From NCBI GenBank assembly GCA_937139405.1, contig CAKZPV010000001.1, positions 1-64,000 on the forward strand: a stretch of DNA of 64,000 nt, given 5' to 3'. Both the position numbers and the translations under genes were made by a program. Source of the DNA: an uncultured Nitrospirota bacterium. Lineage in GTDB: Bacteria; Nitrospirota; Nitrospiria; Nitrospirales; UBA8639. A model generated the notes under the pieces. That model ran no database searches, had not been told where the DNA came from, and saw only the letters and a list, made by a program, of their open reading frames with translations. This document shows positions 1 through 64,000 of the stretch, piece after piece. Each line of letters starts with the position of its first letter. Position 1 is the stretch's first letter.

Positions 1-1
1 T

Positions 2-75
2 TGGGGGATCGTCTAAGGGTAGGACGTCAGATTCTGGTTCTGATTGTGAGGGTTCGAATCCTTCTCCCCCAGCCA
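2..75 (+). tRNA. tRNA-Gln (anticodon CUG)
   Basis: The cloverleaf can be folded by eye. The 7-bp acceptor stem pairs TGGGGGA (2-8) with TCCCCCA, followed by discriminator G and an encoded CCA at 73-75. The anticodon stem TCAGA/TCTGA encloses the loop TTCTGGT with anticodon CTG at 34-36. The T-arm GAGGG/CCTTC encloses TTCGAAT. The 5' half is typical of bacterial tRNA-Gln. Confidence 0.95.
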
Positions 76-455
76 ACTTTCTTCTCCTTTTCAGCAACGT
101 GGTGCGGGTTCTTCTTTCCCTCTCTCTAGGTTGTCCTCTAATAAGCTCCTCCCACGAATACTTACATTCATCGGAAATGGAAAATTGTTGCAACAAAGAT
201 TCTTGGTGCAACCACTGTATTGTAAAATTCACGTTAGCTAAGGCAGAATCGATGCTTTGCCCAGGCGGGATAATTCATGATGTTAGATGGAAAACGATGG
301 CGTCGGTAGCCGAGTAGTTGGTTTCTATGTCGCACAGACTGCCAATTGCAACTTAATATTGACTAACCCCTAGCAGGTGATCCCATCGTGCGTTACGTAC
401 TCAGGAGCTGCAGGTTTGGAAGGAAATGGTTTACTTTGAAAAGGTGATATCCTCT
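76..455. other. Gene-free stretch between tRNA-Gln and the isoprenoid operon
   Basis: About 380 bases with no convincing gene. A 72-codon open frame at 99-317 is rich in Ser and Cys, has no ribosome binding site and resembles no family I know. No copy of the tRNA 3' end, integrase or clear terminator was seen. The promoter of the downstream operon presumably lies here, but I could not pick it out. Confidence 0.5.
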
Positions 456-1946
456 ATGCCACCTTTTGCTTTTATCTCGTTAAGTTCACAAAACCCTAAC
501 CCGATTAATTTGAATATGGAAAACCGGATAAAAAGTGATCAGAGTCACACCGCAATTGTCGTCGGCTCTGGTATCGCCGGTTTGCTTAGTGCTCATGTCC
601 TTTCTAAATATTTCTATCAAGTCATACTGCTAGAACGCGATCAGTTACCTGATGGTCCACATTTTCGTCAGGGTGTCCCGCAAGGATTTTACGGTCACGC
701 TCTGGTGACTGGCGGACATCGCATTTTGGAACGATTTTTCCCTGGCTTGGATAATGAACTGGCACGCCTTGGGGGGCAAGCTGGTGATGCTCAAGAAGAT
801 GGTCTTTACTATTTCCGCAAAGGATGGCTCCCGCAATTCGAATCAAAACTACGAAGCCGGGCAAGTAGTCGCGTTCAATTGGAATGGTTAATCCTTAAGC
901 GCGTACGTACACTTGAAAACGTCAACATACTTGAAGGTCACAGAGTTACCGATTTAATCTATGACAAAGAAACGAACAATGTCGTTGGGGTTCACGTAAA
1001 GGATGGTAGTGAAAAAGATTCAATGGTCAAAACACTGTTGGCTGACTTGGTCGTTGATGCTAGCGGTCGTACATCGCACGCGGAGTCCTGGTTGCATTCG
1101 CTTGGATTTACTCGACCAGAACAAACGGTCGTTCGTTCTGGCCTGCGATATGCCAGTCGTCGTTATATTCAAACAAAAGAAAAACGGAATTGGCATTTGA
1201 TCGCCATCGTCGGCCCTGCACACAATCCACGCAATGGAGCCATTTATCCAGAAGAGCATCATCGTTGGGTTGTTTGTTTATCAGGAATCGGCAATGAGTT
1301 ACAAGCCAACGACAACGAAGGTTTTGAAGCATTCGCTCGCAAATTAGAAAGCCCGCTTGTTTACGAAGCCTTTCGCGACGCCCAACCCATCTCTAATGTC
1401 CAATGTTTTCGCGCCACGGAAAATCGATGGCGTCATTATGAATCCATGCCTCATTTTCCACAAAGATTTATTGTTATTGGGGACGCGGCCTGTTCTTTTA
1501 ACCCGTTGTTTGCTCAAGGTATGTCCGTTAGTGCTATTGCCGCGGCGACTCTGGAAAAATGCCTGGAAAGTCATCAACGGCGCCAAGGACTTGATGACCT
1601 GACCGGTTTCGCGAAATGTTTTCAAAAAAGGCTTTCCCGAGACTTTCGAACGCCCTGGGTTTTGGCTACAAGCGAAGATCAGCGCCACGCTGAAGCTGGT
1701 AATTCCCGTTTAAACTGGCCCATGGCTTTGATGTATTGGTACGCCGATCGTGTTTTGGAATGTGCCCTGGTAAACCGTCAAGTCTGTCAAGCGAGCCAGG
1801 AAGTGGTACAAATGGTTAGTCCCCTTTCATCGTTGGCCAAGCCTCGGATTTTCCTACGAGTCATATGGCATGGGCTCAAAAGACGTTATGGGTTACAAAC
1901 GCCTTTACCCGTGACTGATGTGAAGGAGGAAATGGCCTGTGACTGA
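456..1946 (+). CDS. FAD-dependent monooxygenase (class A flavoprotein, COG0654-like)
   Basis: Predicted flavin monooxygenase acting on an unknown, probably isoprenoid or lipid-like, substrate. The N-terminal Rossmann motif GSGIAGLLSA followed by an acidic strand end (LLERD) binds the FAD ADP part. The late motif GDAACSFNPLFAQGMS is the second FAD site, and a DASGRTS motif lies between them. Family members of this kind include polyprenyl-phenol hydroxylases and squalene-epoxidase-like enzymes. The start is uncertain. ATG 456 has an AAGGTGA nine bases upstream; ATG 426 adds ten residues; ATG 516 would place the Rossmann fold closer to the N-terminus but lacks a ribosome site. The gene overlaps the prenyl synthase gene by eight bases, so the two are translationally coupled. 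The substrate is not deducible. Confidence 0.8.
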   Translation: MPPFAFISLSSQNPNPINLNMENRIKSDQSHTAIVVGSGIAGLLSAHVLSKYFYQVILLERDQLPDGPHFRQGVPQGFYGHALVTGGHRILERFFPGLDNELARLGGQAGDAQEDGLYYFRKGWLPQFESKLRSRASSRVQLEWLILKRVRTLENVNILEGHRVTDLIYDKETNNVVGVHVKDGSEKDSMVKTLLADLVVDASGRTSHAESWLHSLGFTRPEQTVVRSGLRYASRRYIQTKEKRNWHLIAIVGPAHNPRNGAIYPEEHHRWVVCLSGIGNELQANDNEGFEAFARKLESPLVYEAFRDAQPISNVQCFRATENRWRHYESMPHFPQRFIVIGDAACSFNPLFAQGMSVSAIAAATLEKCLESHQRRQGLDDLTGFAKCFQKRLSRDFRTPWVLATSEDQRHAEAGNSRLNWPMALMYWYADRVLECALVNRQVCQASQEVVQMVSPLSSLAKPRIFLRVIWHGLKRRYGLQTPLPVTDVKEEMACD

Positions 1947-2817
1947 ATCAGAGGATTTCGCTACTTACTCCCAGGATCTGCGGGCCGCCATCGAACAAAG
2001 ACTTGAAAAAATATTCGATGCCTGTAATGACACTATAGTGCGTCGTGTCGCTGAATATGTGACATTGGGTGGCGGACATCGTTGGCGCGGTATGATGGCC
2101 ATTGCCGCCGGTGAAATATTTTCACCCGATGCCAAGAAGATTAACTTACCAGTAGCCTGTGGTGTCGAATTGGCACATGCCGCATCAATGTTGCTGGATG
2201 ACCTTCCATCAATGGATAACGCCAACATGCGGCGTGGCAAACGATGTGCTCATCATGTGTTTCCCACCTGGGCGGTGGATATGGCCCCCAGCTATCTGGT
2301 TGCTCTGGCATTTCAAGCTGAGCTGGATAATCCACTCGCATCTCCGGATCACCGAGTGGCGTCTGCGCTGGCACTCAGTCACGCTGGGTTGAATATGGCT
2401 CAGGGGCAGGAAATGGATCTCAATCAAAATACTCATGGTGATGTCGAAGGAGCAGTTCTTCAGTGTTACCAACAAAAAAGTGCAGCTCTGTACGCCGCCA
2501 CGACAAAGACTGGCGCCCTTTTGTGTGGTGCAGACGCTCGACAATGTCAATTGCTTTTCGAATGCGGGGCACAGCTCGGAATGTCCTATCAGTTCTTGGA
2601 CGATGTGGCCGATGTCATTGGTGACAGCGAGAGTATTGGTAAGGAAACGGGTATGGACAAAGAAAAGACAACATCCGTGGAGCTTTACGGCGTCGATGAG
2701 TCCGCGGAACGGAGCCAGAAATTCGTGGAAACGGCGCTAATACAATTGAATGAGTTCGGTCCAGAAGCCGATCATTTGCGTTTGCTGGTTTCTCGAGCAA
2801 GTTGGGCGTCGGTTTGA
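1939..2817 (+). CDS. Short-chain polyprenyl diphosphate synthase (FPP/GGPP synthase type)
   Basis: Trans-prenyltransferase that condenses isopentenyl diphosphate with allylic diphosphates. Both Asp-rich motifs are present: DDLPSMD (first, bacterial DDx4D type) and DDVAD (second), which bind the diphosphates through Mg2+. The GGGHRWRG stretch near residue 38 is the substrate-binding region. At 292 aa it has normal length for an FPP/GGPP synthase. The start is a GTG with a strong AAGGAGG nine bases upstream, inside the end of the monooxygenase gene, and the 3' end overlaps the RND gene. C15 or C20 product is likely from the compact active-site flank, but the exact chain length is inference. Confidence 0.9.
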   Translation: MTESEDFATYSQDLRAAIEQRLEKIFDACNDTIVRRVAEYVTLGGGHRWRGMMAIAAGEIFSPDAKKINLPVACGVELAHAASMLLDDLPSMDNANMRRGKRCAHHVFPTWAVDMAPSYLVALAFQAELDNPLASPDHRVASALALSHAGLNMAQGQEMDLNQNTHGDVEGAVLQCYQQKSAALYAATTKTGALLCGADARQCQLLFECGAQLGMSYQFLDDVADVIGDSESIGKETGMDKEKTTSVELYGVDESAERSQKFVETALIQLNEFGPEADHLRLLVSRASWASV

Positions 2818-5225
2818 GTCAAAGGGGCCTTGACCACTATTTCCAGTTCCTCATGCGTCGCCAGGGGTTTGTGCTGCTGCTCGTGGCGGTGTTGACCGCA
2901 TTGGCCGGCTTTCAAATCATTCGCTCTCCACTTGACAATTCTTTGTTACACGCCTTTACGGTTGATCACGCTGAGTATGAACGGTTCCTTGAGAAATCCC
3001 GCCAACTTGAGGGCAAAACTGAAGATCGCATTTTTTTGGCCACTGTCGAAGGTGATGCGCTTTTCTCTGCTCGCGTCTTAAACGCCATTCGTGCTACTGC
3101 CCAGGCGATGGAACAATTGCCGGAAATCGCCGAAGTGAGCCACTTAGCTGACGCGACTCGGCTATCGGCCCATGTCATGCCAACCGGGGCGGTCCGCTAT
3201 TATGCGCGGAAATTGCTGGCCGAAGGAAAACTCAATGTCTCCAAAATACCGCAACCCCGGACCAGGTATTGGCCTGAATCGGAAAAGCAACAACGTGCAA
3301 TTGATTTTGATGCCTTGCGCAAGGACATGCTTGCCGATCAGACAGTAAGAGGTCATCTGCTTTCTCCCACGGCAACAGCACAAATTATGGTGATTGTTCT
3401 GAAATCACCCGACAATTTGTCCGCACAGGAACAGATGCAACTCAAACATCGACTTGAAGCAATTGCCCTAGATCACAAGCTTGGCGGTGGCGGCTTACAC
3501 TTCGCGGGATTTGTCATTTCTCAAGCGTGGTTCTTCGAAGAACTCGTGCACAATGCCATTTTGTTGTTCCCCATCGTCGTCTGCTTGGTCTGTCTGATTG
3601 TGTACCTGTTGTTTCGTCGTGTAGTCATAGTCTTCATCACAGGTATTGTCTGTTTACTTGCAACTATTTGGGCGGTTGGCACAACTTCGCTGGTGTTTTC
3701 GCAATTGAGCGTCATGGTAGTCGCCGCGCCGATCGTGATCGTCGTGGTTAGTACTTCCGATGTCATTCATCTAGTTGTGGCCTATCGATACGAACTGAAT
3801 CGTGGCCTGGCACAACAAGAAGCCTTGCGCTGTGTCATGAATAGAGTTGGGGGAGCGTGCCTGTTGACCAGCCTAACCACTCTGGTTGGTTTTGTGTCCC
3901 TCATGACCGTTCCCGTGTTGGCCATGAAGCAGTTTGCTTTTGCTGCTGCGTTGGGTGTCGCCAGCGCCTTGTTTATAGCAATGACGTTTGTTCCGATTGT
4001 CTGTTCATGGTCTCGGCCGCTTGAACCCAAAGCGAACGGGATGAATCAATTCGTGTCCTGGATCGTTGCCCAATGTCGGTGGGTAAGTTTGGATCATCCT
4101 TATAAAGTCGTTGTTGTGAGCGTTATTTTGATTGCCGGATCCCTGATTTTCGTGCGGCAAATAGAATTTTCCGCTGACTTCACGATGCGTTTCCCCGCCG
4201 ACCATCCCTATCGACAGGGGATTAATTTCTTTAACAATGAACTGGAAGGTTCATCGACAGTCGAAATACTTTTATCAGGCCCCGAGAGGTCTATTCCCAC
4301 ACGCGAAGTCACGCAGGCACTGTATACTGTTGAATCACAGGCCAAAAATGTGCCGCAAGTTGCATCCGTGCAATCAATTCTTGCTCTGTACCGCACGGTG
4401 GACCAACTGATTGGATTTCAGACACCCAGCGGTCTACCTGCAAGTCGAGTCGCAGCCGAAAACTCACTTGAGTTGATCGAACATTCGAATCTTTCAGCTA
4501 CAGCCTCCCTGGTTTCCTCTAAACGTGATTTATCAAGGATGGTGGTTCTGATGTCTACAACAGATCTTTTGGAATTACATCTTGGTGCGGAACGATTAAG
4601 ACAGGCAATCGGTGATGAATTTCCAAAATCTGTCAATGTCGAAGTTTCGGGTGTTGCCGCGATTATGGGGCGGGCTATTGACGCGATCATTGAAGCCAAT
4701 CTCCGTGGCTTGGGTCTGTGTGCCCTGGCTATTCTTCTCATCATGGCAATGGGTTTGCGTTCGATTCGTCTATCATTAATTGCGCAAATTCCTAACATGT
4801 GGCCGTTGCTCCTTCTTGGTTCGGCTTTGGTCTTGACACGTGATCGAGTGGATACTGACATGTTGATTTTGCCAATGATCGCACTGGGTCTCGCTGTTGA
4901 CGATACCATTCATTTTCTTCACCGATATCGTCTCGAACGCACGAATTGTGCTGATCGCCGAGCGGCTCTGGAGAACGTATTTCATTACAGTGGTCCAGCC
5001 ATCATACAGACCACCTTGATTTTGTGTATCGGTCTTTCCGTATGCGCGTTCTCAGCGTATGCCGGCGTGTGGATGCTCGGAACCTACTTGATATTTGCTC
5101 TTGGCTGTGCTGTTGTGGCGGACTTATTCCTCTTGCCAGCGTTGGTAATGTTGGGTGCAGTCGATTCTCAGTTCAATTCAAAACCCACCGGCGGGGATAG
5201 AATTTTTAACGGCATTATTGAATAA
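2802..5225 (+). CDS. RND/MMPL-family exporter (predicted lipid or isoprenoid transporter)
   Basis: 807-residue inner-membrane protein with the two-fold RND layout: an N-terminal anchor (about residues 20-40), a large periplasmic loop, a block of about five helices (250-400), a second anchor near 435, a second periplasmic loop and a final helix block (625-790). The motifs STSDVIHLVVAY and LAVDDTIHFLHRY are the equivalent helix-4 segments of each half, with acidic residues that usually carry protons. It resembles the MMPL/sterol-sensing group that moves hopanoids and other lipids, rather than drug-type AcrB. The TTG start lies inside the prenyl synthase gene, so the three genes form one coupled operon. 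Substrate inferred from neighbours only. Confidence 0.8.
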   Translation: MGVGLSQRGLDHYFQFLMRRQGFVLLLVAVLTALAGFQIIRSPLDNSLLHAFTVDHAEYERFLEKSRQLEGKTEDRIFLATVEGDALFSARVLNAIRATAQAMEQLPEIAEVSHLADATRLSAHVMPTGAVRYYARKLLAEGKLNVSKIPQPRTRYWPESEKQQRAIDFDALRKDMLADQTVRGHLLSPTATAQIMVIVLKSPDNLSAQEQMQLKHRLEAIALDHKLGGGGLHFAGFVISQAWFFEELVHNAILLFPIVVCLVCLIVYLLFRRVVIVFITGIVCLLATIWAVGTTSLVFSQLSVMVVAAPIVIVVVSTSDVIHLVVAYRYELNRGLAQQEALRCVMNRVGGACLLTSLTTLVGFVSLMTVPVLAMKQFAFAAALGVASALFIAMTFVPIVCSWSRPLEPKANGMNQFVSWIVAQCRWVSLDHPYKVVVVSVILIAGSLIFVRQIEFSADFTMRFPADHPYRQGINFFNNELEGSSTVEILLSGPERSIPTREVTQALYTVESQAKNVPQVASVQSILALYRTVDQLIGFQTPSGLPASRVAAENSLELIEHSNLSATASLVSSKRDLSRMVVLMSTTDLLELHLGAERLRQAIGDEFPKSVNVEVSGVAAIMGRAIDAIIEANLRGLGLCALAILLIMAMGLRSIRLSLIAQIPNMWPLLLLGSALVLTRDRVDTDMLILPMIALGLAVDDTIHFLHRYRLERTNCADRRAALENVFHYSGPAIIQTTLILCIGLSVCAFSAYAGVWMLGTYLIFALGCAVVADLFLLPALVMLGAVDSQFNSKPTGGDRIFNGIIE

Positions 5226-5391
5226 ACGGGAAGGTTTGGTATTGGTATTGGTTTTGTCAATTTAACTCTTTTGTGACAGACAGGGCGGCATGATAACTCC
5301 TATGCCCAGCTACCATTGTCACCGTTTTCCTGCCGAAATTTCCAGTCACGCCATGTGGCTTTATCATGGTTTCTGCCTCAGCTTTAGAGAC

Positions 5392-6291
5392 TTATGCCAG
5401 TACAGGTGCCAATTCAGGAGCAAGCCTCGTCTGAGGCTGTTGCTGCTCGCCCCAATACAGAGTTCGATGAGGAAATGGCATTTCAATCCCGCGTGCATCA
5501 AAGGTCTTTTTAATGCGCCGATTCATTTCCCGTCCGACAACCCATTGCCGAATTGGTTTAGTGGTGATCCGACATTTGATGATCACAGCCGAATCGGCAA
5601 ACTGATCAACCCCCAACATTTCTAAGGGTTCTAAAATATCTGGGCCAAACACTGGATCTGCCTGAAGGGAAGTTGCAATTTCTTTCAGGATCTCCATCAC
5701 TTCATCCACATCTACACGATAGGCCACCGCAACATTGAAGACATAACGTGAAAAATCCTTTGTCATATTCGTCACTGTGTTGACGGTGCCATTAGGAATC
5801 GTGTGAACATTGCCCGATAGATCACGCAGAGATATCGTTCGTAATCCCACATCTTCGACTTGCCCACTAACGCCGGCAATATTGACGATATCTCCCATGC
5901 GGATTTGATTTTCTAATAAAATAAAAAATCCCGAAATAACGTCTTTGACGAGACTCTGTGCTCCAAATCCAATCGCGATGCCTCCGACACCTGCGGCCAC
6001 GAGGAATGGGGCTAAATCTATTCCAAGTTGCGATAAAATGGTCATGATTCCAATTCCCGCAATCAACACCCAGAGAAAGTCTCCAAAGACATTCGTCAAC
6101 GTTTGCACACGTTGAACCTGTGCCTGCTCGGCAACGGTCCCCTCAATATAAGATTGCAGTCGTTTAATCAACCGATGGAGGATCAGAAATCCCACATACA
6201 TCGCCAGGAGAATCACGAGAATGACGGATCCTTTGCTCATGAGCCAATTGAGCAGGATAGAGGGCAATTGTTCAAATAATGTGGTATCCAT
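5392..6291 (-). CDS. MscS-family mechanosensitive channel 1
   Basis: 299-residue small-conductance mechanosensitive channel. Three or so N-terminal helices lead into the pore/beta-domain signature: the Gly/Ala-rich GVGGIAIGFGAQSLVKD, then ENQIRMGDIVNI and the conserved IPNGTV. It should open on membrane tension to release solutes during hypo-osmotic shock. The start at 6291 is chosen because AAGGAG precedes it with ideal spacing; an upstream in-frame ATG at 6315 lacks this. It is transcribed divergently from the tiny ORF and glgB, and an ECF-type promoter pointing the other way sits in the shared intergenic region. Confidence 0.93.
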   Translation of the reverse strand: MDTTLFEQLPSILLNWLMSKGSVILVILLAMYVGFLILHRLIKRLQSYIEGTVAEQAQVQRVQTLTNVFGDFLWVLIAGIGIMTILSQLGIDLAPFLVAAGVGGIAIGFGAQSLVKDVISGFFILLENQIRMGDIVNIAGVSGQVEDVGLRTISLRDLSGNVHTIPNGTVNTVTNMTKDFSRYVFNVAVAYRVDVDEVMEILKEIATSLQADPVFGPDILEPLEMLGVDQFADSAVIIKCRITTKPIRQWVVGREMNRRIKKTFDARGIEMPFPHRTLYWGEQQQPQTRLAPELAPVLA

Positions 6292-6344
6292 GGTGTTCTC
6301 CTTTAGGTTTGCCATTTCAACATTGTCTTTGATTGCTGAATTGA

Positions 6345-6374
6345 TGTGACGAAACGTCCTTCTTAGTTGTCTAA
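6345..6374 (+). promoter_or_regulatory. ECF-type promoter element, site A
   Basis: TGTGAC at 6345-6350 and GTCTAA at 6369-6374 are separated by exactly 18 bases. The longer shared form is TGTGACG-N14-GTTGTCTAA. It matches three other sites in the window base for base in the fixed positions. The GTCTAA box is typical of -10 elements used by ECF sigma factors. It points toward the 39-codon ORF at 6466 and glgB. Confidence 0.75.
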
Positions 6375-6465
6375 CTAATCAAGTGGACAAAGAAGTTTAT
6401 TTTAACCTAAGCCTTACTATTTATCACTGGCGCCACACAATCGTGCCTGAAGGAGGGAAAGTCAG

Positions 6466-6585
6466 ATGAACATTAATCGATCTGGAAGTGACAATCATGG
6501 TCGGAACGCTCCAGCGGTTTCACGAGAACCAAGTAAGCAGGAACAAGACGGCCGTCCAAAGAAATCAGTTCGGAATAAGGATTAA
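6466..6585 (+). CDS. Tiny hydrophilic protein (39 aa), unknown function
   Basis: A short ORF with an almost perfect ribosome binding site (AAGGAGGGAAAG, seven to eight bases before ATG), located about 90 bases downstream of ECF-type promoter site A. The product is very polar and basic, rich in Ser, Asn, Arg, Lys and Gln, with no hydrophobic segment. It is probably unstructured. A run of nine T residues (6654-6662) follows some 70 bases later without a clear strong hairpin, so read-through into glgB is possible. I recognise no family. The case for coding rests on the ribosome site and promoter context. Confidence 0.5.
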   Translation: MNINRSGSDNHGRNAPAVSREPSKQEQDGRPKKSVRNKD

Positions 6586-6685
6586 GTCCTTATCGTTCAC
6601 GCCGCACCTAGGGTCGCTTGAAAATGCCTCTCGTTTTTTCCCTTTGGGTGGGATTTTTTTTTAGGACAGAAATGATTTGTGGAAA

Positions 6686-8899
6686 ATGGATGATTGTGAA
6701 AGGCTCGCACAGGGAGAACATTCTCATCCCTTTTCTGTACTAGGCCCTCGTCTTCGCAGTCAATGTGGCCATAGTGTTCTCGTCGTGCGGGTGGTTTGGC
6801 CGGGAGGGAAGGATGTACAAATCATACCAATCAATAAGCCTCAATCTTCTTGCACCATGACTCGTATTCATCCAGCCGGTATTTTTGAAGGAGAAATTCC
6901 TCTGGATGTTTTGAATGAGGGCTATCAAATTCAGGTATCTGATTCTCAAGGAAATGTCTTCACCAGACATGACCCTTATGCCTTTCCTCCCCAACTTTCT
7001 GAGTTTGATTTACATTTATTCAGTGAAGGCAAGGATTACCGAGCCTATGAAAAGTTCGGGGCTCATTTTCGTACCGTTAATGGTGTTAACGGAGTGCATT
7101 TTGTCGTGTGGGCCCCCAATGCGATTCGTGTGAGTGTGGTGGGGGACTTCAATAATTGGGATGGGCGGGTATTTCCAATGGAATCTCGGGAAGACCAAGG
7201 TCTGTGGGAGTTATTTATCCCTGATATTCCTGAGGGGGCGTCCTATAAATATGAAATTCGATCAAAGCAAGAACCTGCCCCTTTTCTCAAAGCGGACCCG
7301 TATGCATTCGCGGCAGAACTTCGTCCTAACACGGCGTCAATTGTCCATGGTTTGTGTGGGTACACCTGGCAGGATCATGACTGGTTAGAGAGTCGCGCTG
7401 TCCGAGATCCCTTAATCCAGCCGCTTGCGATTTATGAAATTCATCTGGGTTCCTGGAGACGTGCGTCGGAAGAAGGATCACGGTGGTTAACCTATGCAGA
7501 GTTAGCCCGAGAACTGGTCCCCTATGTTAAAGAGCTCGGATTTACTCATGTTGAGTTATTGCCAATAACAGAACATCCCTTTGACGGCTCCTGGGGGTAT
7601 CAAACGACCGGGTATTTTGCGCCGACTCGTCGATTTGGAAATCCGAAAGAATTTATGGGGTTCGTGGATGCCTGTCATTTGGCAGGAATAGGGGTGATTT
7701 TAGATTGGGCACCGGCGCATTTCCCAGATGATCCACACGGTCTAGCCTGGTTTGATGGTACGCATTTGTATGACCACATCGATCCCCAAAAAGGATATCA
7801 TCCGGAGTGGCATAGTCGAATATTTAATTATGGACGGACCGAGGTCCGAAATTTTCTGATAAACAGTGCCCTATTCTGGTTAGATCGATATCATATCGAT
7901 GGATTGCGAGTGGATGCCGTGGCCTCCATGCTGTACTTGGATTACAGTCGAAAGCCAGGAGAGTGGGCACCCAATAAATATGGAGGCAATGAAAACTTAG
8001 AAGCCATTGAATTTCTGCGTGAGATGAATGTCAAAGTGCACCAGGAATATCCTGGTGCCATGATGATAGCGGAAGAATCAACAGCTTGGCCGGGAGTGTC
8101 TCGTCCCACATATGTGGGCGGGCTCGGATTTACGTTGAAATGGAATATGGGGTGGATGCACGATATCTTGAATTATTTTCAAACCGATCCAGTCTATCGA
8201 AAGAATCACCAAGACAAAACGACGTTTGGCCTTATGTATGCCTTTTCTGAAAATTTTGTTCTGCCCCTTTCTCACGACGAAGTGGTGCATGGCAAAAAAT
8301 CTTTACGAGAAAAAATGCCCGGTGATGAATGGCAGGGCTTTGCGAATCTTCGTGCATTGTTTGGTTTCATGTATGCTCATCCCGGCAAAAAAATGCTGTT
8401 TATGGGAGGAGAGATTGGGCAAAGAGAAGAATGGAACCATGAAGAGAGTATTGCATGGCCTCTTGTGGATTCTAAAGGTTCAAACTATCTTCTTCATCGT
8501 GGTCTTCAGAAATATGTCGCTGATCTTAACCGAATTTACAAAAACGAACCGGCGTTATATCAAAACGATTTTGATTCCACTGGATTTCAGTGGATCGATT
8601 CTACGGACACCGAACAATCCATCATTGCTTTTATCCGCCGGGCCAAAGATCCAGCCAATTTTATCGTCTGTGTGTGCAACTTCACTCCGGTGCCTCGCTA
8701 TCATTATCACGTCGGCGTGCCTCGAGATGGAACGTATCGTGAATTATTCAATAGTGATTCGAAACACTATGGCGGAAGCAATCTCGGGAATAATGGGGCA
8801 GTAGATTCTATTCCGGAAAAAGAGCAACACTTTTCTCATTCTTTAATTCTGACGCTTCCACCCCTGAGCATGCTTTGGTTGAAGCCCATCCAACAATGA
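6686..8899 (+). CDS. glgB: 1,4-alpha-glucan branching enzyme GlgB
   Basis: Introduces alpha-1,6 branches into alpha-glucan. It is full length (about 737 aa), with N-terminal beta domains including a CBM48 (around 130-220, motif VVGDFNNWDGR) and a GH13 catalytic barrel. Catalytic residues are visible: the nucleophile Asp in GLRVDAVASM, the acid Glu in MIAEESTAWPG, and the transition-state Asp in LSHDEVVHGK. Start is ATG 6686; a TTG at 6677 with AGGA upstream is an alternative that adds three residues. It heads a run with treS-mak and glgE, completing the GlgE route, in which GlgE extends chains and GlgB branches them. ECF-type site A lies upstream. Confidence 0.97.
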   Translation: MDDCERLAQGEHSHPFSVLGPRLRSQCGHSVLVVRVVWPGGKDVQIIPINKPQSSCTMTRIHPAGIFEGEIPLDVLNEGYQIQVSDSQGNVFTRHDPYAFPPQLSEFDLHLFSEGKDYRAYEKFGAHFRTVNGVNGVHFVVWAPNAIRVSVVGDFNNWDGRVFPMESREDQGLWELFIPDIPEGASYKYEIRSKQEPAPFLKADPYAFAAELRPNTASIVHGLCGYTWQDHDWLESRAVRDPLIQPLAIYEIHLGSWRRASEEGSRWLTYAELARELVPYVKELGFTHVELLPITEHPFDGSWGYQTTGYFAPTRRFGNPKEFMGFVDACHLAGIGVILDWAPAHFPDDPHGLAWFDGTHLYDHIDPQKGYHPEWHSRIFNYGRTEVRNFLINSALFWLDRYHIDGLRVDAVASMLYLDYSRKPGEWAPNKYGGNENLEAIEFLREMNVKVHQEYPGAMMIAEESTAWPGVSRPTYVGGLGFTLKWNMGWMHDILNYFQTDPVYRKNHQDKTTFGLMYAFSENFVLPLSHDEVVHGKKSLREKMPGDEWQGFANLRALFGFMYAHPGKKMLFMGGEIGQREEWNHEESIAWPLVDSKGSNYLLHRGLQKYVADLNRIYKNEPALYQNDFDSTGFQWIDSTDTEQSIIAFIRRAKDPANFIVCVCNFTPVPRYHYHVGVPRDGTYRELFNSDSKHYGGSNLGNNGAVDSIPEKEQHFSHSLILTLPPLSMLWLKPIQQ

Positions 8900-9037
8900 A
8901 CCCAGCCAGGCTTATTACTGTCTATAAATCAAAATTTCTGTTATTTTTGGAAATAAATCAGATTCTTGTGACGATCCTCAACGCGATAATATCTCCCATT
9001 TTGGCATCACACCAAAGAAGAATGATAAGGAGAAGCA

Positions 9038-12000
9038 ATGCCTGGTCCTAGAAAGGTAACTGAATTTTTCGACAATGACCCGCTCTGGTACAAGGATGCC
9101 ATCATTTATGAACTCCATGTTCGCGCCTTTTGCGACAGTAATGCCGACGGAATTGGAGATTTTAAGGGCCTCACCAAAAAATTGGACTATTTGCAGGATT
9201 TAGGAATCACCGCTATTTGGTTACTCCCTTTTTGTGCCTCTCCCCTTCGAGATGACGGCTATGATATTTCAGATTACACCAACGTTCACCCGAACTATGG
9301 CACCCGTCGTGACTTTCAAGCTTTCGTACGAGAGGCTCATCGCCGGGGATTACGCATCATTACCGAACTCGTCGTCAATCATACTTCCGACCAACACCCA
9401 TGGTTTCAGCGGGCAAGGAAAGCCTCGCCTGGAAGCAAATGGCGGAATTGGTATGTCTGGAGTGATACCCCAGACCACTATGCCGACACTCGCATCATTT
9501 TCAAAGATACCGAAACCTCCAACTGGTCCTGGGATCCAGTCGCGAAGGCCCATTATTGGCACCGTTTTTTTTCGCATCAACCTGACTTGAATTTTGACAA
9601 TCCTGACGTTCAAAAAGCTCTTTTTACGGTCTTAGATTTTTGGCTAGAAATCGGAGTTGACGGACTTCGGTTGGACGCCGTGCCTTATCTTTACGAGCGT
9701 GAAGGGACGAGTTGTGAAAACCTTCCTGAAACTCATGGGTTTTTACAAACCCTTCGGAAACACGTCGATACCCATTTTGATAGTCGCATGCTTCTAGCCG
9801 AAGCCAATCAATGGCCAGAAGATGCTGCCGCCTACTTTGGTGATGGCGACGAATGTCACATGAATTTTCATTTCCCGCTGATGCCGCGTATGTTTATGGC
9901 TATGCAGATGGAAGATCGCTTTCCCATCATCGACATTCTCAACCAAACTCCAGACATTCCCGACACCTGCCAATGGGGGCTCTTCCTACGAAATCACGAC
10001 GAACTCACGTTAGAAATGGTCACCGATGAAGAACGCGATTACATGTACCGCGTCTTTGCCCATGATCGACAAGCTCGCATTAACTTGGGAATTCGTCGCC
10101 GTCTTGCTCCACTCTTAGGCAACGACAGAAAAAAAATTGAACTCATCTATAGTCTGCTCTTTTCTATGCCTGGCACCCCGGTCATTTATTACGGGGAAGA
10201 AATCGGTATGGGGGATAATTTTTATTTAGGCGATCGCAATGGCGTCCGCACACCCATGCAATGGAGTGCGGATCGGAATGCCGGGTTTTCCTATGGGAAC
10301 CCTCAGAAGCTCTACCTCCCCATCGTGATTGACCCGGAATATCACTACGAAGCCGTCAATGTCGATCTTCAACAAAACAATGCGCAGTCCCTGCTGTGGT
10401 GGATGAAACGCATCCTGTCATTGCGCAAGCATTATAAGGTATTTGGGCGTGGAACCATTGAATTCCTCCATCCAGACAATCGAAAAGTCCTCGTCTTTCT
10501 TCGCCGCTACGAAGACGAAACGATTCTCGTCGCCGCAAATTTATCGCGTCATGCTCAATGGGTGGAACTGGATTTATCTGAATTTAAAGGCCGAAAACCC
10601 TTAACGTTGTTTGGACGGAGCCAATTTCCTCCAATAGGAGATCTTCCCTATCTCCTTACACTTGGCGGACACACGTTTTATTGGTTTTCCTTGGAGTCGT
10701 CCTCGACTGATGCCAATGAAGCCATTACTCAATATGAGCAAAACCTCCCTATCATCATCATTGGAAAGGATTGGGATCACCTCATTCACAAGCGGGAAAA
10801 GACGAAGTTAGAAAATATTTTACCCCGATACATACAAGACCGCCGATGGTTTGGCGGAAAGGCTCGGATCATTCAAACCCTCGAAGTTGTTGAGGTCATT
10901 CCTATTCCTCAAGAAGACCCTCAAGCGATCTTGGTTCTCATTCGAATAGAGTACACAGAAGGTGAGTCAGAAACCTATCTTCTCCCTTTGCGTTATATCG
11001 CCGCTGAACATTGCGCAAACCTGTGGGATTCTCCGGCGGCCATTGCTCGCATTCGCATCAAACACAAAGACACTGAGCAGGAAGGATTGCTCATCGACGC
11101 AACATCTGACCAGGAATTTCAACAAACTCTCCTGACAGGTTTAGCTCGCAATCGCCGCGTGAATGGCCCGCACGGAGACCTCGTGATGCAAAGTCAGAAA
11201 GTCTTTCGTCGGCGTCTTCAGACAGAGGGGCCACAACTCATACCTTCCTTGATGCGAGGAGAACAGAGTAATACCTCTGTCTTGTATGGAGATCAATTTT
11301 TATTAAAGCTCTATCGTCGTGTAGAAGTTGGGGTCAATCCTGATTTAGAAATTGGTCGGTTCTTAAGTCACAAGCAATTCCCCCATACCGCGCCTTTGGC
11401 TGGAGCGATCGAATATCAACGAGACAATGGTGAACACGTGACGATTGGGATCTTGCAACAATTTGTACAAAATGAAGGCGATGCCTGGCAGTATACCCTT
11501 GATGAACTTGGTCGATACTTTGAGGAAGCCCTTACACAACCCCAGGCGATCGGAGCCGCATCCATCCCTCATAAACCGTTGCTCTCACTCGTAGGAGAAG
11601 ATCTGCCTACTGAAGCCCAGGACCAAATCGGGCCATACTTGGAGGAAGCTCGGCTTTTAGGATTGCGAACAGGAGAACTGCATGCAACACTGGCTTCAGC
11701 GGAGCCAGAAGACACTGAATTTGTGCCGGATCCATTTACAGATTTTTATCGACGAGGCCTCTATCAAAGCATGTTGGGCACAGTAAATTTGAGCCTCCCG
11801 CTTCTTCGCAATAAGATTAAATCATTTTCAGAACCGGTGAGAGTGCTAGGAAAACAGGTACTCGATAATGAGGGGGGCCTCCGCAAACGCCTTTTAGCCA
11901 TACGAGACCACAAACTCAAGGGCTCACGGATTCGCTGCCATGGAGATTACCATTTAGGGCAAGTGCTCTATACAGGAAAAGATTTCATCATTATTGATTT

Positions 12001-12388
12001 TGAGGGCGAACCCGCCCGTCCCTTAAATGTTCGAAAACTGAAGGATTCGCCGTTGCGGGATGTTGCGGGCATGCTGCGCTCTTTTCATTATGCCGCACAA
12101 GCTGCGTCGATTGGACTGGTGCCAGGCATCCGTCCAGAAGATGCCACCTTGCTGGCTCCTTGGTCTCGTTTTTGGCAAACCTGGGTCAGCATCAGTTTTC
12201 TGAAAGCCTATCTCTCGGTTCCTGAAATTGCAATAATTCTACCGCCATCGATGGATGATATTCAGCTCTTGCTGGATGGCTATTTGCTGCAAAAAGCCAT
12301 GTATGAATTGAGCTATGAATTGAATAACCGACCTGCTTGGGTGCAAATTCCGCTAGAAGGCATTCTGCAGATTGTGGAATCAACCTAA
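9038..12388 (+). CDS. treS: Trehalose synthase-maltokinase fusion (TreS-Mak/Pep2)
   Basis: A 1116-residue bifunctional protein. The N-terminal half (about 1-560) is a GH13 trehalose synthase interconverting trehalose and maltose, with nucleophile Asp in GLRLDAVPYLY, acid Glu in LLAEANQWPED and Asp in FLRNHDELTLEM. The C-terminal half (about 580-1110) is a maltokinase with an aminoglycoside-phosphotransferase-like fold; RRWFGGKAR marks its N-cap, and HGDYHLGQVL plus IIDFEGEP are the catalytic and metal sites. The product maltose-1-phosphate feeds GlgE, encoded next. An AAGGAG ribosome site precedes the ATG. The fusion of these activities is known in several phyla. Confidence 0.96.
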   Translation: MPGPRKVTEFFDNDPLWYKDAIIYELHVRAFCDSNADGIGDFKGLTKKLDYLQDLGITAIWLLPFCASPLRDDGYDISDYTNVHPNYGTRRDFQAFVREAHRRGLRIITELVVNHTSDQHPWFQRARKASPGSKWRNWYVWSDTPDHYADTRIIFKDTETSNWSWDPVAKAHYWHRFFSHQPDLNFDNPDVQKALFTVLDFWLEIGVDGLRLDAVPYLYEREGTSCENLPETHGFLQTLRKHVDTHFDSRMLLAEANQWPEDAAAYFGDGDECHMNFHFPLMPRMFMAMQMEDRFPIIDILNQTPDIPDTCQWGLFLRNHDELTLEMVTDEERDYMYRVFAHDRQARINLGIRRRLAPLLGNDRKKIELIYSLLFSMPGTPVIYYGEEIGMGDNFYLGDRNGVRTPMQWSADRNAGFSYGNPQKLYLPIVIDPEYHYEAVNVDLQQNNAQSLLWWMKRILSLRKHYKVFGRGTIEFLHPDNRKVLVFLRRYEDETILVAANLSRHAQWVELDLSEFKGRKPLTLFGRSQFPPIGDLPYLLTLGGHTFYWFSLESSSTDANEAITQYEQNLPIIIIGKDWDHLIHKREKTKLENILPRYIQDRRWFGGKARIIQTLEVVEVIPIPQEDPQAILVLIRIEYTEGESETYLLPLRYIAAEHCANLWDSPAAIARIRIKHKDTEQEGLLIDATSDQEFQQTLLTGLARNRRVNGPHGDLVMQSQKVFRRRLQTEGPQLIPSLMRGEQSNTSVLYGDQFLLKLYRRVEVGVNPDLEIGRFLSHKQFPHTAPLAGAIEYQRDNGEHVTIGILQQFVQNEGDAWQYTLDELGRYFEEALTQPQAIGAASIPHKPLLSLVGEDLPTEAQDQIGPYLEEARLLGLRTGELHATLASAEPEDTEFVPDPFTDFYRRGLYQSMLGTVNLSLPLLRNKIKSFSEPVRVLGKQVLDNEGGLRKRLLAIRDHKLKGSRIRCHGDYHLGQVLYTGKDFIIIDFEGEPARPLNVRKLKDSPLRDVAGMLRSFHYAAQAASIGLVPGIRPEDATLLAPWSRFWQTWVSISFLKAYLSVPEIAIILPPSMDDIQLLLDGYLLQKAMYELSYELNNRPAWVQIPLEGILQIVEST

Positions 12389-12400
12389 TGAGGACAAAAA

Positions 12401-12442
12401 GGGGGTCAGATCGAACCTGATCCCAACCGACAATCTTTTTTT
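12401..12442 (+). terminator. Possible weak terminator or attenuator between treS-mak and glgE
   Basis: GGG-TCAG and CTGATCCC can pair with one bulged A around a short loop, and an uninterrupted T run follows about ten bases later. The gap between stem and T run makes it imperfect. It may tune read-through into glgE rather than stop transcription. Confidence 0.3.
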
Positions 12443-12467
12443 CAATTGAAATCCCACGGAGTCTTTC

Positions 12468-14420
12468 ATGCCTAAACTTCCCAAAACCTTACAAACCATC
12501 GTCATTGAAAATGTCGAACCTGAACTCGATGGGGGGCGTTATCCCATCAAACGCATTGTCGGAGAAACCTTTGAAGTCACTGCCGATATTTTCAAAGAAG
12601 GCCATGACACCATAGTAGGAATCCTTCGATATAAAATTCACAACAACAAACATTGGCAAGAGACACCCATGCATCATGTGGACAATGATCGCTGGGCCGC
12701 CTCATTCCTTCTCGCGGAGAATGCACGGTATCTTTATAGCATCGGCGCCTATATTAAAACCTTTGAAACGTGGAGAATCGAACTCGGTAAAAAAAATGGA
12801 GTCATTGCAGATCTTTCCAGCGAATTATTGGAAGGAGAAGCGCAGCTGAAAGACGCCGAGAGTCGAGCGAAGGGCCCAGACAAAACCATCCTTAAGGAAT
12901 GGTTAAAGAAATGGACAACAACAACGAGCCAAGATGGACGCATTGCCATTGCACTTGACCCTGCTCTTGGCACTCTCGTGGCTCAGCATGAACAGCGCGC
13001 CGCTTGGTCGACCTATCCTCAAGAATTAGCCGTTGTCGTCGATAGGGAACGCGCCCGATATGGTGCTTGGTATGAAATCTTCCCACGTTCGGAAGGTACT
13101 GATGAAGGCCAAGGAGGCACATTCAAGGATTGTGAAGCGCGTCTACCAATTATTCGGGATATGGGCTTTGACGTGCTCTACCTTACCCCCATTCACCCCA
13201 TAGGCGAGACCAATCGAAAAGGCCGCAACAATAGTCTCACCTCCCAACCAGGTGAACCAGGGAGTCCTTGGGCCATAGGCAGTCGTCATGGAGGACATGA
13301 TGCCGTCGAGCCTGCATTAGGCACGCTTGAGGATTTCGACCGATTGACCAAATCCGTCCACGAACACGGAATGGAGATTGCGCTAGATTTTGCGATCAAT
13401 GCCACGCCCGATCATCCCTACGTCACACAACATCCTGAGTGGTTCAAGCAACGTCCGGATGGCACTATCAAATATGCAGAAAATCCGCCTAAAAAATATG
13501 AAGACATCTATGGCTTTGATTTTTATTCAGAAGCTTGGCAGGAGATTTGGCAAGAGATGAAAAGGGTGTTTCTATTTTGGATCCAACATGGCGTCAAAAT
13601 ATTCCGAGTCGACAACCCCCATACCAAACCCGTCATCTTTTGGGAATGGGTGATCCGAGAGATTCAGCAAGACCATCCTGATGTCATATTTTTGGCAGAA
13701 GCCTTTACCAAACCCAAAATGATGGGGGTCTTGGCCAAAGCAGGCTTCACCCAGTCCTATACCTATTTCACCTGGCGTAACACTAAGGAAGAAATGACAG
13801 AGTATCTCACCGAACTGACACAATCCGAAATGAAAGAGTATTTTCGCCCTAATTTTTTTCCAAATACCCCTGATATTCTCCCGCCAATCCTGCAGGAGGC
13901 AGGACAACCGGCATTTAAATTTCGCTTCTTTCTAGCGGCGACGTTGTCGACAACATATGGCATCTATAATAGCTATGAAATCTGTGAAAACCGCGCCATC
14001 CCTGGAACTGAGGAATATCAGGATTCAGAAAAGTATGAAATTCGACATTGGGACTGGGAGCGCGAAGGAAACATACGTGATTATATTACCCGTCTCAATC
14101 ATATCCGACGAGATAATCCAGCCTTACAGTCCTTTACCAATCTCAAATTTTATGAATCCAACAATGAACACATTCTGTTCTATGGAAAAATGACTCCGGA
14201 CACACGCAACATTCTCTTATTCCTCGTCAACATGGACCCGTATCATACACAAGAAGGCCGCCTCATCATTCCTCTCGAAGAATTCGGCATCACCGAAACG
14301 GGAACCTATCACTTGCACGAACTTATTCAAGGCTATCGTCACGAGGTTGTGGGATCAGAATACATCATCCGCCTCGACCCCACCCAAGAGCCAGCCGCTC
14401 TATTCTCATTAGAGTATTAA
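12468..14420 (+). CDS. glgE: Alpha-1,4-glucan:maltose-1-phosphate maltosyltransferase GlgE
   Basis: Transfers maltosyl units from maltose-1-phosphate onto alpha-glucan ends (GH13 subfamily 3). The N-terminal region (about 10-120) is the beta-rich GlgE domain. The barrel shows the hallmark YEIFPRSEGT, the nucleophile Asp in IFRVDNPHTKP and the acid Glu in FLAEAFTKPKMM. At 650 aa it is of normal length. It uses the product of the upstream TreS-Mak protein, and GlgB branches its product, so the three steps from trehalose to glycogen-like polymer are adjacent. An ACGGAG ribosome site precedes the ATG. Confidence 0.96.
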   Translation: MPKLPKTLQTIVIENVEPELDGGRYPIKRIVGETFEVTADIFKEGHDTIVGILRYKIHNNKHWQETPMHHVDNDRWAASFLLAENARYLYSIGAYIKTFETWRIELGKKNGVIADLSSELLEGEAQLKDAESRAKGPDKTILKEWLKKWTTTTSQDGRIAIALDPALGTLVAQHEQRAAWSTYPQELAVVVDRERARYGAWYEIFPRSEGTDEGQGGTFKDCEARLPIIRDMGFDVLYLTPIHPIGETNRKGRNNSLTSQPGEPGSPWAIGSRHGGHDAVEPALGTLEDFDRLTKSVHEHGMEIALDFAINATPDHPYVTQHPEWFKQRPDGTIKYAENPPKKYEDIYGFDFYSEAWQEIWQEMKRVFLFWIQHGVKIFRVDNPHTKPVIFWEWVIREIQQDHPDVIFLAEAFTKPKMMGVLAKAGFTQSYTYFTWRNTKEEMTEYLTELTQSEMKEYFRPNFFPNTPDILPPILQEAGQPAFKFRFFLAATLSTTYGIYNSYEICENRAIPGTEEYQDSEKYEIRHWDWEREGNIRDYITRLNHIRRDNPALQSFTNLKFYESNNEHILFYGKMTPDTRNILLFLVNMDPYHTQEGRLIIPLEEFGITETGTYHLHELIQGYRHEVVGSEYIIRLDPTQEPAALFSLEY

Positions 14421-14566
14421 GAAGATTTGAGAAAAAGCCTTACCTATTCTTTCTGGTCATTTTTTCTTTTCTCATCCATTAGCCTCGCTCATCATGTTCG
14501 GCAAAACACACACAATTCCATAATCTCCCCGAAGGAGAATCCCTAATCTAGCAGAGGAGCCTATCC

Positions 14567-15448
14567 ATGGATTTTTCACAAGTGGTCGACACGTTAGATC
14601 ATTTTTTCACGTACACGTTATTCACCATCAATCAAACCCCAATTACCTTATCATCCTTAGCATTCTTCGTGTTCATCATGTGTGGTTTTTGGATGGTGAA
14701 CTCTCTCCTACGACGATTTCTTCGTAACCAAGTCCTGAAACGCACAACTATGCCCCTGGCCACTCAATACACGTTAACCCGAATTATTCAATATGTGTTG
14801 CTTTTTATCGGAACGATCATTGCCTTTCAAATCATCGGAGTCGACCTCAGTGGGCTGGCTGTAATTTTCGGATTTCTCTCAGTTGGAATTGGTTTTGGCC
14901 TACAGAATCTGACCTCTAATTTTATTGCAGGTCTCATGTTGTTATTCGAACAACATATTCAAGTGGGAGATCGCATTACCGTAGGAGACACAGAAGGAGA
15001 TGTAACAGAGATTAATATTCGATCCACCACCATTCGCTCCCTCAATAATATTGCCATTGTTGTCCCCAATTCCGAGTTTATCTCATCCACCGTCATTAAT
15101 TGGTCTCATGGAGATCCCAAAACACGAATCGAAATCGAAGTTGGAGTCTCGTATAACTCTGACCTGAATGCGGTCATGAATTCACTCTTGGAAGCAGCCA
15201 TCGAGCATCCGTTGACCCTATCTCATCCGGAGCCAAAAGCCTGGCTGATGAGTTTCGGAGATTCTGCTTGGAACATGCGTTTATTAACCTGGGTAGGAGA
15301 TCCGCAGGGCCGCCGGCAGGTACATTCAGATATCAATTGTTCCATCGTGAAGAAATTCAGACAAAATGAGGTTGAGATTCCCTTTCCTCAACGGGATCTC
15401 CATGTTCGGAGCCCTTTACCACTCCCTCTTACTACCGTAGCTAACTAA
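14567..15448 (+). CDS. MscS-family mechanosensitive channel 2
   Basis: 293-residue channel with three N-terminal helices and a canonical MscS core. The pore helix and linker read GFGLQNLTSNFIAGLML, followed by EQHIQVGDRITV and the VPNSEF turn of the beta domain, then the C-terminal alpha/beta vestibule ending in EIPFPQRDLH. This looks closest to the KefA/MscK-type core without the long periplasmic extension. A GAGGAG ribosome site precedes the ATG. The mltF-like gene begins immediately after the stop codon, so a peptidoglycan-cleaving enzyme and a tension-gated channel are probably co-transcribed. Confidence 0.94.
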   Translation: MDFSQVVDTLDHFFTYTLFTINQTPITLSSLAFFVFIMCGFWMVNSLLRRFLRNQVLKRTTMPLATQYTLTRIIQYVLLFIGTIIAFQIIGVDLSGLAVIFGFLSVGIGFGLQNLTSNFIAGLMLLFEQHIQVGDRITVGDTEGDVTEINIRSTTIRSLNNIAIVVPNSEFISSTVINWSHGDPKTRIEIEVGVSYNSDLNAVMNSLLEAAIEHPLTLSHPEPKAWLMSFGDSAWNMRLLTWVGDPQGRRQVHSDINCSIVKKFRQNEVEIPFPQRDLHVRSPLPLPLTTVAN

Positions 15449-16972
15449 ATGGCATTCCCCATGGAACAGAGGAGCTCTCCATCAAAAATGTGCAAAAATC
15501 TTTCAGTATATTTCCCGCGATATACGACAGTCCTCCTCTTTTTGGTTGTCTATTTCGCATTCGGTCATTTGGTTCACCTTCACCTGATTTTTGCTAAGGA
15601 AACACTTGAACCGACTCTCGAAGTACAGGAGCCATTTCTTGGTGATCTCCCAGCTATGAAAACCAGGCACGTGATTCGAGCTTTAGTAACCTATAGCAAA
15701 ACAAATTTTTTCATCGTCAAAGGTCAGCCGCATGGCTTCGAATATGACCTTCTTCAAAGATATGCAAAATGGTTAAACCAGGGCATAAAAAAAAGAGAAC
15801 TAAAGACACGAATCGTTTTTATACCGGTTCCCTTTGACCAACTATTACGGAGTTTGATCAGTGGACGAGGAGACATTGCCGCCAGCGGATTGACTATCAC
15901 ACCTGAAAGATTGAAAAGAGTAAGCTTTACCATACCGTATGTTCCAAATGTTGAAGAAATCATCGTGACTGGGAAAAATTCAAAGAGGCTTCATTCACTC
16001 CAAGACCTTCAGGGAAAATCACTCTACTTTGCAAAGGGCACAAGCTATGAGTCTCACCTGCAAAGGCTCAATCAACAGTTTCAGAAAAAACAGATGAAAC
16101 CGATTCGTCTTCAGACGGTCGGAGCGCATCTTACCACTGAAGATCTTCTGGAACTCACGAACGGTGCGATTATTGATCAAATGGTGGCAGATAAACATCT
16201 CGCGGAACTGTGGTCGTCCACGCTCCCTCACATTCGATTACGATCCGACCTACAGATCCATACAGGTGGAAAAATTGCCTGGGCGACTCGGCCTAACAAT
16301 TCTGAGTTGAGGAACAGCTTAAATGCGTTCCTCAAAAAGCATAAAAAAGGCACCCTGTTAGGGAATATTTTATTTAAGCGGTATTATCAAAATGAAAAAT
16401 GGATTACCAATCCATTGAACAGCAAAGAAAAACGGAAGTTAGCCATCTACACAAGTTTGTTCAAGAAATATGGAACGGCCTATGAATTTGACTGGAAATT
16501 GTTGGCTGCACAGGCCTACCAGGAATCTCGACTAGAGCAAAGCAAGAAAAGCCATCGTGGGGCTCTGGGACTCATGCAAGTTCTTCCCTCGACCGCATAC
16601 AACCCCCCTATAAAAATTAGGAATATTCACCGAGCTGAAAATAATATCCATGCGGGGGTGAAATATTTGGCTCATTTGCGCGAGCATTATTTCTCTCATA
16701 AGCAATACGCACCTAGTGAACAAATTAACTTTTCTTTAGCCGCCTATAATGCGGGGCCCACAAGACTCAAGTCTCTTCAGCAACATGCAAAAAAAATGAA
16801 ACTCGACCCTCATGTTTGGTTTTCAAATATGGAACAAGTTGCCCTCCGTTATATAGGGCGGGAACCGGTCCGTTATGTGGCAAATATTCACAAATACTAT
16901 TTAGCTTATTCCGCAAACGAGAAAAATAACCAGGAAAAATTAGTAGAAATAGAAGCGCTTCATTTACGGTGA
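15449..16972 (+). CDS. mltF: MltF-like membrane-bound lytic transglycosylase
   Basis: Predicted periplasmic enzyme that cleaves peptidoglycan glycan strands. After a signal or anchor helix (about residues 28-48) comes a solute-binding-protein-like domain (about 70-300) and a C-terminal SLT domain (about 335-480) with the catalytic Glu in AAQAYQESRL and the GLMQVLPSTA and AAYNAGP motifs. Length (507 aa) and domain order match MltF. ATG 15449 directly follows the mscS stop; ATG 15488 with GAGGAG thirteen bases upstream may be the real start and gives a more usual signal sequence. It is translationally close to mscS 2, which suggests joint use in envelope remodelling during osmotic change (inference). 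Confidence 0.88.
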   Translation: MAFPMEQRSSPSKMCKNLSVYFPRYTTVLLFLVVYFAFGHLVHLHLIFAKETLEPTLEVQEPFLGDLPAMKTRHVIRALVTYSKTNFFIVKGQPHGFEYDLLQRYAKWLNQGIKKRELKTRIVFIPVPFDQLLRSLISGRGDIAASGLTITPERLKRVSFTIPYVPNVEEIIVTGKNSKRLHSLQDLQGKSLYFAKGTSYESHLQRLNQQFQKKQMKPIRLQTVGAHLTTEDLLELTNGAIIDQMVADKHLAELWSSTLPHIRLRSDLQIHTGGKIAWATRPNNSELRNSLNAFLKKHKKGTLLGNILFKRYYQNEKWITNPLNSKEKRKLAIYTSLFKKYGTAYEFDWKLLAAQAYQESRLEQSKKSHRGALGLMQVLPSTAYNPPIKIRNIHRAENNIHAGVKYLAHLREHYFSHKQYAPSEQINFSLAAYNAGPTRLKSLQQHAKKMKLDPHVWFSNMEQVALRYIGREPVRYVANIHKYYLAYSANEKNNQEKLVEIEALHLR

Positions 16973-17139
16973 ATGATGGCAAGAGACAAATGATCACATC
17001 ATTAAGGCAAAAGGCGCCAGTGCATTTCCGCCTAAATTTGAAAACAACCGACTCAATGTCTGCTATGTTCAGAAGATGTTACAGGTACTTCTCTACCCTC
17101 TGAATTTGCATCCGCCTAAGATAATCCCATGTCTTACGA

Positions 17140-18093
17140 TTATTTAAAGGGTTCTTTGATAACCACTTTCACCCCATCAATCGTACCTGTGACGGCATCA
17201 CGAACTTGCTTCCCGGCATTTGCACTGACATCTCCCGCTGCTTTCAATGCACTGCTTGCCGCCGTTGAAGCAGCCTCGGTCGTATCAACACCAATCTCTT
17301 TGGCTCCAGCAATTGCTCCCGCCACTGCATTTTTGGCGGTGATGGCGAGATCTCCTCCGACTTGAGCTGTAGATTTAATCATGGAGCTCGCAGTCCCAGA
17401 TACCGCATCGAGAATTGTTTCACCAACATCTTTTGCTCCTTGAAGCGTCCCAACCATGCTTCCCTTGACTGTTGAACCAACGTCGCCACCAAGATCAGCT
17501 GTTGCCTTGACTACTGCTCCAGCCGTATGACTCATCGTTTCAATCGTTTTCTCCCCAACTTCTTTGGCAGCTTGAGCTGCACCAATAATGGTTTCCTTTG
17601 CAGTACTTGCCAATTCACTGCCGACTTGTTTCCCCCCATAAATAATTGACGTACTGGCTTGGGTAATTGCTTCGGTGACACTGACACCTAAATCCTTCGC
17701 GGCAACTATCGTGCCTTCCATGGCTCCTTTGGCAGTTTGGGCGAGGTCCCCTCCCACTTCAGAAGTTGTATGAATTAATGTGCTGACACTCTTGCCCACT
17801 GTATCCAGCGTGCTTTCTGCGATATCTTTGGTTCCTGTCACGACCCCCACAATCACGCCTTTGGCTGCGGAACTCACCTCTTGCCCCACATCGGCAATTC
17901 CTTTGACGGAACCGACAATCGTGTCCTTGATAAAACTTCCAGCTTCATTCCCCACCAATTTGGTTTCCTTTAATGCTGTCACGAGTGCTCCACTCACGAA
18001 GCCAAGAAGTGCATTCGTGACATCTCCTGTCCCTTGGATGGCTTCAACCACACCTTCTTTTGTCTTCACGATAATGGATTTTTCATCGGCCAT
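17140..18093 (-). CDS. Amphipathic 11-mer/44-mer repeat protein (LEA/synuclein-like)
   Basis: A 317-residue protein made almost wholly of a degenerate 44-residue repeat, seen as five consecutive units plus partial copies at each end. Each unit begins like STAKxxxxG, has an AKExG step near residue 15-18 and ends with VGGDLA. Forty-four is four times eleven, and 11-residue periodicity fits an amphipathic helix of the LEA group 3, apolipoprotein or synuclein kind. The N-terminus contains KTKEGVV, the same short motif that synucleins repeat. There is no signal peptide, Cys or Trp. The start at 18093 has AGGAGG/GGAG at good spacing. ECF-type site B lies 50 bases upstream, and the divergent neighbour is the ECF sigma gene. 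A membrane- or desiccation-protective role is inference. Confidence 0.85.
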   Translation of the reverse strand: MADEKSIIVKTKEGVVEAIQGTGDVTNALLGFVSGALVTALKETKLVGNEAGSFIKDTIVGSVKGIADVGQEVSSAAKGVIVGVVTGTKDIAESTLDTVGKSVSTLIHTTSEVGGDLAQTAKGAMEGTIVAAKDLGVSVTEAITQASTSIIYGGKQVGSELASTAKETIIGAAQAAKEVGEKTIETMSHTAGAVVKATADLGGDVGSTVKGSMVGTLQGAKDVGETILDAVSGTASSMIKSTAQVGGDLAITAKNAVAGAIAGAKEIGVDTTEAASTAASSALKAAGDVSANAGKQVRDAVTGTIDGVKVVIKEPFK

Positions 18094-18145
18094 GATCTTC
18101 ACTCCTCCTATTTAAATGTTTAGTGGATGTGTCCTTTGTATTACA

Positions 18146-18175
18146 TTAGACAACACGAAATCAGAAAACGTCACA
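18146..18175 (-). promoter_or_regulatory. ECF-type promoter element, site B
   Basis: On the minus strand TGTGAC (18175-18170) and GTCTAA (18151-18146) are 18 bases apart, with the full TGTGACG-N14-GTTGTCTAA pattern. Transcription would start near 18139 and give a leader of about 45 bases to the repeat-protein ATG at 18093. Confidence 0.8.
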
Positions 18176-18365
18176 AATCCAGGGGAAAGGATTTCTTGAA
18201 TTTTTTTCAGGTTTTTCAGGAGAAACAACAGCTTCACTCTCATTGAATCTTTGATGAGATTCCCCATCTGAGGGTTGAGCATGCTATAACCTACTGCATA
18301 GAGGAAATAGTTAAGCTTAATGACTTGCTAAGTCGATAATTCTCTTTCCCCAAATCAATCTTTCA

Positions 18366-18890
18366 ATGCCGGCACACGAGCATTTCACCGATAATGATCT
18401 TATTGACGCTATTAACCAGGGTGACCTTGCTTCTTTTGAAGTGTTATATGACCGATATTCCGGCAAAGTCCTCAAACGTTGCTACTTTATCTGTTTGCAT
18501 TTAGAAACGGCGCGCGATTTGATGCAGGAAGTCTGGGTGAAGGTTTTCCTCCACCTCCATACCTTCAAGAAACAGTCTGCGTTTTCATCCTGGCTCTATC
18601 GATTGACCACAAATCATTGTCTCAACTACCTCAAATCAAAGGCCCATTCCGAGGCATTAGCTGGGGATATACCAATTGATGAACCTAGCCAAGATAACCC
18701 AGCCGCTTCAATTGAAGTTCATCATCTTCTTCAAAAACTCTCCCTAGAGGACAGGACCATCTTGGCGATGAAATTTTTGGGGGAATATTCGTATGAGGAA
18801 ATTGCCGCGAATTGCAAAATTGGCGTTAGTGCCGCAAAAATGCGAGTATCACGTTTGATCACCAGGATTCGGGAGGAGGTCAAATCATGA
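18366..18890 (+). CDS. ECF-type RNA polymerase sigma factor
   Basis: A 174-residue sigma-70-family protein with only regions 2 and 4, as in ECF sigmas. Region 2 (about 20-90) contains DLMQEVWVKVF and FSSWLYRLTTN, which melt and contact the -10 box. Region 4 (about 115-170) contains LEDRTILAMKF and YSYEEIAANC, the -35-reading helix-turn-helix. No Shine-Dalgarno is visible before ATG 18366. The gene overlaps the next ORF by ATGA, and an MscS channel follows, so the three probably form one operon. No classical anti-sigma with a membrane helix and zinc motif is present. It is the natural candidate for reading the four TGTGACG-N14-GTTGTCTAA elements nearby. Confidence 0.93.
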   Translation: MPAHEHFTDNDLIDAINQGDLASFEVLYDRYSGKVLKRCYFICLHLETARDLMQEVWVKVFLHLHTFKKQSAFSSWLYRLTTNHCLNYLKSKAHSEALAGDIPIDEPSQDNPAASIEVHHLLQKLSLEDRTILAMKFLGEYSYEEIAANCKIGVSAAKMRVSRLITRIREEVKS

Positions 18891-19069
18891 ATGACGATGA
18901 ACAGCATCTGTTTGAGCATGTTCTCGATTCCCTGGCCATTCCTGAACCGGATAAAACCATGAAAACCCAGATCATGAAGGCTGTGTATTTCCTTACGGTG
19001 GCAAAAGAAGTCGGAGCGTTTCACGCATCAATTCCTATGACATTATTTGACGATTCAATAGATGAGTGA
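18887..19069 (+). CDS. 60-aa acidic protein between ECF sigma and MscS; possible sigma partner
   Basis: A small acidic, soluble protein whose ATG overlaps the sigma stop codon (ATGA) and is preceded by GGGAGGAGG. Tight coupling to a sigma gene is where anti-sigma or co-regulator genes usually sit. It has no zinc-binding His/Cys motif and no membrane helix; a mildly amphipathic middle (about 20-45) could be one helix. I do not recognise a family. A role as a regulator of the sigma factor is inferred from position only. Confidence 0.65.
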   Translation: MNDDEQHLFEHVLDSLAIPEPDKTMKTQIMKAVYFLTVAKEVGAFHASIPMTLFDDSIDE

Positions 19070-19078
19070 GGAAAAGTT

Positions 19079-19933
19079 ATGGTAGGGGCACAGAACGAAC
19101 TCTGGGAATGGGGAAAAGTTGTCCTCGTATTTCTTCAAAGCATATTCGAAAAAATTGGTGGATATCTTCCCAATTTGCTTGGTGCGATCGTCGTGCTTGC
19201 GATCGGGTGGCTTGGCGCCAAAATGTTAAGAAGTTTGACGGTCAAAGTTCTTCGTGCCTGTGGAATCGTGGAATTAAGCAAAAAGATCAAATTTCATGAT
19301 ATGTTAATCAAGGTTGGAATGACGAATACCCTGGACCAGATTATTGGAAGCCTGGTGTATTACATGGTTCTCTTCATTTTTCTTCTTTCGGCTTCTGAAA
19401 TCTTAGGCTTCAAACTTGTTCTAGATACGTTAAATAAGTTTATTGCCTACCTTCCTCATGTTTTTGGAGCATTTTTGATTCTGATCATTGCTTTATATCT
19501 CGCCAAGATTATTAAGGACGGTCTCGCTTCAGCCTCAACATCGCTCAATATTGCCTATGCAGGAGCCTTGAGTTCAGTACTTGAGATTTTGATTGTGGGC
19601 TTTGGGATTGTTATGGCCTTGACCGAACTCGGTTTGGATATGACCATTTTTACAGCAAATATCACGATCATCATTTCCGGGATCGTGTTGGCCATGGCGC
19701 TGTCTCTTGGCCTAGGAAGCCGATCAATAATGTCGAATGTCCTTGCGCGCTACTACATTGCTCAACTCTTCCACGTTGGAGATCCTGTCTCTGTAGGCGG
19801 ACATAAAGGAACGATCATCAAGATTACTCCCGTTTCAGTTGTCATCACAACAGATGATGAAGAAACATTGCACATTCCAAATGAACGAATCATTGAAGAA
19901 GGCTCCATTACCCGAAAAGCCGAGAATCTCTGA
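19079..19933 (+). CDS. MscS-related mechanosensitive channel 3 (in ECF sigma operon)
   Basis: A 284-residue membrane protein with about five helices. It carries the conserved-TM-helix repeats found in MscS relatives (segments beginning YLPNLLGAIVVLAIGW and YLPHVFGAFLILIIAL), then a pore-like SGIVLAMALSLGLGSRS segment and a compact beta domain (HVGDPVSVGGHKG, HIPNERI). It lacks the long C-terminal vestibule. A GAGGAAAAG site precedes the ATG ten bases after the 60-aa ORF. Lying third in an operon with an ECF sigma factor, it is a candidate sensor or effector for that sigma (inference). A close relative with the same layout is at 24624. Confidence 0.9.
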   Translation: MVGAQNELWEWGKVVLVFLQSIFEKIGGYLPNLLGAIVVLAIGWLGAKMLRSLTVKVLRACGIVELSKKIKFHDMLIKVGMTNTLDQIIGSLVYYMVLFIFLLSASEILGFKLVLDTLNKFIAYLPHVFGAFLILIIALYLAKIIKDGLASASTSLNIAYAGALSSVLEILIVGFGIVMALTELGLDMTIFTANITIIISGIVLAMALSLGLGSRSIMSNVLARYYIAQLFHVGDPVSVGGHKGTIIKITPVSVVITTDDEETLHIPNERIIEEGSITRKAENL

Positions 19934-20299
19934 ATTGATTCATTTTAATCCACAGATAATTTCACTTTCTAATCAATGCACCCATGTGTCTTATCGGCCC
20001 AGTAGGGGAGACCTTTCAATTTGCATTGTTATTCGAGTAACAGCGTAAACGATTTGCCCTTTCACAATTTCTGCTAGTTTTCATTCTTCTCGTTCGATGC
20101 ACACCTACTAAGACATCCCGGTACTGGGCCTTCCTCGCTTTTTCTTTTCGGTTTTCTGTAATTCAGGAACAATGTGACGATTTCTTTTTCCCTGTTGTCT
20201 AAATAACTAAAAGAACGAAGCAATACCGTTCTAGGTCTGATGACATCATTCAGCGTTGAATGGATTCTTTTCGAACTCAGGGTGAAAGGAGATATTTTA
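19934..20299. other. Intergenic region carrying ECF site C
   Basis: About 366 bases without a convincing gene. The only feature I can support is the ECF-type promoter at 20173-20202, about 100 bases before the next start codon. A CCCGGTACTGGG near 20116 could form a short hairpin but has no T run. Confidence 0.5.
20173..20202 (+). promoter_or_regulatory. ECF-type promoter element, site C
   Basis: TGTGAC at 20173-20178 and GTCTAA at 20197-20202 with an 18-base gap, full pattern TGTGACG-N14-GTTGTCTAA followed by ATAA. It points toward the secreted 150-aa protein at 20300 and, beyond it, the receiver and LapA-like genes. Confidence 0.8.
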
Positions 20300-20752
20300 A
20301 TGAACCAGAGCACCCGCATATTCGCAAGTATCATTGTTGTCAGCATCATTTTGGTCATATCGACATTTGCAGAGAAACTCAAACCCCTGACTCAATCCGG
20401 CACTGTATCGCTTTCGACAACATCAATTGCAGTAGGAGTCGGAGTCAATTGGGGGAGAGGAGTTTTAACTTTCAAAGGGAAAGAATACCCATTTACTGTT
20501 AAGGGGTTGAGTGTGATGGACCTCGGTATTTCCAAGGCATCCGCAAAAGGCGAAGTTTTTCATTTGGTTAAAGTGGCGGACTTTGCTGGGAAATACGCGT
20601 CGATAGAAGCTGCATTTGCTCTAGGAAAAGGAAATGCGGGGCTCGTGATGAAAAACTCAAATGGCGTAGTAATTAGTCTCGGGGCTGTAACAAAGGGTGT
20701 TCAACTGACCCTTGGCGGCAAGGGGCTCAGCATTAAGTTACAGGAAAAATGA
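20300..20752 (+). CDS. Secreted or membrane-anchored 150-aa protein, unknown family
   Basis: An N-terminal hydrophobic stretch (about residues 7-24) after an Arg acts as signal peptide or anchor. The rest is a compact beta-rich domain with repeated Gly-hydrophobic strands (VGVNWGRGVLTFKGKEYPF, then LGAVTKGVQLTLGGKG), no Cys and no catalytic motif. AAAGGAG stands nine to ten bases before ATG 20300, so an upstream in-frame ATG at 20240 is rejected. It is the first gene after ECF site C and abuts the receiver-domain gene. I recall similar unnamed periplasmic proteins but cannot give a family. Probably an envelope protein. Confidence 0.75.
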   Translation: MNQSTRIFASIIVVSIILVISTFAEKLKPLTQSGTVSLSTTSIAVGVGVNWGRGVLTFKGKEYPFTVKGLSVMDLGISKASAKGEVFHLVKVADFAGKYASIEAAFALGKGNAGLVMKNSNGVVISLGAVTKGVQLTLGGKGLSIKLQEK

Positions 20753-20841
20753 GTCGCAGTTTCAAAGAACAGGAAGTCCATCAGTTGCGTCGGCCTTATA
20801 CCCCCTCTACGAATAGGAATAACGTACGAGGAGGAATTGAT

Positions 20842-21312
20842 ATGACATATGTAGAACCCGGAATCGACTTTTCACATACCCTCGAACACCCAACGATTTT
20901 GGTTGTGGAGAACGACCCAGTTCTCAGGGACCTTACAAAAAATATTCTTCAAACAGCTGGATATTCCTCCAAAGTAGCGAGAGACGGACAAGAGGCTCTC
21001 ACGATTATCCATAAACATCCAGCTCTCCACATTGTTTTATCGGACTTTCAGATGCCAAATATGGATGGCCTACAGCTACTCCAAATGCTGAAGAAAAATT
21101 CCCAGACCCGGAATATTCCTTTCGTCCTGGTCACCGGGAATTCGTCATTCACCCTCCGCACGCAAACGTTTCGAAATGGAGCCCTGGCAATCCTTTATAA
21201 ACCCTATAGCCCACAGGAACTTTTACACATTCTTCACCGGGCCATTTCCCTCCAAACCACACGCGCCGTTTTTTCTGGAAATCCTGTATTAACTGATATT
21301 GTGAGTGGATGA
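20842..21312 (+). CDS. Single-domain response regulator (CheY-like receiver)
   Basis: A 156-residue protein with one receiver domain (about residues 25-145) and no output domain. The acidic pocket is in VVENDPVLRD, the phospho-acceptor Asp in VLSDFQMPNMDG, the switch Thr in VTGNS and the conserved Lys in YKPYS. The start at 20842 is set by GAGGAGGAA; an earlier in-frame ATG (20749) overlaps the previous gene and has no such site. No histidine kinase lies nearby, so the partner is elsewhere. The stop codon overlaps an ATG (TGATG) leading toward the LapA-like ORF. Confidence 0.88.
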   Translation: MTYVEPGIDFSHTLEHPTILVVENDPVLRDLTKNILQTAGYSSKVARDGQEALTIIHKHPALHIVLSDFQMPNMDGLQLLQMLKKNSQTRNIPFVLVTGNSSFTLRTQTFRNGALAILYKPYSPQELLHILHRAISLQTTRAVFSGNPVLTDIVSG

Positions 21313-21323
21313 TGAAATGAACG

Positions 21324-21512
21324 GTGGCCTTCATATTCGGAGCGCTATTGGTGTTAATCACCTTTCAAAACATGGCGTCTGTAGAATTAACGTTTCTTTT
21401 TTGGACTTTTTATACCCGTCGGATTGTCTTAATTGCGATTTGCGTTGTAACTGGCTTCAGTTTAGGACGAATCACTCATACCCACAAATCGGCCAGCTCA
21501 GGAGAACAGTAA
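21324..21512 (+). CDS. LapA-like (DUF1049) small membrane protein, copy 1
   Basis: A 62-residue protein with two membrane helices flanking the conserved FQNMASVELTFLFWTF hinge and the RRIVLIAICVV second helix, as in the LapA domain associated with lipopolysaccharide assembly. Oddly, the first helix is clipped compared with copy 2 at 46151. The in-frame ATG at 21312 reads ATG AAA TGA, so translation must start at GTG 21324, just after a stop. Either it uses a coupled restart or it has suffered a small N-terminal lesion. It lies downstream of the receiver gene in the site C group. Confidence 0.7.
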   Translation: MAFIFGALLVLITFQNMASVELTFLFWTFYTRRIVLIAICVVTGFSLGRITHTHKSASSGEQ

Positions 21513-21744
21513 AAATGATTCTGTCGCAAATATTTCACCAAGACAAAAATAATTTAAGTAAGAAGCAAAAGAATGGATGAAGAAAATATTTCATTGAAAT
21601 GAAAATAAGATGGGGTCTGAACAGACTCAGTGAGTTCATGGCCCAATATATTTATTCACTCAACATGAGCAGGGGTAGGGTGGCTACAGTCGATAGCGTG
21701 GGGACCGCAACCATCGTTCCTTTATCTCATCAATGGAGGCAACC

Positions 21745-23199
21745 ATGGATATGAGTAAACTGATTGATTCACTGCAGGGAACACTAGGAGAAACCCTTCC
21801 TACTGTGCTGGGGGCATTGGCTATTCTCATTGGAGGATGGTTGATTGCGGTTGTCATACGAGGGGGCATTCGAAAATCTCTTGGATTTTTAAGAGTGAAT
21901 GATCGATTGAGAACGAGCACTGGGACCAGCATGGATCTTGAGTCTGGTATAGCCGTTTCACTGTACTATGTCATTCTCCTCCTGGTTCTCATGGCCTTCT
22001 TCAACGCTCTCAAGCTTGAAGCTGTGGCTGGCCCGCTTCATGGACTGGTCGGACAGGTGTTTGAGTTTGTGCCCAAACTGGTAGCAGGGGGGGTGTTGTT
22101 GCTCGTGGCATGGGTGTTGGCCACAATCATACGAACGTTGGTGACCAAGGCGCTTGGCGCGACAACGCTCGATGAGAAACTGAGCATGCATGCCGGGATG
22201 ACTCCGATGAGTGATACGTTGGGCAATGTCCTGTACTGGTTGATTTTCCTGTTATTTCTGCCAGCGGTGTTAGGAGCCTTGGAACTCAAGGGTCTCTTAG
22301 ATCCCGTGCAAGGCATGGTGAACGAGATGTTGGCCATGCTCCCCAACATCGTGGCGGCAGCTATTATCGGGTTTGTGGGTTGGTGGGTAGCCAAGATTGT
22401 TCGAGATTTGGTGAGTAACCTCTTAGCGGCTTCGGGGCTTGACCGTCTTGGTGAGAATGCTGGATTTCGTGGGACCATGAAGGTTTCTCACCTCGTCGCG
22501 CTGGTTGTCTATATTCTTATTCTGGTCCCAGCAATCGTTGCAGCGCTACAGGCTTTGAACATTGATGCGTTGACTGTACCCGCCGTTGAAATGTTGAACA
22601 CGATGATGACGGCCATTCCCAATATCTTTGCTGCTGCGATTATTCTGGCCATTGCCTACTTTGTGGCAAAGCTGGTCTCAGGGTTGATCAGTAACCTGCT
22701 AGGAGGTATGGGGTTTAATGAGCTCCCAGAAAAATTGGGCATAGGCCAGGCCTTAACAGGTGAGATAACCCCTTCGCCGCTGGTGGGAAAAGTGATTAGT
22801 TTTTTTATTATGCTCTTTGCGTCAGTGGAAGCAGCCAATCGACTTGGATTTCATCAAGTCTCTGATTTTGTGGCGATGTTTATTCAGTTTGGTAGTCAAA
22901 TCCTCTTGGGCGGCGTGATTATTACTGTAGGTTTTTGGCTCTCTAATCTGGCGCATACGGCAATGAGTCGTGCAGGATCGGCATCGGTGGCCAATATCGG
23001 GCGTTTCGCCATCTTGGGACTGATTTTGGCGATGGGGCTCCGAGTGATGGGGCTCGCCGATGATATTGTGAATCTGGCATTCGGGCTCACGCTTGGGGCT
23101 ATTGCAGTGGCGGTGGCGTTGTCATTTGGACTCGGGGGACGTGAAGCCGCTGGGCGTCAAATGGAACATTGGCTCAGCAAACTACGCGGAGAACGATAG
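21745..23199 (+). CDS. CmpX-like membrane protein with repeated MscS conserved-TM-helix units
   Basis: A 484-residue, very hydrophobic protein built from about five repeats of the short conserved TM helix that precedes MscS channels. Examples are units beginning TLPTVLGALAILIGGW, MLPNIVAAAIIGFVGW and AIPNIFAAAIILAIAY, each followed by an amphipathic stretch ending near GLDRLG or GFNELP. The C-terminus has a GLTLGAIAVAVALSFGLGGR segment like an MscS pore helix but no beta domain. That layout matches CmpX-type proteins, whose channel activity is uncertain. GGAGG sits seven bases before ATG 21745. A terminator follows. Confidence 0.85.
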   Translation: MDMSKLIDSLQGTLGETLPTVLGALAILIGGWLIAVVIRGGIRKSLGFLRVNDRLRTSTGTSMDLESGIAVSLYYVILLLVLMAFFNALKLEAVAGPLHGLVGQVFEFVPKLVAGGVLLLVAWVLATIIRTLVTKALGATTLDEKLSMHAGMTPMSDTLGNVLYWLIFLLFLPAVLGALELKGLLDPVQGMVNEMLAMLPNIVAAAIIGFVGWWVAKIVRDLVSNLLAASGLDRLGENAGFRGTMKVSHLVALVVYILILVPAIVAALQALNIDALTVPAVEMLNTMMTAIPNIFAAAIILAIAYFVAKLVSGLISNLLGGMGFNELPEKLGIGQALTGEITPSPLVGKVISFFIMLFASVEAANRLGFHQVSDFVAMFIQFGSQILLGGVIITVGFWLSNLAHTAMSRAGSASVANIGRFAILGLILAMGLRVMGLADDIVNLAFGLTLGAIAVAVALSFGLGGREAAGRQMEHWLSKLRGER

Positions 23200-23208
23200 T
23201 CTCTCAAC

Positions 23209-23266
23209 AACCTCCAGAAGTTCGACTTTCAAGAACTCTGGAGGTTGCCTTCAATGAATTTTTTTT
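23209..23266 (+). terminator. Intrinsic terminator after the CmpX-like gene
   Basis: AACCTCCAGAAGTTC (23209-23223) pairs with GAACTCTGGAGGTT (23233-23246) with a single bulge, making a 14-bp stem with a nine-base loop. A run of eight T residues follows about twelve bases later. The stem is strong; the delayed T run is the only weak point. Confidence 0.65.
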
Positions 23267-23753
23267 GATTTGGTGAAATATGTAAGACAGATACGAGAAA
23301 ACTCAAAAATTTGAGTGTACCTTCCAATTGAATGATTTAAAGTTTTTGCGGGCTTCTCTTGGAGCCGTCAATGACCACAGCCTCCGAATATTGTTGTCTA
23401 AATCTTTTGAAGGCATTTCTCTTTCATGAAATCTCACCTCATTCATGAGAAAAATAAAGATGTGACGTTTTTCGTGACGAGGTTGTCTAAATAAGTAGAT
23501 GAACCCAGTATGAACCAAAGATACAAAAACATATTTGCGTAAAAAGAGAAAGGACTTCAAGCGTCTTTCCTCAAAAAATCATTAATGATGCATACCAGTA
23601 ACCAGCGTTTGACCGGTACCGATAAAAGGCGAAAATTGTGCGAGAAGAATCCTACTCGTTACTTCAGCCAGAGGAATGAAATGACCACAACAAATGCCGG
23701 GCCTTGGTCGTTTCTCTAAAATCAAGACGGCCCTCATATTTTGAGAGACTATC
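23267..23753. other. Long leader region carrying ECF site D
   Basis: No conserved gene. It holds ECF-type site D and, 90 bases before it, an unpaired GTTGTCTAA at 23393-23401 that lacks a TGTGAC at the right distance. Between site D and 23754 a basic 44-codon ORF (23585-23719) is open but has no ribosome site. A 12-codon ORF (ATG 23681) nested in its end has AGAGGA before it. I do not call either as a gene. Confidence 0.4.
23461..23490 (+). promoter_or_regulatory. ECF-type promoter element, site D
   Basis: TGTGAC at 23461-23466 and GTCTAA at 23485-23490 with an 18-base gap, full pattern TGTGACG-N14-GTTGTCTAA followed by ATAA as in site C. No ordinary-sized gene follows for over 1 kb. The first plausible products are tiny membrane ORFs at 23754, 24051 and 24319, then the MscS gene at 24624. 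Confidence 0.75.
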
Positions 23754-23888
23754 ATGGAGCCGAGAACAGATTCGAACAACAAAATCGAAAATTCCCAACG
23801 CATAAGGGCAAGAGTTTTTGAGGTGGTCACTCTTTGCGTTGTTATCGGATGCATTATGATCGTCTTTTTTGAACTCGCAGGAAGATGA
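23754..23888 (+). CDS. Tiny single-pass membrane protein (44 aa)
   Basis: A 44-codon ORF with a polar, basic N-terminal half and one clear hydrophobic helix (about residues 24-41, VVTLCVVIGCIMIVFF), predicting an N-in single-pass protein. GAGAG lies about six bases before the ATG, a weak ribosome site. It is the first plausible product downstream of ECF site D. No family recognised. Coding status rests on the composition and on the promoter. Confidence 0.4.
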   Translation: MEPRTDSNNKIENSQRIRARVFEVVTLCVVIGCIMIVFFELAGR

Positions 23889-24050
23889 TCTATTAATTGA
23901 AAAAATACCATTTAATGGGTTTTTGCCCAGACCGTTTCCCGAAAGATTTCACCCATCATCTATCTATTCACGTTTGTCAGCTAGGATTCATAACGTCATC
24001 TATCCGAACGAAAAGCCTTCTGAAACCAATGGCAAACATTAAGGTCGCAC

Positions 24051-24179
24051 GTGGAAATTTTGATAGGGTTACTTGTCGGTATAACCATACTTGGTATCTT
24101 GATGGCTGTTTATAATTGGGTGCGTTTGGGAATGCCATTCGGAAAAAGAAAACATAATAAGCGAAAAATCAGTAGATGA
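24051..24179 (+). CDS. Tiny single-pass membrane protein (42 aa) with basic tail
   Basis: GTG start with AAGG six bases upstream. Residues 3-21 form one hydrophobic helix (ILIGLLVGITILGILMAVY). The C-terminal third is strongly basic (KRKHNKRK), giving an N-out, C-in prediction. The stop overlaps the ATG of a further 63-codon frame (24176-24367, ATGA), which I judge doubtful. It lies in the same direction as site D and mscS 4. No family recognised. Confidence 0.4.
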   Translation: MEILIGLLVGITILGILMAVYNWVRLGMPFGKRKHNKRKISR

Positions 24180-24318
24180 GTATCAAAGAAATTCAATTCC
24201 TAAAATACAGATGGGCACAAATGAAAGGATACTTAGAATTATTCAAAAAAGAGCCACATCTATTGTTCACGTATATATCAGGACACGAAATGAGGCACTC
24301 AACTAAGAGTGCCGCTTC

Positions 24319-24405
24319 ATGGATGTCTCCCCCTCTGTTATCGTTATCCTTGCCTTATTGCTTGTGATTAACAATGGATTCCTACAAAATGGGAGGGATT
24401 ACTGA
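24319..24405 (+). CDS. Possible 28-aa hydrophobic peptide
   Basis: A very short ORF encoding one hydrophobic segment (SVIVILALLLVI) and a short polar tail. Only a weak AAGAG precedes it. It would be the third tiny membrane product between site D and the MscS gene. It also overlaps a doubtful 63-codon frame. Reported because of the pattern of neighbours; chance is a fair explanation. Confidence 0.2.
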   Translation: MDVSPSVIVILALLLVINNGFLQNGRDY

Positions 24406-24623
24406 CCTTCGGAGGCAATTGGAATATTTGAATATCAAACACGAACATGCTGTTAAAGGTAATAGTGACAGACAACTGATGTACTCTGTCATGTTCAAAC
24501 CTTTACTCGATCACACACATCTTCGTCGGTAGGAGATGAACCTTCAGCATCTCAACAGCCATCTTCCAAGCATCCGCAGTCATTCTAATTTTCCCCCTAA
24601 ACATTTTTGTGGAGGTCCTGTCT

Positions 24624-25457
24624 ATGGATATATCAATGTGGGCAAAAACGTTACAGGAGTCATTCGAAGCGAGTGTGACATTATTTATGACGTACCTTCC
24701 CAAAACTCTGGGCGCGTTGATGTTGTTGGGGCTGGGCGTTCTCTTGGGAAAGGTCGTTGAAGCAGGAACAAGTCGTGTCTTGAATATTATTGGTGTCGAT
24801 CGATGGCTCAGCGGCACAGGACTCCTTTCTCTCCTTCAAAAAACTGGAAGCAAACGATCGATATCTCAAATTGTCGGTCTCTTGGGATTTTGGCTCGTCT
24901 TTTTGCTCTTTCTCATTTCCGCTACTGAAGCATTGAGCTTGGCCCTGCTATCTGAAACATTGACAGCACTCGTACATTATCTTCCCAAAATTGGCATGGC
25001 GACTCTTATTTTAGTCTTAGGCCTGCTGGCTACCAACTTCGTACGCGACATCATTTCTGTGGCCTGCGATTCCTCCGGAATTCAGCAAGGCACGATTATC
25101 GCTCAAACCGTATATATCGCCGCTACTCTCCTGGTCATTGTGACTGCCATTAATGAACTGGGCATTGACACCTCACTCTTAAACCAAATCATTGTGCTTG
25201 TCATTGCGGGTCTGATTGCCGGATCCGCCTTATCATTTGGCTTCGGATCCCGATCAGCTGTGAGAAACCTCATTGCGGCTCATTACATTCAACCTATTGT
25301 CCGAATTGGGGAAAAAATTCAGATTGGCAACTATTCAGGGACGGTCACCGCAGTCACACCCATGATCGTGGTTCTGAATACCGATCGGGGACGAGTCGTG
25401 ATCCCAGCCTCGCAATTTACTGAAGTGACCAGTGTGATTGAACCGGTAGAGGCATAA
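24624..25457 (+). CDS. MscS-related mechanosensitive channel 4
   Basis: A 277-residue protein with the same architecture as the channel at 19079. It has about five helices including conserved-TM-helix repeats (YLPKTLGALMLLGLGV, YLPKIGMATLILVLGL), a pore segment GLIAGSALSFGFGSRSA, and a small beta domain (RIGEKIQIGNYSG, VVIPASQF). No large C-terminal vestibule. GGAGG eight bases upstream decides ATG 24624; a GTG at 24609 includes the ribosome site itself and is rejected. It is one base from the MgtE-like regulator gene, so channel, regulator and MgtE form one transcription unit. Confidence 0.9.
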   Translation: MDISMWAKTLQESFEASVTLFMTYLPKTLGALMLLGLGVLLGKVVEAGTSRVLNIIGVDRWLSGTGLLSLLQKTGSKRSISQIVGLLGFWLVFLLFLISATEALSLALLSETLTALVHYLPKIGMATLILVLGLLATNFVRDIISVACDSSGIQQGTIIAQTVYIAATLLVIVTAINELGIDTSLLNQIIVLVIAGLIAGSALSFGFGSRSAVRNLIAAHYIQPIVRIGEKIQIGNYSGTVTAVTPMIVVLNTDRGRVVIPASQFTEVTSVIEPVEA

Positions 25458-25458
25458 T

Positions 25459-26325
25459 ATGATGAAATTAGAACATCATCTCCGAAAGAAGTTTCTTGAG
25501 GAACATCCGTTAGAAGCTGCCAGATATCTTGAGGGACTATCGACCCAGGCCAGGAGAGACCTCTTACTCACTATGGAGCCTGGATCTGTGGCCCAAACCC
25601 TCGAGTATTTTTCGCCTGGTGGAACTGCGGCTATCCTAAAGGAATATCCACTAGAAACTAGTGCCGAAATTCTGAGTCGATTATCGCCAGGATCTTCACG
25701 CGCAATTCTTCGACAATTTGATTCTTCTACACAGGAGAAACTTCTCGGACATCTTGCGCCGCAACCTGCAGCCTACCTTCGCCGGACCATTCTTCTGGCG
25801 GAACATACTGCAGGGAGTTTAGCCGATCCTCACGTCCTAACGCTTCCTCCTGATATCACGGTAGAGGAAGCGTTACAACGTATCATGCAAGTTCCTCATC
25901 AAGTGATCTATTACTTATACATTGTCGATCACCGACACATGCTCGTTGGAGTGGTCCTGATGAAAGAACTTCTGGTGGCCGAGCCCATTTGTACGTTGAC
26001 TTCAATCATGCTTCACGATGTCAAAGTCATCCCCTCTTCAGCCAATGCCATGGACGTTGTGGCGCATCATGCCTGGGCACGCTTCGATAGTCTTCCAGTC
26101 ATTGATCAAGATAAGACCTTTATTGGCGCACTTCGCCACCGAGCTTTAAGACAATTTCTTCAATCCAAGTCCACTGAATATCAGCCAGCCTTTCTCTCGG
26201 ATGCGCTTCTGCAGTTATGGGAAGCCTATTCGTTATCCGGCATGGTACTCATGACGACCATGGGAGACCTGCTCACCACTGCCACGCCTCCCGCCTTGGA
26301 TCGGGAAGAACAGGAAACTCTATGA
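25459..26325 (+). CDS. Soluble MgtE-like protein: MgtE N domain plus CBS pair, no channel
   Basis: 288 residues matching only the cytosolic part of MgtE. An N-terminal superhelical MgtE_N domain (about 5-120, repeated helical hairpins such as GSVAQTLEYFSP) is followed by two CBS domains (about 125-255), and the protein ends without a transmembrane domain. In MgtE this part senses Mg2+ and locks the pore. Here it is a separate protein translationally coupled (ATGA) to a complete MgtE encoded next. It may be a second Mg2+ or nucleotide sensor acting on that transporter or on the MscS upstream. Function is inferred. Confidence 0.85.
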   Translation: MMKLEHHLRKKFLEEHPLEAARYLEGLSTQARRDLLLTMEPGSVAQTLEYFSPGGTAAILKEYPLETSAEILSRLSPGSSRAILRQFDSSTQEKLLGHLAPQPAAYLRRTILLAEHTAGSLADPHVLTLPPDITVEEALQRIMQVPHQVIYYLYIVDHRHMLVGVVLMKELLVAEPICTLTSIMLHDVKVIPSSANAMDVVAHHAWARFDSLPVIDQDKTFIGALRHRALRQFLQSKSTEYQPAFLSDALLQLWEAYSLSGMVLMTTMGDLLTTATPPALDREEQETL

Positions 26326-27626
26326 CGACTTTTACATCCCCTGAGCTCATGCATCAGGCGTTCATGGTCAAATTTCCCGATGAAGCCGCTCATGTGTTCG
26401 AGTCCTATGCACCACAAGAAGTGATCGACATCCTTGGGGGAGTACCCCACAAGGATGTTGCAAGAATCCTCTCGGCCATGACTCCCTCATTAGCGGTCAC
26501 TGTCATTCAGAAATTACCTGGACCGTTACTTCTACAAACTATTCCTCATATACAACCCCCGATCATCGCTTCTCTTCTCCAACGATTACCCGTACAAAAC
26601 CGCGAAAGTATCCTGGAATCCTTGTCGCAGGAACTCTCTGCAGACATTCGTCCGTTCATGGAGTATCCCGAGGACTCTGTCGGGATGCTCATGGATGTGG
26701 AATTTTTTCCTCTTCTGGAAGATATGACGGTCGAGGAGGCTATACAACAGGTTCGAACTTACGCACCTCGTCGTCTAAATGAGATCTATATTATTGATCG
26801 TCGACAGATCCTTGTTGGTGTACTACCTCTTAGAGATCTGTTTTTAGCACCTCAACAGAAAACACTTGCCACCTTAATGAAAAGAGAATTGCCAACCATT
26901 CATCCTCTTGAAAATCAAGAGCAGGTCGTAGAAATTTGCAATGAATGGAAAGTTCTCACCATTCCTGTCACCGATTTAGATGGCCGCCTATTAGGTGTCA
27001 TTAGCAACCAAGACATCATTCAAGTTGAAAAAGAAGAAGCGACCATTAGTATGCAGACCATGGTGGGAGCTAGTAAGGACGAGCGGGCACTTTCGTCTCC
27101 ATGGTTCGCCATCAAAAAACGCTTGCCTTGGCTGCAGATTAACCTCCTCACGGCTTTTTTGGCCGCATTTGTCGTCGGGATGTTTGAAGACACGATTGCC
27201 AAATTTACGGCCTTGGCTGTTTTGCTTCCGGTCGTCGCTGGCCAATCAGGAAATACGGGTGCCCAGGCACTTGCGGTTGTGATGCGAGGGTTAGCCTTAC
27301 GGGACATTCGTCCTTCTCAATGGCTTCCAGTAACATTAAAAGAATCGTATGTCGCATTGGGTAATGGCGTAGCCGTCGCAGCCACTACTTGTACAGCGGT
27401 GTTCTTCTGGAGCGGATCTTGGGGGTTGACCATGGTCATTGGCGTGTCCATGGTGATCTCCATGTTGATGGCAGGATTTTCAGGAGCCATCATTCCCATC
27501 ATTCTTAGGTCTCTGAAACAGGACCCCGCACAATCTTCCTCAATCATTTTAACCACGGTGACAGATGTCGCCGGATTTTTCAGTTTTTTAGGACTGGCTA
27601 CAATCTTTTCCAGTTATTTGGAATAA
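26322..27626 (+). CDS. mgtE: Magnesium transporter MgtE
   Basis: A 434-residue Mg2+ channel/transporter: MgtE_N domain (about 10-125), CBS pair (about 130-250), a connecting helix and five membrane helices (about 280-434). The pore signatures PVVAGQSGNTGAQALAVV and ILTTVTDVAGFFSFLGLA are intact, including the Asp in TTVTD that binds Mg2+ in the pore. The start is ATG 26322, overlapping the stop of the preceding MgtE-like gene; the frame is open upstream to 26217 but that part only duplicates the other gene in a shifted frame. Length is slightly under the usual 450. Confidence 0.95.
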   Translation: MTTFTSPELMHQAFMVKFPDEAAHVFESYAPQEVIDILGGVPHKDVARILSAMTPSLAVTVIQKLPGPLLLQTIPHIQPPIIASLLQRLPVQNRESILESLSQELSADIRPFMEYPEDSVGMLMDVEFFPLLEDMTVEEAIQQVRTYAPRRLNEIYIIDRRQILVGVLPLRDLFLAPQQKTLATLMKRELPTIHPLENQEQVVEICNEWKVLTIPVTDLDGRLLGVISNQDIIQVEKEEATISMQTMVGASKDERALSSPWFAIKKRLPWLQINLLTAFLAAFVVGMFEDTIAKFTALAVLLPVVAGQSGNTGAQALAVVMRGLALRDIRPSQWLPVTLKESYVALGNGVAVAATTCTAVFFWSGSWGLTMVIGVSMVISMLMAGFSGAIIPIILRSLKQDPAQSSSIILTTVTDVAGFFSFLGLATIFSSYLE

Positions 27627-27681
27627 ATTTTTTGAGGTATTCACCACATGTACACTATTTTTTCCACAACGAGAGCATAAC

Positions 27682-28719
27682 ATGATGACCCAATCAATAT
27701 TGATCTGGATCGGCATTTTCACATGCTTGGCAGGATCTGCAATATGCTCAGGGCTAACACTTGGTTTCTTCAGCCTTGGCCGGGTTCGTCTTGAACTTAT
27801 GGCTCAACAAGGGGATATCTTTGCCAATAAAATCTTAAAAATCCGTCAGGACTCCAATTTCCTTCTAGCAACTCTTCTCTGGAGTAACGTAGCGGTCAAT
27901 GTGTTGTTGACGCTCCTTTCCGAGAAACAGATGGTGGGCATTTTTGCTTTTCTTTTCTCTTTGTTTGGAATCACAATATTTGGAGAAATTCTTCCTCAAG
28001 CCTATTTCTCGAGGAATGCGCTAAAAATGGGAGCTAAGTTTTCGCCCATCGTGTTTTTTTTACAATGCGTGTTTTATCCAGTGGCCAAGCCATCCGCACT
28101 CCTCCTGGATCGTCTAGTCGGGAAAGAAGGGATTGCCTGGTTCAAAGAACATGAGCTTGAAACCCTCATTCAGATTCATGCTGAGGCTCCTGAATCAGAT
28201 ATCAGCGGAGTCGAAGGATACGGCGCCTCAAACTTTCTAAATCTTGATGATATTCCCGTCTTTGAGGAAGGATCCCCACTCCATCCGAAAAGCATCATTC
28301 AGCTTCCATTTGATGAAAAAAAAATTCAATTTCCAGGCACAGCCCCTTTGGTCTCAGATCAATTCGTTCAACAAATTCATGCCTCAAATGAAAAGTGGGT
28401 CGTCATTACGGATGAACATGATGATCCCCAAGTTGTTCTGGATGCGGACGGTTTTTTGCGGGAACTGTTGGTGGAAAATCACTACAAACCTCTTAGTCAT
28501 TGTCATCGTCCTATTATCCTTGACCACACGGAAATTCCGCTTGGGGAACTCCTGAAACTATTTAAAGTCAATCCGGAACATATTGAAGATGACGTCATTG
28601 ATCACGACTTGGTGCTCATTTGGACCGCAGAGCACAAACGCATCATCACGGGTGCTGACATTTTGGGGCGCCTCTTACGCGGCATCGTTAAACGTAATCC
28701 ATTGGTCAACTTTTATTAA
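27682..28719 (+). CDS. CNNM/CorC-type DUF21 membrane protein (putative Mg2+ exporter)
   Basis: 345 residues with an N-terminal DUF21 domain: a first helix (about 5-28), two more helices (about 60-80 and 85-105) and the FGEILPQAYFSRNA motif typical of CNNM/CorC proteins, with a fourth hydrophobic segment near 115-135. The C-terminal half (about 150-345) is soluble and CBS-like. CNNM/CorC proteins are linked to Mg2+ efflux or Mg2+/Co2+ resistance, which fits the MgtE genes upstream. The typical C-terminal CorC/HlyC domain is missing. Confidence 0.88.
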   Translation: MMTQSILIWIGIFTCLAGSAICSGLTLGFFSLGRVRLELMAQQGDIFANKILKIRQDSNFLLATLLWSNVAVNVLLTLLSEKQMVGIFAFLFSLFGITIFGEILPQAYFSRNALKMGAKFSPIVFFLQCVFYPVAKPSALLLDRLVGKEGIAWFKEHELETLIQIHAEAPESDISGVEGYGASNFLNLDDIPVFEEGSPLHPKSIIQLPFDEKKIQFPGTAPLVSDQFVQQIHASNEKWVVITDEHDDPQVVLDADGFLRELLVENHYKPLSHCHRPIILDHTEIPLGELLKLFKVNPEHIEDDVIDHDLVLIWTAEHKRIITGADILGRLLRGIVKRNPLVNFY

Positions 28720-28795
28720 ATGGTGAAATAGTTAAGAGATCATCACGACTTGTCATTGCAGCTTGTTCTCTGTTGAAAGAAGGGTGGTTATACGA

Positions 28796-29221
28796 ATGGA
28801 TAAACCAGTAATCGGTTGGAGGGAATGGGTCGCGTTGCCTCAATTAGGAGTCGAACACATCAAGGCCAAAATCGATACAGGTGCGAGGACGTCGGCCATC
28901 CATGCCTTTGACATTGAGGTCACTAAAAAAAGGGGACAAGATTGGGTTAGGTTTACTATTCAACCCAATCAAAAAAATGACCTTGACCAACAAAGGTGTA
29001 CCTGCCCAGTGAAAGATATTCGTGTCATCACCAATTCCGGTGGATCACAGGAACGCCGTATCGTCATCGAAACCCAACTCACCGTCGGAACGCTCTTGTG
29101 GCCCATTGAAATAACCTTGACCAATCGCGATCAAATGGGGTTTCGCATGTTGCTCGGCCGAGCTGCCCTTACAGGACGATTTTTCGTTGATCCTGGAAAA
29201 TCGTTTTGTCTTAAAACTTAA
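28796..29221 (+). CDS. Retropepsin-like protein (RimK-associated ATP-dependent zinc protease family)
   Basis: 141 residues. The IGWREWVALPQLG opening and AKIDTGARTSAIHA motif (Asp-Thr-Gly, as in pepsin-type proteases) define the family annotated as putative ATP-dependent zinc protease, which has a retropepsin-like fold; the end has RMLLGRAALTGRFFVDP. AGAAGGG eight bases upstream supports ATG 28796 over an in-frame ATG at 28763. It is followed by rimK and an AstE-like gene, a recurring trio in bacteria. The family's name is historical, and its real activity is not settled. Confidence 0.88.
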   Translation: MDKPVIGWREWVALPQLGVEHIKAKIDTGARTSAIHAFDIEVTKKRGQDWVRFTIQPNQKNDLDQQRCTCPVKDIRVITNSGGSQERRIVIETQLTVGTLLWPIEITLTNRDQMGFRMLLGRAALTGRFFVDPGKSFCLKT

Positions 29222-29282
29222 CAATGTATTGTCCTTAACGACTTCATGATTATGTCATAGTTAAAAAAGGGAGAATGGAAGT

Positions 29283-30188
29283 ATGAAAATTGGAATGTTG
29301 GCCCGTAATCCGAAATTGTACTCGCATCAACGATTAGTAGAGGAGGCAAAGGCTGCCGGGCATGAAATTAATATTATCAACACGACCAAGGTATATGTGA
29401 ATATCACCACACATCATCCAGACCTTCGTTATAAAGGAGAAAGTTTGACGGGGTACGACGCAGTCATTCCGCGAATAGGAGCTTCGATTACTTTTTATGG
29501 CTTGGCGGTCTTACGACAATTTGAGATGATGGGCGTCTGGCCTTTGAATGAGTCGGTGGCCATTGGGCGGTCTCGAGATAAGTTGCGTTCATTACAATTG
29601 TTATCCCGGAAGGGCATTGGACTACCAGTTACAGCTTTTGCCCACTCTGATGACTTTGCCGATGACGTGATTGAGATTGCCGGAGGAGCACCAGTGGTCA
29701 TCAAATTGCTCGAAGGCACTCAAGGCATTGGCGTCGTCTTGGGTGAAACACATAATTCCGCAAAGTCAGTAATTGAAGCCTTCCGAGGGGTCAAAGTGAA
29801 TATTATGGTTCAAGAATATATCAAAGAAGCAGGAGGCTCTGACATCCGGTGTTTAGTCATTGGTGATCGGGTGATCGCGGCGATGAAACGCCAAGGTGCA
29901 AAGGGAGATTTCCGGTCCAATCTTCATCGAGGTGGCAGTGCGGACGTGATTAAAATCACCCCCGAAGAACGGTCTACTGCGACTCGGGCAGCCAGTATTA
30001 TGGGCCTTAATGTGTGTGGAGTAGACCTTCTTCGTTCCAAACATGGTCCAGTCGTCATGGAGATCAATTCTTCCCCTGGACTGGAAGGGATCGAAACAGC
30101 GACCAAAATTAACGTCGCCGGGGAAATCATCAAATTTATGGAGAAGAATGCGAAACCCAACAAAACAAAAACTCGCGGAAATGGTTAA
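29283..30188 (+). CDS. rimK: RimK-family ATP-grasp alpha-L-glutamate ligase
   Basis: 301-residue ATP-grasp ligase that adds glutamate (or a similar amino acid) to an acceptor carboxylate; in E. coli RimK acts on ribosomal protein S6. A pre-ATP-grasp domain (about 1-100) is followed by ATP-binding motifs: [14 protein letters not shown] (Lys and Gly-rich loop), [16 protein letters not shown], and the Mg2+ ligands in [15 protein letters not shown]. It lies between the retropepsin-like and AstE-like genes and overlaps the latter. The acceptor here is unknown; the trio may modify and de-modify a peptide or small molecule. Confidence 0.92.
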
Positions 30189-31227
30189 CAGCCCCCGCAA
30201 GGCTTTTGAAATTGGCGGTATCACCATTCCCGCCGGAACCCGAGAAACCGTGAACCTACACATGAGTTTACTGTCGGACCATACCCCGATGGATATGCCC
30301 ATCCATGTCATACATGGCACACGTGATGGACCTCGCTTGTTCATCAGTGCTGCCATTCATGGAGATGAACTCAATGGGGTGGAGATCATACGCCGAATCT
30401 TGAAGACTCCTCGCGTCAACAAACTTCGGGGTACGCTCATTGCTGTTCCCATCGTCAACGTCTTTGGATTCTTGGCGCATACACGATACCTCCCTGATCG
30501 CCGGGATTTGAATAGAAGCTTTCCGGGGAATGAAAAAGGATCTCTCACTTCCCAATTAGCTTACCTGTTCATGAAAGAAGTGGTCTTACGTTGTACGCAT
30601 GGCATTGATTTACATACCGGAGCGATTCATCGGAGCAATCTCCCGCAAATCCGCGCGGATCTTACAGATCCAGTGATGGAGCAACTGGCCAAAACTTTTT
30701 CTGCTCCGCTGGTTTTACATTCGGATCTTCGTGATGGATCTTTACGACGGGCAGCCACGGACAAACAGATTCCCACCATGTTGTTTGAAGCTGGCGAGGC
30801 TTTACGTTTTGATGAACTCGGTATTCGCCTAGGTGTGAGAGGAATCATTCGGGTTATGCAGACGTTAGGCATGTTTGGAAAACCGCCACGTGCAGTCAAA
30901 CACACTAGTGTGGTGTCCCGCTCATCCTATTGGCTGCGGGCACCAACAGGGGGAATATTTCAGTCTTTGTTGTCTTTAGGAGCCAAAGTCAAAAAAGGAG
31001 AGAAGATGGGCATGGTCACCGACCCCATGGGCACAGCCGAAATGCCCGTCGAAGCAGGAGATCCCGGAATCCTCATCGGCCGGACCAGTTTACCGGTCGT
31101 CAATCAAGGTGATGCCTTATTCCATATCGCTAGTGTCCATAATGCCACGAAAGCCGAAAAGGTCGTGGCTGAATTTCATGAGGAAATACAAGAAGAAATG
31201 AATCTTGAGACCCTCTCACATGAGTAA
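30148..31227 (+). CDS. Succinylglutamate desuccinylase/aspartoacylase (AstE/AspA) family protein
   Basis: A zinc carboxypeptidase-like amidohydrolase of about 359 residues. The zinc site is HGDEL (His and Glu) with a later His in [19 protein letters not shown] carries the substrate-binding Arg/Asn motif, and FEAGE holds the catalytic Glu. A C-terminal biotinyl-lipoyl-like beta domain (about 275-350) is typical of this subgroup. Two starts are plausible: ATG 30148 (GGAG four bases upstream) or ATG 30181; both overlap rimK. As the hydrolase of the trio it might remove the group RimK adds (inference). Confidence 0.88.
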
Positions 31228-31237
31228 GGGAAACCAG

Positions 31238-31939
31238 ATGATCAAGCAAAGTAAGTCATTCGAAATGTTAATGGTTAATGCTTTTGACAATCACACAATG
31301 AAATCCATCTTGACCATCGGAATTCTTTTCATTGCATTGACGAGCTGCGCCACGATGAAAGAACTACCCACACCAGATCAGGCGACAGCCATCGAGCAAT
31401 TCCTCATAACGCAAGCTGTTGAACAGAGTCTTAATGGTCAAGATGCCACGTCCCTTCCTCTTCCCGAGGGCGCATTAATCAAACTTGAAACGACCGGCCT
31501 CACGATCGATCAACGTTTTCTTCTTGGTGCCGTAAGTCGATGGTTAGGAGAACAAGGCTTGCGGCTCACACCCGAAGGCCAAGCGGCCACATACAGAATT
31601 CAGATATTAGTGCAAAGTTTAGGGACGGAACAAAGCCGATCTTTTTTTGGAATGCCACCGGTGCAGAGTGTATTGATTCCGTTCGCGTTACCAGAAATTT
31701 CCTTATATAAAGCACAATATCAAGTCGGCTTTAGTCGATTCCGGCTTGATATCTTCGAAACTACGACCGGCCGATTCATTCGCTCAAGCCCATGGTTGCA
31801 GGCCTCTACCTTTTATAACGAATATACCCTGTTGTTTTTTATTGATTTTCATCGCACTAATTTGGTGGGTCCCTTTCAGGATTTCATCCCTTTAAAGGGA
31901 GAGAGCAATGAAGAAGATCCAAAAGAGGGTTTAGAATAA
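31238..31939 (+). CDS. Lipoprotein of unknown function
   Basis: The hydrophobic segment ILTIGILFIALTSC ends in a good lipobox (LTSC, Cys about residue 37), so the mature protein is lipid-anchored. The body is an alpha/beta domain with a Pro-rich middle (FFGMPPVQSV) and a C-terminal acidic tail. AAGGG seven bases upstream favours ATG 31238; ATG 31298 gives a more usual short n-region but has no ribosome site. It lies 50 bases before the AsmA-family gene, suggesting a shared envelope role. I cannot name the family. Confidence 0.75.
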   Translation: MIKQSKSFEMLMVNAFDNHTMKSILTIGILFIALTSCATMKELPTPDQATAIEQFLITQAVEQSLNGQDATSLPLPEGALIKLETTGLTIDQRFLLGAVSRWLGEQGLRLTPEGQAATYRIQILVQSLGTEQSRSFFGMPPVQSVLIPFALPEISLYKAQYQVGFSRFRLDIFETTTGRFIRSSPWLQASTFYNEYTLLFFIDFHRTNLVGPFQDFIPLKGESNEEDPKEGLE

Positions 31940-31993
31940 ATCTTGATCAAACGTCCCCCCCCATGGACATACGAATAAGAAAGAACCATATTA

Positions 31994-34900
31994 GTGCTGA
32001 GTCGATTACCAACAACTGCCGTTCCATTCTGGCTTTCATGGGTCGTGTGGAGCAGCGTGGTATGTGGATGGCTTGCCGTGGCGATGGTCATCTTTATGCT
32101 TCCTGTCCTCTCAGATACTGGCTGGGTCAAAGAATCTCTCATCGAGCAACTAGAAGAAATGGTTGGTGGGCCGATTCAGATAGCCACCATGAACCTGCAT
32201 CTCTTTCCTGTGCCTAAAATTTACTTGGAAGACGTCTCCGTCCAAACCCTGGAACCAGACGCTGTGACCTTTCGTGCCAACCTTGTGGAAGTGGCTGTCG
32301 GCTGGAACTCATTCTGGGATGAGAACGTATCGATTTCTCGTATCATACTCGACCAGCCGAAATTAACGGTGGAGTTACCCCTAGCCCCCAAGCCTGAAGA
32401 GCCTATTGAGTGGCAATTTCCTGCAATACAGCAATTGGTTTTCCGCAACGGCCAACTCCATCTTCGACATAAGTTTTCCAACCAAACACCCCAATCATTG
32501 AATTGGGAAATGATTCAGCTTACCGTCACACAAGCCGAGGAAGAAGGACCCTCGCTGATTCGTCTGTCAGCCAGAATTCCCAATCCACAATTTTCCTCCG
32601 CTCTCACCTTTAAGGGAGAACTCACCGCTCTCGAGCCGCGTGTCACTTCTCCATCAACTGAAGAATTCCCAGTTATTCCCCCAATAAATATTGAAGGCCA
32701 GATTGAGGGCTCACACTTGAATCTCAGCCAATTCGTTCAGTTTGCGAATGGACAGAGGTTGGAGCCTCCGATTCATACTGAGGCGAATATTCAAGGAGAT
32801 TTTTCATTCACTATTCAAGAAGACACCGACAATCTTACAATGAAAGATTTTCACTTTTCTTTAGACGACTGGTCTTTTGTGGGCCAAGGCAGCCTCGTCG
32901 ATGTGTTCTTCGACTCAACTCGATTGGATATTTCCGGATCTTCATCACCTGTGGCTCTTGAGCGACTCTCCAGCCTTCTTCCTCATGATTGGATATCAGC
33001 AGACGTACAAACTGTTCTTCGTGAGCACCAGGTCATTGGCACTCTGGAGCTTGAGCAGGGATCCTTTCATATTCCATTCCATGAAAATGCCGAATTGGAA
33101 GCAGAGGGATTGATTCGAGTGGCAGGTGGCCAATTCCTTCCTGCCCCTGATCAACCTCTCTTTACTGATGTGTCAGGTTCTGTTTCGTTTTCGCCTTCTG
33201 CTCTCAAGTTCTCGCAAGTTCGCGGACACATCAAGCCATTAACCATAACGGCCCCAGAAGCCACAATGCAGATGGAAGAAAATGCCTTTCAGCTGTCTGT
33301 CCCCAGCATTCAGATTGCTGAAGGAGATTGGGCACTCAGCGGGAACGTCGAATTTTCCCATCAACAGGAATCTCCTCCCGTGCTTGTAGTTTCTGCATCG
33401 TCTCGGCCTGTTTCGCTTCAACACTTTTCTAGGATCCTCCCTAAACCCTGGCTCCCACCTTCTGTTCAAAACATTCTGATGGAACTGGATATTGATGGTG
33501 AAATGGAGCTCCTCACCGGTTCGGTTCAGTGGATAGGTGATGAAGCTAACACCCTGATACCCGAGGCTGTCTTCCGTATTGCCGAGGGAACCATCCAGAT
33601 AGATCCTGACCATCCTCCTTTGAGCAATGTATCCGGAGGCATTGTCTTGGGAGCCGATCTTTTCAGATTTCTGGATGTAGAAGCCTCGATAGCGAATTCC
33701 AAGATTGTCGTCAAAGAAGCCACGCTAGAACAGAAGGATTCGGAATACTGGTTGGATCTGAAGGGAAAAGGACGATTCTCGGCTCATGATGTGTACCAGG
33801 CCTTACTCCAAGATCCGCGTAGCCAAGCGCTATTACCACAATTGGACCTCTACCATCGCGCGCAAGGAAACATTCAGATCGCTCTAGGGATGCAGGGTCC
33901 ATTGAACAACCCCGAGAAATTTCAGATTTCAGAGGGCCACCTACTGCTTGACGACATTCATCTTTTCTCTACCAAAAATGAGTTGCCTCTCAGGCAACTC
34001 AATGGCGAATTGACTTTTGATAACCAAGGGATAGCTATTCAACGCTTCAATGGACAGCTTGGCGACAGTCCCGTGGACATCAAAGGTCAATGGGCATTTC
34101 GGAAAAATTCACAATCATCTAATCTCACGATTGCAGGTAGCCTCTTCTCAAGGGACCTTCATACGCTCTTCCCTGCCATCCGTGAAAATTTTTCTACCTT
34201 AGAAGGCCCAATAGAAGCCACCTTATCGCTCTCCGGGGCGACGTCTCGTCCTGACTACCTGGCTCAATTTGATCTCACTAATATGAGCCTGATAGTGAAA
34301 GATATATTTCATAAACCTTTAGGAATCCCGGCGGCAATTAAACTGAAAGGATCAGTCTATGAGGATGCCGCCATCCGAATGACAAAGGGCACATTGTCAA
34401 TACCTCCCTATACACTCGAAGCCCAAGGCCGCTTGTCATGGTCCGATCCCCCTTATATTCGAGCGCTTGTTCAAACCGAAAGCGGAACGGGAGCCATTTT
34501 TCCCGAAGGCGTGATCATTGGGGATGAAAATCTTCGTCTTTCCAGTTTAGGCATCATTTGGGGGCTTGAGGGAAAAAGTTGGAATTGGACGACTTGGTCT
34601 ATGAAAGGAACAGTCGAAGGAAGTAACCGAAACGCACAAACCACGACTTCCAACTCGAATGAAGACATTCAATCGGTTTCTATCAAATGGGCGCAGAAAA
34701 ATCAGGAAGGGAAAGGAGAGGTCACTCTGAAAAAAATTCCGATCGAAAGTCTCTTGGTGGCCCAATCCGGCTCTTCACCGCCCTTGACTGGAATCACATC
34801 GTTGACGACTTCGCTGCACATGGGCCTCGACAGCCCGGAGCAGATGCAACGCTCATTGACTGGAAAAGGAACCGTGCAACTGCAAAAGGGCCTGATTCAA

Positions 34901-35398
34901 ACTGGTCCCGTGCTGTCAAAAATTCTCGGAATCTTGAATGTGCCGAGCCTGTTAATGGGCAAAGTGAATCTCTTGGAAGAAGGACTCCCATTCGATGCGT
35001 TAACTGGAACCTTCTCAATAGACAAAGGTCTTCTCACTACTCAAGATTTAGCCCTTAAAAGCCCAGTCATCAAACTCACCGCTGCTGGAACTTACGACCT
35101 TCCCACTGAAAATCTCGAAAGTATGATTGCCGTGAGCCCGTTTGGAGCCTATTCCAACTTGCTCAAGGATATCCCACTTTTTGGCTCCCTGATAAAGGGA
35201 GAACGGAAGGGGTTCTTGACTGCCTTGTTTGAAGTGAAAGGGCCCAGAACCAAACCGGAAGTGACCTACTTACCAATAGAATCATTTGCCGGTGGGCTCA
35301 AAGGTCTAGCGCAAGTGCCAATCGACGTATTAAAAAACATCATTACTCTTCCTATTCCAGATAAGCAACCAACCAATCAAGGCTTACCGACCAAATGA
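31994..35398 (+). CDS. AsmA-family envelope protein
   Basis: A 1134-residue protein anchored by one N-terminal helix (about 12-40) with a long periplasmic beta-rich body. The opening after the anchor (GWVKESLIEQLEEMVGGPI, then a 'VPKIYLEDVSV' strand) is the AsmA N-terminal signature. The last 250 residues show the AsmA-like C-terminal domain (SGATSRPDYLAQFDL, LPFDALTGTFSIDKG, LKDIPLFGSL). AsmA/TamB/YhdP proteins form groove-like bridges thought to carry phospholipids between membranes. The start is GTG 31994, the only in-frame start after a stop at 31976, with a weak ribosome site. A lipoprotein gene precedes it and an HtrA-like gene follows. Confidence 0.88.
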   Translation: MLSRLPTTAVPFWLSWVVWSSVVCGWLAVAMVIFMLPVLSDTGWVKESLIEQLEEMVGGPIQIATMNLHLFPVPKIYLEDVSVQTLEPDAVTFRANLVEVAVGWNSFWDENVSISRIILDQPKLTVELPLAPKPEEPIEWQFPAIQQLVFRNGQLHLRHKFSNQTPQSLNWEMIQLTVTQAEEEGPSLIRLSARIPNPQFSSALTFKGELTALEPRVTSPSTEEFPVIPPINIEGQIEGSHLNLSQFVQFANGQRLEPPIHTEANIQGDFSFTIQEDTDNLTMKDFHFSLDDWSFVGQGSLVDVFFDSTRLDISGSSSPVALERLSSLLPHDWISADVQTVLREHQVIGTLELEQGSFHIPFHENAELEAEGLIRVAGGQFLPAPDQPLFTDVSGSVSFSPSALKFSQVRGHIKPLTITAPEATMQMEENAFQLSVPSIQIAEGDWALSGNVEFSHQQESPPVLVVSASSRPVSLQHFSRILPKPWLPPSVQNILMELDIDGEMELLTGSVQWIGDEANTLIPEAVFRIAEGTIQIDPDHPPLSNVSGGIVLGADLFRFLDVEASIANSKIVVKEATLEQKDSEYWLDLKGKGRFSAHDVYQALLQDPRSQALLPQLDLYHRAQGNIQIALGMQGPLNNPEKFQISEGHLLLDDIHLFSTKNELPLRQLNGELTFDNQGIAIQRFNGQLGDSPVDIKGQWAFRKNSQSSNLTIAGSLFSRDLHTLFPAIRENFSTLEGPIEATLSLSGATSRPDYLAQFDLTNMSLIVKDIFHKPLGIPAAIKLKGSVYEDAAIRMTKGTLSIPPYTLEAQGRLSWSDPPYIRALVQTESGTGAIFPEGVIIGDENLRLSSLGIIWGLEGKSWNWTTWSMKGTVEGSNRNAQTTTSNSNEDIQSVSIKWAQKNQEGKGEVTLKKIPIESLLVAQSGSSPPLTGITSLTTSLHMGLDSPEQMQRSLTGKGTVQLQKGLIQTGPVLSKILGILNVPSLLMGKVNLLEEGLPFDALTGTFSIDKGLLTTQDLALKSPVIKLTAAGTYDLPTENLESMIAVSPFGAYSNLLKDIPLFGSLIKGERKGFLTALFEVKGPRTKPEVTYLPIESFAGGLKGLAQVPIDVLKNIITLPIPDKQPTNQGLPTK

Positions 35399-35537
35399 TA
35401 TAAAGAAGAGAGAAACCCTATGATTTTTTTTGAACAACAACACGTCACGCCACACCGTCACAATAGAAGGGAAAAGATTCATCCACGGGTCGGTACCCTC
35501 GTAGCATTGTCCGTGGATCAACTAACAAGGGGGAATC

Positions 35538-37097
35538 ATGATCTCCATTTTTAGACAGCAACAACTCAAGCATGAAGAACGTAGGCTCAACACAATGACT
35601 CAAAGACGCGTTCCGTTCTTTTTCGTTGTCTCACTGATACTCAGTTTTTTTCTTTTCACGACGAATTTGCTGGCCTCTTCAACCCAAGAAAACTCCCCAA
35701 CAAGAAAAACACCAACGCCAACACCGGAAGGCTTCGCCCTTTCACGTACATTCATACATATGGCTCAGCAGGCAAAAAATTCGGTGGTGAATATTGTCGT
35801 TAAAAAAACCATTATCAGTGATGTAGCGCCGTCAACACGCTTGCCGATTCTGGGGAAACCATTGCTCCGACAGTTTTTCGAAAAATCCTCGATACCGGAA
35901 GAAGAGATGTCTCTGCCAGAAAGTCGAGAACAGGAAATGACCTCTGGGGTAATTATCCAATCCGATGGGTATATACTGACGAATAAATCCGTGCTTGATC
36001 ACGCCTATGATATACGCGTTCAATTAATTGATGAGCGTGTCTTGAAAGCGGAAATCATCGGTCAAGATCAGTCAACCGATTTAGCGGTTTTGAAAATTAA
36101 CGCTTTCCAATTACCAACTTTTCGCTGGGGCAATTCGGATGTCCTTCAAGTTGGAGAAATCGTCATGGCGGTTGGCAACCCCTTTGGTCTCAGCCAAGTT
36201 CTAACAATTGGCGTTATTAGTGCTACAGGACGAGGAAATGTCGGCTTTGTCGACTATGAAAGTTTTATTCAAACAGATGCCGCCATGAACCCCGGAAATT
36301 TCGGAGGAGCGTTACTCAATATGAAAGGAGAGCTCATAGGGATCAACACCTCCATCCTTCATGAAAGTAGTGGAAACACAGGGATAGGCTTTGCCATCCC
36401 AAGCCAAATGGCCAAAACTGTTGCCACCTCATTAATGAAACAAGGAAAAGTGCTCCGTGGATGGCTTGGAATAGCGACTCAAAAACTGACCCCAGACTTA
36501 GCGAAGCATTTCAAGACTTCACATGGAAAAGGTGTGATCATAACCGACTTAGCCAAGGATGGCCCTGTAGGCCGAGCCAAATTTCAAAGGAGAGATGTGA
36601 TCTTGGAGTACAAGGATATGCCCGTTACCACCCCTCGACAATTACAGTCCTTGATCGCAGAAACCGAGCCTGGGACATCCATAACCATCAAACGACTGCA
36701 AGGGGGAAAGGAAAAGGATGTGGTCGTCAAGGTAGAAGAATTTCCCGTCGAAACCAGTCCGCGTACGTCCTTGAAACGAAAAGGAGACCCTCAACTCCTG
36801 ACTGGAGTGACCGTAGAGTCTGTTCCAAGGAACTTCCCAGGGACGGAAGGTGTCCTTGTGGTTGAAATCGCTCCGGGGACCCTAGGCGATAAACAGGGCT
36901 TACAAGAGGGCGACATTATCCTGGACATCAACCAAACTCCAATACGTTCGGTCGAAGATTTTGAGAAACTCGCAAGACAACTTAGTCGGCAGGACACAGC
37001 ACTTCTCTTGCTGCGTCGTGAGAACGCGACAATGTATCTCCCGCTTCAGAATCAGTTAGCACCAATGTCCAGTAGCCAACATCAATTATTGCCCTAA
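35538..37097 (+). CDS. HtrA/DegP homologue lacking catalytic His and Ser (predicted pseudoprotease)
   Basis: 519 residues: N-terminal membrane anchor or signal (about 25-47), trypsin-like domain (about 75-300) and two PDZ domains (about 305-400 and 415-505). The fold is intact and motifs such as VMAVGNPFGL and GNTGIGFAIP are conserved. But the catalytic triad is broken. The usual TNxHVV reads TNKSVL (Ser at residue 151 for His), and GNSGGAL reads GNFGGAL (Phe at residue 255 for Ser). The Asp (residue 181, in QSTDLAVLK) remains. It is therefore unlikely to cut proteins and probably works as a chaperone, scaffold or PDZ-based sensor. An AAGGGGG site precedes the ATG. Confidence 0.9.
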   Translation: MISIFRQQQLKHEERRLNTMTQRRVPFFFVVSLILSFFLFTTNLLASSTQENSPTRKTPTPTPEGFALSRTFIHMAQQAKNSVVNIVVKKTIISDVAPSTRLPILGKPLLRQFFEKSSIPEEEMSLPESREQEMTSGVIIQSDGYILTNKSVLDHAYDIRVQLIDERVLKAEIIGQDQSTDLAVLKINAFQLPTFRWGNSDVLQVGEIVMAVGNPFGLSQVLTIGVISATGRGNVGFVDYESFIQTDAAMNPGNFGGALLNMKGELIGINTSILHESSGNTGIGFAIPSQMAKTVATSLMKQGKVLRGWLGIATQKLTPDLAKHFKTSHGKGVIITDLAKDGPVGRAKFQRRDVILEYKDMPVTTPRQLQSLIAETEPGTSITIKRLQGGKEKDVVVKVEEFPVETSPRTSLKRKGDPQLLTGVTVESVPRNFPGTEGVLVVEIAPGTLGDKQGLQEGDIILDINQTPIRSVEDFEKLARQLSRQDTALLLLRRENATMYLPLQNQLAPMSSSQHQLLP

Positions 37098-37229
37098 GCG
37101 TTCAAGGATTATGAGAGAAGCTGCAGAAGTATTTCATGAACATCTACTCTTTAACTCAGCTCTCAGAAAGGGAAAGAAGGGAACTAGACGACGAGTACCC
37201 AGGTGACAACGTGAAGGGATAGATGAAAA

Positions 37230-38639
37230 ATGAGCAGCGCTTCATTACACAAATATGATTATGACCTCGTGTGCATCGGAAGCGGCCCGGCCGGGCAACG
37301 GGCAGCGATTCAAGCTGCAAAAATTGGGAAAACTGTGGCCGTGATCGAAAAAAGGCGAGTCGTAGGCGGTGCATGTCTCGAAACTGGAACAATCCCCAGC
37401 AAAACCTTTCGTGAAGCCGTCATGGCTTTTTCCACAAGCCAGGTCTTCCTCAAAAAGCAGGCGCTCACGTCCTCTAATCGTCCAATGGCCAGTCAACTAC
37501 TTTCTCGGGTTCAAGAAGTCATTGGTTTGGAAGTGGATGTTTTGAAAGATCAATTATTGCGTAACGATGTTGTGATGATAAGTGGCAATGCGGCCTTTCG
37601 CGATGCTCACACGCTTCATGTTGTTACGGAGGTAGATGACATCCAAATCACATCCGATAAATTTCTCATCGCGACAGGGACAATTCCTACTCCTCCACCG
37701 GGCGTCCCATCTGATGGAACAATGATTGTAAATAGTGATGGTGTGCTCAGCCTTACAACGTTGCCAAAAACCCTCACTGTCGTTGGTGCCGGAGTCATTG
37801 GGATTGAATACGCCTCTATGTTTGCTGAATTAGGGGTTGATGTCACTGTGGTCGATAAACGCAACCGCCCCTTGGAATTTCTGGATTATGAAATTGTGGA
37901 CGAATTGATTCACCAGATGAGAAATAAGGATGTGGTGTTTCGATTAAATGAAACAGTGGAGCAACTTGAGATTTCCCATAATCCCCACGACCGGGCCATC
38001 ATCCGACTCGAATCAGGTAAACGCCTCGTCGCTGATTTAGTCTTGTACTCTGTCGGGCGGCTCGGAGCAACCGAAGCACTCAATTTGAAAGCTGCTGGTC
38101 TTGGAACTGATGACCGTGGGCGCTTGAAAGTCAATGAACATTTCCAAACGAGCCTACCGCATATTTTCGCGGCGGGTGATGTGATCGGATACCCCAGCTT
38201 AGCAGCCACCTCTTCCGAACAGGGCCGATTGGCTGCCTGTTATGCCTTCAATATTCCAGCCGACCCGATGGTCGATCACTTTCCCATTGGCATCTATGCG
38301 ATTCCGGAAATCTCCATGGTCGGTAAAACTGAACAAGAATTAAGCAAGAACAAGGTGCCGTACGAAACGGGGATGGCACGCTACAGGGAAATCGCTCGCG
38401 GAGCTATCATGGGTGACAACACAGGTTTTTTCAAGATGTTATTTCACCGGGAGACACGGAATCTATTAGGAGTCCATGCAATAGGGACTGGAGCAACCGA
38501 GCTGATCCATATTGGCCAGGCCGTCATGGGATTGGGTGGTGGACTGGATTATTTTTTGAAAACGGTGTTCAACTATCCTACTCTGGCAGAATGCTACAAA
38601 GTCTCAGCACTCGATGCCTACAACAAGCTCAATCACTGA
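37230..38639 (+). CDS. sthA: Soluble pyridine nucleotide transhydrogenase (SthA-like flavoprotein)
   Basis: A 469-residue member of the dihydrolipoamide dehydrogenase superfamily. GSGPAGQRAA binds FAD, GAGVIGIEYASMFAELG binds NAD(P)H, FAAGDVIG is the second FAD site, and the C-terminal dimerisation domain is complete. The active-site disulfide of lipoamide dehydrogenases (CxxxxC) is replaced by CLETGTIPSK, where the second Cys is Thr; that is the SthA pattern. It moves hydride between NADH and NADPH pools. It lies just upstream of cydAB and may help redox balance for the bd oxidase (inference). Confidence 0.9.
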   Translation: MSSASLHKYDYDLVCIGSGPAGQRAAIQAAKIGKTVAVIEKRRVVGGACLETGTIPSKTFREAVMAFSTSQVFLKKQALTSSNRPMASQLLSRVQEVIGLEVDVLKDQLLRNDVVMISGNAAFRDAHTLHVVTEVDDIQITSDKFLIATGTIPTPPPGVPSDGTMIVNSDGVLSLTTLPKTLTVVGAGVIGIEYASMFAELGVDVTVVDKRNRPLEFLDYEIVDELIHQMRNKDVVFRLNETVEQLEISHNPHDRAIIRLESGKRLVADLVLYSVGRLGATEALNLKAAGLGTDDRGRLKVNEHFQTSLPHIFAAGDVIGYPSLAATSSEQGRLAACYAFNIPADPMVDHFPIGIYAIPEISMVGKTEQELSKNKVPYETGMARYREIARGAIMGDNTGFFKMLFHRETRNLLGVHAIGTGATELIHIGQAVMGLGGGLDYFLKTVFNYPTLAECYKVSALDAYNKLNH

Positions 38640-38678
38640 GGCAAAGGCTTTACACGTTAGCTATCTCAACCAATTGAT

Positions 38679-40016
38679 ATGAGTGATTTATTAGCAGCGA
38701 GATCCCTTATGGCTATGTCGCTAGGATTTCATATTATCTTTGCGATGGTTTCCATGGCGATGCCGCTTCTTATGGTCATTGCTGAATGGCAGTGGTTAAA
38801 AACCGGGCAAGAAGTTTATTTGACGGTAGCCAAGCGCTGGGCAAAAGGCGCAGCCATCTTCTTTGCCGTTGGCGCCGTGTCTGGAACCGTCTTGTCCTTT
38901 CAACTTGGACTGTTGTGGCCAGCCTTTATGGCATGGGCAGGACCGATTATTGGTTTGGCCTTTTCGATTGAAGGCTTTGCCTTTTTTACCGAAGCCATCT
39001 TTCTCGGCATTTATTTATACGGATGGCAAAAGGTCAGCCCCAACGCACATTTGGCTGCAGGAATGGTCGTCGCAGTGAGTGGAATTATCTCAGGTGTGGT
39101 AGTCGTGATGGCCAACGGCTGGATGAACACGCCACGAGGGTTTACGCTTGTTGATGGAATCCCCTCGAATATTGATCCCATCGCAGCGCTCTTGAATCCT
39201 TCTGGTCTTTTACAAGCCCCACACATGATTCTTGCGGCATTTGCCGCAGTGGGATTTGCTGTTGCTGGCATTCATGCCTTCCTTCTTCTACGCCATCCGG
39301 ACCATCCTTTTCATCAGACGGCCTTCACCATTGCGGCGGCGGTAGGCTGCATCAGCGCACTTCTCCAACCCTTAAGTGGGGATTTTCTTGCCAAACGAGT
39401 GGCAGAATTTCAACCGATGAAATTGGCCGTCTTTGAAGGCCAGGTACATACTCAAAAGGGAGCCCCCTTTCGCCTCGGTGGCATTTGGAATTCGGATAAA
39501 GAAATGTTTGATTATGTTCTGGAAATCCCTTATGCCCTCAGTCTGATGTTACATCTCGATCCTCAAGGTGAAGTTCAAGGATTCAAAGATTTCCCTAAGG
39601 AGCATTGGCCGCCAATTGGACTGGTCAGGACGGCCTTTCAAATTATGGTGTTTATTGGTATTTCCATGATGTTTCTGGCTCTCTGGGCAACATGCCTGGT
39701 CTTCATGAAAAAAAATATCTTTCAGTCAAAAGCATTTTTGAAAGCCATGGTCTTCGCGACGCCACTGGGGTTTCTTGCAACTGAATGTGGATGGGTCGCC
39801 ACGGAAGTCGGCCGACAACCCTGGATAGTGGTGGGCTATGTGAAAACAGCCGAAGCGGTCACGCCAATGCCAGGACTGAATATTCCGCTAGTCTTTTTTG
39901 CTGGGCTCTATACGTTTTTAGCTTTTATCGTCGTATGGCTTATGCTCCGACATGTGGCCGCCACACCTGGCCAATTCGAAATGAATCCTCGCACGAACCT
40001 CACGGCACTGACATGA
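38679..40016 (+). CDS. cydA: Cytochrome bd-type ubiquinol oxidase subunit I
   Basis: A 445-residue, nine-helix subunit carrying haems. MSLGFHIIFA holds the conserved N-terminal His ligand, and the quinol-binding periplasmic loop includes SGDFLAKRVAEFQPMKLA and the conserved Glu of VFEGQ. The GRQPWIVVGY motif near 385 is the haem b region. The Q-loop is short, as in the cyanide-insensitive (CIO) type. It oxidises quinol and reduces O2 to water without pumping protons. It overlaps cydB by four bases (ATGA). The ribosome site is weak. Confidence 0.95.
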   Translation: MSDLLAARSLMAMSLGFHIIFAMVSMAMPLLMVIAEWQWLKTGQEVYLTVAKRWAKGAAIFFAVGAVSGTVLSFQLGLLWPAFMAWAGPIIGLAFSIEGFAFFTEAIFLGIYLYGWQKVSPNAHLAAGMVVAVSGIISGVVVVMANGWMNTPRGFTLVDGIPSNIDPIAALLNPSGLLQAPHMILAAFAAVGFAVAGIHAFLLLRHPDHPFHQTAFTIAAAVGCISALLQPLSGDFLAKRVAEFQPMKLAVFEGQVHTQKGAPFRLGGIWNSDKEMFDYVLEIPYALSLMLHLDPQGEVQGFKDFPKEHWPPIGLVRTAFQIMVFIGISMMFLALWATCLVFMKKNIFQSKAFLKAMVFATPLGFLATECGWVATEVGRQPWIVVGYVKTAEAVTPMPGLNIPLVFFAGLYTFLAFIVVWLMLRHVAATPGQFEMNPRTNLTALT

Positions 40017-41053
40017 TTGATTTAGAAACGACATTAGCTATTGCGCTCCTTGTGTCCCTGACCTTTTATGTACTCATGGCAGGGGCTGACTTTGGAGCTG
40101 GGATTTGGCACCTCCTGGCACATGGGCCATCCCGTCGCGACCAACATCATTTAATCGGCGAAGCCATTGGTCCCATTTGGGAGGCCAACCATGTGTGGCT
40201 GATACTTATTGTCACCATTCTCTTCACGGCGTTTCCCACTGCCTATGCACAAATTTCAGTCACACTCCACATTCCCCTCACACTTCTAGTAATCGGGATT
40301 GTCCTTCGCGGTTCAGCCTATGCCTTTCGGCATTACGATATCCGCCATGATGAACTCCACGTTCGTTGGGATCAATTGTTTGCTCTAGCCAGCCTCATCA
40401 GCCCCTTCCTCCTCGGGATTATTATCGGGGCTATCACGGCGGGCAGTTTTCCCATAAGCCCCGAGAGTTTCTTCGAAGGCTACTTGTCCAATTGGCTTCA
40501 GCCTTTTCCGCTAGCTATGGGACTGCTAGCTTTGGTGTTCTTTGCCTATCTAGCGGCAGTCTATCTCATTCTCGAGACACAGGACTCCAGCCTTCAGGAA
40601 ATTTTCCGAAAACGGGCTATCACCGCTGCGATATGCGCAGGATTGCTTGGTGAAATTGTTTTCTTCTTAGGACAAGAAGGAGCTTCATATTTATGGGGTG
40701 ACATGACCAATTCATTATGGGGTGGTTTGATCATTTTTGGGACTGTCGTCTTCACCGTCGCGTCCGTACGATTTCTCTTCACCCGCCACTATTGGTGGGC
40801 TCGAACCTGTGCTATTCTTCAAGTTATTCTAACCATTTGGGCATGGGGCCTAGCCCAGTTTCCATATCTCGTGCCACCCTATCTTACGATTTACAGCGCG
40901 TCTTCCCCAGCAATTACCCTTCAGTTTATGGTGATCGCGTTAATTGTGGGCGCATGTTTACTGTTTCCCTCCCTTTATTATTTATTTCGCATCTTCAAAG
41001 AAGACTCCATATTGGGGCTCAAACATGCCCCTAAAAAACCAGCAGATACTTAG
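40013..41053 (+). CDS. cydB: Cytochrome bd-type ubiquinol oxidase subunit II
   Basis: 346 residues, about eight to nine helices, with the signature FYVLMAGADFGAGIWHL near the N-terminus and GPIWEANHVWLI (about 55-65) on the second helix, both CydB hallmarks. The start is ATG 40013 inside the cydA stop; the frame is open further upstream (39785) but that part is only the shifted cydA sequence. CydB pairs with CydA and holds the quinone or second proton path depending on the species. No CydX-like tiny ORF was evident directly downstream. Confidence 0.95.
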   Translation: MIDLETTLAIALLVSLTFYVLMAGADFGAGIWHLLAHGPSRRDQHHLIGEAIGPIWEANHVWLILIVTILFTAFPTAYAQISVTLHIPLTLLVIGIVLRGSAYAFRHYDIRHDELHVRWDQLFALASLISPFLLGIIIGAITAGSFPISPESFFEGYLSNWLQPFPLAMGLLALVFFAYLAAVYLILETQDSSLQEIFRKRAITAAICAGLLGEIVFFLGQEGASYLWGDMTNSLWGGLIIFGTVVFTVASVRFLFTRHYWWARTCAILQVILTIWAWGLAQFPYLVPPYLTIYSASSPAITLQFMVIALIVGACLLFPSLYYLFRIFKEDSILGLKHAPKKPADT

Positions 41054-41197
41054 GCCTCATGGGGAACATGCAATTGTATGAAGCTTAGATCAATTTGCTC
41101 TTTGTTCATTTTTACCAATGCCAGATCGTCGGGTCTTTAACCCAAGGAGGCAACCATCGATACTTCAAAACCGATAAGTACATTCTTTCAGTTACCG

Positions 41198-42361
41198 ATG
41201 GTTTTCATTTGTATGCTGGCCGGTCTTACAGGATGCCTCTCTCCTTATTCATTGGAGAAAGCTGTGGTGGCTTATGATTATGCCGTCACCAATACCTTGG
41301 TGGAACAATTGTTGGTGAATATTGCCCGAGCCCACCATCATCAACCTGTCCACTTTACAGGTGTATCCAATATTGCCGCGACCTTTGATTTTAGCGTCAA
41401 CGCTGGTGCCACTCCACCCCTTGGCGGAGTCGATGGGGGATTTTCCTTAGCTCCATTATTCGGCGCCAGTGTTTCAGAAAATCCGACGATTAGTATTGCA
41501 CCTATAGATGGAGAAGAATTTACCAAGCGGCTTCTTACGCCCTTTCAAGAATCCAAACTCACCTTGCTACTTCGTCAAGGTGTGGATATCGACTTACTGT
41601 TACGGTTAATGGCTGGGGAGCTTCGGGTGTTTCACGGGGACGGGGAGATTGCCTATTACAACACTCCATCCGATGAAACAGGGTATCCCAAATTTCGTCG
41701 GGCTGTCTTGCATCTTTCTCGATTACAAGATACGAATCAGTTGTACGTGGAGCCCTTAGTGATTGAACGCTCATGGAATATCCCGTTTTCTTCTTTGTCG
41801 GGTGAAGATTTTTCGATACTCGAAAAAGAATATCAAGTGACCTATGACATATCCACCAACGCATACCTTTTACAAAAAAGGATTGTGGGCCGCATTGTGA
41901 TCACTAATTATGATCCTGATCTGCTTGACCCCGCTGAGCGGCTTGATCTGCAGAAAAAGGCTGAACGGTGGCCCCCGAACGATCTATTAATAGACATTCG
42001 ACCAGGATTTCCTGGAGGCGAACTTCCTCTTCAGGGCGATTTTCGTCTTCGAAGTTTTCATGCCATTCTCAATTTTCTTGGGCGTACCATGGAAGAAGAG
42101 CCAGAATATCACGTTGACCCCGATCCTCTCACAGGCTCAGTCACCGAAAATCCGGTAAGAACCTTTGACATTATTGAAACTGAGTTTCCACCAGAGCACG
42201 CCATTTTATCGGCCTCATATGAAGGAGAGTACTATTCATTTGGTGACCGGGAGAATGAATCTTGGAATCAAGAGGCATTTCGCCTTCTCTATCAACTCTA
42301 TCAAATGACCGTGACCGAAGAGTTAAAAGGCGCGGCTCCCAGTATCACGATCGCCAAATGA
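41198..42361 (+). CDS. Lipoprotein of unknown function; real start may be an ATC at 41156
   Basis: The hydrophobic segment ends in LAGLTGC, a lipobox, and the mature protein is about 375 residues, mixed alpha/beta with no motif I know. From the first ATG (41198) the signal peptide would be only 13 residues with no positive charge. Fourteen codons upstream an AAGGAGGCAACC ribosome site stands at perfect spacing before ATC (41156). The same GGAGGCAACC precedes the ATG at 21745. Starting at ATC would add a polar segment containing Lys and give a normal 27-residue signal. The next gene downstream is a decayed outer-membrane protein. Confidence 0.75.
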   Translation: MVFICMLAGLTGCLSPYSLEKAVVAYDYAVTNTLVEQLLVNIARAHHHQPVHFTGVSNIAATFDFSVNAGATPPLGGVDGGFSLAPLFGASVSENPTISIAPIDGEEFTKRLLTPFQESKLTLLLRQGVDIDLLLRLMAGELRVFHGDGEIAYYNTPSDETGYPKFRRAVLHLSRLQDTNQLYVEPLVIERSWNIPFSSLSGEDFSILEKEYQVTYDISTNAYLLQKRIVGRIVITNYDPDLLDPAERLDLQKKAERWPPNDLLIDIRPGFPGGELPLQGDFRLRSFHAILNFLGRTMEEEPEYHVDPDPLTGSVTENPVRTFDIIETEFPPEHAILSASYEGEYYSFGDRENESWNQEAFRLLYQLYQMTVTEELKGAAPSITIAK

Positions 42362-42381
42362 TCACTGGGTGAAAAACAGTT

Positions 42382-43070
42382 ATGGCCATTGGCAAGATTT
42401 CAACTATTCGTCCAGCGCCACTTTCTACTCCTGGTTATTTCGAACTGGAAATGGGTTGGCAAAGATTACAAGAAAAAAGACCGAGGATTATCGACGTATC
42501 GTTCCCTATTTATCCCAACTCGCCAGTATAGAATACAGAGGGGGTGTTAATCGGAGGCGATGCGTTGGTCATCAATGACTTCGAGCAAGGATCGACCCTA
42601 GCTGTGTTTGGAGATTTGACTCCATTGCTCAAGCTGAACATGCTTTTGCCATTTCACCCTACATGGGCCTTGGCATTAGAAATGGGCGCTAATTTCCTGA
42701 CAGGTTCCCAAACTATTTCTAACCAAGAGACTGATTACCTGGTTGCCAGTATTTATGCCATTAGGGTGGGGTCTTTAGGCATCGCTTTCAACGTGGGCTA
42801 TATCCGTCTTGGTTGAGCACCAAAAGAAAAACGGGCTAACCAAACGTTGGTCAGTCGCTAGTGAAGTGGCTGGAACAGTGAGGCGTGGAGTCAAATCCTT
42901 CGCGCAACTTTTGACATCCACTAGTTATTTCAAGCATCAAAACTTGTTGGGAATATGGGTGTCGCATTCGGCCTCGACGATGCCTCACAGGAATGGACCT
43001 TGTTTACAGGCATCACGACTTTGCTTGGAAAAGTATGGAATCGGAACTAATTCTCCCTCGTTTAGGCTAA
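42382..43070 (+). pseudogene. Decayed outer-membrane beta-barrel gene (transporter/phenol-MetA-like family)
   Basis: Pieces of a barrel protein appear in order across about 690 bases. TPGYFELEMGWQ is followed, in a shifted frame, by KDRGLSTYRSLFIPT, then GGDALVINDFEQGSTLAVFGDLTPLLKL (first frame), NVGYIRLG, MGVAFGLDDASQEW and TLFTGITTLLGK, ending after another shift with ELILPRLG. In the main frame there are stops at 42529 (TAG), 42814 (TGA), 42859-42864 (TAG TGA) and 42922 (TAG), plus frameshifts near 42475, 42540 and 43033. So many lesions mean a true pseudogene rather than a sequencing slip. The family resemblance is from memory of similar barrel proteins. Confidence 0.7.
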
Positions 43071-43228
43071 TATTCATAAATCATTATCAACATCTGAAAG
43101 GCCCATCTTTGAACAATCACTACCTGACTTGAAAAAATTATTGCAGGTCGTGGAGGATGGGAAATTCGAATGTGAGCTAGAAGAGTCTATCGCTCAATTT
43201 CATTGACAATAGATAAGGATACGAGCAA

Positions 43229-45952
43229 ATGGCCAAAAACTCAGAGATGACGCAAAGAGTGGTGAAACAAAAAAAACTACATAAGAACTCGACTAGAAAA
43301 AAGACCATGACCTCGGAAGAACGACGGTTGAATGAATCAAAGAACCATCAAAAACATTGGAAACGTTGGGGCCCTTATTTGAGTGAACGACAGTGGGGCA
43401 CAGTACGTGAGGATTACAGTGCTGCTGGAACTGCCTGGGAGTATTTTCCTCATGATCATGCACGCTCGCGTGCTTATAGGTGGGGAGAAGATGGTCTTGG
43501 TGGGATCTGTGATCGACACCAATATCTCTGCTTTGCCCTGGCACTGTGGAACGGCCAAGACCCCATCCTCAAAGAGCGTCTTTTTGGATTGACCAACCAA
43601 GAGGGGAATCACGGAGAAGACGTGAAAGAACAGTACTTTTATCTCGATTCGACACCGACTCATTCCTATATGAAATTTCTCTATAAGTATCCACAACAAG
43701 CATTTCCCTATCAACAACTTCTTGAAGAAAGTCAAAAACGAGATCGAGGGGAGAAGGAATATGAATTATTGGATACAGGTATCTTCCAGGAAAATAGGTA
43801 TTTCGATGTGTTTATCGAATATGCCAAAGCCAACCCCGAAGATATCGGGATCAAAATTACCGCCTGCAATCGTGGACCTGATCTTTCCACGTTAACTCTC
43901 TGCCCAACCCTGTGGTTCCGCAATACCTGGTCGTGGGGATCCGATACGGATAAGCCTATTCTACAAAAAAGATACCCCGCTGGTGATATCCCTGTCATTG
44001 AAGCCGAACATGCCTATTATGGAAAACGTTGGTTATTGTGTGACGGTGATCCGGAGCTATTGTTTACAGAAAATGAGTCAAACGGAGAGCAGTTGTGGGA
44101 CATCGAGAATCGCAGTCCATATGTGAAAGATGCATTTCATCGATATCTTATTCAGAAGGAACTGCATGCGGTTAATCCTGACAAGGTCGGCACGAAGGCT
44201 ACAGCTTGTTATCAGCTACGGATACCTCCCAATTCTCAGGCGACCATCAAGCTTCGTTTGACGAATAAACTCCCAAAAGACTCGGCATTCGGAACATTGT
44301 TCAATTCAAATTTTGCCAAACGAAAATCTGAAGCGTATGACTTCTATTCCATGCGATCTCAAGATTTATCCCCCGACGAGCAAAGTATCCAACGACAAGC
44401 TTTTGCAGGTCTTCTTTGGTCAAAACAGTATTACCAGTATGATGTTCGAACTTGGAGTCAAGGAGATCCAGTCGGTCCACCACCTCCTCCGGGACGAGAC
44501 AAGATTCGAAATGGTAATTGGACGCATCTGTATAACGCCGATGTGATCTCCATGCCCGACAAATGGGAATACTCATGGTATGCCACATGGGATTTAGCGT
44601 TTCACTGCATTCCGCTCGCACAGATTGATCCAGACTTTGCCAAAGAACAACTTCTGTTATTCCTACGTGAATGGTACATGCATCCTAATGGCCAACTTCC
44701 GGCGTATGAGTGGTCCTTTGATGATGTCAATCCTCCCGTGCATGCATGGGCCGCCTGGCGAGTCTATAAGATTGATAAGCGAGTCCGGGGAAAAGCCGAT
44801 CGCAATTTTCTGGAACAAGTCTTTCACAAACTACTGCTGAACTTCACGTGGTGGGTCAATCGAAAGGACCTCGATGGAAAAAATCTTTTCCAAGGCGGCT
44901 TTCTTGGTCTGGATAATATCGGGATCTTCGATCGCTCCAAAGAGTTACCGACGGGGGGACATTTCGATCAATCCGATGGAACAAGTTGGATGGGCATGTA
45001 TTGTCTCAACATGCTTGCGATCGCGTTGGAGCTGGCGAAAGAGAATCCTGCTTATGAGGGCGCCGCGAGTAAATTCTTTGAACATTTCGTCTATATTACC
45101 CACGCCATCAACGGGAAAGGAGATGAGTGTCTCGATTTATGGGATGAACATGATGGATTTTATTATGATGTTTTGCATCTTCCAAATGGCGACCATAAAA
45201 AAATCAAGATTCGGTCCATGGTTGGATTAATCTCGCTTTTTGCGGTCGAAACGCTAGAGTCCGAGATCATTGATGCCTTGCCGGAATTTAAGCGGCGGAT
45301 GCTTTGGTTTTTGGAAAATCGGCCAGAACTTCGTCGACATGTCGCCACAATGACGCATAGGGATGGAGAGATTCGGCGAATGCTCTCCATTGTTGGAGAA
45401 GACCGCCTCTCCCGTGTACTCCAAACCGTACTGAATGAGCAGGAGTTCCTGTCTCCCCATGGTATTCGCTCGTTGTCTCAATACCATCAAGATGCACTTT
45501 TTATGATGCAGATGAACGGCAACACCTATCAAGTACGATATGAACCAGCCGAATCGACGGTGCCAGATTTTGGTGGTAACTCCAATTGGCGGGGTCCGAT
45601 ATGGTTCCCAGTGAATTATCTATTGATTGAGTCTCTTCAGAAATATCATCATTTCTTAGGAAACGCTTATACGATTGAATGCCCGACTGGGTCAGGTCAC
45701 TACCTCTCGCTTTGGGACGTCGCAGGTGAATTGGCTCATCGACTCAAAAGTATTTTTCTCAAAGATGACAATGGTCGTAGACCAGTGTATGGCGGAATCC
45801 ATCAGTTTCAACATGATCCTAACTGGAAAGAACTCATTCATTTTCATGAATATTTTCATGGAGATAACGGCACAGGTCTTGGCGCGAGTCATCAAACCGG
45901 CTGGACGGCCCTCGTGGCAAAGCTGATGGAACAATATCCCACGAAGGAATAA
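43229..45952 (+). CDS. GH63-family glucosidase-like protein (mannosyl-oligosaccharide glucosidase type)
   Basis: A 907-residue cytosolic protein with a lysine-rich start and no signal peptide. The C-terminal (alpha/alpha)6 barrel shows GH63 hallmarks: [35 protein letters not shown] with the catalytic Asp, [20 protein letters not shown] and [14 protein letters not shown]. Bacterial GH63 proteins act on glucosyl linkages of oligosaccharides such as glucosyl-glycerate or alpha-glucans; the substrate here is not fixed. AGGA nine bases upstream supports the ATG. It adds another glucan-active enzyme to a window already holding GlgB, GlgE, GlgP and a GH13 enzyme. Confidence 0.88.
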
Positions 45953-46150
45953 TTAACTGGCCATGAGGCCTTGCTGAAGAATATCATGCCCTCATTCAAC
46001 AGTAGTATTTAGATAGAAAATTAGGGAAAATTCTTCGAAGCTTTTTTGCCAAACTCAAAGACTTGCCACCATGATCATCGTTTTCAAAGACAGGTGGAGC
46101 AATTGAAAATTAATGAAGATCGATTCTATCATTAGGTCTAATATAGGCTT

Positions 46151-46360
46151 ATGTTTAAATTGAAACTTACTCTTGCGCTAATACTTGGCGCCTTATTAAT
46201 GCTGATAGCATTGCAAAATATGGCGTCCGTTGAGTTGACTTTTCTGTTATGGACCTTTGAGACGCGCCGTATTGTACTGATTGCCTTCTGTGTTATTGTC
46301 GGGATTGTCATTGGCCGAATTTCAGGATCTTTGCACCGACTGAGGAACAATAAAGAATAG
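46151..46360 (+). CDS. LapA-like (DUF1049) small membrane protein, copy 2
   Basis: A 69-residue protein with two membrane helices (about 5-27 and 39-58) and the central motif QNMASVELTFLLWTF. It is nearly identical through the core to copy 1 at 21324 but has a complete first helix and a basic C-terminal tail (HRLRNNK). LapA-domain proteins interact with the lipopolysaccharide assembly machinery. The ribosome site is weak. It appears to be a single-gene unit. Confidence 0.82.
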   Translation: MFKLKLTLALILGALLMLIALQNMASVELTFLLWTFETRRIVLIAFCVIVGIVIGRISGSLHRLRNNKE

Positions 46361-46482
46361 TCTTATCGTTTTCTAATATTTTTATGACTCCCTACATCAC
46401 AAGAAAACTCTGAATTTAGCCAAAGATCAAGGCTAAGTGTTGTAGTAAAAGCCGTACTGTTTCACAGATTAGGAGGGAATCA

Positions 46483-47025
46483 ATGAAGTACCTATTAATC
46501 TTATGCTCGGTAGCATTGCTCAGTGCATGCTCATCCCCCAAAAGTGGTCTTGGGAAAATTGCAGAGTTAGAAAGCCAAGCGTATGAGCAAATCAGCGATC
46601 AGTACGATGAGGGTCAGAAAGATGCAGCTGCCGGTGAGAAAACCATTACCAAAGGACGCAAACTTATTGAAGAAGGTCGCGCTGAAGTTAGGGAAGGTGA
46701 TGAAAAAGTCTATGAAGGCAACGAAATGGTCCAAAGTAGTCGCGCTCAGTATGCAAGAGACACGGATTATGTATCTACACCTGAAAGCCCTAGTGAAATT
46801 CAGACCAGCACCGATAAACTGACAGGTATTGGTGAAGAATGGGAAAAAGGTATTGGGTTGGTGAAGAAAGGGAATAAACTAATCTCTTCGGGCAATGATA
46901 AAATTGATGAAGGGGAGGCAAAAATCCGTGAAGGACGCTCACAAGTTGAACGTGGAAAAAGTTTGATGCGCGAAGCAGAGGCCGCTTATAACACAAGAAA
47001 ATCAAACTTTAGAAATTACCCGTAA
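46483..47025 (+). CDS. Lipoprotein with glycine-phased heptad repeats
   Basis: A 180-residue lipoprotein: signal segment YLLILCSVALLSAC with lipobox LSAC (Cys about 16). Two blocks of seven-residue repeats follow (about 50-92 and 120-165), each roughly G-x-x-x-(I/V/L)-x-E, for example GRAEVRE, GDEKVYE, GEAKIRE. The blocks are separated by a Pro/Ser-rich linker (about 97-110). This predicts two long charged helices that may coil together, similar in style to Lpp-like or spacer lipoproteins. TTAGGAGGGAA precedes the ATG. Function unknown; an envelope spacer or tether is plausible. Confidence 0.85.
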   Translation: MKYLLILCSVALLSACSSPKSGLGKIAELESQAYEQISDQYDEGQKDAAAGEKTITKGRKLIEEGRAEVREGDEKVYEGNEMVQSSRAQYARDTDYVSTPESPSEIQTSTDKLTGIGEEWEKGIGLVKKGNKLISSGNDKIDEGEAKIREGRSQVERGKSLMREAEAAYNTRKSNFRNYP

Positions 47026-47452
47026 GGATTTTGTTGCAGCAACCCAATTAAGTTGAAAAGTGCTGTTTTGAAAAAGTCAGTCGTTCATCTAATCCATCCA
47101 GGTTCAGAGCTTCCCGTTCGACCAGCTGAAATCGTTTCAATAACCCAATTCGGTTGGTGATTGCTGTACCCTTCGCAATTCCCATCCAAGACCACCAACA
47201 AAGCGCTGGAAAGGTCTAATTTCCACAAAAGAAAGCTCAGTTCTATCACTTCATTGTTTAAATGACAAAGATAACGAGGCATTCGAGGATGATGAGAATA
47301 GCTGTTAGTTTAATGCATCATGCCGCACGCTCTCTTTCAATATCATTCGTATTTTTGGTCTAACCGATGACTTCCGCCACGGCTTGGAGAAATCGTTTTC
47401 ATCTTTGATCCGTTCGACCTGATCATATGTTCTCAACTGAGAAAGGACAAAA
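47026..47452. other. Gene-free stretch between the heptad lipoprotein and zntB-like gene
   Basis: About 430 bases. The minus-strand frame 47085-47282 (65 codons) has no ribosome site and no recognisable domain. A GGTCTAA at 47355-47361 lacks a TGTGAC at 18 bases and is not called as an ECF site. Nothing else stands out. Confidence 0.4.
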
Positions 47453-48427
47453 ATGAGTACGGAACAAGGGCTTATTTTTGCTTGTACGTTAAACAGGAAC
47501 GGCGCTTCCCAGTCTCTCACTTGGGATGAAGTGAACAAGTGGTCATCGCAGCAAGGGCCCTTGTGGGTTCATCTTGATCGAGTCGGTACGGATAGCCAAC
47601 AATGGCTTCGAGAGAAAAGCGGCCTCAGCACTATCGTTGCCGATGCTCTTCTGGAAGAAGAAACACGACCACGAATCATGGTTCTTGATGATAGTCTGTT
47701 TCTTTCGCTTCGAGGGGTGAACCTCAATCCAGGTGCAGAGCCTGATGATATGATCTCGATTCGACTGTATATCGACGCCAATCGAGTCGTCACTGTGCGG
47801 CATCGCCTTCTGATGACGATTCAAGATATGCGTTCAAGTATAACTGCCAACAATGGCCCCAGAAATCCAGGAGAATTTTTGACAGTGTTGGTTGATCGCC
47901 TGATGGAACGTATGGCTCCTGTTGTCCATCAATTGGACGAAGAAATTGATGAGGCGGAGGAACAAATCATTGGGCAGGCCAGTTATCAACTTCGCAGTCA
48001 ACTGGGCAGCCTTCGTCGCCAAGTCATTGCATTTCGACGGTACATTTCACCTCAGCGGGAAGTGATCGGGCATCTTCATCACGCACAACTTTCTTGGCTT
48101 ACGTCAACACAGCGAGCAAGGATTAGGGAAGTGGCAGACCACTTCATTCGCTATGTCGAAGACCTTGATGCCGCTCGTGATCGCATGGGTGTAATGCAAG
48201 AGGAATTGACAGGAAAATTATCGGAGCAAATGAACAAAACGATGTATATTCTCACGGTATTGGCGGGTATTTTTCTTCCCATCACCTTCGTAACCGGCTT
48301 GCTAGGAATCAATGTTGGGGGGATCCCCGGATCTGAAGATCCTTGGGCATTTACCACCGTCTGTTTGTCATTAACTTCGGTGGGAGTGTTACTCATTGGC
48401 ATTTTTCGGTGGCTGAAGTGGTTGTAA
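47453..48427 (+). CDS. zntB: CorA/ZntB-family divalent cation transporter
   Basis: 324 residues: a large N-terminal cytosolic funnel domain (about 1-250) with long helices (EEIDEAEEQIIGQ), then two C-terminal membrane helices. The pore loop after the first helix is GINVGGIPG, the ZntB version of the CorA GMN motif, with Ile in place of Met. ZntB proteins transport Zn2+ or related cations, driven by a proton gradient or by the membrane potential. AAAGGAC precedes the ATG. A broken duplicate of the last 40 codons lies at 49413-49569, after terC. Confidence 0.9.
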   Translation: MSTEQGLIFACTLNRNGASQSLTWDEVNKWSSQQGPLWVHLDRVGTDSQQWLREKSGLSTIVADALLEEETRPRIMVLDDSLFLSLRGVNLNPGAEPDDMISIRLYIDANRVVTVRHRLLMTIQDMRSSITANNGPRNPGEFLTVLVDRLMERMAPVVHQLDEEIDEAEEQIIGQASYQLRSQLGSLRRQVIAFRRYISPQREVIGHLHHAQLSWLTSTQRARIREVADHFIRYVEDLDAARDRMGVMQEELTGKLSEQMNKTMYILTVLAGIFLPITFVTGLLGINVGGIPGSEDPWAFTTVCLSLTSVGVLLIGIFRWLKWL

Positions 48428-48662
48428 AATAACTTTTGACGAAAAAGTCTTCGTACATGGCCATAACAATAATACTAAGGATTAAGTTTGTCCTCTCAGT
48501 CATGAATCCATTCAGAGGTAACGGGAAAATTCGTCCAAAATATTTCTGCTCATAGCATCTTTCTTTAGGTACATTTGGCATGTTTCCTCAATGTTTACAG
48601 TTGAAGGTTAGCAATACCCATAATGTTCCTGCTTTTGATACCCACGCTTCTTAAGAGAATCT

Positions 48663-49412
48663 ATGGATTGGCTTTTAGACCCTCAGGCATGGATCGCCTT
48701 AGCCACACTCACCGCCTTAGAAGTCGTTTTGGGTATCGACAATATTATTTTTATTTCCATACTTGCTGGCAAGCTTCCACTAGATCAACAAGAACGGGCA
48801 CGTTTTATTGGGCTCATTGTGGCCTTGGTGACCCGTCTTCTCCTTCTCTTTTCTTTGTCGTGGTTGATGCAGTTGACCGCACCATTGTTTACCCTCCTCA
48901 GCCAAGAGCTTTCGGGTCGTGATTTGATTCTATTAGCCGGAGGACTGTTTTTATTAGTGAAAAGCACCTTGGAAATTCATGATAAATTGGAAGGTGAGGC
49001 ACACCAGACATCCACGCGCGCGGCAGCTTCATTCGCTGGAGTCGTCATTCAAATAGGACTCATTGATATTGTCTTTTCCCTCGACTCGGTCATTACCGCG
49101 ATCGGGATGGCGAATCGCTTGGCCATCATGGCCTTAGCCGTCATCATTGCCGTCATCGTCATGATGTTGTCGGCCAACGCCATTAGCGCATTTATTGATC
49201 GACATCCGACGATTAAAATACTGGCGCTCAGTTTTCTCTTGCTCATCGGTGTGATGTTAATGGGAGAAGGTCTGGATATGCATATTCCGAAAGGATATAT
49301 CTACTTTGCCATGGCGTTTTCTTGCGGGGTGGAGCTCCTGAATACCAAGATCAGAAAAAAACATTCATCGCCCGTGACACTGCGGGAGCCTCCCCCCGAC
49401 AAATCGCCTTGA
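48663..49412 (+). CDS. TerC-family integral membrane protein
   Basis: 249 residues with seven membrane helices. The opening ALTALEVVLGIDNIIFISILAG and IGLIDIVFSLDSVITAIG segments each hold the conserved acidic residues of the TerC/YoaE group, whose members export or deliver metal ions (notably Mn2+) to exoenzymes or confer tellurite resistance. AAGAGAATCT precedes the ATG. It sits between a ZntB-type transporter and a fossil of its 3' end. The substrate is not fixed by sequence. Confidence 0.9.
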   Translation: MDWLLDPQAWIALATLTALEVVLGIDNIIFISILAGKLPLDQQERARFIGLIVALVTRLLLLFSLSWLMQLTAPLFTLLSQELSGRDLILLAGGLFLLVKSTLEIHDKLEGEAHQTSTRAAASFAGVVIQIGLIDIVFSLDSVITAIGMANRLAIMALAVIIAVIVMMLSANAISAFIDRHPTIKILALSFLLLIGVMLMGEGLDMHIPKGYIYFAMAFSCGVELLNTKIRKKHSSPVTLREPPPDKSP

Positions 49413-49569
49413 AACCAGTGTCGCAATGGTACCCGTTTTTATGTCGTTGGTTGGATCGGCGGCATTCCTGTGTCTGAAAAATCTATGGGCGTTCACCACC
49501 GCCTGTTTGTTATTGACCTCTGGAGGAGTTTTACTCATAGGACTTTTTCGTTGATTCAAGTGGTTGTAA
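49413..49569 (+). pseudogene. Fossil of a zntB 3' end
   Basis: Conceptual translation gives WAFTTACLLLTSGGVLLIGLFR then a stop (TGA 49552-49554) then FKWL and TAA. This matches the intact gene's end, WAFTTVCLSLTSVGVLLIGIFRWLKWL, with Trp mutated to stop. Just upstream, in another frame, GGIPVSE matches GGIPGSE of the pore loop, so at least one frameshift separates the pieces. No upstream part of the transporter is left; the preceding DNA is terC. It therefore looks like the remains of a duplication or recombination event. Confidence 0.7.
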
Positions 49570-49582
49570 CAGGATAATTGAT

Positions 49583-49609
49583 GACGGGATTGCTATCCGT
49601 CCTCTTTTT
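49583..49609 (+). terminator. Intrinsic terminator
   Basis: GACGGGAT pairs with ATCCGTC across a TGCT loop with one bulged G, followed by CTC and TTTTT (49605-49609). It follows the zntB fossil and would end the terC transcript. Confidence 0.6.
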
Positions 49610-49863
49610 ATTTACATACTAGAAAATAGTAGCTAGTGAGACTTCTTCGGTGTGAATGACCAACTCCAAATTTCCCACAGCGTCATAAAGGCTCGAGAAC
49701 GAAATTCCAAGGGTGAACAAGATAATGAAAAAACTCAGGCTGAAACCAGCAGTGTGAGCTTCCTAAATAGAAATAAGGCTGGAGTAGCCATAAAAATCTT
49801 CTTGGCCTGGCGTTAACAGCGAGCGGCTATTCCGACAATAAGGTCGCCGTTCAATCATGGCGA

Positions 49864-50811
49864 CTAACTCATATTGCCAGGGCGATTATGGCGTACGACT
49901 AGCACCGAGCACGGAGCATAACGGACGACCTTGTGAGACACACTCCCCAACAAGAATCGTCGTAGACCTGTTAGCCCTTTAGATCCCATGATAACGAGAT
50001 CCGCTCGAATCCGTCGGGAGGCTTTGATGATCTCTTCGGCTTCATGACCAAAGGCAAGATTTTCCACTACCTCAAACTCCCGACGCTCCAAGGATTTTTG
50101 AGTTTCTTCTAACAGTTTTGTTCCTTCTCGGCCACGAACTTGCAAAAGATCTTCTGCTAATTTCTTAAATTCGCCAATCTGAGTACAGTTGGTCGTTAAG
50201 AGTTGTGCTGTTTGATGAAGTTTCTTTCTCACAACATGAAGAAGGGTCAGCACTGTGGAAGAAGGAAAGCCTACAGTGTTAACAAACTCCAGGCCCTTTT
50301 CTATATCAGGCGAGCCATCAGTGGCGATCAATATTTTCATACTTTTCATGGATTTTTTTGGTCGAGTCTTTCCCCGCACGATCAACACTGAACAGGGAGC
50401 CTCATTTAATACCCATTCGCTTACACTCCCAAGCAGAAACCCCGATATTTTCGAGAGACCACGTGTGCCGAGGACTACAAGGTCGATGTGATTGTCAGAA
50501 ATGGTCTTCAGAATTTCTGTTCCCGGAACTCCATCCATGACGAATGAGTGAACGTCGAGGTTTAAGCTTCGGAACGTTTTCTCCATCTGACTGAGAACAT
50601 GTTGCATCTTCGTGGCTGCATCCGCACGCATACGATTGATTTGCTCCACCACACGTAAAGAACGTCCTGAGGTTCCTAACCGAAGCCATTCATCGAGTGG
50701 ATTAACGTGGAGGAGATATATGACAGACTTCGCTGGAAACCGAATTCGCTGTAAAAATTGTGCCGCAGCTATTGAATCCGTGGAATCATCCACCGCCAGT
50801 AATAGGTTCAT
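49864..50811 (-). CDS. Tandem universal stress protein (two UspA domains), copy 1
   Basis: 315 residues made of two UspA domains (about 1-150 and 155-305). Each has the ATP-binding loop: VVLGTRGLSKISGFLLGSVS in the first and VIMGSKGLTGLRRFLLGSVS in the second. Each also has the DxS/T start strand (LLAVDDSTDS, LIATDGSPD). Such proteins bind ATP or other nucleotides and are induced by stress or growth arrest. AAGGAG seven bases upstream fixes the ATG. It is the last of a minus-strand series after the antiporter gene. Confidence 0.93.
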   Translation of the reverse strand: MNLLLAVDDSTDSIAAAQFLQRIRFPAKSVIYLLHVNPLDEWLRLGTSGRSLRVVEQINRMRADAATKMQHVLSQMEKTFRSLNLDVHSFVMDGVPGTEILKTISDNHIDLVVLGTRGLSKISGFLLGSVSEWVLNEAPCSVLIVRGKTRPKKSMKSMKILIATDGSPDIEKGLEFVNTVGFPSSTVLTLLHVVRKKLHQTAQLLTTNCTQIGEFKKLAEDLLQVRGREGTKLLEETQKSLERREFEVVENLAFGHEAEEIIKASRRIRADLVIMGSKGLTGLRRFLLGSVSHKVVRYAPCSVLVVRHNRPGNMS

Positions 50812-50878
50812 AAATACGCTCCTTTTTCTTTTTTCGGAAGGTAAAACGCTCGGTTGCCGTCAACCATGGATTCCTCGC

Positions 50879-52081
50879 CTACAAACGATCCCCATAGCGC
50901 CCGTAGAACCACTTCATGATAAAAGGAGGCAATAGCGTGGTGAATGCGATCACCATCACCATACCGGCGTAGATCTCATTACTGAATATTCTGCTAACTC
51001 TTCCTAACTCAGCGAAAATGAGACCGACTTCACCTCGGGGTATCATGGCCAGGGCGACCACTCCACGTACAGCCCATGGTTCTTTGATAAGAAAAGCGCC
51101 AACGAGCTTACCAGCAATAGCTACGACCAGCAGGGTTAGCGAAAATCCCCAAATAAAGGTGGACTCCCAATTTATTTGGTGCAGGTTAAGAGAGAGTCCC
51201 ACAAACACAAAAAATATCGGCGTAAACAGATGGACAATGGGCTTCATCTGATCCTCGATACGATGCGCGAAAGACTCATCGGTATGCAGGGCGATCCCCA
51301 ATGGCAGAAAGAAGCGCCTCGAGAGGGCTAGGCCAGCGGCGAAGCCGCCAAGCAACTCCGGCGCCCCTAAAGCATGGGCCAGCCAGGCGAAGAAGAGGAC
51401 CAGCGTGACGATGGTAGTAGGGAGCAGACCGGGGATCACACTAATCACATCGAACCGTCTGATGATCAGTGAAATCATCTTGGCGGCTACGGGTGCCAGT
51501 ACAAAAAATGCGCCCACAAACACCAACACTTTGCTAGCGTTGAGCAAACTTACTCCTCCGCCGATGGAGAATTCGTAGAGAAGGGCTAGCAACACCACGC
51601 CCAAAATGTCGTCTAATACGGCTGCTCCCAAAACAATCTGTCCTTCGGGCGCCTGTTGACGTTTGAGATCAGATAACACCCGCACAGTGATACCAATACT
51701 GGTGGCAGTCAACGTGCCGCCGATGAACAACGACACCAATAACGACAGGCCAAATCCCCAGTAGCCCAAGGCGAATCCCAATCCCAACGGCAACACAAAT
51801 CCTGATATCGCCACCAAGAAAGATTTCATTCCGGTGCGTACCAAGCGTTTAACATCTGTCTCTAAACCGACCTCGAACAACAGCAAGATAATGCCGATCT
51901 CTGCCATCAGCTTGATGGCCTCGACCGGCTGGATCCAGCCCAGCAGGCTCGGCCCCAATACTATCCCAGCGAACAATTCGCCGATCACCGAAGGAGCCTG
52001 CAAGCGCGTCGCCAATTCAGCGAACACTCGTGCTGTCAGGAGAATGACTAACAGGTAAAGAAAAAAGTCATGGGTTTCCAT
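50879..52081 (-). CDS. Cation/proton antiporter (CPA2, KefB/NapA-like)
   Basis: About 400 residues with some twelve membrane helices. The core contains PSVIGELFAGIVLGPSLLGW and the ion-site helix GAAVLDDILGVVLLAL with the paired Asp residues of CPA2 exchangers; VGLETDVKRL is another family mark. There is no cytosolic RCK/TrkA domain, so it is a membrane-only form. It should exchange Na+ or K+ for H+. ATG 52081 is chosen over a TTG three bases upstream; GGTGA lies seven bases before. It sits between two tandem universal stress proteins, which may act as its nucleotide-sensing partners (inference). Confidence 0.9.
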   Translation of the reverse strand: METHDFFLYLLVILLTARVFAELATRLQAPSVIGELFAGIVLGPSLLGWIQPVEAIKLMAEIGIILLLFEVGLETDVKRLVRTGMKSFLVAISGFVLPLGLGFALGYWGFGLSLLVSLFIGGTLTATSIGITVRVLSDLKRQQAPEGQIVLGAAVLDDILGVVLLALLYEFSIGGGVSLLNASKVLVFVGAFFVLAPVAAKMISLIIRRFDVISVIPGLLPTTIVTLVLFFAWLAHALGAPELLGGFAAGLALSRRFFLPLGIALHTDESFAHRIEDQMKPIVHLFTPIFFVFVGLSLNLHQINWESTFIWGFSLTLLVVAIAGKLVGAFLIKEPWAVRGVVALAMIPRGEVGLIFAELGRVSRIFSNEIYAGMVMVIAFTTLLPPFIMKWFYGRYGDRL

Positions 52082-52227
52082 CAAACATTCACCAAAGCAT
52101 CAACTTTCAGGAATTCGAGAGGCCATGCCTCCCTGCGTGGGCCCACAATAATGTCGGTCACTTCATGGTCACCACTGTCCGAAGAATTAGTTCAGAAAGA
52201 TCATGGAGAATGATGAAGGACATCCCG

Positions 52228-53175
52228 TTATGGCCTTTTCCTCAGTTTCCGAGCAACGAGCACTGAACATTGCGCATGCCGAACGACTTTGTGTGACACA
52301 CCTCCTAACATCATGACTCGTCTGAGTTCCGTCACGCCTCTTGACCCTACGACGATGAGATCTGTTTGGGCATCTTGCGCAGCTTTGAGAATTTCATCAG
52401 CCGCGTGACCTTCGGTCAGCTTGATGTCTACTTCCAGCTCTTCCCCCATCAGATCATGTTGAGTGTTCTCAAGAAGCTGGACTCCCGCTTGCCGACCAGT
52501 CTGCATACAATCTTCCGCAAACTTTGTCGTGTCCATATGACCCGAGACCAAAGCCAAGGCTATCAAAGCCGAAGGTTTTTCCACGACATGAAGGATGGTG
52601 AGGCGCGATGTTTTTGGAAGCTTGAGGGTCTTGAGTAAGGCTACCGCTTCCCAGGAATCTGAAGAGCCATCCATAGCTAGCAGAACGTGCAGACCACGAG
52701 AGCTATTTACGGCGGCCTCTTGTGGTCGCTCGCGTATGACTAATACGGAGCAAGGAGCATCGTAGAGCACCCACTCACTCACGCTCCCCAAAAGAAAACG
52801 TTTCAACCCTGACAGGCCTTTGGTTCCCAACGCGACAAGGTGAATTTGATATTGCTCAATCGCCGTGAGAATTTGGGCGCCGGGAATCCCTTCTATAACC
52901 AAGGAATGAATCTCTAAATCTTGTTCGTGAAATAGGGCTGCTAGACGATTCACTAAATGCCGGGCGTTTTCCATTGTCTTCTGCCGAACTTCGGAAAGTT
53001 GCTCTCTTACCTGTCCAAGCATGCGAGGGAAATGATCTGGGCCAGGCAGCTCTGCTTGAGCTTCTTCCACATAAAGTAGATACAATTTAGAGTGAGTCGG
53101 GAGTCGAAGGGCTTCAACAAACTTGGCAGCCGACGAAGAATTTTGTGAGGGATCCACTGCCAGTAATACGTTCAT
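52228..53175 (-). CDS. Tandem universal stress protein (two UspA domains), copy 2
   Basis: 315 residues, the same length and layout as the copy at 49864. The first UspA domain has VALGTKGLSGLKRFLLGSVS, and the second has VVGSRGVTELRRVMMLGGVS with one extra residue in the phosphate loop. The start strands are LLAVDPSQNSS and LLAMDGSSDS. The two copies are clearly paralogous but well diverged, so the duplication is old. AAGGAG precedes the ATG. It lies between glgP and the antiporter on the same strand. Confidence 0.93.
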   Translation of the reverse strand: MNVLLAVDPSQNSSSAAKFVEALRLPTHSKLYLLYVEEAQAELPGPDHFPRMLGQVREQLSEVRQKTMENARHLVNRLAALFHEQDLEIHSLVIEGIPGAQILTAIEQYQIHLVALGTKGLSGLKRFLLGSVSEWVLYDAPCSVLVIRERPQEAAVNSSRGLHVLLAMDGSSDSWEAVALLKTLKLPKTSRLTILHVVEKPSALIALALVSGHMDTTKFAEDCMQTGRQAGVQLLENTQHDLMGEELEVDIKLTEGHAADEILKAAQDAQTDLIVVGSRGVTELRRVMMLGGVSHKVVRHAQCSVLVARKLRKRP

Positions 53176-53386
53176 GGTTAAGCTCCTTTTTCTCTAGTTG
53201 CGAAGAACGACTTTCCTGCTGCCTTGTATTCGAAACAATTTTTTCTCGTTTTACTAAAAAATTACTAGCTAGCCTGACTGCTAAAACTTTTCATCCAAGT
53301 TGGTACTATGGATTCACCATAGGTAAATTCATGCTGTATACACTTGATACGGAAAGACGTAGAAGACTTTGATCCATTATGTGGAA

Positions 53387-55930
53387 TTAGCGCATCCAGA
53401 GGATCTCACGACATTCCAAAGGCACCGCCGCATGAAGGTAAGTTGGAACGATGCGAGGGGTGTAATGGTCTGCCGGGCGAATGGCTGAAGCGTTCCCGCA
53501 ATAGAGGTACGCATTCACGAGTCCGGACACCGGTCCTTTCAAATCCAATACGGTGCGGTTGGAAGGGGAGTCGAGGTAGCGGTCCGCATAGAGTTCTACA
53601 CTCACCATCTCAGGTTCCAGAGAGCCACAGTGCACCTGGATTTCAAAGGACCAGTCTTCGTCAATTTTGATCACTTGCATGTCGCCAAAACGTAAAGTCG
53701 TCCAATGTTCTTGGATTCTGTGTTGCCAGTCATGGAGTTCCCGAGCCAACTTGCCGCCATCAGCCACTCTGCGATGATAGGCTTGGGAAGCTGGCAAATA
53801 AGCATTCTCTACATACTCTCGGACCATGCGGTTACTGCTGTAAAGGGGTGTAAGCTGAGACATGCTTGTGCGAACCCGCTCGATCCATCGACAGGGAATG
53901 GCCTCATGATCTCGCTCATAAAATTCCGGAATGATCTGATACTCCAAAAGGTCATAGAGTTGAGCTGCTTCTTCGGCATCTGGCAGACCATCAAGATTGG
54001 GCTCAATTTTTCCAAGTGCCCACCCAACGTTCGGCGTATAGGCCTCGGCCCACCAACCATCGAGTTCTGAGAGATTCAGCCCGCCATTGACCAAGACTTT
54101 CATCCCGCTGGTTCCAGAGGCTTCTAACGGCCGTCGAGGGGTGTTCAACCACACATCGATGCCCGCGACTAATTCTTGAGCCAAGGTCATTTCGTAATCT
54201 TCTAAAAACACCACCCGATTGCGTAGCGCAGGCTCTGCCGCAAATTGCGCCAGAGTTTGAACGAGCCGTTTCCCCTCTTCATCATGGGGATGAGCTTTCC
54301 CCGCCATGATTAATTGAACGGGATGCTGCGGATCGCTCAGCAACCGAATGAACCGGTCACGGTCTGTCAGCAACAGCGTGGGCCGCTTGTAGGCCGTAAA
54401 CCGTCTGGCAAACCCTAATGTGAGCGCATTGGGATCGAACGCATGCCGGGCTTCTTCAATCAGTTCTTCAGAAGCGCCATGTTCTTGACGCTGACGCACC
54501 AACCGGCGCCGTACATAGTCGATCAATGCCACACGCTGAGAGACCCGAAACGACCATAAGGTTTCATCGCTGAGTTTGGTGATCAACGGGCATAAGTCCT
54601 TCAGTGTTCCCACCCACCGTTCCTTTCCGCACGCATTCGTCCACAAGGTATCTGCAGCCTGAGAATCCCAGGAAGGCACATGAATGCCGTTGGTGATATG
54701 ACCGACGGGGATTTCGATTTCAGGCCAACGCGGAAAGAGAGGCTGAAAGATGTTCCGACTGACTTGTCCATGTAATTGACTCACTCCATTGACACCTCCA
54801 CACCCTCTGACTGCGAGGTAGGCCATATTGAAGGGTTCATTTGTATTACTGGCATCTCGCCGACCTAAGGCCAAAAGTTGATCGACCGGAACACCAACCA
54901 ACGTAGAAAGAAATTGAGCGTACGGTCGAATCAGACTCGGATCATACTGGTCAAAAGCGGCTTCCACGGGGGTATGCGTGGTAAATACATTCCCTGCGCG
55001 TGTGGCTGCCAGTGCCACAGGAAAGGACTGCCTGGTGTTGACCATAAAACTTCTTATGCGAGCCAAAATGGCAAACGCCGCGTGTCCTTCGTTCAGATGG
55101 CAGACGTCAATTGCACAACCCAACGCATCTAACACCCGCCATCCCCCAATTCCTAATACAATCTCCTGCAACAAGCGCTGTTCTTGCCCGCCCGGATAGA
55201 GGTTGGCTGTGATCCCTCGATCTTTCGGGGTATTAAGAGGATCATTGCTGTCCAATAGATAGAGAGTGACTTTGCCCACCCTCGCTTGCCACACTCTCAC
55301 CAACAGCGACCGGCCAGGGAGTTCTAATTTGACCCGTAACCATCCCCCTTCAGAATGCTGAACCGGCATCACAGGCAAACTCATGGGATCATTATAGGGA
55401 AATACTTCAAGCTGCCAGGCCTCTGGACTCAAGATCTGACGGAAATACCCCTGCTGATACAAGAGCCCAATCCCGACGATCGGCACCCCGAGATCGCTGG
55501 CAGCGCTTAAATGATCTCCTGCTAAAATTCCCAACCCCCCCGAATAAATAGGAAGAGCTTCACTCAGACCAAATTCCATACTGAAATACGCGACTCTCTG
55601 GAGATCGGAAGTAGGATAGGTCTGTCCAAACCATCCGGGATCGTTCAAATATCGGTTGCGCTGTTCCTCCCACATGCGTAAGTCATGTTTTAATGTTGGA
55701 TTCTGAGCTGCCTCTTCTAACCGGGCTTGAGAGACGCTTTGCAAGATGAAATATGGATTCCCGGTTCGTTCCCACGCTTCAGGGTCCAGCTGTTCCCACA
55801 GTCGATCACTGAAGTGGCTCCATGTCCATCGAAGATCTAAGGCCAACTCGTTTAGCCCCTCCAGACCTGGAGGCAAAGAGCGACAGAAAAAATAGGAAGA
55901 GGTGTTCGATTCGTCTCGATGGTTCGTCAT
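53387..55930 (-). CDS. glgP: Alpha-glucan phosphorylase (GT35, GlgP)
   Basis: About 847 residues. An N-terminal DUF3417-type region (LPPGLEGLNELALDLRWTWS) is followed by the GT35 catalytic fold. The PLP-binding region EASGTSGMKVLVNGG contains the Schiff-base Lys, and NEGHAAF with THTPVEAAFD forms the active site. It is the long bacterial/archaeal glucan phosphorylase type, which releases glucose-1-phosphate from glycogen or maltodextrin. ATG 55930 (GAGAAG six bases upstream) is preferred over GTG 55957. It supplies the degradation arm opposite to GlgE/GlgB. Confidence 0.95.
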   Translation of the reverse strand: MTNHRDESNTSSYFFCRSLPPGLEGLNELALDLRWTWSHFSDRLWEQLDPEAWERTGNPYFILQSVSQARLEEAAQNPTLKHDLRMWEEQRNRYLNDPGWFGQTYPTSDLQRVAYFSMEFGLSEALPIYSGGLGILAGDHLSAASDLGVPIVGIGLLYQQGYFRQILSPEAWQLEVFPYNDPMSLPVMPVQHSEGGWLRVKLELPGRSLLVRVWQARVGKVTLYLLDSNDPLNTPKDRGITANLYPGGQEQRLLQEIVLGIGGWRVLDALGCAIDVCHLNEGHAAFAILARIRSFMVNTRQSFPVALAATRAGNVFTTHTPVEAAFDQYDPSLIRPYAQFLSTLVGVPVDQLLALGRRDASNTNEPFNMAYLAVRGCGGVNGVSQLHGQVSRNIFQPLFPRWPEIEIPVGHITNGIHVPSWDSQAADTLWTNACGKERWVGTLKDLCPLITKLSDETLWSFRVSQRVALIDYVRRRLVRQRQEHGASEELIEEARHAFDPNALTLGFARRFTAYKRPTLLLTDRDRFIRLLSDPQHPVQLIMAGKAHPHDEEGKRLVQTLAQFAAEPALRNRVVFLEDYEMTLAQELVAGIDVWLNTPRRPLEASGTSGMKVLVNGGLNLSELDGWWAEAYTPNVGWALGKIEPNLDGLPDAEEAAQLYDLLEYQIIPEFYERDHEAIPCRWIERVRTSMSQLTPLYSSNRMVREYVENAYLPASQAYHRRVADGGKLARELHDWQHRIQEHWTTLRFGDMQVIKIDEDWSFEIQVHCGSLEPEMVSVELYADRYLDSPSNRTVLDLKGPVSGLVNAYLYCGNASAIRPADHYTPRIVPTYLHAAVPLECREILWMR

Positions 55931-56460
55931 GAACGACTTCTCTTGATTATCGCGCACAGGCGAACGTTCAATTACTCGCCGTCATGGAATTCAGTTCAAT
56001 ATTAAAATAGCGACCGTCCTAAAGATGTCCATACTCTGTTTCCTAGGTCGTTTATTAGGAATAGCAAGATTCTATCCAGAATCCTGGCATCCCCGATCCC
56101 TACCAGCATGGTAAAGATCCGTCTTGCCTTCTGTGGTCATGGGCTCTTCCCAAATGATTATTATGAATCTACAAGGATTCCCTCGTTCTTAATGCTGTGC
56201 CTTCTTTCCTATATTCTTGAAGAAGGAAAAGAGATTTATGGGGGAAAAGGCGACACGCCTTTTTAAAAAAGATGTAGAAAAATGACCCTATTGAAACGCA
56301 TCATTTTAATGAATCAGGACATTATTGAAAAAAATGTCTTTTGATTCCGGCAAGTATTCAGCATTTCCATGGGAAGAAAGCGTTGGCATATAACTTGTTT
56401 TTAGTAACATCGAAGGAAAACGTTCTAACAGGAAGCCCAAAGGGGAAGAGGTCTCTGATT
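55931..56460. other. Divergent intergenic region between glgP and the receiver gene
   Basis: About 530 bases without a conserved gene. It contains a perfect hairpin terminator at 56245-56264 that no annotated plus-strand gene needs, and an imperfect TTCCTA/TAGGAA inverted repeat at about 56039-56064. A 24-codon frame from ATG 56192 ends inside the terminator and lacks a ribosome site. Confidence 0.5.
56245..56264. terminator. Orphan bidirectional intrinsic terminator
   Basis: AAAAGGCG (56245-56252), loop ACA, CGCCTTTT (56256-56263) plus one more T: an eight-bp perfect stem with flanking A and T runs, so it can work in both directions. It lies between divergent genes, where no terminator is expected. 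A short RNA ending here, or attenuation of the downstream receiver gene, would explain it. Confidence 0.7.
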
Positions 56461-57027
56461 ATGATAATGGTTGTCACATCTAAAGAAGAGTTTCGCAATA
56501 AAATTTGTTCTTTCCTGGAGGAGAAAGGGTATACGCTCTGCATACCCCCTCATAGACAGGATATGTTGTCCTTGGTGCAAGAGAAGAATCCTTTGGTGAT
56601 CGTGCTGGATATGTATGTGTCTGAGCCAAGTGGCCTGAAGGTGTTGAGGGAACTACGTGCTCAAAACTATATGGGAAAAGTTATTGTGTTGGCCGGAACG
56701 TCTCTCAGCTCTTTAATTTCGGAGGCTTGGCACTTTGGGGTGGAGCAGGTAATCGGGGGAGTGAATGGAAATAGTGAGTCCCTGAATCTTGATCAAGTTG
56801 AGTCGGCTATAAAAATGGCACTGCATTCCTCTATTGCCGAACGTGCCTTTGAATTATATGAGGACAGTGGCCATTCCCATGGGAATGATCTGGATGACTG
56901 GCTCGAGGCTGAGTGCCAAATTCTCAGGAGGGACACATCGTTGCCTTCATCAGGACCAACCGAAGTGAAAGCAAAACCTAAAAGGGTATCCAAGAAGTCA
57001 ACAAAGCCCAAAAAACAATCAACCTGA
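56461..57027 (+). CDS. Receiver-domain protein with DUF2934 and Lys-rich tail
   Basis: 188 residues. A receiver-like domain (about 1-120) has the phospho-acceptor Asp in VIVLDMYVSEPSG, but the acidic pocket is reduced (VVTSKEEF has no Asp pair), so phosphorylation is doubtful. A DUF2934 segment follows (AERAFELYEDSGHSHG, then DDWLEAE), a short helical motif of unknown role. The end is rich in Lys and Pro, like a nucleic-acid-binding tail. AGAGG eight bases before ATG 56461 sets the start; upstream in-frame ATGs have none. The orphan terminator lies 200 bases upstream. Confidence 0.75.
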   Translation: MIMVVTSKEEFRNKICSFLEEKGYTLCIPPHRQDMLSLVQEKNPLVIVLDMYVSEPSGLKVLRELRAQNYMGKVIVLAGTSLSSLISEAWHFGVEQVIGGVNGNSESLNLDQVESAIKMALHSSIAERAFELYEDSGHSHGNDLDDWLEAECQILRRDTSLPSSGPTEVKAKPKRVSKKSTKPKKQST

Positions 57028-57359
57028 AGGTCTGGTCTCTAATACCATGTACTCTCGTACATGCCTGACTTTTCAATGGTTACTTGCGTCCGACATCAAA
57101 ACTCCAGGAAATCAATTTTCGCTTTAATCTTTCCTCCAACATCATTTCAGACCACAATCATCGTGACTCCTACCGGAGGAGAATCCAATCGCACGCTACC
57201 TGCAAAACGTTCATTGCCCCAAATGATGATGATATGAAGGAAATTTAAAATTGGAAATGGCCGGACAAGAGATCACTTCATCATCTAAGATAAGCAGTAT
57301 CTGTTCTATTCATCGTCTGAATCATGTCTAAAAGCAGCATCTCTGCAGGATTTCAAGGT
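57028..57359. other. Intergenic region before marC
   Basis: About 330 bases. The only structure seen is CATGTAC-TCTC-GTACATG at 57046-57063, a seven-bp perfect hairpin followed by a short T stretch; it might be a weak terminator for the receiver gene. No gene or ECF-type element was found. Confidence 0.4.
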
Positions 57360-57987
57360 ATGGAAAATGTTACAAAAACGTTTCTTCTGTTCCTAGTTTT
57401 GCTCAACTCCTTCACCTTGAGTGTCTACTTACTTGAAGTCATCAAGGCATTTGATTTTTTACGCTTTTCAAAACGACTCCTTTGGTCATCGTTCATGAGC
57501 TTGTTGGTCTTCATCGGTTTTGCCGTTGCGGGCGATCCCTTTTTTGAACAGATTTTTCAGGTTCGCTTCGCCTCGTTTCAAATTTTCGGGGGTATTACCA
57601 TTCTCATTATCGGCATTCGACTCATTCTCGGAATGGGCCCGCTGATGGAAGCCCTCCGAGCAAACTCCTCGCAGTTGTCTGGAGCGATTGCCATGCCTTT
57701 AATCGTGGGATCCGGCACCATTAGCGCGAGTGTCTTGGCTGGCAGTCGTCTTGATCCGATTTTAGCCTGTTTTATGTATTGGTCTTGCGCTATCATCCGC
57801 CATTTTGGCTCTTCTTTTTTTAAAATTTATTTATGATCATGCTCTGAGTCACAATGAAGTGTACCTGCAGCGTTACATAGGGATTGCCGGACGAGTGACG
57901 GCTCTCTTTACTGGGTCATTTGCTATCGAATTGATTTTTAAGGGGCTAGAGGGTTGGTGGCCAACATTGAACGTCATTCAACAATAA
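57360..57987 (+). pseudogene. MarC-family membrane protein gene broken by a frameshift
   Basis: The first part (to about 57765) encodes MarC-family helices: FLVLLNSFTLSVYLLEVI, VRFASFQIFGGITILIIG and AMPLIVGSGTISASVLAG. The frame then drifts into CFMYWSCAII and stops at 57836. The +1 frame carries on with the expected last helices (VLCIGLALSSAILALLFLKF, then RYIGIAGRVTALFTGSFAIELI) and stops at 57987. Joined by one frame change near 57762-57775 the product is about 209 residues, a normal MarC length. Only one lesion is present, so a sequencing error or a recent mutation are equally possible. AGGA nine bases upstream supports ATG 57360. Confidence 0.75.
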
Positions 57988-58140
57988 TAATTGTGTCATT
58001 CGATTCACCTTCAATGTCATGTGTTGAACTCGGTGATTCCTCTTTCTTTTCTTATGGGAGCCATAATGTCTGTCGTCATCGTATGCCTAACAAAGTACAA
58101 TTCTTCAGTACGCCCCAATTGAACAGATCGAATTAACTCC

Positions 58141-59691
58141 GTGCCAACGTCATCTTCTGCTCTCTTCTCACGGCCTCACCCGCATCTGTATGAAATCAAT
58201 ACTTGGGTGTGGTTGAACGTACTTTCCAGGAAAGGTAAGAGAACGATTAAGCTTGGAGACGTGCCAGATCGAGAATGGGATAATCTTCAGGCAAAGGGAT
58301 TTGATGGTATTTGGTTGATGGGTCTATGGGAGCGAAGTAGTCGTAGTGCACAAATTGCTAGAAATCACCAGGATTTACGTAAGGAATATGATCAAGCGTT
58401 TCCAGAGTGGCAGGAATCTGACGTTGTGGGTTCCCCATATGCAGTGCGAGCGTACCGCCCAGATCCTGCCCTAGCGTCCTGGGATGAACTTGCCAATGTG
58501 TTGGGGAAACTTCATGCTCGAGGCATGAAACTGATATTGGACTTTGTGCCCAATCACACCGCGTTGGATCATGAGTGGGTGACCAAACATCCAGAGTATT
58601 TTATTCAGGGGAATTTCCAGGATTCGATGGATTTTCCTTCATCTTATTTTCCTGTTGAAACTTCAACGGGCCGACGGTATGTAGCGCATGGGAAAGATCC
58701 ACATTTCCCTGTCTGGACGGATACGGCCCAATTACACTACTTCAATCCAGATACACGTGCTGCCCTGCTCCACGAGTTGCACCACATCAGGCAGTATTGT
58801 GATGGGGTCCGGTGCGACATGGCGATGTTGGTACTCAACGAGGTATTTGCACAAACCTGGGGAAAGCACATACAGGGTTTGTCCGCCCCTTCTCAGGAAT
58901 TTTGGACGGAAGCCATCGCGAGTTTTTCGGATTGGCTTTGGATTGCCGAGGTATATGGGAACCGAGAATGGGAACTCCAACAACTGGGTTTTCACTTCAC
59001 CTATGATAAAAGACTGTACGATCGGCTTCGCCATGCGCCACCCCAAGAGATTGTTCGGCATCTATGGGGAGATATAACTTTCCAAAACAGATTGGTCCGA
59101 TTTTTAGAAAATCACGATGAACCAAGAAGTGCGGTTGTGTTTGGACGTTCCCGACTCCCGGCCATCGGTGTTCTCATGGCTACCTTGCCTGGCATGCGTT
59201 TGTATCATCAGGGGCAACTAACCGGGAAACAGGTTCGAATACCTGTTCAACTCTCTCGTGCCCAAGAAGAATTTCCTGATGAAACGACTGCCGCGTTTTA
59301 TGACCGAATCCTGGCAATTGCCAATGAAGAAGTCTTTCACGTGGGGCGCTGGCTTCTCATCACCGTGCAGTCTGCTGGCGATCACTCCTTCAATAATATC
59401 ATTGCGTATCAATGGACAACCAATGCAGATTTTCGACTTATTGTTGTAAACCTGAGTGCATCAATGGCAGGAGGTGTAATTCAGATATCAGGAGAACTTG
59501 GAAGTGAATCAACCTTATGCTCTGCCTACACCTTTTATGACCAATTTTCCAGACAAAGCTATGAGCGCGAGCGGGACGATCTCAAGTATAACGGCTTATC
59601 CATATTTCTTGATCCATTTGGATGTCATATCTTTTCCATTTTCGCGGGTGGTGAGGCCAATGGTGGTAATCGCGGAGACCAAGTTATATAG
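58141..59691 (+). CDS. GH13 alpha-amylase-family enzyme
   Basis: 516 residues with a complete GH13 barrel. DFVPNHTALDH is conserved region I, GVRCDMAML holds the nucleophile Asp, LWIAEVYGN the acid Glu and FLENHDEPR the transition-state Asp. The opening YEINTWVWL and the short C-terminal beta domain fit a cytosolic glucan hydrolase or transferase; exact specificity is unclear. There is no signal peptide. The start is GTG 58141 with no good ribosome site, so it may begin slightly downstream. It could trim maltodextrins that feed GlgP or TreS. Confidence 0.88.
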   Translation: MPTSSSALFSRPHPHLYEINTWVWLNVLSRKGKRTIKLGDVPDREWDNLQAKGFDGIWLMGLWERSSRSAQIARNHQDLRKEYDQAFPEWQESDVVGSPYAVRAYRPDPALASWDELANVLGKLHARGMKLILDFVPNHTALDHEWVTKHPEYFIQGNFQDSMDFPSSYFPVETSTGRRYVAHGKDPHFPVWTDTAQLHYFNPDTRAALLHELHHIRQYCDGVRCDMAMLVLNEVFAQTWGKHIQGLSAPSQEFWTEAIASFSDWLWIAEVYGNREWELQQLGFHFTYDKRLYDRLRHAPPQEIVRHLWGDITFQNRLVRFLENHDEPRSAVVFGRSRLPAIGVLMATLPGMRLYHQGQLTGKQVRIPVQLSRAQEEFPDETTAAFYDRILAIANEEVFHVGRWLLITVQSAGDHSFNNIIAYQWTTNADFRLIVVNLSASMAGGVIQISGELGSESTLCSAYTFYDQFSRQSYERERDDLKYNGLSIFLDPFGCHIFSIFAGGEANGGNRGDQVI

Positions 59692-59830
59692 TATCTTTTG
59701 CCTTAAATTTCCCCTCGGCCATCGGATAACCAATCAAAGATGAGATGGGCCGAATTCTGTGACGTTTCAGAATGTACCTTCATTATTTTCAACTGATTCA
59801 CCAGAGTTTTGCCGTCAATGGTGCTGAAAA

Positions 59831-60751
59831 ATGGAGGTAAAAAACCTCTCGCAGTTATCTAGGGAACCTATGCATTCTTCCGCATCACAGGAGGGCCGAT
59901 CAGGGCTCCGCACTTGGTGGAGTTTGTCCAAGATAGTCTGGCATTTGTCGCGACAGCACGATATTCTGAGCCGTGCTGCACAACTAGGATATTATTTCCT
60001 TTTTGCCTTTTTCCCGGCTCTTTTGGGCTTAACGGCGGTAGTCGGAAAGCTGCCTCTCAAGCCTATTTTCCCTCGAATGATGAAATACCTCCAGAAATTT
60101 CTCCCTCAAGAATCTTTGCTTGTCGTTCAGGACCATCTTCAGGAAATCACACAGGAAAGCGGAAGTGGTGCATTTTCATTGAGTCTTCTTGGTGCATTAG
60201 TTGCTGCATCATGGGGCATGCTGGCTATTATGGACACGCTAAACACTGTCTACAATATCAAGGAGTCCAGACCGATCTGGAAGTCACTGGTCACGGCAGT
60301 TTTTCTCACAATCGGAGCAACCGTGTTCGTCATCGTGTCCATCACTCTGATTCTTGTGGGAGAATCTCTCAGTCAATGGATCGCAGAGTTTGTGGGTTTA
60401 AGTTGGTTGTTTACTTTTTGGTGGAGGGTTTTGCAATGGCCTATCACTTTCGTGTTTATGCTGTTGGCTGCCGATCTCATTTATTATTACGCCCCGAATG
60501 TCAAACATGCATGGCAGTGGATCTCTCCGGGATCCGTCTTAGCAGTCACTTTGTGGATATTCGTCTCCCTGGCATTTAAATTTTATGTCGAGCAACTCAT
60601 TAACTATAACATCGTGTACGGCTCAATTACCGGGGTCATTGTACTCATGGTTTGGTTTTACATCAGCGGGTTGATTCTTTTATTAGGTGGAGAATTAAAT
60701 GCTATTCTGGAATCCGAAAAGTTACACAAACATGAGTCACAACGATCCTAA
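59831..60751 (+). CDS. YihY/BrkB-family membrane protein
   Basis: 306 residues with six predicted membrane helices. The DILSRAAQLGYYFLFAFFPALLGL opening carries the YihY signature, with Ala-rich aromatic first helix, followed by LGALVAASWGMLAIMDTLN and the end motif YGSITGVIVLMVWFYISGLILLLGGELNA, which is diagnostic. Formerly called ribonuclease BN, the family is now an uncharacterised envelope protein group. ATG 59831 and ATG 59870 are both possible; the latter has AGGGAA upstream. It is convergent with the transglutaminase gene. Confidence 0.88.
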   Translation: MEVKNLSQLSREPMHSSASQEGRSGLRTWWSLSKIVWHLSRQHDILSRAAQLGYYFLFAFFPALLGLTAVVGKLPLKPIFPRMMKYLQKFLPQESLLVVQDHLQEITQESGSGAFSLSLLGALVAASWGMLAIMDTLNTVYNIKESRPIWKSLVTAVFLTIGATVFVIVSITLILVGESLSQWIAEFVGLSWLFTFWWRVLQWPITFVFMLLAADLIYYYAPNVKHAWQWISPGSVLAVTLWIFVSLAFKFYVEQLINYNIVYGSITGVIVLMVWFYISGLILLLGGELNAILESEKLHKHESQRS

Positions 60752-60776
60752 GAGGCAGTCGGTGATCCGTGAAAGA

Positions 60777-61667
60777 TTACACAATAGAAGGCAGACTTAC
60801 TGGCGAAACATCCACTGAAACGGTAGGTGTATGCTGTCCTCCACCGACCATAAAACCGTTGATGGGACTCACATCTCCATAGTCTCGTCCCCACGCAAGG
60901 CTAATATGTTCATCGTGAGGGATACAGTTGTTGGTGGGATCAAAATCCACCCATCCTATATCAGGGCACCAGGTCGAGAGCCATGCATGCGAGGCATCGG
61001 CCCCAACAAGCTTCTTCTGCCCTTCAGGAGGATGCGTCAAGAGATATCCGCTGATATACCGCGCAGGCAAACCAAGGCTGCGCAACGCGGCAATTTCCAA
61101 ATGCGCAAAGTCTTGGCAGACGCCTTTCCGTGAGTGAAGCACCTCTTGAACCGGTGTTGACACATCTGTGACCCCACCTTCATACGTAAAATCTTGAAAT
61201 ATTCGACTCGTCAAATCCATGACTCCCGCCAATAAAGGACGTCCTGGTGGAAAACATTCGCACACAAAATCATAGGTCCCATCGTCAACAGTAATATAGG
61301 GAGAATCAAACAGAAATTGCTGCGCATCTAAAATCTCAGGATCTGTTGATCCCTGTAGCCGTTGAGGAACCTGATCCCAGGAGAGACTTTGATCAAGGTG
61401 GATGGATTCAGGTTTTTGCACATCGACCACGGTTTGCGCTTCTACGATCAGAGCCGGGTGAGGCGTTTGAATAGTCAAGTGAGTGAGCGGGTTGCCAAAA
61501 TAATCCTTACCATCTGAACGCACGGAGGGGATAGGATCAATACTGAGACTTGACCGCAAGCTATGTTGCCGGGGGTGAGTGCGTAATGCTAACCGCAGAA
61601 CATGATGAGAGATGGCAACTGGCTCAGTGTAGGTAAAGGTCGTTCGATGGGTTACCTGATAGATCAC
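60777..61667 (-). CDS. Transglutaminase-like protein (bacterial, N-terminal beta domain)
   Basis: 296 residues. An N-terminal beta region (about 1-120, starting YQVTHRTTFTYTEPV) is typical of this bacterial subgroup. The papain-like core (about 150-260) has the catalytic Cys in RKGVCQDFAHL, His in GADASHAWLS and Asp in GWVDFDPTNN. Such proteins usually hydrolyse or transfer peptide amide bonds. It overlaps the ATP-grasp/alpha-E gene by four bases (ATGA), and this pairing recurs widely in bacteria. A role in making or removing a peptide modification is predicted, not shown. Confidence 0.92.
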   Translation of the reverse strand: MIYQVTHRTTFTYTEPVAISHHVLRLALRTHPRQHSLRSSLSIDPIPSVRSDGKDYFGNPLTHLTIQTPHPALIVEAQTVVDVQKPESIHLDQSLSWDQVPQRLQGSTDPEILDAQQFLFDSPYITVDDGTYDFVCECFPPGRPLLAGVMDLTSRIFQDFTYEGGVTDVSTPVQEVLHSRKGVCQDFAHLEIAALRSLGLPARYISGYLLTHPPEGQKKLVGADASHAWLSTWCPDIGWVDFDPTNNCIPHDEHISLAWGRDYGDVSPINGFMVGGGQHTPTVSVDVSPVSLPSIV

Positions 61668-64000
61668 GGAATACCCTCAAGCCATTGCGGACCAGAAATC
61701 CGTTGAGACAAGGAATGACTGAAATAGGTGTGGGCCACAATATCTGATAATTGCTGAACCCCTAAATCTAGTTGTTTGAGCAAGCGAACGAGATTGGCTC
61801 GTACCTTCGTCGTTTTCGTCAATTCCGCTATTTGAATCATGTCTGTCAAGCGAATGTCCGTACAGACTCGAGTGATAATTTTTTGGGCTGGGTTGAGTGA
61901 CGCAGCCGTTTCCTCATGTGGCAAGTCACCCATATGGGCATCAAACGTCTGCAATTGAAAGATCACGGATCGAGGATTCGTCTCATCGGCGAGAAGCAGA
62001 TCCAAAACGGCAGCTAACTGTGCTTCGGCTCGATACCGCGTTCGATAGGTAATCGAACTGTCTGCTACCTCCAGAAGCAAATTGAGCGCACCCGTGGCTT
62101 CTGGAGTCCCGCGAGAAGCGAGATGCCGAATCAATTTGGATAGGTGTCGAACTCGTTCCAAACGCCGTCCCATTTCCAAAAAACGCCAAGCATAACTGCG
62201 CGTCATATTTTCCATGACCATGCCGTTCACTGCCGCCAAATGTTGAATCATTCGACTGAGGAGCCGGATGGCATCATCGATGCTTTGTCCCTTAGTCCGC
62301 GTCCATTCCTTTGGGATACTCGTCAGGTCGATTAAAATATTCCACGTGTCCTGTGACAAGCGATGCCGTACTAATTCCGCCGTTCGACGAACATTCTGCA
62401 GGATAATCGCTAAGCCATCAGGAGAATCCGGATCAAATAAAATTGTACGTAGTTCAGCTTCAACCATATCTGCTCCGCCCTCGACCGCACGTTTGGCTCG
62501 ACGCGGGGTGAGATGTTTTTGCATCACCAGCAACGAAACCAAGCGAGAGAGCGTTTCAGGTTCATCACTCGATCCAGCTTCCCCACTCGTGCGCAAGAAC
62601 AGACTTCGCAAAAGACGGATCGCGCCTTCTGCTCGTTCAATATATCGCCCCAACCAAAACAAATTGTCTGCCGTTCGACTGGGAAGGTCACGTCCACCTC
62701 GCCGAAGAAGAAGGGTCTGGTGTGGAGAGCCTAACACGGGTTGATGATCAAAAATCCCATCCCCTTTGACCCACGTGTCTTTGCTGAAATCGCCCGGCTC
62801 ATGCCAATGAGCTCGAGGGTCCGATTGAACCGAAACTCGAGCCAGGCCACCAGGCATGACGGTATATCCATCTTTCGTAGCGGTCAGATAGAGTCGGAGC
62901 GTCATGGGAACCGGTTTGAGACGATCGCTGGCTCCCCAAAACGGCGCAGTGGAAGGGGAGACAATTTCTCGCCCAACGTATTCATGGCCACGCCGAGTGA
63001 TCGCCCGGATCAGTTCTTGCTGATCCTGCTGTGTCAGGTCAGGCCCGAACGAAGAACGACGGCTGTGGCTCAAGTCTCGCTTCGGCGTGAGCACTCGACG
63101 AATCATCAGCTTCTGCATGTTCTCAAAGACATAGGCTCGTTCACTGTCCTGACCACACCACCAGGTGGCCACGCTAGGGATTTTGAGCCCTTCGCTAAAA
63201 AAGAATTGGCACAGCGTCGGTAAAAAACTGAGAAGCACTTCGCTATCGACGAGACCGCTTCCAAGGGCATTCCCTATTGTCACATGTCCTGCTCGAATGG
63301 ATTGCAATAAACCGGGAATTCCCAATGTGGATTCAGTCGACAATTCAAGTGGGTCACACAAATCCGAATAAATTCGTCGCAACACCAGATCAACAGGTTT
63401 GAGGCCATCGACGGTTTTTAAATACAGTCGATCATCACGAACAGTCATATCAGACCCTTCGACCACCGGATAACCCAGATATCGTGACAAATAAGCATGT
63501 TCAAAATACGCCATATTTTGTGGACCAGGCGACAGCACGACAGCTAATGGGTCATCCCGCTGAGAGAATTCTAAAAAATTTTGACTGAACGTTTGAAAAA
63601 ACGATGAGAGACGTTGTACGCGAGCGGCATCAAAGAGATCCGGTAGCGCCCTTGATGCGATGATACGATTTTCCAGAGCAAAGCCCGCACCACTGGGCGC
63701 CTCGGTGCGATCTCTGAGGACCCACCATTGCCCATCAGGAGCTCTGGCCACATCAAATGCCAGGAAATGTAAATATGTTCCCCCCTGGACTGGCACGTTG
63801 TGACAGGGCTGCAAAAACTGGGGATTTCCGAATACGACAGCCGGAGGTAAGGTCCCGTTTTTCAGCAACTGTTGAGGGCCATACAAATCACTCAAAATAT
63901 GATTGAGTAACCGTGCCCGTTGAATCAGCCCGGCTTCTAACTGTTGCCATTCTTCCTGACCAATCACCAACGGAAACAGGTCTAGTTGCCATGGTCGATC
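61664..64000 (-). CDS. Circularly permuted ATP-grasp plus alpha-E fusion protein (5' end cut by window)
   Basis: At least 778 residues, continuing past the window edge: the frame is open to base 64000 with DLFPLVIGQEEW just inside, so the true start is outside. The N-terminal two thirds is the circularly permuted ATP-grasp domain (about 1-450 of the visible part; NRIIASRALPD, GSGLVDSEVLLSFLP). The rest is an alpha-E domain (from LPSRTADNLFWLGRYIERAEG). In many genomes these are two separate genes next to a transglutaminase; here they are fused. ATP-grasp ligases of this sort are predicted to build peptide bonds. The transglutaminase follows with a four-base overlap. Confidence 0.92.
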   Translation of the reverse strand, partial: DRPWQLDLFPLVIGQEEWQQLEAGLIQRARLLNHILSDLYGPQQLLKNGTLPPAVVFGNPQFLQPCHNVPVQGGTYLHFLAFDVARAPDGQWWVLRDRTEAPSGAGFALENRIIASRALPDLFDAARVQRLSSFFQTFSQNFLEFSQRDDPLAVVLSPGPQNMAYFEHAYLSRYLGYPVVEGSDMTVRDDRLYLKTVDGLKPVDLVLRRIYSDLCDPLELSTESTLGIPGLLQSIRAGHVTIGNALGSGLVDSEVLLSFLPTLCQFFFSEGLKIPSVATWWCGQDSERAYVFENMQKLMIRRVLTPKRDLSHSRRSSFGPDLTQQDQQELIRAITRRGHEYVGREIVSPSTAPFWGASDRLKPVPMTLRLYLTATKDGYTVMPGGLARVSVQSDPRAHWHEPGDFSKDTWVKGDGIFDHQPVLGSPHQTLLLRRGGRDLPSRTADNLFWLGRYIERAEGAIRLLRSLFLRTSGEAGSSDEPETLSRLVSLLVMQKHLTPRRAKRAVEGGADMVEAELRTILFDPDSPDGLAIILQNVRRTAELVRHRLSQDTWNILIDLTSIPKEWTRTKGQSIDDAIRLLSRMIQHLAAVNGMVMENMTRSYAWRFLEMGRRLERVRHLSKLIRHLASRGTPEATGALNLLLEVADSSITYRTRYRAEAQLAAVLDLLLADETNPRSVIFQLQTFDAHMGDLPHEETAASLNPAQKIITRVCTDIRLTDMIQIAELTKTTKVRANLVRLLKQLDLGVQQLSDIVAHTYFSHSLSQRISGPQWLEGIP

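Follow-up and report, generated by a model that had tools for sequence, protein, structure and literature searches.

A DegP/HtrA-like gene in the 64,000-nucleotide stretch of DNA analysed here, referred to as the window, encodes a protein in which both the catalytic His and the nucleophilic Ser of the serine protease triad are replaced within an intact reading frame. It belongs to a clade of seven genes that is, as a whole, losing protease constraint, and within the DegP family, well known for its part in protein quality control, this branch appears to be on its way to becoming a protein that binds but no longer cuts. Taking the evidence jointly, we think it reasonably probable that the product is a secreted, dead DegP-type protein that serves as a holdase or scaffold and is, among known members, the most eroded one of a clade without the usual protease selection. 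The relevant features of the window are as follows.

31994-35398, + strand: YhdP/AsmA-like gene, ~140 bp upstream of the htrA gene (domain match, synteny)
35538-37097, + strand: probable DegP/HtrA-like pseudoprotease gene, 519 aa, with ATG at 35538; orthologues share the upstream start region
35595, + strand: alternative start ATG (M20) of the same gene
35925-36443, + strand: trypsin-like protease domain, residues about 130-302 (Pfam Trypsin_2 at 136-269; AlphaFold confident over most of it)
35988-35990, + strand: Ser151 codon TCC, replacing the catalytic His (DegP H105; alignment, codon comparison)
36078-36080, + strand: Asp181 codon GAT, the catalytic Asp (DegP D135; alignment)
36198-36200, + strand: Val221, replacing activation-cluster Thr176 of DegP (alignment)
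36285-36287, + strand: Met250, replacing an invariant Ile (DegP I205; alignment)
36300-36302, + strand: Phe255 codon TTC, replacing the nucleophilic Ser (DegP S210; alignment, codon comparison)
36444-36746, + strand: PDZ1, residues about 303-403, with the carboxylate-binding loop R-G-W-L-G-I intact (domain match)
36798-37043, + strand: PDZ2, residues about 421-502 (domain match, AlphaFold)

In its architecture the protein resembles DegP and DegQ (the Do family), with which it shares a signal-like N-terminus, a trypsin-like domain and two PDZ domains. HMM searches of the 519-aa open reading frame identify a Trypsin_2 match (3.1e-27) and both PDZ domains, and its score of 415.4 bits with the Do-family model TIGR02037 narrowly misses the curated cut-off of 416.2. 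The N-terminus is hydrophobic and signal-like, ending in LLASS (judged by eye). Identity to solved DegP and DegQ proteins is ~31-35%, and the AlphaFold model (mean pLDDT 81; 280 of 519 residues at 90 or above) has DegQ and DegP as its best Foldseek matches. Promoter and terminator scans gave results at chance level.

Alignment with solved DegP, DegQ and AlgW places Ser151 and Phe255 on the catalytic His and Ser, and the coordinates and codons given for these substitutions in the initial annotation are exact, with Asp181 kept. Its accompanying remark that the active-site motifs are otherwise very well conserved does not stand, as T176V, I205M and A227S (DegP numbering) are also altered, each at a site that ordinary HtrAs conserve. 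The activation cluster of DegP consists of Thr176, Ser183, Arg187 and Gln200, and proteolysis falls significantly when any one of the four is replaced (reviewed in PMC11642142); unlike DegP and DegQ, the window protein has Val for Thr176 in addition to lacking the catalytic His and Ser, and it retains Ser183, Arg187 and Gln200. A substitute nucleophile next to residue 255 was considered and rejected, the local sequence GNFGGA offering no candidate. On chemical grounds, loss of both nucleophile and base would leave no route to serine proteolysis, and the protein, judged from its sequence, almost certainly lacks serine protease activity. Residue content, the intact frame and the complete PDZ domains bear out the proposal that it would be a real pseudoprotease.

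The syntenic orthologues have CAT for the His and TCT or TCC for the Ser, so that the window gene requires at least two and one substitutions at these codons, respectively. Because it differs from both orthologues by three or more base changes, a sequencing slip is unlikely. More generally, it is barely credible that an error of sequencing or assembly conceals a true gene with His and Ser: although one assembly of the species was compared, such an error would comprise a two-base change in one codon, another change 310 bases off and the further active-site changes, all within an intact frame and in a genome that is 98% complete in 51 contigs.

Clear orthologues within the window genus (21 genomes) are those of G018 (65% identity) and G012 (62%), and the gene is thus patchy, being present in 3 of the 21. 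The initial annotation had allowed that its reading would be refuted if all orthologues kept His and Ser and the changes were confined to this assembly. Ser151 and Phe255 are indeed not fixed, as both orthologues retain His, Asp and Ser; this is the only genome in which the triad is known to be lost, and with the nearest relatives compared at 62-65% identity, a change in the assembly alone and one in its species lineage look the same. The exact pattern NPGNFGGA occurs once among 396 genomes of the phylum, in the window alone, and a scan of genome contigs returned relatives at 43% identity or less and no close orthologue. Among the 49 remaining genomes of the family, genus g9 contributes G045, G042 and G044 at ~51% identity and the more distant G041. 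The resulting clade spans seven genes, two of them near-identical, in two genera of one Nitrospirota family. Its members are monophyletic in a 91-sequence tree (SH-aLRT 99), and a clade profile run over 236 genomes of the order scored the seven at 762-884 bits, with the next best at 577 and no further members found. The genome also appears to hold the second, active DegP that the initial annotation had suggested looking for: L002-L005 are four two-PDZ HtrAs with complete triads. Shorter or divergent HtrA forms with complete triads are encoded as well, and identity between the window protein and the paralogues in its own genome is only about 40-46%.

Erosion of the protease apparatus extends well beyond the window gene. 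Among 95 ordinary HtrAs used as a control, the equivalents of DegP H105, D135, S183, R187, Q200, N206, G208, N209 and S210 do not vary, and T176 is occupied by Thr or Ser. The same holds for the subset of 63 HtrAs that came from a whole-protein search and are therefore free of ascertainment by peptide pattern (His and Ser in 63 of 63, against 95 of 95 in the full set). Five of the seven clade members break T176, R187, N206, N209, H105 or S210, whereas none of the 95 controls does, save for the Thr/Ser alternation at T176. The departures are distributed as follows.

Window: T176V, H105S, S210F
G018: R187Q
G045: T176I, R187Q, N206I
G042: R187H, N209L
G044: R187H, N206H, N209L
G012 and G041: no departure at these positions; these look competent

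A leave-clade-out control found this clade departing at 18 of 58 near-invariant columns; 12 of the 18 lie in or close to the active site, a region where each of the other clades shows 0-1 departures. The active-site column set was partly picked by eye, and the effect is also seen with residues 243-257 taken by themselves. The window branch carries six changes at columns at least 90% conserved in controls, five of which are H105, T176, I205, S210 and A227. We note that G042 (L150:6550-8103) and G044 (L151:5228-6751) share a GLSGG motif, created by N209L, alongside an intact Ser, His and Asp, and are possible cryptic pseudoproteases.

The clade has also diverged unusually in its protease domain. 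Compared across the same species trio, protease-domain differences are 0.26-0.28 for the clade and 0.06-0.13 for ordinary DegP paralogues (2-4 times more in the clade), whereas the ranges overlap for PDZ2 (0.24-0.28 versus 0.08-0.28) and PDZ1 (0.28-0.35 versus 0.07-0.34). Since the ratio of protease-domain to PDZ2 divergence in some ordinary paralogues overlaps that of the clade (0.56-0.89 for degP-B, 0.93 for degP-E), the absolute divergence of the protease domain is the better evidence. Synonymous divergence is not raised in the clade (dS 0.9-1.3, versus 1.3-1.7 for ordinary DegPs, all values near saturation), and the protease-domain excess therefore does not reflect greater age or transfer from afar; horizontal transfer was rejected as its source, with neither synonymous nor PDZ2 divergence elevated. 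The excess is already evident between G018 and G012, both with intact triads, and release of the protease domain therefore preceded triad loss.

That the gene is under selection, as initially proposed, agrees with the comparison of the window gene and G018 (dN 0.24, dS 1.23), which indicates purifying selection overall, this being a pairwise value and not one for the window branch by itself. Between G042 and G044 dN/dS is ~0.12 with dS unsaturated (0.30), showing that the GLSGG form too is under purifying selection. In the 91-sequence tree the window branch (0.36) is no longer than that of its intact-triad sister (0.35), and Tajima tests for acceleration of the window branch were not significant; there is therefore no visible further relaxation after loss of catalysis, unless that loss was very recent.

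These data bear directly on whether the window gene has simply died recently, drift having abolished catalysis in a single lineage while the remainder is still undecayed. Such early pseudogene decay would fit a triad loss seen in one genome, a gene that is dispensable to judge from its presence in 3 of 21 genus genomes, and redundancy with the active paralogues. We nonetheless regard it as unlikely, given that 519 codons are intact, that the three or more base changes together with T176V, I205M and A227S all fall in the catalytic apparatus and leave the PDZ domains and core unremarkable, that the branch shows no rate excess, and that sister genes erode in like manner under purifying selection. 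Conversion of a protease into a non-proteolytic binding protein may have been stepwise, beginning with clade-wide release, continuing through independent breaks of the activation switch (R187, T176) and the oxyanion loop (N206, N209) in several members, and reaching its end state with loss of His and Ser; we consider this sequence of events an even proposition.

As to what the protein does, retention of the fold, the PDZ ligand loop and the constraint on PDZ2 suggests that it binds. Suppression of aggregation and rescue of stress phenotypes are still seen with protease-dead DegP S210A and other inactive HtrAs (PMC11642142, PMC5023192), which makes a holdase or scaffold the most economical reading, and by analogy such a periplasmic function has about an equal chance of being right or wrong. 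The window protein would assemble like DegP and DegQ, its PDZ domains would bind C-termini or unfolded segments, and clients would be held, or handed to the active DegP paralogues, as by engineered DegP S210A. That mutant has the same architecture, likewise lacks the nucleophile, and keeps its chaperone effect in vivo and in vitro (PMC11642142, PMC5023192). The window protein differs in being natural, in having also lost the base, and in carrying a bulky Phe at the nucleophile site, and its chaperone role is putative.

The chief functional rival is a regulatory subunit that forms mixed trimers or cages with the active DegP paralogues and tunes them, much as MamO promotes MamE-dependent proteolysis in magnetotactic bacteria. 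Paired active and inactive HtrAs have precedent (PMC4794232), active paralogues are encoded in the same genome, and the DegP fold is kept along with Q200 and S183 of the activation cluster. Against this, those paralogues are distant in sequence (the 40-46% identity given above), and the MamO effect runs through a TauE-type domain that the window protein lacks; we judge the regulatory reading quite improbable. MamO is similar in that its HtrA-related protease domain has a degenerate triad and is maintained alongside an active HtrA (PMC4794232), but it alone has a di-His metal site and, at its C-terminus, a transporter domain of the TauE type. It also sits in a magnetosome island. Within ~8 kb of the window htrA the neighbours are CNNM, RimK, YhdP, SthA-like, cytochrome bd and MGH1-like genes, and over that distance no magnetosome genes appear.

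Repurposing of the protease domain for new binding, of a metal for example, has its precedent in MamO (PMC4794232), and a catalytic pocket released from catalysis is free to change. The positions of the MamO di-His site (Asp-1 and Ser+38, derived from residue numbers in PMC4794232) are nevertheless Thr180 and Lys293 in the window protein, on which ground a MamO-type metal site was rejected, and the MamO model NF040961 scores it at 65 bits against a cut-off of 800. We consider repurposing of this kind highly unlikely and return to the holdase or scaffold as the preferred reading.

HtrA pseudoproteases as such are already known from magnetotactic bacteria, namely MamO and inactive MamE copies, the latter having arisen three times (PMC4794232). 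Among these, inactive MamE1 and MamE2 of delta- and gamma-proteobacterial magnetotactic bacteria are likewise duplicated, retained HtrAs that have lost triad residues (PMC4794232), but they belong to a different clade, and the lineage described here includes intact-triad sisters with broken activation residues that represent intermediate states. A DegP-type lineage with graded loss, in which the activation switch and oxyanion loop are broken under a full triad and the triad itself is lost in one member, is new among the open-access literature searched.

The initial annotation saw in the AsmA-family neighbour a hint of an envelope role. Linkage of the YhdP-like gene and htrA is found in three genomes of the genus (the window, G012 and G018, with one gene intervening in G018), while the g9 clade members are located elsewhere and the YhdP locus of G016 and that of G005 lack this htrA. 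A linkage that is limited to the genus, and missing at two YhdP loci, therefore reflects local history and says little about function, and the inference was dropped. A separate pairing occurs in G006, where a different, triad-intact HtrA adjoins a YhdP-like gene in opposite orientation (L154:8655-10154 and 5207-8572), and in G044 the clade htrA lies upstream of PF05618-like, multi-pass membrane and RimK-like genes (L151).

Downstream in the window, an SthA-like pyridine nucleotide oxidoreductase and cytochrome bd subunits I and II (37230-41053) lie between htrA and a gene for a 387-aa protein starting at 41198. This last gene directly follows htrA in G012 and directly precedes it in G018, and the differing placement makes the SthA-like and cytochrome bd stretch look like a cassette inserted here or lost elsewhere. 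The 387-aa protein (41198-42361; L148:5926-7144) has no Pfam match and is 94% identical to the G012 copy (87% at the DNA level), whereas htrA and YhdP close by reach only 60-62% identity to those of G012, which suggests either an exchange of alleles or an unusual constraint. In G005 the gene for the 387-aa protein is present as a tandem pair, the first copy apparently fragmented (L153:9505-12199). A large MGH1-like glycoside hydrolase gene lies within ~6 kb of the clade htrA in G000, G045 and G041, representing two genera at 78-80% identity (window 43229-45952; L149:8090-10786; L209:13430-16135).

The physiological weight of the chaperone side of DegP, apart from proteolysis, is disputed (PMC11642142), and a natural DegP lineage that discards catalysis while keeping its binding domains would constitute independent evolutionary evidence on the matter, and the graded clade members could serve directly for tests of the sequence of steps by which protease function is lost. 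A complete His-Asp-Ser triad is no proof of activity, and the sisters with substitutions at R187 or N209 would be annotated as active peptidases. If the stepwise conversion is correct, these intact-triad sisters would be cryptic pseudoproteases that automated annotation labels as active.
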